A DNA stretch of 38,174 nt from NCBI GenBank assembly GCA_021202525.1, contig JAJQCV010000104.1, positions 1 to 38,174 on the forward strand, given 5' to 3'. The first letter of the stretch is position 1; every line of letters starts with the position of its first letter. Made by a program: the position numbers and the translations under genes. Below are positions 1-38,174 of the stretch, piece by piece. The DNA comes from Akkermansiaceae bacterium. Lineage in GTDB: Bacteria > Verrucomicrobiota > Verrucomicrobiia > Verrucomicrobiales > Akkermansiaceae. The notes under the pieces are model-generated. The model was not told the origin of the DNA. It saw only the letters and a program-made list of their open reading frames with translations, and did not search any database.

Positions 1-1
1 G

Positions 2-346
2 GAAATAGGTTCATACCAACCCGAACGTATTCAAGGAACATTTATCTCCGACGATGAAATTCAAATGCTGACAAATCATTGCTCCCTCCAAATGTCTCGT
101 CTTCAAAAAATTACAGAAGAAAGAAATAAATTTAGAGAAGACATATTATCTAACGAAGATGAGGAATGTTATGCTAAAAGTTTGGAAGTTGCTTTAGTGG
201 AAGGGAAAATAAGTGCCTCTCTTCTTCAACGCCGCCTCTCCATTGGATATGGAAAAGCAGCCCGCATGATGGACCTTCTCGAAACCCGTGGAATCATCGC
301 TCCTGCGGATACCCGCAATGGAATGCGTCAAGTTTTACAGAAATAA
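2..346 (+). CDS. ftsK: DNA translocase FtsK-type, C-terminal end (partial)
   Basis: The reading frame is open from the first bases of the window, so the start lies upstream. The visible part begins with the end of the RecA-like motor (RIQGTFISDDEI, the FtsK RVHG-F-SDEEI block). It finishes with the winged-helix gamma domain (SLLQRRLSIGYGKAARMMDLLE, then GIIAPADTRNGMRQVL). In FtsK the gamma domain reads KOPS/SRS DNA sequences and activates XerCD at dif during chromosome dimer resolution. The segment between motor and gamma (about residues 25-65 of the visible part) is charged and less conserved. Base composition is clearly A+T-richer than the rest of the window, with tta, aga and aaa codons common. 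It could therefore be the housekeeping FtsK or a second FtsK/SpoIIIE-like copy; the missing N-terminus would decide. Family assignment is secure, which copy it is is not. Confidence 0.88.
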   Translation, partial: EIGSYQPERIQGTFISDDEIQMLTNHCSLQMSRLQKITEERNKFREDILSNEDEECYAKSLEVALVEGKISASLLQRRLSIGYGKAARMMDLLETRGIIAPADTRNGMRQVLQK

Positions 347-393
347 GGATTCCGATTCTTTTTTAATACCCGGAAAAATCATTTCTTCATAAC

Positions 394-430
394 AAAAAAA
401 GCCGTACCGCGGAAAACCGGCGGCACGGCG
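394..430 (-). terminator. Rho-independent terminator of the ftsH-rsfS operon
   Basis: A 10-bp stem with one mismatch (arms 401-410 and 420-429, 9-nt loop) is followed on the minus strand by seven T residues (A-run 394-400 on the plus strand). It lies about 25 bp past the rsfS stop. There is no U-tract in the plus direction, so it should not stop ftsK transcription. Confidence 0.8.
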
Positions 431-452
431 AAAAAAACAGCTTGCGGAATGG

Positions 453-803
453 TCAGTACTCCGCCACGGGAGCGTCTTTCCACAGGGTGTCCATCCCGTA
501 GAACTCGCGCGTTTCCTGCCCCATGATGTGAACCATCACGTCAATGTAGTCCACGACGGACCACAGGGCCACGGGCGTATCTTCCACATAGGTGGGAACG
601 GTTCCCGTCTTTTCCCTCACGGCTTCCTCCAGGTCCCGGATGACGGCGCGCAGATGGGGAACGGACAATCCCGTGCACACCACCATGAAATCCGTCAGGG
701 AGGACATGCCGCGCAGATCGTACACCCGCACATTCTCCGCCTTGGCGTCATCCGCGGCGCGGGCGCACATCTTAGCCAACTCCATAGCATCAATGGATAC
801 CAT
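453..803 (-). CDS. rsfS: Ribosomal silencing factor RsfS
   Basis: The 116-residue protein has the usual length of the RsfS/Iojap/YbeB family. Family blocks are visible: VYDLRGMSSLTDFMVVCTG near residues 27-45, the histidine-containing segment after it (SVPHLRAVIRDLEE), W81 with VDYIDVMVHIM, and the terminal REFYGMDTLW. RsfS binds ribosomal protein L14 (uL14) on the 50S subunit and blocks 30S joining, saving energy in starvation. It starts 20 bp after the ftsH stop on the same strand, so the two are probably co-transcribed. No Shine-Dalgarno sequence precedes the ATG. In many bacteria rsfS sits beside nadD; here it follows ftsH instead, which is a neighbourhood difference but not a doubt about identity. 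Confidence 0.93.
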   Translation of the reverse strand: MVSIDAMELAKMCARAADDAKAENVRVYDLRGMSSLTDFMVVCTGLSVPHLRAVIRDLEEAVREKTGTVPTYVEDTPVALWSVVDYIDVMVHIMGQETREFYGMDTLWKDAPVAEY

Positions 804-823
804 ATTCGCTTGTTTCTATTCGG

Positions 824-3256
824 TTAATTTTTATCTTCGCGGTCCCTGCCGTAATCCTCCACCGGATTATAGGAGAAGGGGTCCTGTTCCTTGTCCGGAG
901 CCTTGTCCTCCCCGTCCCTGTTTTCCGCAGTCTTATCCTTCCGGTCTACTTCGGAAGACTTTTTGTCCGCCGCGCCGGATTCCTCCTTCTTCTCTTCCTC
1001 TTCCACATCGGAAGGCATGGGCGGCGGCGTCACCTTTTCCGGGGGGTTCTTCATCACCCCGTACTCCAGAATATCCACAACCTGCGAGCCTTCCAGCGTT
1101 TCAAACTCAAGAAGGGCATCCGTCAGAATATCCAGCTTGTCGCGGTTTTCCGTCAGGATGGTCATGGCCCGCTCATAGGCGCTGTCCACCAGAAGGCGGA
1201 CTTCCGCGTCAATAAGCTCGGCCGTGGACTCGGAATAGTTGCGGGAACGCGTGCCCAGATCGCGGGCAATGTAAACTTCTCCCTGGTGTTCGCCGTATTC
1301 GATCAGTCCCAGTTTTTCACTCATGCCGAATTCGCACACCATGCGGCGCGCCAGATTGGTGGCGCTCTTGATGTCGCCGGTGGCGCCGCTGGTCACGTCC
1401 CCGAACACGATTTGCTCCGCACAGCGGCCGCCCATGGCTACGACAAGCTGGTCGAGCATTTCGGAACGGAGCTGGTGCATCTTGTCGTCCGCAGGCAACC
1501 ACATGGTCATTCCCAGGGCGCCCCCGCGGGGAACGATGGTCACGCGGTGCAGAGGCTCGCTGTGCGGCGTTTTCAGCAGGCAGATGGCATGCCCCGCTTC
1601 GTGCACGGCGGTGATTCGGCGCCCGCGTTCATTGATTGCCAGGCTGCGGCGTTCACGGCCCCAGTTGACCTTGTCGCGGGCTTCTTCCAGTTCCGCTTCC
1701 GTGATCTCCTTCAACCCCTTGCGGGCGGCCAGCAGGGCGGCCTCATTGATCAGGTTGGCAAGCTGGGCGCCGGAAAAGCCGGCCGTACCGCGCGCAATGC
1801 GCTTGAAGCTGACGCCGGGCGCCATCTTCACTTTCTTGGCGTGCACTTGCAGGATCTGTTCACGGCCGCGGACATCCGGAAGGTTCACCACCACCTGGCG
1901 GTCAAAACGGCCGGGACGCAGCAGGGCCGGGTCCAGAATATCCGCGCGGTTGGTGGCCGCAATCACAATCACGTTGGCATTGTTCTCAAAACCGTCCATT
2001 TCCACCAGCAGGGCATTCAGAGTCTGTTCCCTTTCGTCGTTGCCGCCGCCCATGCCGTAGCCTCTCTGGCGGCCCACGGCGTCAATTTCATCAATGAAAA
2101 TCAGGCTGGGGGCCGTTCTCTTGGCCTGTTCGAACATGTCCCTGACGCGGCTGGCGCCCACGCCTACGAACATTTCCACAAAGTCGGAACCGCTGATGGA
2201 ATAAAAGGAGGCGTTGGACTCACCGGCAATGGCGCGGGCCAGAAGCGTCTTACCCGTACCGGGGGAGCCCACCATCAGCACGCCGCGGGGAATGGTTGCT
2301 CCCAGTTCGCGGAACTTCTCCGGATTGCGCAGGAACTCGACAAGCTCCCACACTTCCTCCTTGGCCTCGCTGATGCCGGCCACGTCCTTGAACGTCACCT
2401 TGTTCTTGTCCGGAGAAATGAGGCGCGCCCGGCTCTTGCCGAAACTCATGGCGCCTCTCGCTCCGCCGCTCTGGGCGCGGAACATGAAAAACAAAATCAC
2501 CAGAATCAGCACGATGGGCAGCAGATTCAGCAGAATGCCGCCCCAGGAACCGGATTCCCGCTTGAACTTCGTATCGGGCCCCAGCAACTCCTTGACCCGG
2601 TCGCCCTGAAATTCCAGCGTAAAGGGAACCTCCACGCGTTCAAATCTCTGCTTGTCCACGGCAGCGTCCCCCGTGGCTGCGGGCCAGATGCGGGTCACAA
2701 GCTGCCCGGACAGGACATTCTCATTCCCGGTATCCGCAAGCATGGGAGCGTCATTGCCCCCTGCAATACGGCCTTCCAGGGCCATGCGGTTGAATTCGTT
2801 GACGGAAAGCTTCTGCGCGTCCTTGGGAATATTGTCAACCCAGCTGCCTTCCACAATCCGGTAGCCGGTAAGTTCGTTCAGCAAAGGCTTGTCGCGGTCC
2901 GGCAGGGATGCGGAATAGGACAGCACAAAAGGCTTCATTTCCACCTTCGGCTGAAGGTCTTTCTTGTACACCAGGGCGTGAATCACCCCTTCCGAGCCGT
3001 TTTCGCTCAGCACCACTTCCACGGGAGCCTTCGGATCGTTCAGGACCACCCGGCCGGCCTTGTATTGGGCTTCAAAAGACTCCAGGCTTTCCTTCCTGGG
3101 TCCCAGTCCAAAGGATTCAGGAGTGAAAAAACCAAAGGCAAGCACGCCCACAATGAGGAGAACCATCACCCACACGCCCCAGTTGGGGGATTCGGGCTTT
3201 CCGGAGCCTGGAAACTTGGGAGGACGAGGAGGATTGGGAGGCATTCGGTCAGACAT
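824..3256 (-). CDS. ftsH: ATP-dependent zinc metalloprotease FtsH
   Basis: This is the membrane-anchored AAA+ protease that degrades misfolded membrane proteins and short-lived regulators. Two membrane segments (about 28-44 and 239-260) flank a periplasmic domain of nearly 200 residues. The AAA+ module has Walker A GSPGTGKT (330-337), Walker B LIFIDE (385-390) and an SRH region ending in [10 protein letters not shown]. The protease has HEAGH (552-556) with the third zinc ligand in TGDIKSA (D628). At 810 residues it is longer than the roughly 640 of Escherichia coli FtsH. The excess lies in a proline-rich cytoplasmic N-terminus, the large periplasmic domain and a highly charged C-terminal tail of about 70 residues (runs of E, K, D). 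The tail has no recognisable domain. No Shine-Dalgarno motif precedes the start. It leads a likely operon with rsfS. Confidence 0.97.
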
Positions 3257-3402
3257 GAGGCGATCAACACACAGAAGTTAATGAATCGGGCGGCATGATA
3301 CGCCAGACATTGTAAAATAAAACTTTTTTCCGAGACATGCCGCTCAGCAGATGCAAGATGTAATCACTCCCTGCGGCAATGGGGAAATAGACAACCGCGG
3401 CG

Positions 3403-4191
3403 TCAATCCCGTTTCCTTTTTCTGCGTCGTCCTTCGTGATTTGCCGTCTCTCCATTCAGACGCTGGCGCAGCCTCTGTTTCCATTGCGGAATTTTTTCCT
3501 CCGGCCGGGCGGCTCCGGCTTCCCGGATCTTCCCCCAATGGGACTGTTCCTCCAGAGCCTTTTCCCTTTCCCTCCGTCTCTGGGCCTGGATTTCCTCCAA
3601 CTTCCGGGCCCTCCGGATTTCCACGCGCTTGCTCACCTCTCCCTGGGCGGATGTCACCCGCCACGGTCCGATGCGGTAAGGATACGTAATCGGTGCGCAA
3701 ATCAGGTCGGCGTCCAGAAAACGCATGGAGGCAACCAGCATATTCTTGACGTTGGCCAGCACTCCCCCGTCCGACCAGACGCCGCCCATGCCCATTTCCA
3801 GCAGGAAGGCCAGGTGAAGCGTTTTCGCCCCCGACGCCAGAACGGCGAACTCCTTCAGGGAAATCCCTTCCGCCGGATCTTCCTCCGGAGCGGCCACGGA
3901 CGCAGCCCGGAGCAGGAACATCGTATCCCTCACCTTGCGGCTCAGGGCGCAAACCAGCTCGCCCACCTTGGGCCGGGCGTCAAAACGGTAATCCTTCACC
4001 TCAATCAGCCACAAATCCCGCCGTTCCGGATGGTACAGCAAAAAATCCATCTCCTTGCAGCCGCCGCAGAAATTCTGCGCCTGGCGTGCATAATAGCCGG
4101 AACATTCAATGCGGCACACGACGTAGCCCTCATCGATCCAGAAACGGTGGACTCCCTCCACGTAATGAGCTTCTGACGGCTTATGACTCAT
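3403..4191 (-). CDS. PD-(D/E)XK nuclease-like protein paired with an ATPase
   Basis: This 262-residue protein is not a family I can name. Residues 47-66 read as a restriction-endonuclease-like core: E47-M-D49 opens a hydrophobic strand (FLLYH), and a second strand carries WLIEVKDY with E64-V-K66. D49...E64-x-K66 fits the PD-(D/E)XK metal-binding motif, as in NERD and Holliday-resolvase-like nucleases. Two cysteines (C42, C45) just before it could bind metal. The C-terminal 80 residues are strongly basic and probably coiled (EIRRARKLEEIQAQRRRERE), ending GRRRKRKRD, which suits nucleic-acid binding. Its start overlaps the end of the upstream ATPase gene by 11 bp, so the two are translationally coupled. 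Composition matches the surroundings. Nuclease activity is inferred from the motif only; a non-catalytic PD-(D/E)XK fold remains possible. Confidence 0.6.
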   Translation of the reverse strand: MSHKPSEAHYVEGVHRFWIDEGYVVCRIECSGYYARQAQNFCGGCKEMDFLLYHPERRDLWLIEVKDYRFDARPKVGELVCALSRKVRDTMFLLRAASVAAPEEDPAEGISLKEFAVLASGAKTLHLAFLLEMGMGGVWSDGGVLANVKNMLVASMRFLDADLICAPITYPYRIGPWRVTSAQGEVSKRVEIRRARKLEEIQAQRRREREKALEEQSHWGKIREAGAARPEEKIPQWKQRLRQRLNGETANHEGRRRKRKRD

Positions 4192-5257
4192 AGCTCAGCT
4201 TCAAATACCTGTCCGCCTGTTCGATTTCCGCTTCAAGCGACTCAATAGGCCCCACATCCTCCAGGGAATCCCCGCACGTCACCCGTACGCCGGAACGGTC
4301 CCCCCTCGGCACGATCATGCCGAAAAACTTCCTGTGCACCATGGCATTCCGCGACTCGGAAAGCTGGATCATCAGCTCCCGGAGCAGAAACAGGCTGTGG
4401 GAGGAAAGAATCACCTGCACCCCCGTCTTCGCAAGCCCCGTCAGGGTCTTCACCAGCACGGGCAGATGGGAGGCATTCAAATTCATCTCCGGTTCATCCC
4501 AAAACAGGACGGACCCTCTCTTCACGGAACCGTTTCTGATCAGGTAGCTCAGCGTTCCCAGCCTTTTGAACCCCTCCGCCACCAGGCTCATCTCAATGGG
4601 ATGAAGCCCAGGCCTTTGCAGGAAAAACCGGCCGTCCCTCTTCACCACCTCGCCTCCGATGATCTTTTCCAGCCGGGCCACCACGCGGCCCGCATCCGTG
4701 CTGATGGGAACGGAACCGGCATCCACATCCAGATACCGGCAAAGGTCCCAGCTCCCCCCGTCCAGAAACTCGGGAAACCTGCTCCCCACCTGGACAAAGC
4801 TCGGATAAATGGTCAGCACCTCCCGCGCCGCCAGAAACACGACGGGAACATTCAGAAACCGCCTGGGCATTTCCTGAATGTGCAGCCCTTCCTCCTCCTG
4901 CCCCGCACGGAAATCGAAAACAAGATTGCCCATCCCCTCCGGCACGCCCTCTCCTTCCATCCCGGCTTCCACATGGGCGTGCGCATTCCCGCGGTTCTGG
5001 GCGGTCAATCCGGCCAGCCCGCGGGCGGCAAACACGCGCATCAGGTCCTTCCTGAGCCGCTGTTCCTCCGCCCATTTTTCCGGCAGCGACTTCTTGCCGC
5101 CGTCTGCGCTCCATCTGGCGACGGTATAGCACAACTTCAGCAAATGGCTCTTACCGGAATCGTTACCGCCTACCACTACATTGATTCCGGGCACGAACTC
5201 AAAATGTTCGCTGCCGGGAAACACCGTCACGCCGCGCACCAGTAGGTCATGTATCAT
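4181..5257 (-). CDS. AAA/ABC-type ATPase of the OLD/AAA_15-AAA_21 group
   Basis: The 358-residue protein has an ABC-like ATPase core of the SMC/Rad50/OLD branch. Walker A is GGNDSGKS (30-37), right after an N-terminal strand ending in INVVV. An LSGGQ-like position is SLVAEGFKRLG (224-234). Walker B is VLFWDEPEMNLN (D254, E255), followed by VILSSHSLFLLREL with the switch histidine H287. The Asn in DEPEMNLN is typical of AAA_15/AAA_21 proteins found in OLD nucleases, PARIS, Septu and retron effectors. Unlike OLD proteins there is no fused Toprim domain; the C-terminus ends at about residue 355. The downstream gene encodes a nuclease-like protein in an 11-bp overlap, which suggests an ATPase sensor or clamp with a nuclease partner. 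Substrate and trigger are unknown. A housekeeping DNA-repair role cannot be excluded. Confidence 0.8.
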   Translation of the reverse strand: MIHDLLVRGVTVFPGSEHFEFVPGINVVVGGNDSGKSHLLKLCYTVARWSADGGKKSLPEKWAEEQRLRKDLMRVFAARGLAGLTAQNRGNAHAHVEAGMEGEGVPEGMGNLVFDFRAGQEEEGLHIQEMPRRFLNVPVVFLAAREVLTIYPSFVQVGSRFPEFLDGGSWDLCRYLDVDAGSVPISTDAGRVVARLEKIIGGEVVKRDGRFFLQRPGLHPIEMSLVAEGFKRLGTLSYLIRNGSVKRGSVLFWDEPEMNLNASHLPVLVKTLTGLAKTGVQVILSSHSLFLLRELMIQLSESRNAMVHRKFFGMIVPRGDRSGVRVTCGDSLEDVGPIESLEAEIEQADRYLKLSYES

Positions 5258-5613
5258 ACCGTTTTCAATTTAGCACAGAAGAGCATGCCGTAAATCCCAA
5301 ATGCCGCCAGCCTCCGTCACGGCGGAAGCGTTCCCGGCAGCCCGCAGGCCACGGAAAAAGGACGTTCCGGAACCATCTGTCCCGAACGCCGTAAACTCCG
5401 TCATGAAACCTTCCCGTCCTCCATCTGGGCCATGCTTCTCGCACGGCACAAATCCTGAAAACAGGAAAGCATGAAGAACCGTTCGGTCCAGGACACCCCT
5501 GCCGCCATTCATTCCCGCCCGCATTTTTCCCTTCATCAGGCGGCGTGTGCCCGGAAGGCGGCGCGGCGCACTTTTGGCTTTCCATTGTCCGGCCCGTCAT
5601 TAAAGTAGGCGTT
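5258..5613. other. Divergent intergenic region, no gene seen
   Basis: The 356 bases lie between the starts of the minus-strand ATPase gene and plus-strand menB, so both promoters should be here. I find no convincing -35/-10 pair, no terminator and no RNA gene. Open frames in it have no family features and overlap the menB start region in the antisense direction. Confidence 0.5.
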
Positions 5614-6438
5614 ATGAGCGCACAGTGGACCACCGCCAGGGAATATACGGACATCAAGTATGAAACCACGGACGACGGCAGCATCGCAAAAATAACGATC
5701 AACCGCCCCCAGGTCCGGAACGCCTTCCGCCCCCAGACCGTGCATGAAATGCTCAACGCCCTTAACGCGGCGCATGAAGACCCCAAGGTGGGCGTGGTCA
5801 TCCTCACCGGGGAAGGCCCGGACGCCTTCTGTTCCGGCGGCGACCAGAAAGTGCGCGGAAATGCGGGCTACATCGGCGAAGACGGCGTTCCGCGCCTGAA
5901 CATTCTGGACGTGCAGCGCACCATCCGCACCATGCCCAAGCCCGTCGTCGCCATGGTGGCTGGCTATGCCATCGGCGGAGGGCATGTCCTTCACGTCGTC
6001 TGCGACCTGACTATTGCGGCGGACAACGCCAAATTCGGACAAACCGGCCCCAAGGTGGGCTCCTTTGACGGGGGGCTGGGCTCCTCCTACCTGGCCCGCA
6101 TCGTGGGCCAGAAAAAAGCCCGTGAAATCTGGTACCTGTGCCGCCAGTACGACGCGCAGCAGGCTCTGGACATGGGCCTGGTAAATACGGTCGTGCCCTT
6201 GGACAGGCTGGAAGAGGAAACGCTCTCCTGGTGCCGGGAAATGCTCCGCCACAGCCCGCTGGCCCTGCGCTGCCTGAAAGCATCCCTCAATGCGGACTGC
6301 GACGGCCAGATGGGCCTGCTGGACCTGGCCGGAAACGCCACCCTGCTCTACTACATGAGCGAGGAAGCCAAGGAAGGCAAAAACGCCTTCGTGGAAAAGC
6401 GCGAGCCGGACTTTTCCAAATTCCCCAGGCTTCCGTAA
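5614..6438 (+). CDS. menB: 1,4-dihydroxy-2-naphthoyl-CoA synthase
   Basis: MenB is a crotonase-fold enzyme that closes the ring of o-succinylbenzoyl-CoA to 1,4-dihydroxy-2-naphthoyl-CoA in menaquinone synthesis. The 274-residue product shows family signatures: [18 protein letters not shown], the oxyanion-hole block ending [29 protein letters not shown], and [19 protein letters not shown], followed by WYLCR. The C-terminus [16 protein letters not shown] is also characteristic. I chose the ATG at 5614 because the conserved protein begins there ([11 protein letters not shown]); an in-frame start at 5545 would add 23 residues without family similarity. No clear Shine-Dalgarno motif precedes it. 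No other men gene is nearby, so it is separated from the rest of the pathway; the next gene starts 15 bp downstream. Menaquinone implies anaerobic or microaerobic respiration. Confidence 0.95.
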
Positions 6439-6453
6439 CCCCGCCGCCGCCCC

Positions 6454-7284
6454 ATGTCCGCCTCATCCGACAACGAAGATCCGGAACGGAACGACTCCGC
6501 CGACACTAAAAACCTGCGCGACCTGCCGGAACACGAAAACATCGTGGAACACTTCTACGATCCGGACGACCAGGCCGCGCCGGAAAAATCCGTGCGGGAA
6601 AAAACTCCCTTCTCCCTGGTCGGCAACATCATCTTCCTGCTCACCATCGCCATTCTGGCCGGCATTTCCTGGCTGGTTTACAACTCCTGGCAACCCCAGG
6701 AAACGAGCTCCCTGCCGGGCTTCCGCCAAAAGGACAACGCCCCGGACATTCCCAAAATAGTAAAGCAGGCCGTGGCGAGGGACGCTTCCGTCTCCTTCTC
6801 GGAAGAAGACATCAACCGCTATCTGGCCTCCTCTCTCCAGCCCAAGCAGCATGGGGCCCTGGCCATCTTCGCCACCAATCCCGCCGTAGGCGTGCGCCTG
6901 CACGGCGGCAAGGAAAAGCCTGACGGCTCCATCGGGGAAGGCTACATGGAAATCATCATTGAACGCTATACGGGCGTGGACTCCCGCCAGACCATTTCCC
7001 TGTTCCTGACTCCCTTCCAGTCCATGGACCCGCACAACTACATGGCCGTTCAGACCCGCTTTGAATTCTACAATGACAAAACCCTGCCGGGCGGCATCCA
7101 CGTGGGGGGAACCATCGGCGCCCTGTCCGTGCCACAGGGCTACATGATCTTCCTGCTGCCCGCCTTTGAAAACCTGCTGCAAGCATGCTTCCCCCTCATC
7201 CACATGGTGGAAGAAAGCGGCATGGGCCTCCACATCAGCGACGGCAGATTAAACCTGACCCCTCCGCAAAAGCGCACGCTGTAA
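6454..7284 (+). CDS. Single-pass membrane protein of unknown function
   Basis: I do not recognise a family for this 276-residue protein. An acidic cytoplasmic N-terminus of about 50 residues precedes one hydrophobic segment (about 54-74, VGNIIFLLTIAILAGISWLVY). A proline-rich linker and a domain of about 190 residues follow, predicted outside the membrane. That domain starts with a VSFSEEDINRYLASSL block, which recalls lipid-binding or 'membrane anchor plus SRPBCC/YceI-like' proteins, but the match is too weak to name. The gene begins 15 bp after the menB stop on the same strand, so it is probably translated from the menB transcript. No further operon member follows; the next gene converges from the other side 76 bp away. 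Confidence 0.75.
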   Translation: MSASSDNEDPERNDSADTKNLRDLPEHENIVEHFYDPDDQAAPEKSVREKTPFSLVGNIIFLLTIAILAGISWLVYNSWQPQETSSLPGFRQKDNAPDIPKIVKQAVARDASVSFSEEDINRYLASSLQPKQHGALAIFATNPAVGVRLHGGKEKPDGSIGEGYMEIIIERYTGVDSRQTISLFLTPFQSMDPHNYMAVQTRFEFYNDKTLPGGIHVGGTIGALSVPQGYMIFLLPAFENLLQACFPLIHMVEESGMGLHISDGRLNLTPPQKRTL

Positions 7285-7360
7285 CGGCACCCCGCAAGAT
7301 TCCCTGAAGTTGCTAAATACTAAAGATCAAAAACTAAACTTAAACTTTCGTCTTTAATAT

Positions 7361-8314
7361 TCAGTCTTTCTCCAAATCCCGGACCATGAGGGTCATGTAC
7401 TCCTCCGGCCATGAGCGGATGATCTGGCCTGCATCATTGAACACCGCCACCAGGCGAATGGAATCCCGGCCGTCGGAAAGGACCATGACGGTCTCGTCAT
7501 TTTCAAAATCGTAGCGCGGCTTGCCCAGCTTGAACGCAGGATTCCTGCGGTTCGTCTTCAGCCAGGCACGCGCCTGTTCCATCGTCAGGCCGCGCAGGGA
7601 ACGTTCGCTCCTGAACACGCGCCGCGCCGCATTCATGGCCGCGGGAGTGGCCGCCACCATTCCATCCCGGAACGGCCCGGTTTCCCACATGCGGTCAATG
7701 TCGCGTTCCAGCGCCCCCCCCATGCCGCCGGAAAGAAGGAACACGGCCAGCGGCCAAACCAGCAGGGCCGCCGTCACATAAATGGTCAGCCGTTTCCGGC
7801 TTTTGGACAGCGCCGCGATGCTCTGGGCGATCCTGCCCCACTTTTCCACCAGTTCCTCGTCCGCATGGCCGAACAGGAAGTTCACCTTCCTGCTCATGAT
7901 GCCCTTCCTCAATTCCGCAACCGTCTTCCCCTTCTCCGGAGCCAAATCTTCCAGAGTGGGGCCTCCTTCCACAAAGTGGCGGACCACCTTCGGCCACAGC
8001 ACGGGAATCACGGCAAAACGAATGGCAAGAAGCACCAGGCTTCCCACCAGGCACGCTAGGGCCAGGTAGTCAAACCTGCTGCTGAAAAAATAATCCGGAT
8101 TCCACATCCAGATAAAGGGGGCGGCCAGATAAACGCCCAGGGAAAACAGGCACCAGGACCACACAATCGCGGAAAAGCGCCTCACGGCCACAATCAGCCC
8201 CAGCAGGAACAACACCCCGGCCACGGCCAGTCCCCAGGGAAACACGCCATAAATGGCCGCCGGGAAAGCCAGAATCATCAACGCCATGCCCACAGGCTGC
8301 CGAACTTTTTGCAT
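7361..8314 (-). CDS. Polytopic membrane protein of unknown function
   Basis: The 317-residue product is hydrophobic in its first 110 residues, with about four membrane segments (including MALMILAFPAAIYGVFPW, LAVAGVLFLLGLIVAV and LACLVGSLVLLAIRFAVI). A soluble stretch of about 60 residues follows, then one more segment (VTAALLVWPLAVFLLSGG) and a C-terminal soluble domain of about 110 residues. The C-terminal part contains a RFDFENDETVMVLSDGRDSIRLVAVFNDAGQI-like beta pattern, interpretable as a small beta-sandwich. No enzyme motif is visible. I chose the ATG at 8314 (MQKVRQPVG), just ahead of the first membrane segment; a GTG at 8395 would add 27 residues and leave only 3 bp after the upstream gene's stop. 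The arrangement suggests co-transcription with the TolC-like lipoprotein gene upstream. Function unknown. Confidence 0.7.
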   Translation of the reverse strand: MQKVRQPVGMALMILAFPAAIYGVFPWGLAVAGVLFLLGLIVAVRRFSAIVWSWCLFSLGVYLAAPFIWMWNPDYFFSSRFDYLALACLVGSLVLLAIRFAVIPVLWPKVVRHFVEGGPTLEDLAPEKGKTVAELRKGIMSRKVNFLFGHADEELVEKWGRIAQSIAALSKSRKRLTIYVTAALLVWPLAVFLLSGGMGGALERDIDRMWETGPFRDGMVAATPAAMNAARRVFRSERSLRGLTMEQARAWLKTNRRNPAFKLGKPRYDFENDETVMVLSDGRDSIRLVAVFNDAGQIIRSWPEEYMTLMVRDLEKD

Positions 8315-8398
8315 GTCTGTACCGTAGCACAAGCCGGGGAAGGCATCAAGAGAGTAAGACGCCGCAGTCACACAGCCCCCCTTCCTGTGGCGCACCGC

Positions 8399-9685
8399 CT
8401 ACCTCAACCACCCGTATTCCATGATCAGGGCCGCTTCCACTTCCGCATTTTTCGCAGTTTCGGAATCCAGGCTCTCATACATCGTTTTGATATCCTTCCG
8501 CTGGTCCAGATACTCCTTGCCTGAAAAAGCCATCCGGGACTTCTTGAACTCAATTTCTTTCAGAACCACCTGCTTCCAGACCTCGAACCTTCTCCGGCTC
8601 TCCATCAGGGCCGCCACCTTGATGCGCCTCTGCTGCAAATCCATCAGAACCTTCTTCTGCATCAAGTCATGATTCTCCTTGGCCGTTTTATATTGGAACC
8701 ACGAAGTCAGCCGGGTATCCAGCTCTTCCCGCAGGCTCATGTTTACCTGCATGTCCCCTCCTCCGGCAAAAAAGCCCTGATACGTGCCGCCCGTGCTGGA
8801 AAACAGGGTGGGGCTGTAAAAATTGATATCCACGGACGGGAAAAACTTCATTTTGGCATTCAGCACCTGCAATCTGGACGCTTCCAATTCCATGGCGACC
8901 ATGGTCACCACCAGCAGGTCCAGATGGCGCGCGGCGGACTTGTACTTCCCCCAATCCAGCCTGGGCATTGTTTCGGGCCTGACGAGCCACCGGGCTTCCA
9001 TGTTCCCCATAAGCGTGGCGAATCCCTGGGAAATATCGTCCAGGCTTTTCTCCAGTTCCTGTTCCGCTATCTTCTTCTGGACCCCGTCATCGTCATAGGG
9101 CAGCGAATTCAGCCGGTTCCTGTAGCTGATACGCGCGTTTTGATAGGAAATCACCTGCCGGTACAGCCGGGACACCAGCTCCCTTTTTTTCATTTCCAGC
9201 GTCTTTTGGGCCGTATAAACGGCGGATTTGGCGGAATAATAATCAAAGGGTATCTGGGTCAGGGACGGCATATTGAACAGGATGTTGGTATTGTACTCCA
9301 CATCCTGCGTCGTCACCCGGCTCAGTTCGCTCAGCTCCTTCGTCAGCATCCAGTCCAGGTTCACACCCGGAATGATCTGAGTGAACACATTGACGACCGC
9401 ACGCTCCGTCGTCCTGAGGGATTGTTCCGAACGCTTCAAATCCAAATTCCCCTCCATCATGCAGGCCATCGCCTGGTCCCATGAAATTTCCTTCCTGGGC
9501 AGCCGGTCCCAATCGGGAATAGCGGCCATCCGGTTCATCAACTCCCCCGCCTTTCTTTCCATATGCTTGTCCACGGAACAGGAAGTCCAGGCGGCTGCGC
9601 AAATGCAGGAACACAATGCGGCCTTCAACCAGGCCGCTCTGAATGGCCTCCTGAAAAGGCTGGAAACCGGGGAGAAAAAAAGCAT
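8399..9685 (-). CDS. TolC-like outer membrane channel lipoprotein
   Basis: The 428-residue protein starts with a signal peptide (SLFRRPFRAAWLKAALCSC...) ending in a probable lipobox with acceptor cysteine C36 (WTSC). The mature part is long and helical with two roughly similar halves, as in the outer-membrane efflux protein family. ISWDQAMACMMEGNLDLKRSEQSLRTTE at about 67-95 is the usual 'L..Al..Al..N..l' opening of TolC repeats. PGVNLDWMLTKE near 106 and FPSVDINFYSPTLFSS near 290 are the beta strands following each helix pair. In tripartite pumps this protein forms the exit duct through the outer membrane. No adaptor or inner-membrane pump is adjacent; the nearest candidates (adaptor, ATPase, permease) lie 1.5 to 4 kb further upstream on the same strand. 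Whether they work together is inference. Confidence 0.75.
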   Translation of the reverse strand: MLFFSPVSSLFRRPFRAAWLKAALCSCICAAAWTSCSVDKHMERKAGELMNRMAAIPDWDRLPRKEISWDQAMACMMEGNLDLKRSEQSLRTTERAVVNVFTQIIPGVNLDWMLTKELSELSRVTTQDVEYNTNILFNMPSLTQIPFDYYSAKSAVYTAQKTLEMKKRELVSRLYRQVISYQNARISYRNRLNSLPYDDDGVQKKIAEQELEKSLDDISQGFATLMGNMEARWLVRPETMPRLDWGKYKSAARHLDLLVVTMVAMELEASRLQVLNAKMKFFPSVDINFYSPTLFSSTGGTYQGFFAGGGDMQVNMSLREELDTRLTSWFQYKTAKENHDLMQKKVLMDLQQRRIKVAALMESRRRFEVWKQVVLKEIEFKKSRMAFSGKEYLDQRKDIKTMYESLDSETAKNAEVEAALIMEYGWLR

Positions 9686-9910
9686 GAGGGTGTTCGTTTC
9701 ATAACTTCTGCCCTTGAAAAGTCAAGCACCAACACGACAGAACGGGGAAAGGAATAAAGGGGAAAAAGAAAAGAAAGGGCCGGAGGCAATTCCGGTTCCG
9801 GCTTTTCCGTCAAGGCCTTTTCCCAGGTCTTTCATTTTCCCGATTTCCTTCCTTGACAAACCATATGAAATACCACAGTCTGCCCAATAAACATTATCCA
9901 GTTAGTTGTT

Positions 9911-10390
9911 ATGCGCCCTCTTTTTCAAACCATCTCCATGGCTTGCTGTTCCCTTGGACTCCTCTCTCTTACTCAATGCGGCGGAAGCAGCAGCAACGGC
10001 AATGCCCCCACGACGCTTAACGGTACCACGGTATCCATCAGCCTTGGCATAACGGCTTCATCCTTTCCGAACATCTTTGAGTTAATCACCGACAACAACG
10101 GTCAATCCCAACTTGCCACCAGGGGAAGTCAAATTGCTTTGTGGAACGGCGCCCCCACTGTGGTCTACTACAAGACAGGCGACAATACCGCGCACCTGAA
10201 CCTGCGCTGGATCCAGGACACAAACAACACTACCGCCAATTCTTTGGACATCCCTTCTCTCGAATTTGACCAGTCCACGCATGCAGTGGCGGGAGGGGAA
10301 GAAGCCACGCTTTCATTCCAGCCTGCAGGGCAGGAAATGCAAACTCTCAACAACGTCACGGCGGACGTTACCGTTTTCTATAACAACTGA
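9911..10390 (+). CDS. Small putative lipoprotein (CGGSS type)
   Basis: The 159-residue protein begins with a lipoprotein signal peptide ending LSLTQCGGSSS, with acceptor cysteine C23. After a Ser/Asn-rich linker the mature part looks all-beta (TTVSISLGI, TVVYYKTG, HLNLRWIQD, ATLSFQP, VTADVTVFYNN), so a small secreted beta-sandwich is likely. I recognise no family. The signal-peptide and linker pattern is shared with the lipoproteins at 10415 and 14104, so the three may be distant paralogs. The next lipoprotein gene starts 24 bp downstream. A TTGACA box lies at 9853-9858, but no -10 box at proper spacing is apparent. Plus-strand orientation sets this pair apart from the minus-strand efflux genes on both sides. 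Confidence 0.75.
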   Translation: MRPLFQTISMACCSLGLLSLTQCGGSSSNGNAPTTLNGTTVSISLGITASSFPNIFELITDNNGQSQLATRGSQIALWNGAPTVVYYKTGDNTAHLNLRWIQDTNNTTANSLDIPSLEFDQSTHAVAGGEEATLSFQPAGQEMQTLNNVTADVTVFYNN

Positions 10391-10414
10391 TCCTTCCTTT
10401 CCTTGATATAATCC

Positions 10415-10906
10415 ATGACATTTCCCATCCACATGAACGCTCGTTTTTGCATTCTGACTTCCTTGTTGCTCCCTTCCGTATTATGCACCTCGGCGCTTAC
10501 GGGCTGCGGCGGTTCCAGCAAAACCGAAGAAATTTATCTCCCTGTGGGCACCGCCCGTAACGTAACCGTCTCCCTGCAAGACGGAGGCTCATATGTTTTT
10601 GGCTTTAATGTGATTTCCGCACAGAATGCCTACGTTTATTCCGGAGAAAGCGCAAGCCCGAGCAGCGCATCCATGCATGTCAGGGGCTATGTTCCCGCGG
10701 ACGACACGGCAAGCGAAATATCCTTTTACTGGTACACCAACAGGGACGGCGAAGAAGCTTTCCCCTGCTACATGATCATGACCAACGTCCAAAACGTCAC
10801 CAAGGGGACTGGAAGCGCCACATGCGCCGTATCCGATCCCTACTTTGCCAACCCTGCCGTTACGGACCGCCCCGGAACGCTTACGAGATTCAATTTACCG
10901 AATTAA
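10415..10906 (+). CDS. Small putative lipoprotein (CGGSS type)
   Basis: The 163-residue protein carries a lipoprotein signal peptide (LTSLLLPSVLCTSALTGC) with acceptor cysteine C31 followed by GGSS. The mature domain is predicted mostly beta and holds three cysteines besides the acceptor region, including C in FPCYMIMTNVQNV and GSATCAVSDPYF, which could form a disulfide in the periplasm. It resembles the protein at 14104 in the terminal TGxxTCxxS pattern. No function is known to me. An ATG at 10433 (MNARF) is an alternative start and sits better ahead of the signal peptide; a TATAAT sequence at 10407-10412 is so near the first ATG that it would favour the later one if it were a promoter. The gene ends 24 bp before a strong terminator. 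Confidence 0.75.
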   Translation: MTFPIHMNARFCILTSLLLPSVLCTSALTGCGGSSKTEEIYLPVGTARNVTVSLQDGGSYVFGFNVISAQNAYVYSGESASPSSASMHVRGYVPADDTASEISFYWYTNRDGEEAFPCYMIMTNVQNVTKGTGSATCAVSDPYFANPAVTDRPGTLTRFNLPN

Positions 10907-10929
10907 CAGCTCACCTTCCTGTTCTTTCC

Positions 10930-10961
10930 AAAAAGCCCGCGGATATCTCTGCGGGCTTTTT
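10930..10961 (+). terminator. Strong Rho-independent terminator after the lipoprotein pair
   Basis: A perfect inverted repeat (AAAAAGCCCGC at 10930-10940 and GCGGGCTTTTT at 10951-10961) encloses a 10-nt loop. The GC stem followed by five T residues gives a classical terminator for the two lipoprotein genes. The symmetric A/T flanks mean it could also act on minus-strand transcripts. Confidence 0.9.
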
Positions 10962-11204
10962 CGTGGCGGAAAAAAGTAGCTTTGAAATGGGGAAGAACAC
11001 TCTCCTGCATAATTGCCGGTTTAAACTTGTACTACATGGTCCGTCCGCATGGTCCGGGCCGGATCATTGCAAAAGGGCTTTCAAACATCTATCGTGCTGC
11101 CGGAGAAGAAGGGGGAAGCCTCAAGAACTGTTACCCTCCTCATTCCATTCTCCTATGAGGAACACAGCCCTTTTCCCAGACAACGGAATTCACCTGTATA
11201 CCGC

Positions 11205-12350
11205 CTATTTCAAAACCTTTCCGATGGGGCGATAGGCGGAGAAAGCAACCGGAATGGAAGAAAACAGCACGCATCCTAAAAGGGAAATGCCCAGAAGCCA
11301 CAAATCCTGCCGTATATCGGCATACGTCAGAACGGTATCGCCCAATTTGAAAAACTCTCCCAGCACGATTTTCTGCGTCTTCATGAAAACCCATACGGCT
11401 CCGGCAAAGGAAATGCCGATCAGGAAAATATTCTCAATAATGAATGTGAGGATCAGAAGGACAGGCCGCACCCCGAAGCTCTTCATCAGGGTATAGACAT
11501 ATTCGTTCTGGCGGAATTCCATGGAAGCCAGGGCAGTCAGAAGAATCCCCACAATAATCGCAATGCCGATGGAAAAACCCATCCGGCATTCCATCTGGTT
11601 GCTCATCAGAACTTCCAATCTCTTCAGGAGCCCCACGTGGGTCTGGACTATCGTCATGCTTCCGTCATAGCGTACAATATTGTTTAGCGTCTCCTCAATG
11701 CTCTGGATATTGGCCGCGGTCATCTCATGCACCCTGATGACATAACGGTAATTGCTCATGGGGGAATCCGATCCGAAGTTGAAAGCCCCTTCCGGGGCCA
11801 GAATCACTCCGGAAGGATACAGCTTCCCCAGCAGATGGTTTTCCGGCAGGGGGGAGGCATTCAGGGAAAAATCAAAATCCCCGATGGATACCACGCACGG
11901 TCCCGGATGCAACGGACTTCTGCCGGGATTAAACAGGAGGACGACAGGATGCTCCTCCAACTCCAGATCGGCAAGAAAAGCACAGGACTCCATATTGTAT
12001 TCCAGAATAGGGAAAGCCGCCTTCCCTACTCGGGCAAACCCCGCCGGGGTATCATTCACAGCCAGCACGTCGCAGTCATACAGGAAAGGCAGTTCGTGCT
12101 GAAGCAGGCTTCTTTTGGAGGCCTCGCCCTCACGCACGGTATCAAAAACCATGATCAGGTCCGCTCCATTCTTCCTGATCTCATCATGCAGCATCTTTGA
12201 GGAAAGAACGTAATTCGCAAGAAAGGAAAGAGCGCACAAGGAAAGAAAAAACGCGACGAGCACGCGGGAAAGGGGACTGGCCGGCCTTTCCTTCCAACGG
12301 TGAAGCGTATCCTTAAAGAGATACAGGCTGATTAAAATCAATGATTTCAT
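11205..12350 (-). CDS. FtsX-like ABC transporter permease
   Basis: The 381-residue protein has the MacB/LolCE layout: one N-terminal membrane helix (about 29-50), a periplasmic domain of about 205 residues, and three C-terminal helices (about 259-278, 296-322, 350-372). The FtsX-type block MEFRQNEYVYTLMKSFGVRPVLLILTFIIENIFLIG follows the second helix, with the coupling sequence RQNEYVYTLMKSFG contacting the ATPase. Such permeases do not carry substrate through the membrane; they use ATP to drive a periplasmic mechanical movement that extracts lipoproteins or extrudes peptides and small molecules. The start overlaps the ATPase gene end by 38 bp, so translation is coupled. It is the last gene of the adaptor-ATPase-permease operon. 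Substrate unknown. Confidence 0.85.
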   Translation of the reverse strand: MKSLILISLYLFKDTLHRWKERPASPLSRVLVAFFLSLCALSFLANYVLSSKMLHDEIRKNGADLIMVFDTVREGEASKRSLLQHELPFLYDCDVLAVNDTPAGFARVGKAAFPILEYNMESCAFLADLELEEHPVVLLFNPGRSPLHPGPCVVSIGDFDFSLNASPLPENHLLGKLYPSGVILAPEGAFNFGSDSPMSNYRYVIRVHEMTAANIQSIEETLNNIVRYDGSMTIVQTHVGLLKRLEVLMSNQMECRMGFSIGIAIIVGILLTALASMEFRQNEYVYTLMKSFGVRPVLLILTFIIENIFLIGISFAGAVWVFMKTQKIVLGEFFKLGDTVLTYADIRQDLWLLGISLLGCVLFSSIPVAFSAYRPIGKVLK

Positions 12351-12945
12351 GAGTCAGATCAAAAAGGCGGGAATCATGCGTACTCAGAATGCAAATCTTG
12401 TCGGCAGGATACTCCCTGATCAATTTCTTGATGATCTCCGTGTTGCCGTCATCCAGTCCGGAAGTAGGCTCGTCCAGCAGCAGAATATCAGAATCCTTCA
12501 TCAGTGTACGGGCCAGGGCGGCGCGCTGGGCCTGCCCGCCGGACAGGCTTCCGGCCTTCTTGTGGCGCAGGGACTCCAGCCCCAGCCTCTCCACCAGGTC
12601 ATCCGCCCTGCGCTTCCACTGTTTTCTCGGCAGCATGGCCATTTCCGCGCATAACTGAAGATTTCTCTCCACCGTTGCCAGGGGCAGCAGGTTGATGCCC
12701 TGGAACATGTAGCTCACCTCCTTGCGGCGGTAAAGCGCATCCGTCAGGGACCCGCGGTGCGGAGTGAGCACCCTCCCCCGCTGGGGCCGCAGATAACCGG
12801 CCAGAATTTTCAGCAGCGTAGTCTTTCCGCATCCGGAATATCCCTTTAAAATGGTAATTCCGGAAGAAAAAACCCTGTTGTAATTCTCAAAAATCCATTG
12901 CTTGTTCGAATAGCTGAACCAGACGGATTCACATTCCAATTTCAT
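12313..12945 (-). CDS. ABC transporter ATP-binding protein (LolD/MacB type)
   Basis: The 210-residue nucleotide-binding domain contains Walker A GYSGCGKT (35-42), Q-loop YMFQGINLLP (Q82), the ABC signature LSGGQAQR (134-141), Walker B ILLLDEP (154-160), a D-loop (SGLDD) and the H-loop histidine in ILSTHD (H190). The FQ-x-x-x-LLP sequence after the Q-loop is common to LolD/MacB/FtsE. I chose the ATG at 12945, where ATGA overlaps the stop of the adaptor gene; the frame stays open upstream to 13035 but that part is only antisense-frame translation of the adaptor. It is short for the family (about 220-230 residues) but all motifs are intact. It powers the FtsX-like permease encoded immediately after it, in the same operon. 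Confidence 0.92.
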   Translation of the reverse strand: MKLECESVWFSYSNKQWIFENYNRVFSSGITILKGYSGCGKTTLLKILAGYLRPQRGRVLTPHRGSLTDALYRRKEVSYMFQGINLLPLATVERNLQLCAEMAMLPRKQWKRRADDLVERLGLESLRHKKAGSLSGGQAQRAALARTLMKDSDILLLDEPTSGLDDGNTEIIKKLIREYPADKICILSTHDSRLFDLTHEIIDFNQPVSL

Positions 12946-14006
12946 TTTTTCCGAACAATCAATTCCGTTTCTCCACTCACGACCAGCTCCAGATCGGGAT
13001 GCATCTTTTCCAGAAGTTCCTGCCAGGATGAGCACTTTCTTCCCTCCGGGCTGGAAGCCAGACGGATTTTATTAAGGCGGATTACCTCTCCGGAGGGGGA
13101 ATAATAAAGCCTGGCCGTGCAATTGGAACCCAGCATGGCGTGCGCCCGGTCATGGTCTTCCGGAGGCAGGCGAAAAAAATAGGCCAGCAAATCTCCCCCG
13201 CTGGAAGTGTTCTTCTCCACGCGCTTGAAGGCGAACGTCCCCTTCAGGGAGGAACCGTCGCTCATGGGAACGGCCAGATACAAAGACTCTGGAGGCAGCC
13301 TGGTCAAATCGGGATCGGCAATGGAAATGGTAATATAGTAGGCGGAATCATCACAAACGGTCGCGATGGAAGAGGCCGCATCCAGATACAGGGACGTACT
13401 GTCGTCCCGCGGAAAGGAAAACTGGTACTGCAGCTTGCCGTCAAAGGGCATTCTGAGGATGTACTTTTCCTCCTTTTTGCGGAACTCCAGCCTGGGCTTG
13501 TCTTCCACCATGGTCAACTCCTTCTTGACCAATTCTATTTTCTCCTTCAGAGATTGCTCCGCTTTCTGCCCCCCCTCCGGCTGTTTGCTGGCGTACTGCC
13601 TTTCTTCCTTGGACAGGGAAGAATAAAACTTCATCTCCTCCAGTTGCTTTTCCAGTTCGGACAGTTCTTCCTTCTTGGCGATGCGGTCCTTCAGAATCTT
13701 GACTTCCAGATCTCTCCGTTCCATCTCGATTTCATCCTCATTAACCGTAGCAATGATGGCATCCTTCCGGACCCGGCCTTCCGCCGGAATCCAGTTGCTG
13801 ACGATCCCGTCCGCAGGCATGGCAAACGAGCGTATCCTCTCCGGCACGATCTTGGCCTTAAATGCATTGATATAGCAATCTTGTATGGCAACGGAGGATT
13901 TCCTGACCATATCCGGGGCGGAATCCATCCCGGCGGCAGACATTTGGCTGAATGCCAGCACGCACGACAACGCCATCAGGCAGGATTTTTTCCACTTTCT
14001 CAACAT
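12942..14006 (-). CDS. Periplasmic adaptor (membrane fusion) protein of an ABC exporter
   Basis: The 354-residue protein begins with a signal sequence (MLRKWKKSCLMALSCVLAFSQMSAAG), so it is exported or anchored by that helix. Residues about 64-92 (PADGIVSNWIPAEGRVRKDAIIATVNEDE) match the first half of the lipoyl-like domain of HlyD/MacA/EmrA adaptors. A charged coiled-coil hairpin follows (about 93-185, rich in E and K), then the returning lipoyl half (ILRMPFDGKLQYQFSF) and beta-barrel segments to the end. The start at 14006 has a CAGGGAAAT sequence before it, one of the few Shine-Dalgarno-like sites in the window. Its stop overlaps the ATPase start by ATGA. It should link the FtsX permease to an outer-membrane channel, possibly the TolC-like lipoprotein at 8399. 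Confidence 0.8.
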   Translation of the reverse strand: MLRKWKKSCLMALSCVLAFSQMSAAGMDSAPDMVRKSSVAIQDCYINAFKAKIVPERIRSFAMPADGIVSNWIPAEGRVRKDAIIATVNEDEIEMERRDLEVKILKDRIAKKEELSELEKQLEEMKFYSSLSKEERQYASKQPEGGQKAEQSLKEKIELVKKELTMVEDKPRLEFRKKEEKYILRMPFDGKLQYQFSFPRDDSTSLYLDAASSIATVCDDSAYYITISIADPDLTRLPPESLYLAVPMSDGSSLKGTFAFKRVEKNTSSGGDLLAYFFRLPPEDHDRAHAMLGSNCTARLYYSPSGEVIRLNKIRLASSPEGRKCSSWQELLEKMHPDLELVVSGETELIVRKK

Positions 14007-14055
14007 ATTTCCCTGTAAAAGAAAAAGCGCGGAAGTCCTTTGCGAACCACCGCAC

Positions 14056-14087
14056 TTTGAATATAAAACCTGTGACTCATGAGCCAC
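14056..14087 (-). promoter_or_regulatory. Possible promoter/operator before the adaptor-ATPase-permease operon
   Basis: In the 97-bp gap upstream of the adaptor gene, a 16-base near-perfect palindrome (GTGACTCATGAGCCAC, 14072-14087, one mismatched pair) lies just upstream of a TTTATATTC stretch that could serve as a -10 region. This would suit an operator, but no regulator gene is adjacent and no clear -35 box is present. Confidence 0.25.
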
Positions 14088-14103
14088 TTGATGAGATGGC
14101 CAA

Positions 14104-14667
14104 TCAATTGCCGGTGGGGTAGTAGTACACGCTGCCGTTCGTTCCGGACCACGGATCCCCGGCACCGATATCGCCGCCCTGCTGGACGCCGCTTATGAAT
14201 GAAACGGAACCCGTACATGTGCCCTGGGTCGTTTCATGCTTGGTGGAAGCATTGTATGTAATATCCATGTCCACCTGAACGGAATCATAAAAAATCACCA
14301 CCACCGGACCGGGCAACGTAATCTGTCCCTGCGCCAATACGAAGTTTCCTTTCAGGGAAGCTTTCTCCGCGCTCGGCCTCCTGTAAATCATGTGGGTCGT
14401 AGCGGGAATCGTAGTCCCGGCGGCCGCTCCCTGGATCTTCGCCAACGGCAGGTCGGAATCATTGCCTGTCAACTGAATAGTTAGAGTAGTGTGATTGTTC
14501 GAGTTCACTTGATTCACAATCGGCACTACCATGTCCAGTCTGCTCCCGGTCGGCAGACAATCTCCTTCCCCAGTATCGCCGCTGCCTCCGCAGGACAGGA
14601 ATCCGACAGACAACACTGCCAGAGACAGAGAAGAGAGAGAATACTTGTTGAATAAACGGGCAGACAT
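14104..14667 (-). CDS. Small putative lipoprotein (CGGSG type)
   Basis: The 187-residue protein has a lipoprotein signal peptide (SLSSLSLAVLSVGFLSC) with acceptor cysteine C26 followed by GGSG. The mature part is beta-rich (TTLTIQLTG, GNFVLAQGQITL, VVVIFYDSVQVDMDITYN) and has a C-terminal GTCTGSVSFIS segment. C37 in GDCLP and the C-terminal cysteine may pair in the periplasm. I recognise no family. The signal-peptide layout resembles the lipoproteins at 9911 and 10415. It lies 97 bp upstream of the adaptor gene in the same direction, so it may be part of that operon, for instance as a cargo or accessory lipoprotein of the Lol/MacAB-like exporter. That link is by position only. Confidence 0.75.
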   Translation of the reverse strand: MSARLFNKYSLSSLSLAVLSVGFLSCGGSGDTGEGDCLPTGSRLDMVVPIVNQVNSNNHTTLTIQLTGNDSDLPLAKIQGAAAGTTIPATTHMIYRRPSAEKASLKGNFVLAQGQITLPGPVVVIFYDSVQVDMDITYNASTKHETTQGTCTGSVSFISGVQQGGDIGAGDPWSGTNGSVYYYPTGN

Positions 14668-14724
14668 AATGGAAAATGAGTTTTTCCTAAAATAGTGTTT
14701 CTTCCGTAAACGTCAATAAAATAA

Positions 14725-14748
14725 CTGCGGGGATTCATATCTCCGCAG
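14725..14748 (-). terminator. Possible terminator hairpin downstream of the ABCG-type gene
   Basis: A 10-bp stem with one mismatch (14725-14734, 14739-14748) with a 4-nt TCAT loop is followed on the minus strand by TTATTTTATTG. It lies about 190 bp past the ABCG-type gene stop and just upstream of the lipoprotein gene at 14104. A weaker 7-bp hairpin at 14799-14816, followed by GTTTTCCTTT on the minus strand, is an alternative site. Confidence 0.5.
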
Positions 14749-14938
14749 CGGCTCCCGAACCCGGAACGCCACGGAAAAAAGAAGGGGGAAAGGAAAACCT
14801 GCCGGATGCCCGGCAGCCTGGAACACGGAAAAGAATGAAAAAAACCGTTCTTCCTGCCTGAAACACCACCTGACAACAAACGTCGCCGCCATCACGGTCC
14901 ATTGAGCATCAAGCTGCGGCTGCACTTCCGGAGAAAGG

Positions 14939-17900
14939 CTATCCGGCTTTTTCCAGCCGCCTCTTGATCACGCGGCCCGTCACAAAGAGAGGAGCGGCTC
15001 CCATCAGGAACAGGAACAGGGAATCCCTCCACGGAGTAGGCACCGTCCCTTCGTCCGCGCTGTAGCCTGGATCATCCGGAGCCTTTCCGGAATTGCCCCA
15101 CGGAAGGGGCTGCCGGCGCGCCAGGAAAATTTCCGGGCGGTCCAGCGTATCCCGGCTGACGCGCTGAATCTCCGCGGATTCATCCAGCATCACAATGCGG
15201 TCGTTGACATAGAAGGACTTGACGGAAGGCTTGCCCTTGCCCTCCCGCTCCAGCCGGTCAATAGTCCGCTTATAGCTTTTCTCCGAACCATCAATGGCGG
15301 CGCGCCGGACGGTACGCACGGCATCTTTCGCCTGTTCCGGATTCTCCGCACCAATGGCGGAAATATGCAGCAGCGCCAGCTTAAGCAGCTTGAACTCCTC
15401 AAATTCACGGTTGCTCAACTGGGGCTTGGCCTTCAGTTCATCCACTTTTTCCTGAATGGTTTCACGTTCCTTTTCCCAGACGTTTTTGGAAGCCTGGTCC
15501 ACCACCATCATCTCAAAGGAATAGCGCAGGGGACAAAACTCCGCCACCAGGGGAACGCGCCCCGGCTTGAGGCGGCCGTGTTCGTCCGTGCGGTGGGCGG
15601 ACCAGGGAATGAACTGGTTCATTTCATCAAAATGCACAATGGCCCCGGCCATCAGAATCTGGGGAATCAGCAGCAGCGGCACCATGTTGAGCGCCGCGCG
15701 TTCCGTTTTGGCAAAGACGGAGACAAGCAGGGACAGGCTCACGCCGATGAATGCCGTCAGGGTCATCGTTCCCAAATAAACCAGAAACATTTCATGAATT
15801 TCCAGAATGGTGTTCCCCACCCACAGGAACAGGGCGGACTGCACGGCAGACAGCCCCGTCAGCACCAGCGCCTTGGCAAGCACGTAACCGGTCACGAACA
15901 CCTTGGAATTGCTCTCCCTCTTAAGCAGGGCGCGATCCTTGAGCACTTCGCTGGCCGCCCCGGTCAGACCGAAAAACATGGCTACGATCGTCGCCAGAAA
16001 CAGGTAGGACGGAATGTGAAGCGCCGTGGCAAACGTGTATTCCGGGCTGGAGGAGGCGCGCAAGGTCAGGGAAATCAGCAGGGCCAGCACAGGACCTTCC
16101 AGCAGCATGGTGTACAGCCCCATCCGGCTCCGGACGCGCCCCAGAAATGTGCGTACGGCCCAGATGCGGAAAAGCCGCCAGAGCTGCATCACGCTGCGGC
16201 GGGGGGCGGGGGGAAACTCCAGCGTGCCTTCATACAGCGTCCTAGGGCCGCCCCCTTCATGATGGTGCCCCATTACGTTGCGGAAACGGTATCCCTCAAA
16301 GCGTTCCTGCCACAGCCGCGGATGCTGTCTGCGGCGGCGGTCGTGCCAGGAAAGGGGAGCTTCCAGCACCTCAAACACGTAATCCGCGCCTCCGGCGGTC
16401 CGGGACTCTTCCGAAACGTCTATGGACATGTCCACGGCCGCCTTCCGGAAATAGCGCAGCATCCCCGGCACATCCCCCCAGTAGGCCATCTGGCCGCCGT
16501 GGTCCAGCACCAGCACCTTGTTGAACTGGTTCAGAATGGCCGTGCTGGGGCGGTGCATGGTGGCGATCACCATCTTGTCGCGGCTCATGTTCTGCAAGGT
16601 CTGCATGACCAGCTTGGCGTCCGAGGTGGAAAGGCCGCTGATGGGCTCGTCCAGCAGGAACACGTCCGCAATGCCTGCCAGGTCAAGCCCCAGATTCAGG
16701 CGCGTTCTCTCCCCGTCGGAAATGGTGCGCGCATTCATTTCCCCCACGCGGCGGGAAGCAATGTGCGTCAGCCCCAGGAATTTCAGAATGGCATTTACCC
16801 TCCTGGCACGGCCGGAGCGCGTCAGGCGCGGCCTCCGGATGATGGTGGCCTGGGCGATGTGTTCCGAGACGCTCATGGCGGCGTCCAGAATGTCTTCCCG
16901 GGGAATGAAGGCAATGTAGGGACGCACCAGTTCCGGAGAGCTGTACAGAAGCTGGTTGTTGTAGCGGATGCATCCGCGCGTGGGCGGCAAATGCCCCGCC
17001 ATCATGGCCAGCAGGGTGCTTTTCCCGGACCCGCTGGGTCCCAGGATGCACACCATTTCTCCGCGCTTCACGCTCAGGTCGATATTGTCCAGAACGCGCC
17101 CGGAGCGCCGGAATTCCTTGGTCACGCCTTCCACGCTGAGCGTCCTGATGGCGTGGTACTCTTCATCCAGCACGCCGGCGGAAAACCGGCAGCGCAGGGC
17201 GTGGTAGGAATTCAGGTGCACCACGTCCCCGTCCTTTAGAGACATCCGTCCCTTGACAATCCTGCCGTTAATCCACAGAGGCATGGACGCCTCCACCACC
17301 TCCAGCCAGCCGGAATTGGTAGCGCTGGAAAAAGAAACCTCCAGCACTACTCCCGCAGCCAGACCGGGAGTCAGCAGCATGTCCCCCTTGCGCGCCTTTT
17401 CCGGCATATTGGTCACGCGCAGCTTGCGGGTGCCGGGGTCCAGGCGGAAGCGGCGGCCGATGTCTGACAAGGCGTTCTGCATCTCTCCCATGGAAAAAGG
17501 CCCTTCCCCGTCCAGCGTGAAGGAGGAATAATATTCCATCCTGACACTTTCACCGGGATACAGGCGGCGGTTGCCCACCACGAACTCCACATCCGGTCTC
17601 AGCACCTCCACCTCGCAGGCCAGGCCCATGCTCACGCGCACCGCGCTGGCCCTGGACCTCATGCGGCTGATCTGGAGCGAACCGTTGTCCAGGACAATAT
17701 AGCAGACTTCCTGCTTGCCGGAACGCTTGCAGTCCAGGAAAAAAGCGAAATCCTCAAAACTCAGCGGCCCGGAAGGCAGCAGCACCACCTGCCCGTTGGT
17801 CAGCGGCATCACCCCGCCGGGGGCCAGATGCCGCCCGCGCACCACGATGGACTTGGAGCCGTCGTTAACCACCAGTACCAGGCGGGAACACCGGATCAGC

Positions 17901-18475
17901 CGGAAGGAAATCCCCTGATCGGACTCCGGAAGGGACACCTCCCCGCCGATTCCGGAAGAAAAGCTCACGCTGTAGGCCGGTTCCTGGGCCTCCACGTCCG
18001 GAGTCATCAGGAGCTGCCTCAGGTGGTTGGCCGCTCCCGGCAGTTCCAGCCCGTACGTCACCTGGTCGAACAATTCCCCGGTCATTCTGGAGTCTCCGGT
18101 ATTGATGAGCAGGGAAAGCACTTCCAGGGCAATAGCCATGCGCTCCGTTTCATCCCGGCCGGAGGCGGCGGACGCCAGCACGTCCTCCACTGTCAGACTG
18201 GCGCGCATGGACCGTTCAAAACGGTTGGAAAGCCAGCGGTGCTCCACTTCCGGGAAGGTGTAGCGCAGAATGTCCAGGGCGGCGTCCGCATCCCGCGCGC
18301 TCAAGTGGCGGCGGCCGCTCAGAATGGTGGCAAACAGGTCCACCAGCGTTCCGGCGTGGATCTTCATGGATCCGTCGTCCCGGCGCAGCCACGGAACATA
18401 GGCGCCCAGCGTCCTGACCAGATTCAACCTCCAGTGGATCAGCTTGGAGGGTATGTCAAAAAACCATCGGATCAT
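14939..18475 (-). CDS. Large ABCG-type ABC transporter with TerB-like and FHA-like N-terminal regions
   Basis: This 1178-residue protein fuses several parts. Residues about 35-160 are helical and acidic like TerB (tellurite-resistance) or DjlA domains (DALDILRYTFPEVEHRWL). Residues about 165-435 are beta-rich and hold what look like two FHA-like units; the second has WINGRIVKGRMSLKDGDVVHLN (401-422), a typical FHA end. The ABC domain (about 447-665) has Walker A GPSGSGKS (479-486), Walker B VFLLDEP (605-611) and H641, but the signature reads ISDGER (585-590) instead of SGGER. An ABC2/ABCG-type membrane domain follows (helices about 786-806, 822-842, 865-888, 897-920, 930-948), then a long soluble insert (950-1150) and a last helix near 1152-1167. 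Half-transporters of this kind work as dimers; FHA-ABCG fusions such as mycobacterial Rv1747 are controlled by Ser/Thr kinases. Substrate unknown. Confidence 0.85.
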   Translation of the reverse strand: MIRWFFDIPSKLIHWRLNLVRTLGAYVPWLRRDDGSMKIHAGTLVDLFATILSGRRHLSARDADAALDILRYTFPEVEHRWLSNRFERSMRASLTVEDVLASAASGRDETERMAIALEVLSLLINTGDSRMTGELFDQVTYGLELPGAANHLRQLLMTPDVEAQEPAYSVSFSSGIGGEVSLPESDQGISFRLIRCSRLVLVVNDGSKSIVVRGRHLAPGGVMPLTNGQVVLLPSGPLSFEDFAFFLDCKRSGKQEVCYIVLDNGSLQISRMRSRASAVRVSMGLACEVEVLRPDVEFVVGNRRLYPGESVRMEYYSSFTLDGEGPFSMGEMQNALSDIGRRFRLDPGTRKLRVTNMPEKARKGDMLLTPGLAAGVVLEVSFSSATNSGWLEVVEASMPLWINGRIVKGRMSLKDGDVVHLNSYHALRCRFSAGVLDEEYHAIRTLSVEGVTKEFRRSGRVLDNIDLSVKRGEMVCILGPSGSGKSTLLAMMAGHLPPTRGCIRYNNQLLYSSPELVRPYIAFIPREDILDAAMSVSEHIAQATIIRRPRLTRSGRARRVNAILKFLGLTHIASRRVGEMNARTISDGERTRLNLGLDLAGIADVFLLDEPISGLSTSDAKLVMQTLQNMSRDKMVIATMHRPSTAILNQFNKVLVLDHGGQMAYWGDVPGMLRYFRKAAVDMSIDVSEESRTAGGADYVFEVLEAPLSWHDRRRRQHPRLWQERFEGYRFRNVMGHHHEGGGPRTLYEGTLEFPPAPRRSVMQLWRLFRIWAVRTFLGRVRSRMGLYTMLLEGPVLALLISLTLRASSSPEYTFATALHIPSYLFLATIVAMFFGLTGAASEVLKDRALLKRESNSKVFVTGYVLAKALVLTGLSAVQSALFLWVGNTILEIHEMFLVYLGTMTLTAFIGVSLSLLVSVFAKTERAALNMVPLLLIPQILMAGAIVHFDEMNQFIPWSAHRTDEHGRLKPGRVPLVAEFCPLRYSFEMMVVDQASKNVWEKERETIQEKVDELKAKPQLSNREFEEFKLLKLALLHISAIGAENPEQAKDAVRTVRRAAIDGSEKSYKRTIDRLEREGKGKPSVKSFYVNDRIVMLDESAEIQRVSRDTLDRPEIFLARRQPLPWGNSGKAPDDPGYSADEGTVPTPWRDSLFLFLMGAAPLFVTGRVIKRRLEKAG

Positions 18476-18669
18476 GCCAGGGAACGCGTTGCCTGCACCA
18501 GTAGTACAGGGATTCCCGCACTACCTCAAGCGGAACCGGCCTTTCCCGAAGAAATGACAATATTTTCTGCACCTTTATCTTGCAATAGGTCCGGTGTAAG
18601 TATAGTTCTGTCCAATGTTCCTCGCCTTCCAAATGGAAGCAGGCCAAAATACACCAACATTATCACAAC

Positions 18670-19095
18670 ATGGATATTTTAGTTTCTACTCTTTGTGACT
18701 TCGCCGCCGATTACCAGGGCAAGCTTTGCATCCAGGGCGGGTTCGATTCCCTGGTTGCCCGCCAGTTCCCGGTAGTGCATCCCGTTTGCGCCGTTGCCCT
18801 CCGCATCTGCCTCACCCCTGAAGACGAAGGCAACCATGAACTGGGCCTGAGCATCGTTGACGCCGACGGCACGCCGCTGGACAAGGAACGCATGCCCATC
18901 AAGATCAACTTCCCGGTGCCCGCCTTCCCTGAAGGCGCCTCCTTCTTCACCCGCAACCTGATCATGAACTTCCAGGGACTGCGCTTTGAAAAGCCGGGCA
19001 ACTACTCCATCGACCTGACGGTGGACGGAGAACTGGCCTCCCGCGTGCCTTTCCGCGTGGTACAGGTGCAGGAAGAAGCTTCCCAAGAAGCCTGA
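18670..19095 (+). CDS. Conserved protein of unknown function (DUF6941-like)
   Basis: The 141-residue protein has no signal peptide or membrane segment, so it is probably cytosolic. It looks like an all-beta domain: CDFAADYQGKLCIQGGFDSL at the N-terminus, RICLTPEDEGNHELGLSIVDADG in the middle, and the terminal GNYSIDLTVDGELASRVPFRVVQV. This pattern recalls the small domain family DUF6941, whose role is unknown; I am not certain of the match. The gene diverges from the ABCG-type transporter gene (194 bp between starts) and has its own strong terminator 24 bp after the stop, so it is monocistronic. The fold-like end (DLTVDGE...VPFRVV) suggests an immunoglobulin- or C2-like sandwich. No Shine-Dalgarno motif precedes the ATG. 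Confidence 0.8.
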   Translation: MDILVSTLCDFAADYQGKLCIQGGFDSLVARQFPVVHPVCAVALRICLTPEDEGNHELGLSIVDADGTPLDKERMPIKINFPVPAFPEGASFFTRNLIMNFQGLRFEKPGNYSIDLTVDGELASRVPFRVVQVQEEASQEA

Positions 19096-19119
19096 TCAAC
19101 ACAAGTTTTTCCTATCAAG

Positions 19120-19151
19120 CCGCCTGCCGTTTTTCCGGCAGGCGGTTTTTT
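19120..19151 (+). terminator. Strong Rho-independent terminator
   Basis: A perfect 10-bp GC-rich stem (CCGCCTGCCG at 19120-19129, CGGCAGGCGG at 19136-19145) with a 6-nt loop is followed by six T residues. It ends transcription of the small conserved gene at 18670. It does not have a U-tract in the minus direction. Confidence 0.92.
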
Positions 19152-19330
19152 ATTGCCGCGGACTTCCAAAAGGACACATTTTCCGGAGAAGAAAGATTCC
19201 CCTCCGCCATGTTCCGAAACGCTTTTCAACCACAAAAGGCGGGAGCCGGAGCACCGGGGCGGCGCAGATGCACTCCGCCGGTAAACGGATGCCACCGGAA
19301 ACCCGTACCCTTCCTCCCAAGCAGCCTGCC

Positions 19331-19801
19331 TTACATTTCGCTGAAATCCAGCCGGGTGATGTTAAAGTAGGTTTTCCCCTTCCGGCAGGAATTCCACAGG
19401 ATAACCAGCATCAGGGCAAACAGACCCAGCCGCCATGCCACTTCAAAGGGATAGCTGGTCACTTCCCGCTCCACCCCGATGCAGTTGCAGGAAAGGGAAA
19501 GCCCCCTGATCCACCCCTGGACAAAGAGGGCCACAAACGTAAACGTCAGCGCACTGCCCAGCAGAGCGGCTCCGGCGCAGGTCCTGCGGAACAAAAGCCC
19601 CAGGCCCACCACGATTTCACACGCCACTCCCAGGGAAGCCAGGGGATGCCCCCAGGCCTCCGGAAAAATGGAGAACCGGTCTATGGTTGCCTGGAGCTGG
19701 TCCAGATGAAGGAGCTTGCGCCCTGCCACAAACAGAAAAAAGCCTCCCATCCCCACCCGGAGCAGGAACATGCAGATACGGACTATTTTCTCTCTCAGCA
19801 T
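19331..19801 (-). CDS. DoxX/MauE-family membrane protein
   Basis: The 156-residue protein has four predicted membrane segments (about 10-26, 52-71, 74-94 and 124-140). The first contains RVGMGGFFLFVAGRKLL, followed by a GHPLASLGVACEIVVGLGLLF block, both characteristic of the DoxX/MauE group. A C-x-C pair (C105, C107 in LSLSCNCIGVE) lies in the loop where MauE- and DoxX-like proteins carry cysteines; MauE proteins are linked to disulfide or thioredoxin chemistry. The gene starts 15 bp after the stop of the frameshifted GH2 gene, so both share a transcript. That pairing suggests an envelope redox or quinone-related helper for exported proteins, but the link is by position. Function otherwise unknown. 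Confidence 0.75.
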   Translation of the reverse strand: MLREKIVRICMFLLRVGMGGFFLFVAGRKLLHLDQLQATIDRFSIFPEAWGHPLASLGVACEIVVGLGLLFRRTCAGAALLGSALTFTFVALFVQGWIRGLSLSCNCIGVEREVTSYPFEVAWRLGLFALMLVILWNSCRKGKTYFNITRLDFSEM

Positions 19802-19816
19802 GACAAAGGCTCTCTA

Positions 19817-22556
19817 TTATTCAAAGTGGCTCTGCTGGCTACTCACCTTGTCATTGCGCAAATTATTGAGTTCGTGGCGGACCTTTTCCAACTCCAGTTG
19901 AAGAGCCTTCTCCCGTTCGGAGGAAGTTCCCGCGGAGGAAGGCTGGGCCTTTCCGCCTTTTCGGGACTTGCCTACGGCATCTTCCTGGAAAAGCATCTTT
20001 AGCCCGGATGCCTTCGTGTCAAACTCCAACACGCCGGAAACGGGCTTCTGGGAACCGGGATGCTTCACGGAGGCCTTCACCGTCACGGTGCCGGGCTGCG
20101 TTCCCAGGCGCACCAGCGCCGGAGCCGAACCCCACTTGACAGGCTGGACCAGCGTGCCATCCGGAGAATCCGTCAGCAACTCGGCCGGCCCCTCGATGGA
20201 GAAAACGATCTCTTCATCATTCAGGCACTTCACCGTTCCGCGGCCGTCCGTGACTTCCGCCACCACGGCAAACACGTCGGAACCGTTCGCGGACAATTCC
20301 ACACCTTCCTCCCGGTCCAGGCGCAGGCGGATTTTCTCCGCTCGCCGGGACGGACGCACCTCATGCCTGGTCACCACCTTCCCGCCAATCAGGCCTTCCG
20401 CCACCAGCTTCACCGCACCTTCCTTGCCGGCGCGGGCAAGCTTCTTGTTTTCCATGAAATCCCACGCTTTCGGGAACACGACGGGCACGCGCTTGAGGCC
20501 GTTGGGATAAGAGCCCACCTTCTTTTCCACCGGAGCGCCGCCGTTGACGCTCAGGCGCACGGAATCACAGTTGGAAAATACCGTGACGTCTTCCGGAGAA
20601 AAGGGAGTGCACTCATTGGCTATGTAAACCACGGGACCGGAACCAAGTGCGTTCTGGGACTTCTGGGGCCGCTGGGACATGAAGGCGTAATAAGACGTCT
20701 TCGGCTGGCGGAAAGCATCCAGAATGCCGCCGTAAAAGGGATCCGGATGGTAGCCGCGCTGGTGGTCGAACGGATGCCAGAGACAGCCGCCGAAGTGGTA
20801 GGCCGGAGCGGCGTTCAAGGTATCATACGTGGTATAGGGGAAGGACGTCTTGAGATAATGGAGGGCCTGCACCATCATCGGAGCTTCCCCCCCAGTGCCG
20901 CGCCACGCGGGACGTGGAATTATGGGCGGACCAGGTATCCACGTTGTCCCCGAATTCCCGGGTGAAATACGGCTTGTTGTTTTTCCGCTCCTTGATGGAC
21001 CAGTGCTTGTCCCCCGTGGCGGGATGGGCGTAAAGCACTTCATAATGCTCGCTGCCCTGGGCCACCGCGTCGCAAGCGGTATAGCACCCCGGATACGGAT
21101 ATTCCTCATGCACCAAGTCGCGGACCTTCTTGGCGAAATCCTTCGGATAATGGGTCTCATTCAGAATGGGCTCCCACATCATCACGGAGGGGTGGTTCCG
21201 GTCGCGGCGCACCATTTGGCGCACATCGTCATATACCCGGTCCGCAAAAGGCCCCCTGCCCCAGAACTGCCATCCCGGCGTAGCGACGATGACAAACAGC
21301 CCCAGCCGGTCGCAGGCATCCATGAAAGCCGGGTCCTGGGGATAATGAGCGCTGCGGATGACGCGCATGCCCGCCTTCCTCAGCTTCACAGCATCCTGCC
21401 ATTGCAGATTGTTGGGCACGGCATTGCCCAGCCGGGCGAAATCCTGGTGCCTGTTGCCCCCGATCAACTTTTCCGGGAACAGGGAACCGTTCAGCACCAG
21501 TCCTTTCTCCGTAATTTCCACAGTCCGTACGCCCACCCTCATGGAACGGTTGTCCAGCAAATGGGCCGGATTCTTGGCATCCGCCCCTCCGGCGGCCTTC
21601 CAGACCTCCACGCTCAGCGTGTACAAATTGGGATTATCCGGGGACCATGGCCTCACATTGGAAATCACCAGGGGAATGTCCACTTCACCCGTGGAATACG
21701 GCGGAATCACGAGGGGGGCCGTCTCCCCCACGGGGTCCACGCCCTTGGGGTCCGTCATCAGTGCCTGCACGCGCACTTTCTGCTCCTTGTCCGTTTCGTT
21801 GGCTACCTGCACCTTCACCCCCACCTTGCCTTTCCGCGTACGGGGATCAAGGGAATCCGTCCGGAAAAAGATGCCGCCGCCGGCCACGGTTCCCGCTTCA
21901 TTCGGGTCCGTGATGTAAACGGGGCCCGTAGAAATCAGGTACGCATCACGGTAAATGCCGCCGAAATAGGCAAAATCCAGACTCTCCTGCGGCTTGCCGG
22001 GAGGATAGGAGCCGTCGTTGGAATTGTCCGCCTTCACGACGATGACGTTCTTCCGGCCCGGCTTCAGCCACTTGTCCAGATTCACGATGACGGGGAGATA
22101 CCCGCCGAAATGTTCGGCGGCCTTCTCGCCGTTCACCCATATCTCGCTCTTCCCCATGATGCCTTCAAAATACAGGGTATTTCTCCTGCCCTTCAGATCG
22201 GCAGGCGCCGTAAACGCCTTCCGGTACCAGACCGGTCCCTGGTAATTGGAGCAGCCGCTGGCCTCTTCCGGCAGCAATTCGGTTCCGTCGGGAAGATTCA
22301 CGGACTGCCAGGAGGAATCGTCAAAATCCGGGCTGGTCACCCCCTGCGGAGCATCCTTCCCCTTGAAAAACTTCCAGCCTACATTCATGCCGTAGATGTG
22401 CCTTTTGGTCGTCTGTTCAGGCAGGCGGAGCGCTCCGGCTACGGAATACTGGCCTGTGGAGGAAGCTGCCTCCTCGGCGGCGGTTTTCTGGTCTGCATGC
22501 GCGGACATGGCTCCGGACAAAACTGCGGCCGCCAAAAAAACAGGGGAGATATTCAT
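19817..22556 (-). pseudogene. Secreted glycoside hydrolase family 2 enzyme, frameshifted at a G7 tract
   Basis: Two overlapping frames together encode one GH2 protein (beta-galactosidase/glucuronidase type). The first frame (20823-22556, 577 residues) has a signal peptide (MNISPVFLAAAVLSGAMSAHA), a GH2 sugar-binding domain (about 58-210), an Ig-like domain and most of the TIM barrel, with acid/base E467 (WEPILNE) and nucleophile E534 (TREFGD). The family sequence stops after W555, and continues in another frame as E-A-P-M-M-V-Q-A-L-H-Y down to 19817. The switch lies at seven G residues on the minus strand (plus 20887-20893). Six would restore one protein of about 912 residues reading WGEAPMMVQ, the normal GH2 sequence. 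The rest is two or more beta domains and a coiled-coil end (SEREKALQLELEKVRHELNNLR). Causes could be a read error, phase variation or real inactivation. The catalytic residues precede the break, so a truncated barrel would be made. Confidence 0.85.
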
Positions 22557-22834
22557 AAATAAATGGGATGTTTTTATTGTAAGGACTATTTACGGAAAAA
22601 TCCGTGCGAGTCTTTCACTCCTATAATACATCCTTGCTGATAATGCAAATACATACGTCATCAGGCATCTTCCGCTTGACCTGACTGGCATGTTTTTTCA
22701 TAGTGAATTCGTCCTGTGCGGAACCGTTCCGCAGCCCCGGCTCCGGGGGTCAGACTTTCAGTCCCGTGAAAAGGAAAAAGCATGACTCCCCCTGGGTTAG
22801 ACCGGGACGCCCGCCTTTATCCACTAGTTTTTTT

Positions 22835-23866
22835 ATGTCATCTTTCTTTCAGAAAATTGTCAAACTGTTCTCCTATGACATTGGCATTGACTTGGGCACA
22901 GCCAATACGCTGGTCAACGTCAAGGACCAGGGCATCGTCCTGCGCGAGCCCTCCGTCGTAGCCGTCAAAGGGGACAAGGTACTGGCCGTGGGGGACGAAG
23001 CCAAGCGCATGCTGGGCCGCACCCCCGGTTCCGTCACGGCCATCCGGCCGCTGAAGGACGGCGTCATCGCCGACTTCTACATCACGGAGGAAATGCTCCG
23101 CTACTTTATCAAAAAGGCTACGGCCAGGTACTACCTGATCAAGCCGCGCGTGCTCATCGCCATTCCCTCCGGCATCACGGAGGTGGAGCGCAGGGCCGTC
23201 AAGGAATCCGCGGAAGCGGCGGGCGCGCGGCGCGTGCACCTGATCGAGGAACCGATGGCGGCCGCCATCGGCGTGGGCCTGCCTGTTCAGGAAGCCGCCG
23301 GCAACATGATCGTGGACATCGGCGGCGGCACTACGGAAGTAGCCCTCATCTCCCTTTCCGGCATCGTTTACAGCCGTTCCGTGCGCTGCGCCGGGGACGA
23401 ACTGGACGACGCCATCATCTCCTACATGAGGAGAACCTACAATCTCATGGTCGGGGAACGCACCGCCGAGGACATCAAAATCCGCATCGGCTCCGCCTAT
23501 CCCCTGCCACAGGAACTCTCTATCGAGGTCAAGGGCCGCGACCTGGTCGCGGGCCTTCCCAAGACAGTGACCATCCGCTCTGAAGAAGTGCGGGAAGCAC
23601 TCACGGAACAACTCAACACCATTGTTGACGCCGTGCGCACGACTCTGGAACGCTGCCCCCCCGAACTTGCCGCCGACCTCGTGGACCGGGGGATTGTTCT
23701 GGCCGGCGGAGGCGCCTTGCTGCGCGGACTGGATCAGCTCCTTCACGAGCAGACCGGCCTGCCTATCCACATCGCGGAAGATCCGCTCAGCGCAGTTGCG
23801 GAAGGGACGGGAAAAGCCCTTCAGGAACTGGACTTCTTCACTAATGTTACGGACGCGGAAGACTGA
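22835..23866 (+). CDS. mreB: Rod shape-determining protein MreB
   Basis: MreB is the bacterial actin that forms membrane-bound filaments and guides cell-wall synthesis with MreC, MreD, RodA and PBP2. The 343-residue protein shows the actin-ATPase motifs: phosphate 1 [15 protein letters not shown] (13-27), connect 1 [16 protein letters not shown], phosphate 2 [11 protein letters not shown] (160-170), connect 2 and the adenosine motif [17 protein letters not shown]. The N-terminal [13 protein letters not shown] is a short amphipathic helix of the kind that anchors MreB to membranes. I chose the ATG at 22835 because this helix and the DIGIDLG block follow directly; an in-frame start at 22703 would add 44 unlikely residues. 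No mreC or mreD follows; the next gene is rng-like, 197 bp away. Confidence 0.97.
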
Positions 23867-24063
23867 ATCCGGCAAAGCCGGCCTCACTCGTCCGGCCTTC
23901 CGCTTCCATCCCGCCGCATCCGGTCAAACGCATCTGCCCGCCATGATTCCTTTCCGGCCATTTCCAAAACTCTCATTCCAGCCGCTCCCGCCGGGGAATG
24001 GCCTTCCGGAAACATTACGGGCAATAGCACACCCTAGCTTACTCACACCCCGTGTTTACAAAA

Positions 24064-25659
24064 ATGCTTAAAAAAATCAAAAGAGCCTTCGGCTTCGGAT
24101 CATGTGATCCGATGGAAGGTTCAACAATCATCATCAATGCCGAAAAACTCGAACGCCGCGTAGCCCTTCTGGAAAACGGCGTGCTGGAAGAATACACCAT
24201 CGAGCGCGAAGGCGAAGACAACATCGTGGGCGGCATCTTCAAGGGCCGCGTTAAAAACATAGAACCGGGCCTCAAGGCCATGTTCGTGGACATCGGCCAG
24301 GAAAAAAACGCGTTCCTCCACTTCTGGGACGCCCTGCCCGCCGCGCTGGACTCCAGCCTGGAAGAAATCGAACGCGAAGGCCGCCCCAAGAAGCAGCAGC
24401 GCAAAATCACCTCCAAGGACATTCCGGACATCTACCCCATCGGGTCTGAAATCATGGTGCAGGTCACCAAGGGCCCCATCGGCACCAAAGGCCCGCGCGT
24501 CACCACCAACGTCTCCCTGGCCGGACGCTACCTCGTCCTGATGCCCTTCACGGACCAGTTCGGTATTTCCCGCAAGATTGAAGACCCGAAGGAACGCCTG
24601 CGCCTGCGCCAGATCATGCAGAAGCTGAATGTGCCGGACGGCATGGGCATCATCATGCGCACGGTCGCCCAGGGGCAGCGCTACCGCCACTTCGTCCGGG
24701 ACCTGGCCATGCTGCTGGAACAATGGTACTCCGTGGAAGAAAAGAAAGAGGCCAACCCGGCCCCCGTGTGCGTGTACAAGGAACCGGACCTTATTGAACG
24801 CACCGCCCGCGACTTCCTGACGGACACCGTGGACAACATCATTTGCGACGACTCGGAAACCACGGAACACATGCGCTCCATCGCCGGCAAGATTTCCCGC
24901 CGCGCCAAGCGCCATATCCAGCACTTCCCCGTGCGTACGCCCATCTTTGAAGAACTGGGCATTGAAAAGCAGATCAACGAGGCGTTCCAGCGCCAGGTGC
25001 TCCTGCCCTGCGGCGGCTACCTGGTCATTGACGAAACGGAAGCCCTGATCGCCATTGACGTGAACACCGGGCGCAACAAGGGAACCAAGGACCTGGACAA
25101 AACCATTCTGGACACCAACCTGGAAGCGGCCTACGAAATCGCCCGCCAGCTCCGCCTGCGCAACATCGGCGGCCTGGTGGTGGTGGACTTCATCGACATG
25201 CGCCACAGGAAGGACCAGCAGGCCGTTTACAAGGCCATGAAAGAACGCCTGAAACGCGACAAGGCCAAAACCCAGGTGCTCCAGATCACCCCCATCGGCC
25301 TGATGGAAATGACCCGCCAGCGTCTCAACGAAAGCCTGCGGGAATCCGTCCACGACCCCTGCCCGTACTGCTCCGGCCGCGGCCGCATCAAATCCGTGAT
25401 GACCATGAGCGTGGAAATCCAGCGCCAGATTTACGCCTGCATCCAGAAATACCGCGACACCATCGGGGACATGGTCATCGTCGTAAACTCGGAAGTGCTC
25501 TCCCGCTTCAAGAATGAAGACTCCAGCCTTCTGATGGAACTGGAACGCCAGCACAGCGGCAGGCTGATCTTCCGCGGCGACCACAACCAGCACCGCGAAA
25601 GCTTTGCCATCTACGACGCCCGGTACGACAACAAGCCCCTGTACCAGTCCGGCCAGTAA
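24064..25659 (+). CDS. rng: Ribonuclease E/G family endoribonuclease
   Basis: The 531-residue protein is of RNase G length and lacks the long RNase E scaffold region. An S1-like RNA-binding domain holds the block IVGGIFKGRVKNIEPGLKAMFVDIGQEKNAFLH (about 54-86). The DNase I-like catalytic part has the two metal-binding aspartates in LIAIDVNTGR (D332) and VVVDFIDM (D375). The zinc-link cysteines are in DPCPYC (C433, C436), joining two subunits. The enzyme cuts single-stranded A/U-rich RNA and matures rRNA and mRNA. I prefer the ATG at 24064; a GTG at 24052 would add four residues. No Shine-Dalgarno motif precedes either. It is followed by a strong terminator, so it is probably the end of its transcript. 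Confidence 0.95.
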   Translation: MLKKIKRAFGFGSCDPMEGSTIIINAEKLERRVALLENGVLEEYTIEREGEDNIVGGIFKGRVKNIEPGLKAMFVDIGQEKNAFLHFWDALPAALDSSLEEIEREGRPKKQQRKITSKDIPDIYPIGSEIMVQVTKGPIGTKGPRVTTNVSLAGRYLVLMPFTDQFGISRKIEDPKERLRLRQIMQKLNVPDGMGIIMRTVAQGQRYRHFVRDLAMLLEQWYSVEEKKEANPAPVCVYKEPDLIERTARDFLTDTVDNIICDDSETTEHMRSIAGKISRRAKRHIQHFPVRTPIFEELGIEKQINEAFQRQVLLPCGGYLVIDETEALIAIDVNTGRNKGTKDLDKTILDTNLEAAYEIARQLRLRNIGGLVVVDFIDMRHRKDQQAVYKAMKERLKRDKAKTQVLQITPIGLMEMTRQRLNESLRESVHDPCPYCSGRGRIKSVMTMSVEIQRQIYACIQKYRDTIGDMVIVVNSEVLSRFKNEDSSLLMELERQHSGRLIFRGDHNQHRESFAIYDARYDNKPLYQSGQ

Positions 25660-25686
25660 CCCGCACGATTGTACCACCAGCCTTCC

Positions 25687-25717
25687 GGCCGGGCGACTTG
25701 GTCGCCCGGCCTTTTTT
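25687..25717 (+). terminator. Strong Rho-independent terminator after the RNase E/G gene
   Basis: A perfect 11-bp stem (GGCCGGGCGAC at 25687-25697, GTCGCCCGGCC at 25701-25711) with a three-base loop is followed by six T residues. It ends only 8 bp before the next start codon, so the next gene must have a promoter inside or very near this region, or be read through. Confidence 0.9.
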
Positions 25718-25725
25718 AATCCGCC

Positions 25726-26847
25726 ATGAACCGCATTCCCACCTCGCCGAACGATCCCGTCAACACGGACATCCTCATGGTGGCGGAAGACCGCGTCAAA
25801 GGTTTCCGCCGCCTGCCCTTCCACTCCATTGCCGAACAGTGCGGCCACCCCGTGCCCCTGGTCATTGAACGGCTCAAGGCCATGATGGACGCCGGCGTGG
25901 TGCGGCGCGTGCGCCAGACGCTTCTGGCCACCAAGCTGGCCCAGGGAGCCCTGGTAGCCTGGCGCGTGCCGGAAGAAAGGCTGGAAGCCGCCTTTGACTG
26001 GATGAAGGCGCACGACCCCTTCACGGGCCATGTGGTGCTCCGCAACACGGACAGCGCCAATCCCGGAGCCGGCTACCGGCTCTGGACCACGATCAAGGTG
26101 CCCGTGGGCTGCGGCACGCTGGAAGAACATTGCGGCATCCTGAAGCGCCACGTCGGCGCGGATGACTACGTCCTGCTGCCCGCCCGCGGCGTCTTTGCAC
26201 TGGGTGTGGGCCACATGCGCCGCAGGAACCTCCAGCCCGGCGACAAGACGCCAGAACCCGCCCCCATGCAGGAGACGAAAACCGTCTCCCTCTCCGGTCT
26301 GGAATGGAAAGTACTGCTTTCCGTCAAGGAACAGCTCAAGCCGGAGGAGATGGTGGAAGATCCCTGGTCCCTCCGCGCCGCCCAGATGGGACTGAGCACG
26401 GAGGAATACTGCCGCACGGCGGAAGAACTGGACAGAAAGCAGGTGATCGGCCGCTTTGCCACCTTCCTGGAGCATGTACGCGCCAAAACGGAGGACGGCC
26501 CCGTCACCAAATACAACGGACTGTTCCACTGGACGGTACCCGCCGGCATGGAAATCCGGGCCGGTTCCGAATGCGGACGCCACATCTGCATGACCCACTG
26601 CTATTGGAGAACGGGGGGGGACGTCTTCGGCGGCGCGCAGATCATGGGCGTGGTGCACGGACTGGAACGGGACTCCGTGATGGAGCATAAGGCCGCCATT
26701 GACCGCCACCTGGACGCCAAAGGCATCCCCGTGCTGCATACGGCCGTCTTCTGGGGAGAACGCTCGGAAATCAAGCCTTCCGAAATCTCTCCGGAAGTGT
26801 ACCAAAAATGGCTGGAAGACGTCAAAAGCGCCCCCACCCTCCCATAG
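25726..26847 (+). CDS. Lrp/AsnC-like protein resembling siroheme decarboxylase (AhbA/AhbB, NirDL type)
   Basis: The 373-residue protein consists of two similar halves. Each has an AsnC-type helix-turn-helix and an alpha/beta domain. The first half has FRRLPFHSIAEQCGHPVPLVIERLKAMMDAGVVRRVRQTLLATKLAQGALVAWRVPEERL; the second has VIGRFATFLEHVRA...NGLFHWTVP, then ICMTHCYWR and IMGVVHGLERD. THCYWR followed by MGVVHG recalls the HCY-R...MIHG blocks of siroheme decarboxylases. Those enzymes remove two acetate carboxylates from siroheme to give didecarboxysiroheme in the alternative haem route and in haem d1 synthesis. Usually two separate proteins form the enzyme; here both halves are fused. No other haem or siroheme gene is nearby, so a DNA-binding regulator is possible. 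The terminator of rng lies 8 bp upstream of the ATG. Confidence 0.65.
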   Translation: MNRIPTSPNDPVNTDILMVAEDRVKGFRRLPFHSIAEQCGHPVPLVIERLKAMMDAGVVRRVRQTLLATKLAQGALVAWRVPEERLEAAFDWMKAHDPFTGHVVLRNTDSANPGAGYRLWTTIKVPVGCGTLEEHCGILKRHVGADDYVLLPARGVFALGVGHMRRRNLQPGDKTPEPAPMQETKTVSLSGLEWKVLLSVKEQLKPEEMVEDPWSLRAAQMGLSTEEYCRTAEELDRKQVIGRFATFLEHVRAKTEDGPVTKYNGLFHWTVPAGMEIRAGSECGRHICMTHCYWRTGGDVFGGAQIMGVVHGLERDSVMEHKAAIDRHLDAKGIPVLHTAVFWGERSEIKPSEISPEVYQKWLEDVKSAPTLP

Positions 26848-26977
26848 CGCATCCCGTCCTTTCCCTTCCTACGGCCTGGTGCGGCCCGTGGCAAACTTGT
26901 TTCACGAACGGCATTCCCTTCCGCACCTCCATTCTGGCATGGTGGCGACGCTCCCACAACCCTGCGGAGCATGCGCC

Positions 26978-28645
26978 ATGAAAACACACCATCTTTATTC
27001 CACAGCCATGATCCTGGCCGCCGCGGCCATGATCTCCGCCCAGCCCCTGGCCGCCCAAACCATCAGCGGCACCCAGACCAAGGCGGTCAACATGACGGAA
27101 GGCAAGCTGACCGTCACGGGAACGGGATTCCTGAACGTTGAAAAAAACGCCATCAACCTGAACAAGGAAATTCAGTCCCCCCTGGAAATTGAAATCCTGG
27201 AAGGGGGCCGCGTATCCGGAAAAAGGGCTCTCGTGCTTGATCCGGGCATGGAAAAGGGAGTCACGGGAGAGTTGATCCGCCTGAACAATGCAGGCACGAT
27301 GACAGGCACGGGAAACCAGGCCATCGACCTCCGCTACATGATCAACACTGCCGCCACCATCACCAATACCGGCGCCATTTCCGCTTCCCAGAAAGGCGCC
27401 GTCAAGCTGGGCAACAACGCCACCCTCATCAACTCCGGCCTTATTGAAACGACGGCAGCCGGGGAAAACGGCATCACCGCCAAAAACTATGACCCGGTGG
27501 ACGACGGCATCTCCACCTTCGCGCACGGGCTCCAGCTCACCAATTCCGGAGACGGCAGAATCATCGGCATGAAACACGGCGTCACCGGGGAAGGAGAAGC
27601 CGCTGTCACCAATTCCGCCCTGATTGAAGGCAAGGGAGGCTCCGGCCTGAACTGGGACTGGGCCCCAACCCTTCAGCAAAACGACAAATACACCGTCACC
27701 GTAGTCAATGAAGAAAACGGCATTATCCGCGGCACGGGGAACACCACCGCCCTGGACGGGGACGGGGTCGACGTGGACTACGCCGTCAACCTGACCAACC
27801 GGGGCCAGATCATCGCCAGGGACTCCTTCGGCAGTGCGGACGGCCTGGCCATCGGCGGCGGCAGCGTGACCAATTCGGGAACCATCTCCGCTTCCAACTC
27901 CAACGCGGCCGGACAGGCCTATGGAATTCTGGTGGATGATTCCGACGGAGGAAACGCCTTTGAAGCCGTCACCATCCTCAACTCCGGAATCATCCAGGGA
28001 GAAGGAAGCAACGGCGTAGGCATCAAAATCGTCAGCGACCGGGCCAACAGCATTACGATGACAGGCGGCCTGATTCATGGCGGCAGCGGAACGGCGGTCA
28101 CCATGGGTTCCGGAAACGACATCTTCACCTACACGGCCGGAAACGTCAGCGGCGGCATCGACGGCGGAGCCGGAAACAATGCCATGGTCTTCCAAAGTAC
28201 CGCCGGACAGAGCACGACCTTCAATGCCGACCTGAAAAACTTCAATTCCATACGGGTTGAATCGGGAAACATCGTTCTGAGCGGGCTCACCATCACGATG
28301 GAGCTTGCCTCCCTCAGCCAGAATTCCCCCCTGTTCACGCTTTCCGGCAGCACCACCAGGGAAACCGGCCCCTCCCTGGGCTTTCAGGACGTAACCCTCC
28401 AACTGCTGGGAACCGGAAACGCCGATACCGCTTCCGGCGACGGAGGGATGGTTTACTTCCAACTGGCATCCGACGGCATCAGCCTGAACGGGCTGAATAT
28501 CCGCACGGAACAGGGGTACCAGCTGGACCTGAGCCGGGACGGCTTCATCGGCATCAACTTCAATACTCCGGAACCGGCCGCCGCCGCTCTGGGTATCTCC
28601 GGCTTCTCCCTCGCCCTGCTGCGTCGGAGGCGCAAAGCAGCCTGA
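26978..28645 (+). CDS. Beta-helix passenger protein with PEP-CTERM-type C-terminal tail
   Basis: The 555-residue protein starts with a signal peptide (MKTHHLYSTAMILAAAAMISAQPLAAQ). The body is a string of imperfect repeats of about 20-30 residues around NSG/NTG motifs: LINSGLIETTAAGENGI, LTNSGDGRIIG, VTNSALIEGKGGSG, VTNSGTISASNS, ILNSGIIQGEGSNGVGI. These are the turns of a right-handed beta-helix as found in autotransporter passengers. The C-terminus (NTPEPAAAALGISGFSLALLRRRRKAA) has the PEP motif, a short hydrophobic stretch and a basic tail: a PEP-CTERM sorting signal, the type read by exosortase. No outer-membrane barrel is present, so this protein should be exported, sorted and attached at the surface rather than self-transported. 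I chose the ATG at 26978 because the signal peptide begins there. It is likely an envelope adhesin or structural protein. Confidence 0.85.
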   Translation: MKTHHLYSTAMILAAAAMISAQPLAAQTISGTQTKAVNMTEGKLTVTGTGFLNVEKNAINLNKEIQSPLEIEILEGGRVSGKRALVLDPGMEKGVTGELIRLNNAGTMTGTGNQAIDLRYMINTAATITNTGAISASQKGAVKLGNNATLINSGLIETTAAGENGITAKNYDPVDDGISTFAHGLQLTNSGDGRIIGMKHGVTGEGEAAVTNSALIEGKGGSGLNWDWAPTLQQNDKYTVTVVNEENGIIRGTGNTTALDGDGVDVDYAVNLTNRGQIIARDSFGSADGLAIGGGSVTNSGTISASNSNAAGQAYGILVDDSDGGNAFEAVTILNSGIIQGEGSNGVGIKIVSDRANSITMTGGLIHGGSGTAVTMGSGNDIFTYTAGNVSGGIDGGAGNNAMVFQSTAGQSTTFNADLKNFNSIRVESGNIVLSGLTITMELASLSQNSPLFTLSGSTTRETGPSLGFQDVTLQLLGTGNADTASGDGGMVYFQLASDGISLNGLNIRTEQGYQLDLSRDGFIGINFNTPEPAAAALGISGFSLALLRRRRKAA

Positions 28646-28928
28646 ATGCCCGGGCGCTCATCAGAACCGCAATAAAAAGACATTCTCAGCAAAAGCATCT
28701 TCTTGCTTCCGGCCGGAAAGTCCGTCAATGAGGCCTTTCCGTTGCGAGCCCGCCAATCCGGACAAGGTAACAGGGCGCCCGGCAGGAGCTATTGGATATT
28801 TACATTTGCACAGCCGGATATTACAATAGAAAAACAGATCCGCGTCCGTTCGCCTGAAACCAATAAGGCGAACCATGCCAAATGGGAATCGGCGGAGTTT
28901 ATCATATCAAGTAAAGGAGAAACCGGAC
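28646..28928. other. Intergenic region, no gene seen
   Basis: These 283 bases lie between the PEP-CTERM gene and the VOC gene. They become A+T-richer toward the VOC gene. A 12-base palindrome TTCCGGCCGGAA is present near 28710. I see no terminator with a clear T-run, no RNA gene, and no supported small coding region. Confidence 0.4.
28912..28921 (+). promoter_or_regulatory. Strong ribosome binding site of the VOC gene
   Basis: AAAGGAGAAA stands about 7-10 bases before the ATG at 28929. It decides the start of the VOC gene and is exceptional in this window, where most starts have no such site. Confidence 0.8.
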
Positions 28929-29366
28929 ATGAACAGAATAAATATCATATGCCTCGGCGTTAAAGACATGGAAAAGGCCATCCGTTTTTACCGGGACGGC
29001 CTGGGCTTTCAGACAAAGGAAAAAAGCAACACCCCCGATGTCATCTTCTTCAGTAATTCCGGTACGAAGCTGGAATTATATCCTCTGGATCTTTTGGCAA
29101 AGGATATCAACAAGGACAATCCCCCGGAAACAGGTACGGGATTTGCCGGAATCACGCTTGCCTATAATGCCAAAAGCAAGGAAGAAGTGGTGGAAGTCGT
29201 CGAGCTTGCCCGCAAGGCGGGGGCAACGATTGTAAAAGAACCGCAGGATGTGTTTTGGGGCGGTTTTCATGCTTATTTTGCCGATTTGGACGGCTACTAC
29301 TGGGAAGTCGCGTGGGGACCGAGTGACAAATTTAAATTTGATGACAACGATATGCTGGTTTTGTAA
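28929..29366 (+). CDS. VOC (glyoxalase/bleomycin-resistance) family protein
   Basis: The 145-residue protein has the vicinal-oxygen-chelate layout of paired beta-alpha-beta-beta-beta units. The first holds VKDMEKAIRFYRDGLGFQTK and VIFFSNSGTKLELYPL; the second has SKEEVVEVVELARKAGATIVKEPQDVFWGGFHAYFADLDGYYWEVAWGP, where the last segment carries the usual metal-binding Glu (E in YYWEVAW). The usual first-strand histidine is not obvious (NIICLGV), so it may act as a non-catalytic or altered family member. A strong Shine-Dalgarno site (AAAGGAGAAA, about 10 bases before the ATG) is unlike its neighbours, and the coding region is clearly A+T-richer. I read that as recent transfer, possibly from a Firmicute-like donor. 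Substrate unknown; glyoxalase-related or fosfomycin/bleomycin resistance proteins share the fold. Confidence 0.85.
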   Translation: MNRINIICLGVKDMEKAIRFYRDGLGFQTKEKSNTPDVIFFSNSGTKLELYPLDLLAKDINKDNPPETGTGFAGITLAYNAKSKEEVVEVVELARKAGATIVKEPQDVFWGGFHAYFADLDGYYWEVAWGPSDKFKFDDNDMLVL

Positions 29367-29470
29367 CGGGCAAAACGGGCCTGGGACGAGGGCAGCAATT
29401 TCCTGTTTACCGGACCGGCTGAATGCCGCCCCTAGTCACAGGGAACAGGCGCCTCTTTCAACAGGGGAAA

Positions 29471-29501
29471 GCAGCGTTTCGCGTATATCGTGAAATGCTG
29501 C
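29471..29501 (+). repeat. Inverted repeat forming a 13-bp RNA hairpin
   Basis: GCAGCGTTTCGCG (29471-29483) and CGTGAAATGCTGC (29489-29501) pair over 13 positions around a TATAT loop. Two pairs are G-U on the plus-strand transcript and would be A-C mismatches on the minus strand, which favours a plus-strand RNA structure. The T-rich TTTTTAGGGCG comes about 7-10 bases later. It could be part of a VOC-gene terminator or a REP-like palindrome. Confidence 0.5.
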
Positions 29502-29815
29502 CTTCAGCTTTTTAGGGCGTTTTTTCCGCATTTGGCTCCTTCCTACGGTCTTAGGCTGTAAAAACCGCTTTCTCATGCGGCTTTGGGGAAAGCATAGCAT
29601 GGCCGATTCTATCGGCAGGCCGGACAAGGACTTGACGATTCTTTCTGTTGCGGCGTCCCAATCCCGAATGGAGATGGCTTTACAAAGCCATGCTGCCACG
29701 GGCCATGCCCCTTTAATGCCGGATGGGAGAAAATGCCCGTTTCATGCAGGTTCACGAATCTGCCGTCGCGAAACGGCTTGCCGCCTTCCCACACCCGGAG
29801 CCGCCATCCACATCA

Positions 29816-29860
29816 TGAAAAACGGAACCGCCCTGCAACCCGCGCAGGACGGCTCCGTTT
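29816..29860 (-). terminator. Rho-independent terminator of the TPR operon
   Basis: Arms 29821-29836 and 29844-29860 form a stem of about 16 bp. On the minus-strand RNA its two mismatches are G-U pairs. It is followed on that strand by about five T residues. It lies 40 bp beyond the stop of the gene at 29900. Confidence 0.8.
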
Positions 29861-29899
29861 AAACCGGGAAAAAGTTATAAATATTTCTCCGCCTGGTTC

Positions 29900-30931
29900 C
29901 TACTGCTTCTTTTCCGCTTCCGCAGAAGCCTGTTCGGCAGTCCCGGCGGAAGGATTCTTGTAGGAAACGGCAAAGACGTCGTACTTGGCCGGCAACTTCC
30001 TGTCCGGGAACATGAGTTCATGCAGGTGGTACAGAGCCGCCGCTTCCTTCACATTGAGGGGACGTGTCTTCATCTGCATTTCGGGAATCACGGTTTCCGG
30101 ATTATGCTTCCTGGCCTCCACCGCGGCGGACACCGCAGAGTTTTGCAGGAATTGAGCAACATCCGGCATGCGCAGGTAGGCATCCAGGGAGCGGGTGATG
30201 CTGGCGGAACCCAGGTTCTCGTCGGAACCGTGCAGGAGCACCAGCGCTTCAGCAAAATAATCCAGAGCCTTGTTGGGGTCCCTTGATGCGAGGGAAGCTG
30301 CTCCCAGGGCGTACTTCATGCGCGCCTGCTGAAGGCGCGTGGCGTTCTTCTTCGTTGCGAGGAAGGAGGAGGCCTGGGTCTTCACCTCGTTCCAGTTCCT
30401 GTCCGGAATCAGGGCCATGATTTTGGCCACTTCCAAATCATTTTGTTCGGAAGGGGACAGATTGGTAGCCCTGACGGGGAACCGGGACACCAGTCCCTTC
30501 ACGCCGGCCCAGTCCATCATGCGCATGGCGCATTCCAGTTCATTGACGGCTGCCCGGGCGGACAGGCTGTCCTTGATGGGAAGCGTGGCGGCATACTTGC
30601 CGACCAGGGCATGGAACTTGTTGCGGGCGTCCTGATACTTGCGGTTTTCCATGGCCACCTTCGCGTCGACGAAGTCATCCGTTTCAAAGATGTACAGAGT
30701 CCTGAACGCGCTGGCAGCCTGCTGAAGAATGTCCTGGGATTCCCGTGTTTCCACAAACTGGACCATGGGACCGTTGGCCGACAGGATGAAAATATCCGTC
30801 GGGCGGCCATTCTTGATGGCGGGATTCGCTACGCGGGCCCTCAGGCGGGGAGGGTCCGCGGCGTTCTGCGCCATGGCCGGAACCAGAGTGGACAGACCAG
30901 CCAATACCATTATTACTGAAAGTGCTTTCAT
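29900..30931 (-). CDS. Exported protein with TPR-like helical repeats, unknown function
   Basis: The 343-residue protein has a signal peptide (MKALSVIMVLAGLSTLVPAMAQ) cut after AMAQ. The mature N-terminus (about 25-75) is beta-like and may be a short domain of its own (IFILSANGPMVQFVETR). From about 75 to 300 it is helical with TPR-like units (KYQDARNKFHALVGKYAA; ARMKYALGAASLASRDPNKALDYFAEALVLL). It ends in a Glu/Ala/Lys-rich tail. It starts 26 bp after the stop of the larger TPR gene at 30958, so the two should share a transcript and probably a complex. Exb genes lie further upstream in the same direction behind a terminator. I infer a periplasmic scaffold for an energised envelope machine; no enzymatic motif is present. 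Confidence 0.75.
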   Translation of the reverse strand: MKALSVIMVLAGLSTLVPAMAQNAADPPRLRARVANPAIKNGRPTDIFILSANGPMVQFVETRESQDILQQAASAFRTLYIFETDDFVDAKVAMENRKYQDARNKFHALVGKYAATLPIKDSLSARAAVNELECAMRMMDWAGVKGLVSRFPVRATNLSPSEQNDLEVAKIMALIPDRNWNEVKTQASSFLATKKNATRLQQARMKYALGAASLASRDPNKALDYFAEALVLLHGSDENLGSASITRSLDAYLRMPDVAQFLQNSAVSAAVEARKHNPETVIPEMQMKTRPLNVKEAAALYHLHELMFPDRKLPAKYDVFAVSYKNPSAGTAEQASAEAEKKQ

Positions 30932-30957
30932 GTCGTTTATATGCTAACCGTGTTTCG

Positions 30958-33900
30958 TTATTTCTGACCCCTGGCGGAACGGATGGCCGCTTCATAGGCG
31001 GCGATGTCCGAGCGTTCCTGGCTGACGGCAGGATCGGAACCGAATCTGGACACCTTGTCCTTGACCTGGTTGAGCAGGTCGCTGTCCTCTGCAGTCATCC
31101 TCTTGCGGTTGGCCGGAGTATCCAGCAACTGGACATACTGGCTGCCCGTCCTCCATGCAACGTACCTGTCGGAAGGCTGCTTGCCGGTGCCCTGGGACAT
31201 CCTGTTTCTGTTCCACAGCGTGTCCATCTGGGCCAGCATGGCGGGAGCGGACCATTTCACCAAGCCCTTGTAATCGGCGCCCGTAATGTTCATGAAGCAG
31301 ACCAGGGCCTTGTCCGGCTCATTCTGCTTCAGGTAGGCCTGCCCCTGCAGGAAGAGGACTTCCGGCAAATTCTTCTTGTAGGACTTGTCGGCGCGGTATT
31401 TTTCCGCGGCGGCGATCACGGCGGGCCAGTCCTGGCGCGCGGCGGTGAACTTGACCAGATTGTACTGGGCGTCTTCCATGGCCTTGCGGTCCGGATTGGA
31501 GCTGGATTCCTCCTTGCTCAGTTCATCCTTCATCATCTTGATGGCGGTATCCACCTTGGCGTTATCCTTGCTGCGGCCCAGAGCCACGGCCTTGCCGAAG
31601 ACCGCATTCTTGCGGTACTTGGACATGCCGTTGATGCGGGCCTGCTTGCGCACGGGATTCGGTTCCGACGGATCCAGGATTTCATCAAAGTAGGCAATGC
31701 TTTCCTCCGGCTGGGAGGTGTTGGCCAGGTGCATGCCCAGCTTGACAAGCGTATAGGGAGGCAGGTCGGAGGGCTTGAAGTCGCGCTTCAGTTCCACGAA
31801 GAGCTGCTTGACCAGGCCTTCCTGGGCTGCCTTGGCGGCGCGCTGTTCGTCCGTTTCCGCAGGAGCCTTTTCAAAGGCTTCCTGCGTCTGGGCGATGACG
31901 GCCATGCGGAGCATGGCGCTCAAGGTCTTGTCCGTGTTGTTGTCCACGCCGGGGAACCTGTAGAAATGGTTGCGCAGGGCGTTGGCGTCCAATTCCCGTC
32001 CAAGGGCCTTGTAGCCGGCCATGTAATTCTTGGTGTAGGAATTCACGGCTTCCTCCAGCAGAACGGTCATCTTGGGATCGTCTTTCTTGCCTTCCCGGAC
32101 AATGACTTCCTGCATCTTGACGGCAGAGGGGTCAAACATTTCCTTGTCGTCCTTGAAGAAGTCCATGGCTGCCGCAGCAAGCTGGAGGCTGTAGCGGCTG
32201 CCGGGCATATCGGCAACCTTCCAGTATTCGTCGTACCACTTCTTGACTTCATCCCGGCGGGCCTTGCGGGCGGACTCCACGGCTTCCTTCGGCTCCAGAG
32301 GAAGAGGCTTCCTGGTGGCGTTCACAAGCAGGTTGTACACGGCTTCCGCGGCAGGGCGCTTGTCGCCCAGCTTCTTGGCGGATTCCAGGGCGGCCAGGGA
32401 ATAGGCTTCCGATTCCTGCTCATGCTCCTTGCTGCCGGCGTAAAGGCTGGCGAGCAGGTTGTTGGCATACGGGAACAGGCGGTGATCCTTGAAATTGTCC
32501 ACGATTTCCTTGGCATCCTTGATGGCAAGTTCCTCGTCGCCCGGGTTCTTGCGGCCCAGGTAATTGAAGGCGCGGTCATAAAGCACGGCGGCCAGGTTGG
32601 CGTCATCCTTTTCCGGGAAGCGGGCAATGTAGTTGGTGAAAGCCTGGATGGCGTCATCCGCCCTGCCCAGGTTCGTGTACGTTTCACCCAGCAGGTACAT
32701 GGCCGTTTTCAGGTAGTTGCTGTCCCGGTATTCCTTAACGAAGCGTTCCAGCACGGGAACGGCATCCTTGTAGCGCGAAGCATCGGCGGCACCCAGGTTG
32801 AACAGGGAAGCGCCCTTGCAATACAGCGCCAATTCATAGAACTTGTGGGTGGGGTCGTCCTTATGCAGTTCCATGACCTTGTCCGCCTGCTGAACACAGA
32901 GATCGAACTTCTTGTCCTTCAGCAAGCCTTCCAGGGACAGGGTATTCAACGTGGGGGCGTACTTGGAATTCGGGAACTCCTTGATGTGCTGGGCCACCAG
33001 CTCGCCGCCCTTGTCCGCCTCCCCAAGCTGCCAGGTGGTCATGGCCAGGTAGAACAGATTGTCTTCCCTGCCCGGGGCATCCGGATAGAAGTCATTGATG
33101 AGCTGGTAGGCGGCGCGGGCAACGCGCTGTGAACCATGCACCATGGCCTGGTTGCCCATGAAGTTGAACGTGAAGGCGTCCAGAACCTTGCCTTCCTCCT
33201 TCATCTTGTTGAACTGCTCGATCAGGGCGTTCACCTTTGACTTGTCCAGCGTATGGGAAAGGTCGGTGACGCCGGGGACGGCGCCGTTGGAGCGGCCCAG
33301 GCGGTCCAGGGAATAGTTGGCGTCCGCCAGCACTCCGGCCTGGTCGGGCAAAAGCCCCATCAGCGTCAGGGCCAGGGAGGCATAGTCTTCAGACTCCTTC
33401 TGCTTGCCGCTCTGAAGAAGGGAACGGGATTTTTCCAGGGCTTCCGCAATATCGCTCACCAGCTTGGGGGCGTACAGCGCCACGCGGGTGGGGCTGATGT
33501 TCATCACGGAAGGGTGGGCTTCCACAAATTTCACCGTTTCCTGGCACTTGCCGGTCTTGATGGCGGACTCCACCATCGCCAGGAAGGAATTGGTGATGAC
33601 GGCGTCCGAAATGCGGCGCCCCTTGTAGCGGGAATTCACGCAGGCGGTGAGATTTTCCAGCCCCTTGTCAAAAGAGGGCGGATCCATCCTGAAATAGCAT
33701 TGGGCCAGCAGACCCTGCACTTCCCCGGCGTTCACGTTTCTGGCGACGGGATCGTTGCGGTATTCCTTCAGAAACTTTTCCAGCAGCTCGGCGCCCTTGC
33801 CGAATTCACCCAGGCGGCAGTAATTTTCCCCTTCGCGGAACAGGGCCATCTTCACGAGCTGGTTTTTGGCGCTCGGGAACTTGGTGTAGCAAGCCTTGAA

Positions 33901-34194
33901 AGCTTCCACGGCTTCACTGTATTTCTTCAGTTGGGACAGGCAGACGCCTTTCTGGTAATAAAACCAGCCGAACCCGTCATCCAGGCCCAGCGTCTTGATA
34001 CGGGGTTCATAAACGCGGATGCAGCGGTCAACGGCATCCAGAGCTTCCTGCCACTTGCCTTCCTTCATGGCAGTCAGGGCCGTGCGCTGGTAATCGCGCG
34101 GGCCATTCTGCGCATGAGAGGGCATCACCGCGCCAATGCTCAGCACGGAAACCAGGCCGGCAGCCAGTGCAGTAGTATAGTTTGAGTTGATCAT
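30958..34194 (-). CDS. Very large exported TPR-repeat protein
   Basis: The 1078-residue protein starts with a signal peptide (MINSNYTTALAAGLVSVLSIGAVMPSHAQ) cleaved after SHAQ. The rest is built almost entirely from TPR/Sel1-like helical pairs. Clear TPRs are ALTAMKEGKWQEALDAVDRCIRVY, GWFYYQKGVCLSQLKKYSEAVEAFKACY, REGENYCRLGEFGKGAELLEKFLKEY, AMYLLGETYTNLGRADDAIQAFTNYI and VLFLQGQAYLKQNEPDKALVCFMNI. I chose the ATG at 34194 because the signal peptide starts there; the in-frame start at 34290 would precede it with 32 unlikely residues. Long TPR proteins of this type in Verrucomicrobiota and Planctomycetota sit next to ExbB/ExbD genes, and here exbBDD is upstream. It should act as a periplasmic scaffold. 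I recall reports tying an ExbBD/TPR locus of Akkermansia to mucin uptake, but cannot confirm this is that locus. Confidence 0.85.
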   Translation of the reverse strand: MINSNYTTALAAGLVSVLSIGAVMPSHAQNGPRDYQRTALTAMKEGKWQEALDAVDRCIRVYEPRIKTLGLDDGFGWFYYQKGVCLSQLKKYSEAVEAFKACYTKFPSAKNQLVKMALFREGENYCRLGEFGKGAELLEKFLKEYRNDPVARNVNAGEVQGLLAQCYFRMDPPSFDKGLENLTACVNSRYKGRRISDAVITNSFLAMVESAIKTGKCQETVKFVEAHPSVMNISPTRVALYAPKLVSDIAEALEKSRSLLQSGKQKESEDYASLALTLMGLLPDQAGVLADANYSLDRLGRSNGAVPGVTDLSHTLDKSKVNALIEQFNKMKEEGKVLDAFTFNFMGNQAMVHGSQRVARAAYQLINDFYPDAPGREDNLFYLAMTTWQLGEADKGGELVAQHIKEFPNSKYAPTLNTLSLEGLLKDKKFDLCVQQADKVMELHKDDPTHKFYELALYCKGASLFNLGAADASRYKDAVPVLERFVKEYRDSNYLKTAMYLLGETYTNLGRADDAIQAFTNYIARFPEKDDANLAAVLYDRAFNYLGRKNPGDEELAIKDAKEIVDNFKDHRLFPYANNLLASLYAGSKEHEQESEAYSLAALESAKKLGDKRPAAEAVYNLLVNATRKPLPLEPKEAVESARKARRDEVKKWYDEYWKVADMPGSRYSLQLAAAAMDFFKDDKEMFDPSAVKMQEVIVREGKKDDPKMTVLLEEAVNSYTKNYMAGYKALGRELDANALRNHFYRFPGVDNNTDKTLSAMLRMAVIAQTQEAFEKAPAETDEQRAAKAAQEGLVKQLFVELKRDFKPSDLPPYTLVKLGMHLANTSQPEESIAYFDEILDPSEPNPVRKQARINGMSKYRKNAVFGKAVALGRSKDNAKVDTAIKMMKDELSKEESSSNPDRKAMEDAQYNLVKFTAARQDWPAVIAAAEKYRADKSYKKNLPEVLFLQGQAYLKQNEPDKALVCFMNITGADYKGLVKWSAPAMLAQMDTLWNRNRMSQGTGKQPSDRYVAWRTGSQYVQLLDTPANRKRMTAEDSDLLNQVKDKVSRFGSDPAVSQERSDIAAYEAAIRSARGQK

Positions 34195-34571
34195 GTGTTT
34201 AAAAAATCGTTGAAACAGAAGAGATAGTCGAACAGGTACGGCATCCGCGCAAAAGCGTGAAATATGCCTGCCTGTAATGGATTGCGTCATTTTAACAAGA
34301 TGGGGCCAAGTCTAAAGCAGAAAGTTCGCCTTTTTAGTCATCCGTGCAAGAAGCCGCACCCGCTCCGCGTTTATTTATTCCCGCGCTCTGCTGCCCTTCT
34401 GCGGTGTTTCCACCCCCCAAAGGGCCTTACAGAAAATCTCCCGGCCGTTCCGGAACATGGGAAGAAGAGGATAAACGGCCCTTCCCGGCCGCCCGCCTTC
34501 CGCTCCATAAAAAAAAGCTCCCGGAAGCCAGGAAGGCCCGGGAGCTGAAAAATCAGTCAGGGCTTCCGCCT
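34195..34571. other. Intergenic region between exbD and the TPR genes
   Basis: The 377 bases contain the exbD terminator at 34508-34546. The remaining 310 bases upstream of the TPR gene are A/T-rich near the TPR start (AAAAAAT) and must hold the TPR promoter, but I do not see an obvious -35/-10 pair. Confidence 0.5.
34508..34546 (-). terminator. Rho-independent terminator of the exbB-exbD-exbD operon
   Basis: AGCTCCCGG (34516-34524) and CCGGGAGCT (34538-34546) form a perfect 9-bp stem around a 13-base loop that can pair further (GCC/GGC). Eight A residues at 34508-34515 give a T-run on the minus strand. It separates the exb genes from the TPR genes. Confidence 0.9.
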
Positions 34572-35030
34572 TTAATCGTCTTTGAGGTCGGTCAGGGCCA
34601 CCGTTGTGATCCCGGCCTCCGTCAAGGCGTTCATGACGTCAATGACGCGCTGGTGGGGGACTTCCCCTTCCACCCACAACTGAACGACGGGCTTGGTGCC
34701 TACGGCGCTGGCTTCCTGCTTCTTGGCTTCCAGCTGCTGCACGAGCGTCGACAGGTTGTGGTTGTTCATGTCATTGTCGATCATCAGGCTGTTGTCCTTG
34801 CCCCAGTAAATGGTGCCGTCCTTGATGATGCGGATCAGGGCGGGCTCGATCTGGGCGGCCGTATCGCTCGGAGCGCTGCCGGGCATGGACATGTCCAGCT
34901 TGCGTTCCTGAATCAGGGAGGTCGCCACGATGAAGTAAATCAGCAGAAGGAAGCACACGTCGATCAGGGACGAGATATCCAGCTTGGGATCTTCATCCTC
35001 AATCGGTTCCAATTTCTTGTGTCTGGCCAT
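34572..35030 (-). CDS. exbD: ExbD/TolR-family proton-channel subunit (second copy)
   Basis: The 152-residue protein has a short cytoplasmic N-terminus, one membrane helix (about 24-40, ISSLIDVCFLLLIYFIVATS) and a periplasmic domain. D24 in the helix is the conserved proton-binding aspartate of ExbD/TolR/MotB. The C-terminal VPHQRVIDVMNALTEAGITTVALT is the usual ExbD fold end. ExbD forms the proton channel core with a pentameric ExbB/TolQ stator and drives periplasmic motion. Its gene begins 12 bp after the stop of the first exbD copy. Two different ExbD copies with one ExbB suggest a heteromeric stator. There is no TonB or TolA gene in the operon. It is followed by a strong terminator. Confidence 0.93.
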   Translation of the reverse strand: MARHKKLEPIEDEDPKLDISSLIDVCFLLLIYFIVATSLIQERKLDMSMPGSAPSDTAAQIEPALIRIIKDGTIYWGKDNSLMIDNDMNNHNLSTLVQQLEAKKQEASAVGTKPVVQLWVEGEVPHQRVIDVMNALTEAGITTVALTDLKDD

Positions 35031-35042
35031 GATGCGTGATAA

Positions 35043-35549
35043 TTAGTCTTCCCTGCTTGCGGGGGCGGAGTTCTTGGCGGGCAGCACGGCAAAGACCACT
35101 TTGGTCACTCCGCATTCCGCCGCCGCACGAATGACTTCGCGGGAGCCTTTGAACAGAGCCTTCTGGTCGCCGCGCAGATAAAGGCGCGTTTCAAAATCCT
35201 GCTTGTCCTTGAAGCGTTCCGCAAGGTTCTTGATGTATTCCTTCAGTTCATCCGGAGAATTGAGCGGGGCGCTGACATCGGAAGCCCAGCGCACGTCATT
35301 GCTCATGCCGTCGGGCCGCTTGCCTTCGCCTTCCCCGTACACATTCACCACGATACAGCCGTTGGCGGACTTCACTTCGCCGGAACTGGTGGCCGTAGGC
35401 ATCTGAATATTCTTATCCTTTTTAACGGTAATGGCCGTAGCGTTCACCACGAAGAAGATCAACAGGAGGAACACCATGTCGATCATGGGGGACATATCCA
35501 TTTCCCCGCTCTCTTCACTGGAAGCTATATTGGCTTTTTTCTTCCCCAT
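35043..35549 (-). CDS. exbD: ExbD/TolR-family proton-channel subunit (first copy)
   Basis: The 168-residue protein has the ExbD layout: cytoplasmic start, a membrane helix (about 19-40, MSPMIDMVFLLLIFFVVNATAI) with D24 as the conserved proton-binding aspartate, and a periplasmic domain. That domain carries a longer insert than the second copy (GEGEGKRPDGMSNDVRWASDV), followed by RLYLRGDQKALFKGSREVIRAAAECGVTKVVFA. This is the terminal ExbD fold with an altered loop. It starts 81 bp after the exbB stop and 12 bp before the second exbD. Two ExbD paralogs of different length point to a heteromeric stator. A partner such as TonB or TolA is not encoded nearby, so the moved periplasmic part may be the TPR proteins. 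Confidence 0.92.
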   Translation of the reverse strand: MGKKKANIASSEESGEMDMSPMIDMVFLLLIFFVVNATAITVKKDKNIQMPTATSSGEVKSANGCIVVNVYGEGEGKRPDGMSNDVRWASDVSAPLNSPDELKEYIKNLAERFKDKQDFETRLYLRGDQKALFKGSREVIRAAAECGVTKVVFAVLPAKNSAPASRED

Positions 35550-35630
35550 AAGCTACATTTGGTTGAGATTCTCCGGCCCGTCTCCGCCTGGGGCGGAAGT
35601 TTCCGGGCCGGACCATAGGCTCGCCTGCGA

Positions 35631-36419
35631 TCAGGCCAGGCCTTCGGGGATGCGGGCAAGCTGGGCTTCAGCGTTCACCACGTTGATGGAGGTGTTCACC
35701 ATTTCCTGCAGCGTTCCCACGCATTCGGCAACATGGGCGTTGGCAATGCCCTTCTGGAAGAAGAAGAATGGCGTGGCGATAATGGCGTTGATCAGGCCCC
35801 AGAACGTCGTCAGCAGGGCCACTGAAATATCACCGGCAAGCTGGGTGGGGTCCGCCTGACCCGCAGTGGACAGCGTACCGAACGCACCCACCATCCCCTG
35901 CACCGTACCGAAGAGGCCGAGCATCGGAGAAATCTGCGCGCAAAGGGCAAGCATGTTGATCCACTTGAACACGGAACGGCTTTCATTGGCTGTAAAATCC
36001 GCAATGGCGTCTTCGATGGCGTCCTTGCCAAGGTCTTCCGGACGGGTGGCGTCCACGTTCGGCAGGGCGTAGGCAACCAGGCGGCCCAGATAAGTGGGGC
36101 TGCCGGCGGCCACTTCAATGGCGGAGCGGATGCGGCATTCGGCCATCAGTTGAAGAAGGGTGACTTTCAGGTCTTCCGGGCAGAACTTGTCCTTTTTCAG
36201 GGCAACCATGTTGTAAATCACCAGGAAAACGATGAAGGCTTCCACCAGCATGATCGGAATCATGGTCCAACCACCGGCGATGATCCACTTGTCAAGCATG
36301 GTCTTTTCCTGCGGGCCGGCGGCTGCCGCATCCTGGGCAAAGGCTGACGTGGAAAATGCAGCCATCAGCACAGTAGCGAATGCAGCGAAACGGAAACCCA
36401 GTCTAAAAAGGTTCTTCAT
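35631..36419 (-). CDS. exbB: ExbB/TolQ/MotA-family proton-channel protein
   Basis: The 262-residue protein has a signal-peptide-like N-terminus (MKNLFRLGFRFAAFATVLMAAFSTSAFA) and then a helix near 49-73 (IIAGGWTMIPIMLVEAFIVFLVIYNM). Two more helices follow with the MotA/TolQ/ExbB signature: ALCAQISPMLGLFGTVQGMVGAFGTLS (about 157-183) and GDISVALLTTFWGLINAIIATPFFFF (about 195-220). GLFGTVQGM is the conserved turn. ExbB pentamers enclose the ExbD dimer and let protons pass to power movement. Proteins of this type with a cleaved leader are common in Gram-negative bacteria other than Proteobacteria. It leads the operon with two exbD genes, 81 bp away. No Shine-Dalgarno motif precedes the ATG. Confidence 0.95.
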   Translation of the reverse strand: MKNLFRLGFRFAAFATVLMAAFSTSAFAQDAAAAGPQEKTMLDKWIIAGGWTMIPIMLVEAFIVFLVIYNMVALKKDKFCPEDLKVTLLQLMAECRIRSAIEVAAGSPTYLGRLVAYALPNVDATRPEDLGKDAIEDAIADFTANESRSVFKWINMLALCAQISPMLGLFGTVQGMVGAFGTLSTAGQADPTQLAGDISVALLTTFWGLINAIIATPFFFFQKGIANAHVAECVGTLQEMVNTSINVVNAEAQLARIPEGLA

Positions 36420-36457
36420 AATGTAAGTTATATGGTTGTTCGAAAAGATACTGGTGT

Positions 36458-36485
36458 ATTAAAGCACGCAAATTCAGACTTGCAA
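36458..36485 (-). promoter_or_regulatory. Possible sigma70-type promoter of exbB
   Basis: On the minus strand TTGCAA (36480-36485) and TTTAAT (36458-36463) stand 16 bases apart, about 40 bases before the exbB start. They match TTGACA/TATAAT in 4 and 5 of 6 positions. The stretch is A+T-rich compared with its surroundings. Confidence 0.35.
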
Positions 36486-36511
36486 GCATTCATTTTGGAC
36501 TCTGTCAAAAT

Positions 36512-37150
36512 TCAAACGTCTGTAAACCCCGCCGTCCGGTTCAGCCGGCTGCAGATGGGACAGCTCCCTCCGCACCCCCTGGCGGGGCAGTATTCCCGGC
36601 CGTACAGCACGATGCGCAAATGGAGATCCCCCCATGTGTTTTCAGGGTAAAGCGCTTTCAGATCGCGCTCCACGGCCTCCACCGTTTTCCCACTGCTCAG
36701 CCCCCACAGCCGCGCCAGGCGGAAAATGTGGGTATCCACCGGAAATGCCGGAACGCCGAACGCCTGTGCCATGACAACGGAGGCCGTCTTATGACCCACG
36801 CCGGGCAGTGATTCCAGCGCCTGGAAGTCACAGGGGACCTGCCCGCCGTACTGCTCCGCCAGGATCCTGCTCAGATTCACGATGGCGGAAGCCTTCCTCT
36901 CCGAAAGGCCGCAGGGGCGCACGATTTCACGCACGGCCTCCACGTCCTGCCGGGCCATTTCCTCCGGCGTGGAAGCCAGGGCAAACAGGGCCGGAGTAAC
37001 CAGGTTCACGCGCTTGTCCGTACACTGCGCGGACAAAAGAACGGCAACCAGCAGGGTATAGGGGTCATGGTGGGTAAGGGGAATGGGAGGATTTTCATAC
37101 AGCCTCATCAATTCCTCCTGCACGACGGAGGCCCGTTCTTTCTTGTTCAT
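36512..37150 (-). CDS. nth: Endonuclease III (DNA glycosylase/AP lyase)
   Basis: Nth removes oxidised pyrimidines and cuts the strand beside abasic sites in base excision repair. The 212-residue protein has the helix-hairpin-helix motif LPGVGHKTASVVM with the catalytic Lys in GHKTA, followed by the catalytic Asp in VDTHIFRLARLWGL. The start at 37150 (MNKKERASVVQEELM) fits the family; an in-frame start at 37204 would add 18 residues. The C-terminal iron-sulfur cluster cysteines are present, but their spacing is C-x4-C-x3-C-x2-C (CPARGCGGSCPIC) rather than the classic C-x6-C-x2-C-x5-C. That points to a cluster-loop variant or a changed cluster. It lies downstream of the 3D-domain lipoprotein gene, separated by a terminator. 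Confidence 0.92.
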   Translation of the reverse strand: MNKKERASVVQEELMRLYENPPIPLTHHDPYTLLVAVLLSAQCTDKRVNLVTPALFALASTPEEMARQDVEAVREIVRPCGLSERKASAIVNLSRILAEQYGGQVPCDFQALESLPGVGHKTASVVMAQAFGVPAFPVDTHIFRLARLWGLSSGKTVEAVERDLKALYPENTWGDLHLRIVLYGREYCPARGCGGSCPICSRLNRTAGFTDV

Positions 37151-37183
37151 GCCGCCAGAATACCATTCCGCGGACGCGGCGGA

Positions 37184-37223
37184 AAACAAAAAACGCTCCG
37201 CCATCCATCGGGACGGCGGAGCG
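37184..37223 (-). terminator. Rho-independent terminator of the 3D-domain lipoprotein gene
   Basis: CGCTCCGCC (37194-37202) and GGCGGAGCG (37215-37223) form a perfect 9-bp stem with a 12-base loop. The A-rich stretch 37184-37193 gives a T-run on the minus strand. It lies 24 bp past the lipoprotein gene stop and before nth. Confidence 0.88.
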
Positions 37224-37247
37224 GCATGAAAGCGTTTTTGCGCGGGA

Positions 37248-37922
37248 TTACTTGTCGGCCTTGGCGTACAGTCCCTTGGACACGCGGTGCTGAAGGGCGG
37301 CGTACATGGTGCGGCAGTGCTTGTAGCCCCGGCGGCTGCTGAGGACTTCCAGACTGTTGGCAGGGTCTCCCCAGCGCACGATGGTCAGTTCCACGTAGCG
37401 GCGCCCCCAATCCTTCATCAGCTTTTTGCTGGGCTGGTAAATGTCAATGGTGCCCGTACCTACCAGGGCGCTGCCGTAGTCGTCAACAACGTAGAGGTAG
37501 GGCTGGCCCTTGATGCGGAACGTGGTCCCCAGCGGATAGACGGACCAGTCCGCCGCCGCGCTGCGCACGGAAGACGTGTACTTCAGGGACGTGCCCACCG
37601 CATTGCGGGGGCCGTACGCCAAATGGTCGCGTTCGGAATGTGTGTAAGCCGTCGTGCGCACTACGCGGGTACGCTGGGACGGATGGTAAAACGGCATCTT
37701 GTGCTTGTCGCGCCCCAGTTTGGGCAGGCTGGAAGAGGGCATCGCCGAGCGGCTGGGCGCCAGAGGCTGAACAAAGCCCGGTGATTTTTCACTTACGCGG
37801 GCCAGGACAAGAGTATCACTATCGGATTTCCCCGTGCCGGTGACGGCACCGTTTGTCGCACAGCTGCTGACAAACATCGCCATAACGGCGCAAGACAGGG
37901 TGGCAATTATTCGTAGATTCAT
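37248..37922 (-). CDS. Lipoprotein with 3D (double-psi beta-barrel) domain
   Basis: The 224-residue protein has a lipoprotein signal peptide (MNLRIIATLSCAVMAMFVSSC) with acceptor cysteine C21. A low-complexity linker of about 70 residues follows. The C-terminal part has TTAYTHSERDHL... and a 3D domain with YVVDDYGSALVGTGTIDIY, holding the aspartates that name the domain, then DWGRRYVELTIVRWG. 3D domains have the fold of MltA-type lytic transglycosylases and RlpA-like proteins, and act on peptidoglycan; catalysis is likely but unproven here. I chose the ATG at 37922 because the signal peptide begins there; an in-frame ATG at 38048 would precede it with 42 unlikely residues. It should sit in the outer membrane facing the cell wall. 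Confidence 0.82.
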   Translation of the reverse strand: MNLRIIATLSCAVMAMFVSSCATNGAVTGTGKSDSDTLVLARVSEKSPGFVQPLAPSRSAMPSSSLPKLGRDKHKMPFYHPSQRTRVVRTTAYTHSERDHLAYGPRNAVGTSLKYTSSVRSAAADWSVYPLGTTFRIKGQPYLYVVDDYGSALVGTGTIDIYQPSKKLMKDWGRRYVELTIVRWGDPANSLEVLSSRRGYKHCRTMYAALQHRVSKGLYAKADK

Positions 37923-38174
37923 GTGGTACGTGGTTAAAGCGCCACACACGCGGCAATCACGCCTGAAAAAAACCTTCTGGCCGCGTGCGGTGCCGACAAA
38001 AATCGGCAACGGCGGCTCTTGGTTACGAAATAATTTCAGCCTTGGCAAACTTTTTTTCTATACCACCTCTTGTAAACACAAAAAAATCCTTACCGCAACA
38101 CATTAAAAATCAACAATATAAAAAACATGCCGCATTTTTGTCATATCATGACAAATAATATACTTCACGAATTC

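Follow-up and report, generated by a model that had tools for sequence, protein, structure and literature searches.

A solitary HEC-02-family ATPase and nuclease-like gene pair near-fixed in Akkermansia

The gene pair and its conserved features

The window, by which we mean the whole stretch of 38,174 nucleotides that was analyzed, carries two overlapping genes on its minus strand. One reading frame, open at positions 4181-5257, encodes an ATPase of 358 amino acids, and the other, open at positions 3403-4191, encodes a small nuclease-like protein of 262 amino acids. The features of both genes are given below, with conservation counted across the 68 rows of an alignment of core-type copies, in which some genomes are present twice, or across the 44 sequences of alignment A1 of the small protein.

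4181..5257, minus strand: ATPase gene, 358 aa, HEC-02 ATPase family, ABC/SMC-head type with AAA_21; OLD-type
3403..4191, minus strand: nuclease-like gene, 262 aa, HEC-02 small protein with PD-(D/E)XK motif
4181..4191, minus strand: overlap of the ATPase and small-protein reading frames, 11 bp common to both
5147..5170, minus strand: Walker A motif GGNDSGKS (ATPase residues 30-37), invariant in alignment A2; G30, G35, K36 and S37 each in 68/68 core-type rows
4475..4507, minus strand: Walker B and D-loop LFWDEPEMNLN (ATPase residues 251-261); D254, E255 and N261 each in 68/68 rows
4397..4399, minus strand: H-loop histidine H287 of the ATPase (in SSHS); 66 H and 2 Q among the 68 core-type rows
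4057..4116, minus strand: cysteines C26, C30, C42 and C45 of the small protein, just before the catalytic Asp; C26, C30 and C42 in 44/44 and C45 in 41/44 rows of A1
4045..4047, minus strand: D49 of the small protein, PD-(D/E)XK motif II; 68/68 core-type rows, and 14 D plus 1 E among 15 rows that include 12 distant relatives
3994..4002, minus strand: E64-V-K66 of the small protein, PD-(D/E)XK motif III; each 68/68, and with distant relatives E64 15/15 and K66 14/15 (R in L140)
3406..3645, minus strand: basic C-terminal tail of the small protein, residues 183-262 (80 aa; 26 K/R and 14 D/E)

Upstream of the pair, the window holds an enoyl-CoA hydratase gene on the opposite strand, and the downstream neighbors are FtsH and RsfS. 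There is no reverse transcriptase among the 8 window neighbors that were scanned. A promoter scan of the locus returned no sigma-70-like site, and terminator-like sites were fewer than in shuffled sequences. The GC content of the pair (59.5%) is close to those of ftsH (59.6%) and of the whole window (57.5%).

The best Pfam match of the ATPase is AAA_21 (9.9e-17), followed by AAA_15 (3.7e-9), and PDB sequence searches yielded nothing useful for either protein. An NCBIfam search gave weak matches, all below cut-off. The AlphaFold2 model of the ATPase (mean pLDDT 80.5, pTM 0.83) has as top Foldseek match in the PDB the Septu ATPase PtuA (8eea chain B, 7.8e-12, TM 0.52), and the other matches are retron PtuA-like ATPases and SMC/Rad50 heads. 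Because the SMC and Rad50 heads score nearly equally, the PtuA-like fold is not specific to Septu. A conserved C-terminal helix, SLEAEIEQADRYL, is a candidate interface.

The residues D49, E64 and K66 of the small protein are invariant in A1. The AlphaFold2 model of this protein (mean pLDDT 85.0, pTM 0.74) places the motif on two neighboring strands, at residues 50-54 and 59-67, and its predicted topology is consistent with the PD-(D/E)XK fold. Pfam gave no hit up to an E-value of 1, and a Foldseek search of the model against the PDB gave no match at E up to 0.001. A second look with VIA returned many chains that we take to be PD-(D/E)XK nucleases, along with unrelated ones, proteasome helices among them. 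A further acidic residue, E12, is kept in 8/15 rows when distant relatives are included; since some of these lack it, we do not call it catalytic. The four cysteines listed above and C165 (44/44 rows of A1) form a possible metal or redox site, and at most one of the five is present in any distant relative (L137, L138, L135). The C-terminal tail has a pI of 11.4 compared to 6.2 for the core, and ends in a WKxR...-type motif in 38/44 rows of A1, with 6/44 lacking WKxR. The distant relatives that were aligned stop at or near the start of this tail region.

An earlier note on this DNA had described much of this architecture from the sequence alone, and its description holds. The 11-bp overlap lies at bases 4181-4191, the three ATPase motifs (GGNDSGKS, LFWDEPEMNLN and SSHS) are where they were claimed to be, and the label "AAA_15-like" is fair for a protein with AAA_15 as its second Pfam match. 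The PD-(D/E)XK core D49...E64-V-K66 is confirmed by its invariance in both alignments, the tail is indeed very basic, and the base composition does match its surroundings.

The same note stated that the pair matched no system that it could name. This is incorrect, because profiles of the PADLOC candidate system HEC-02 match both genes. Profile PDLC04146 matches ATPase residues 4-353 (6.4e-66), PDLC04213 also matches the ATPase (4.9e-57), and PDLC04145 matches residues 11-105 of the 262 residues of the small protein (profile positions 6-98 of 170, 3.6e-16), with weak additional matches of PDLC04224 (8.6e-4) and PDLC04216 (0.0051). Our literature search found no published mechanism of HEC-02, no experiment on it, and no survey of the ATPase-nuclease pair in Akkermansia. 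HEC stands for Hma-embedded candidate, and such candidates are mentioned in general terms in two papers (PMC12988326, PMC10855318).

Distribution, inheritance and constraint within Akkermansia

The core pair is present in 69 of the 76 Akkermansia genomes, and the identical seven genomes are without both core genes. Given that summed genome incompleteness predicts 5.2 absences in 76 (observed: 7), and that the control gene ftsH itself gave a match at E < 1e-100 in 73/76 genomes, the pair is practically universal in Akkermansia. From G046 (98% complete) and G051 (93%) it may truly have been lost, and because these two good genomes are without the pair, it may not be indispensable. At the level of the family, the small protein was detected in 60 of 244 genomes, all 60 belonging to this genus (65 sampled), and in none of the 179 others. 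HmaB, from a patchily distributed system, occurs in 2/76 genomes of the genus.

In all 58 core-type loci, the two genes lie next to each other with the same order and strand, which is far beyond chance. These loci remained from 61 taken after L123-L125, which are not of the core type, had been set aside, and their records are titled Akkermansia (50), Akkermansiaceae bacterium (6) or uncultured bacterium (2). The intergenic spacing is −11 bp in 16 loci and +2 bp in 24, with one outlier of 101 bp. The combination of ftsH and hydratase flanks (within up to 6 kb) occurs in 4/58 core-type loci, in the A. muciniphila group only. Elsewhere in the genus, ten recurring neighbors were annotated with Pfam, which is a part of all neighbors, and none of the ten is a defense gene. 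We infer from these differing neighborhoods that the pair stayed together while its surroundings changed.

Several other observations concern the copies in the genus. The genome studied here belongs to Akkermansia: the pair is found at 90-94% identity on contigs with the title A. muciniphila, and an ATPase cluster named A. muciniphila is 93% identical. The pair is followed on its own strand by one or two DUF1287 genes in 15 of 62 compared loci (L072, L075-L081 and L083-L086 among them); these 15 come mainly from ruminants and other herbivores. A distant (33-35%) HEC-02-like ATPase followed by a small gene occurs as a second copy in G058 (L133, 5970-7585) and G028 (L134, 4996-6649), and in G024 (L135, 594-2247) as the only copy found; its partner in L135 did not score as HEC-02. 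We also considered whether some core copies are pseudogenes with single stops, namely the ATPases of G002 and G075, which end at 355 aa, and the nucleases of G022, G056 and G059 (L089, L099 and L100 by contig position), which end at 252, 254 and 251 aa. Given where these proteins end, the stops represent matches that run past the natural stop, and this candidate was rejected. Further in-match stops were recorded for G058, G064 and G070.

Evolutionary distances of the pair follow those of FtsH. Across 27 genomes, the protein distances are strongly correlated between ATPase and FtsH (Mantel r = 0.974), nuclease and FtsH (r = 0.974), and ATPase and nuclease (r = 0.955), and the largest of 999 permuted values was 0.42 for the two comparisons with FtsH and 0.44 over all three. 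Mean protein distance relative to FtsH is 1.00 for the ATPase and 1.17 for the nuclease. Among 12 close genomes, median dN/dS is lowest for the ATPase (0.053), followed by FtsH (0.084) and the nuclease (0.112). A quick tree of 37 rows places the 22 core copies on one side of a branch (SH-aLRT 100), the branch to the core clade measures 2.22 changes per column, and the second copies of G024, G028 and G058 fall apart from the core. We conclude that the pair is inherited vertically, constrained like FtsH and near-fixed in Akkermansia. As a side observation on the control gene, on contig 1 of G001 (757402-759830), a close relative whose FtsH is 98% identical, the C-terminal part of FtsH is in another frame after residue 741, due to either sequencing error or natural variation.

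The earlier note had offered "long resident" as one reading of the base composition, and the data sharpen that claim to a near-fixed, vertically inherited core pair (69/76 genomes; Mantel r = 0.974). The co-conservation of the two genes that its reading called for is evident from their order, strand and adjacency in 58/58 core-type loci. It had also set against its defense reading a fixed core gene set with a repair phenotype, and of this the core-set half holds.

Relatives outside the genus and possible roles of the pair

Outside Akkermansia, relatives of the pair are sparse. In the order sample, the ATPase was found in 7/163 non-genus genomes. In the class sample, the HEC-02 ATPase profile matched 244/285 genomes at E up to 0.001, mostly over short stretches; at E < 1e-30, and with up to 7 candidates per genome scored, it was found in 22 of 23 genomes of the genus versus at least 6 of 262 others. 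Distant ATPase relatives are also present on 8 plasmid records, and in 4 of these the match spans at least 80% of the ATPase. Two unannotated 6-7-kb "Bacteriophage sp." records from human feces (MT837741.1 and MT839135.1) encode ATPases that are 27-29% identical over 81-89% of the length.

Surroundings were examined for 13 outside-genus copies (L123, L126-L132 and L136-L140), of which seven (L126, L127, L129, L130, L131, L132 and L140) are inside Hma, BREX or type I restriction operons. These seven, and two further copies near restriction genes (L136 and L138), are located as follows.

L126 and L127: between HmaB and HmaC
L129 and L130: between type I methylase and specificity genes
L131: after BrxC
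L132: after HsdS
L140 (NC_008757.1, a Polaromonas conjugative plasmid): ATPase and a 182-aa HEC-02 partner between pglX and pglZ of BREX-2
L136: beside a type IIG-like enzyme encoded on the opposite strand
L138: plasmid-borne, together with a type ISP enzyme and a PDC-S68 match

Among the neighbors scanned, which are part of the total, there is no recognized defense operon around L123, L128, L137 and L139. The small partner scores as HEC-02 in 11 of the 13 copies (L123, L126, L127, L129, L130, L131, L132, L137, L138, L139 and L140); none was recognized for L128, and there is none beside L136 among the genes listed. Together with the HEC-02 profile matches and the co-conservation of the two genes, these defense-operon relatives support the earlier note's view of an ATPase-nuclease pair from a defense-associated family.

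Because several distant relatives reside inside known antivirus gene clusters, the pair is likely to be a virus-defense module, and most likely one that has turned into a core gene. With moderate confidence, we propose that it represents a solitary, genus-wide branch of HEC-02, in which the SMC/PtuA-like ATPase is predicted both to hold and to license its partner, a nuclease of PD-(D/E)XK type that likely cuts invading DNA.

The pair could also have been repurposed for the cell's own DNA, with an SMC/Rad50-head-like ATPase and a nuclease that process broken, branched or stalled chromosomal DNA in maintenance rather than immunity. We regard this reading as a serious alternative, if less probable than immunity; fixation, constraint and the solitary relatives elsewhere support it. 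The pair is near-universal in the genus (69/76), congruent with FtsH and constrained like it, and it lies outside recognized defense islands where its neighbors were annotated. A changed role would be in keeping with the long branch of 2.22 changes per column to the core clade, the best fold matches of the ATPase include Rad50 and SMC heads, and some relatives elsewhere are likewise outside any recognized defense operon. Against maintenance speak the 7 of 13 outside-genus relatives within defense operons and the absence of the pair from G046 and G051.

The repair nucleases themselves were searched for in 103 genomes of the order. SbcD is not lost in a complementary fashion: it scored above cut-off in 6 of 21 sampled genomes of the genus, all 6 of which have the pair, and the other 14 genomes with the pair have no SbcD match above cut-off. 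The six are G048, G056, G066, G069, G075 and G029, whereas the A. muciniphila group, with 11 genomes sampled, gave no match. Judged from these sequence searches, SbcCD is gained or lost within the genus. The RecB search gave matches in 103/103 genomes, 2 of them above cut-off, and most of these rows look like cross-matches to other helicases. It is the presence of over half of the examined relatives in defense operons, together with an SbcD that is not lost in step, that leads us to favor immunity over maintenance.

It is unlikely that the pair is an ordinary mobile defense module that is merely common in Akkermansia and turns over like other systems. Mobility in the wider family is suggested by the relatives on plasmid records and by the second copies of another lineage in G024, G028 and G058. 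However, the sampled core copies form one clade (SH-aLRT 100) and track FtsH distances, and the core-type small protein is absent from the 179 sampled genomes of the family's other genera.

More improbable still is that the small protein, rather than being a nuclease, acts as a catalytically silent PD-(D/E)XK-like DNA-binding or regulatory partner. Many members of this fold have lost activity, and such frequent loss fits this reading, as does the lack of a PDB match by Foldseek at E up to 0.001. The opposite is indicated by D49, E64 and K66, which are invariant in the core clade and have no more than one exception each among the distant relatives, by the predicted topology, and by the many VIA matches that are presumably nucleases of this fold. 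Finally, that the pair is a decayed relic without function is refuted by dN/dS values of 0.05-0.11 and by catalytic residues kept in 68/68 rows.

How might the pair function as the immune module that we favor? Given their overlapping or closely spaced genes and shared history, the ATPase and nuclease would form a complex, in which a dimer of the SMC-head-like ATPase may bind the nuclease and either keep it inactive or position it on DNA. In Septu, ATP binding or hydrolysis controls the nuclease, and by analogy the same may apply here, so that cutting would be licensed once ATP is turned over on a DNA structure that is foreign or abnormal. The substrate of the nuclease is presumably DNA. For the embedded relatives, the host operon could supply self-recognition, whereas the Akkermansia form has no linked one. 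We conjecture that the basic tail serves as the nuclease's own DNA-binding arm and may replace such targeting, which would allow the pair to work without a linked methylase. The benefit to the cell would be protection from phage or other foreign DNA.

As to its origin, the ancestor of the genus may have taken up an HEC-02 module, in an embedded or an already solitary form, that became a core gene pair. More tentatively, we suggest that an immune accessory module that spreads horizontally established itself a single time in this ancestor, gained a metal- or redox-type cysteine site and a basic DNA-binding tail, and became a core DNA-surveillance machine that is always present in this one genus. 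If true, this would be a case of bacterial immune-gene domestication in which the defense-operon relatives are still visible. Defense systems usually come and go between strains. A near-fixed pair from a defense family that is constrained like FtsH opens to direct study the questions of when an immune module turns into a core gene and how its nuclease can act safely with no DNA-modification system linked to it. The pair would also offer a genetically simple, two-gene form of HEC-02, and a transposon mutant library is available for its host, a well-known commensal (PMC13343947).

Comparison with known systems

With Septu and the PtuA-type ATPases of retrons, the pair shares the ATPase fold (8eea as top match) and the two-gene plan of ATPase plus nuclease. 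Septu PtuB, however, is an HNH nuclease, while the partner here has a D49...E64-x-K66 motif and no Pfam match, and thus is not a PtuB-type HNH protein. With PARIS, the pair shares an AAA_21-type ATPase (AriA profile, 1.2e-16), although the HEC-02 score of the ATPase is far above its AriA score. The PARIS effector AriB is a TOPRIM protein, whereas the partner here matches HEC-02 profiles only and is not of the AriB type. Rad50-Mre11 and SbcCD likewise combine an SMC/Rad50-type ATPase head with a separate nuclease, but the 358-aa ATPase is too short for a long coiled coil, and the partner, being without a Pfam match, gives no sign of a calcineurin-like phosphoesterase. Another protein considered was BxaP, which is associated with BREX in Akkermansia and acts against phage; it has a DUF4145-like domain (PMC10799925) and is unrelated.

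The closest likeness is to HEC-02 itself, whose profiles match both the ATPase and the small protein and whose gene order is the same, with spacings of −41 to +26 bp in ten relatives. The Akkermansia nuclease is 21 and 24% identical to two Hma-embedded partners and 15-29% identical to all twelve distant rows. It differs in having the cysteine set and the 80-aa basic tail, neither of which was seen in the distant relatives aligned. The pair is also solitary rather than embedded in Hma or another defense operon, and near-fixed in one genus. Given its housekeeping neighbors (RsfS, FtsH and enoyl-CoA hydratase) and the presence of HmaB in 2/76 genomes, G000 not among them, we file the pair as a variant of the HEC-02 sequence family and not as an embedded candidate. 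What is known is the HEC-02 candidate family, and what is new is a solitary variant of it that is apparently domesticated.
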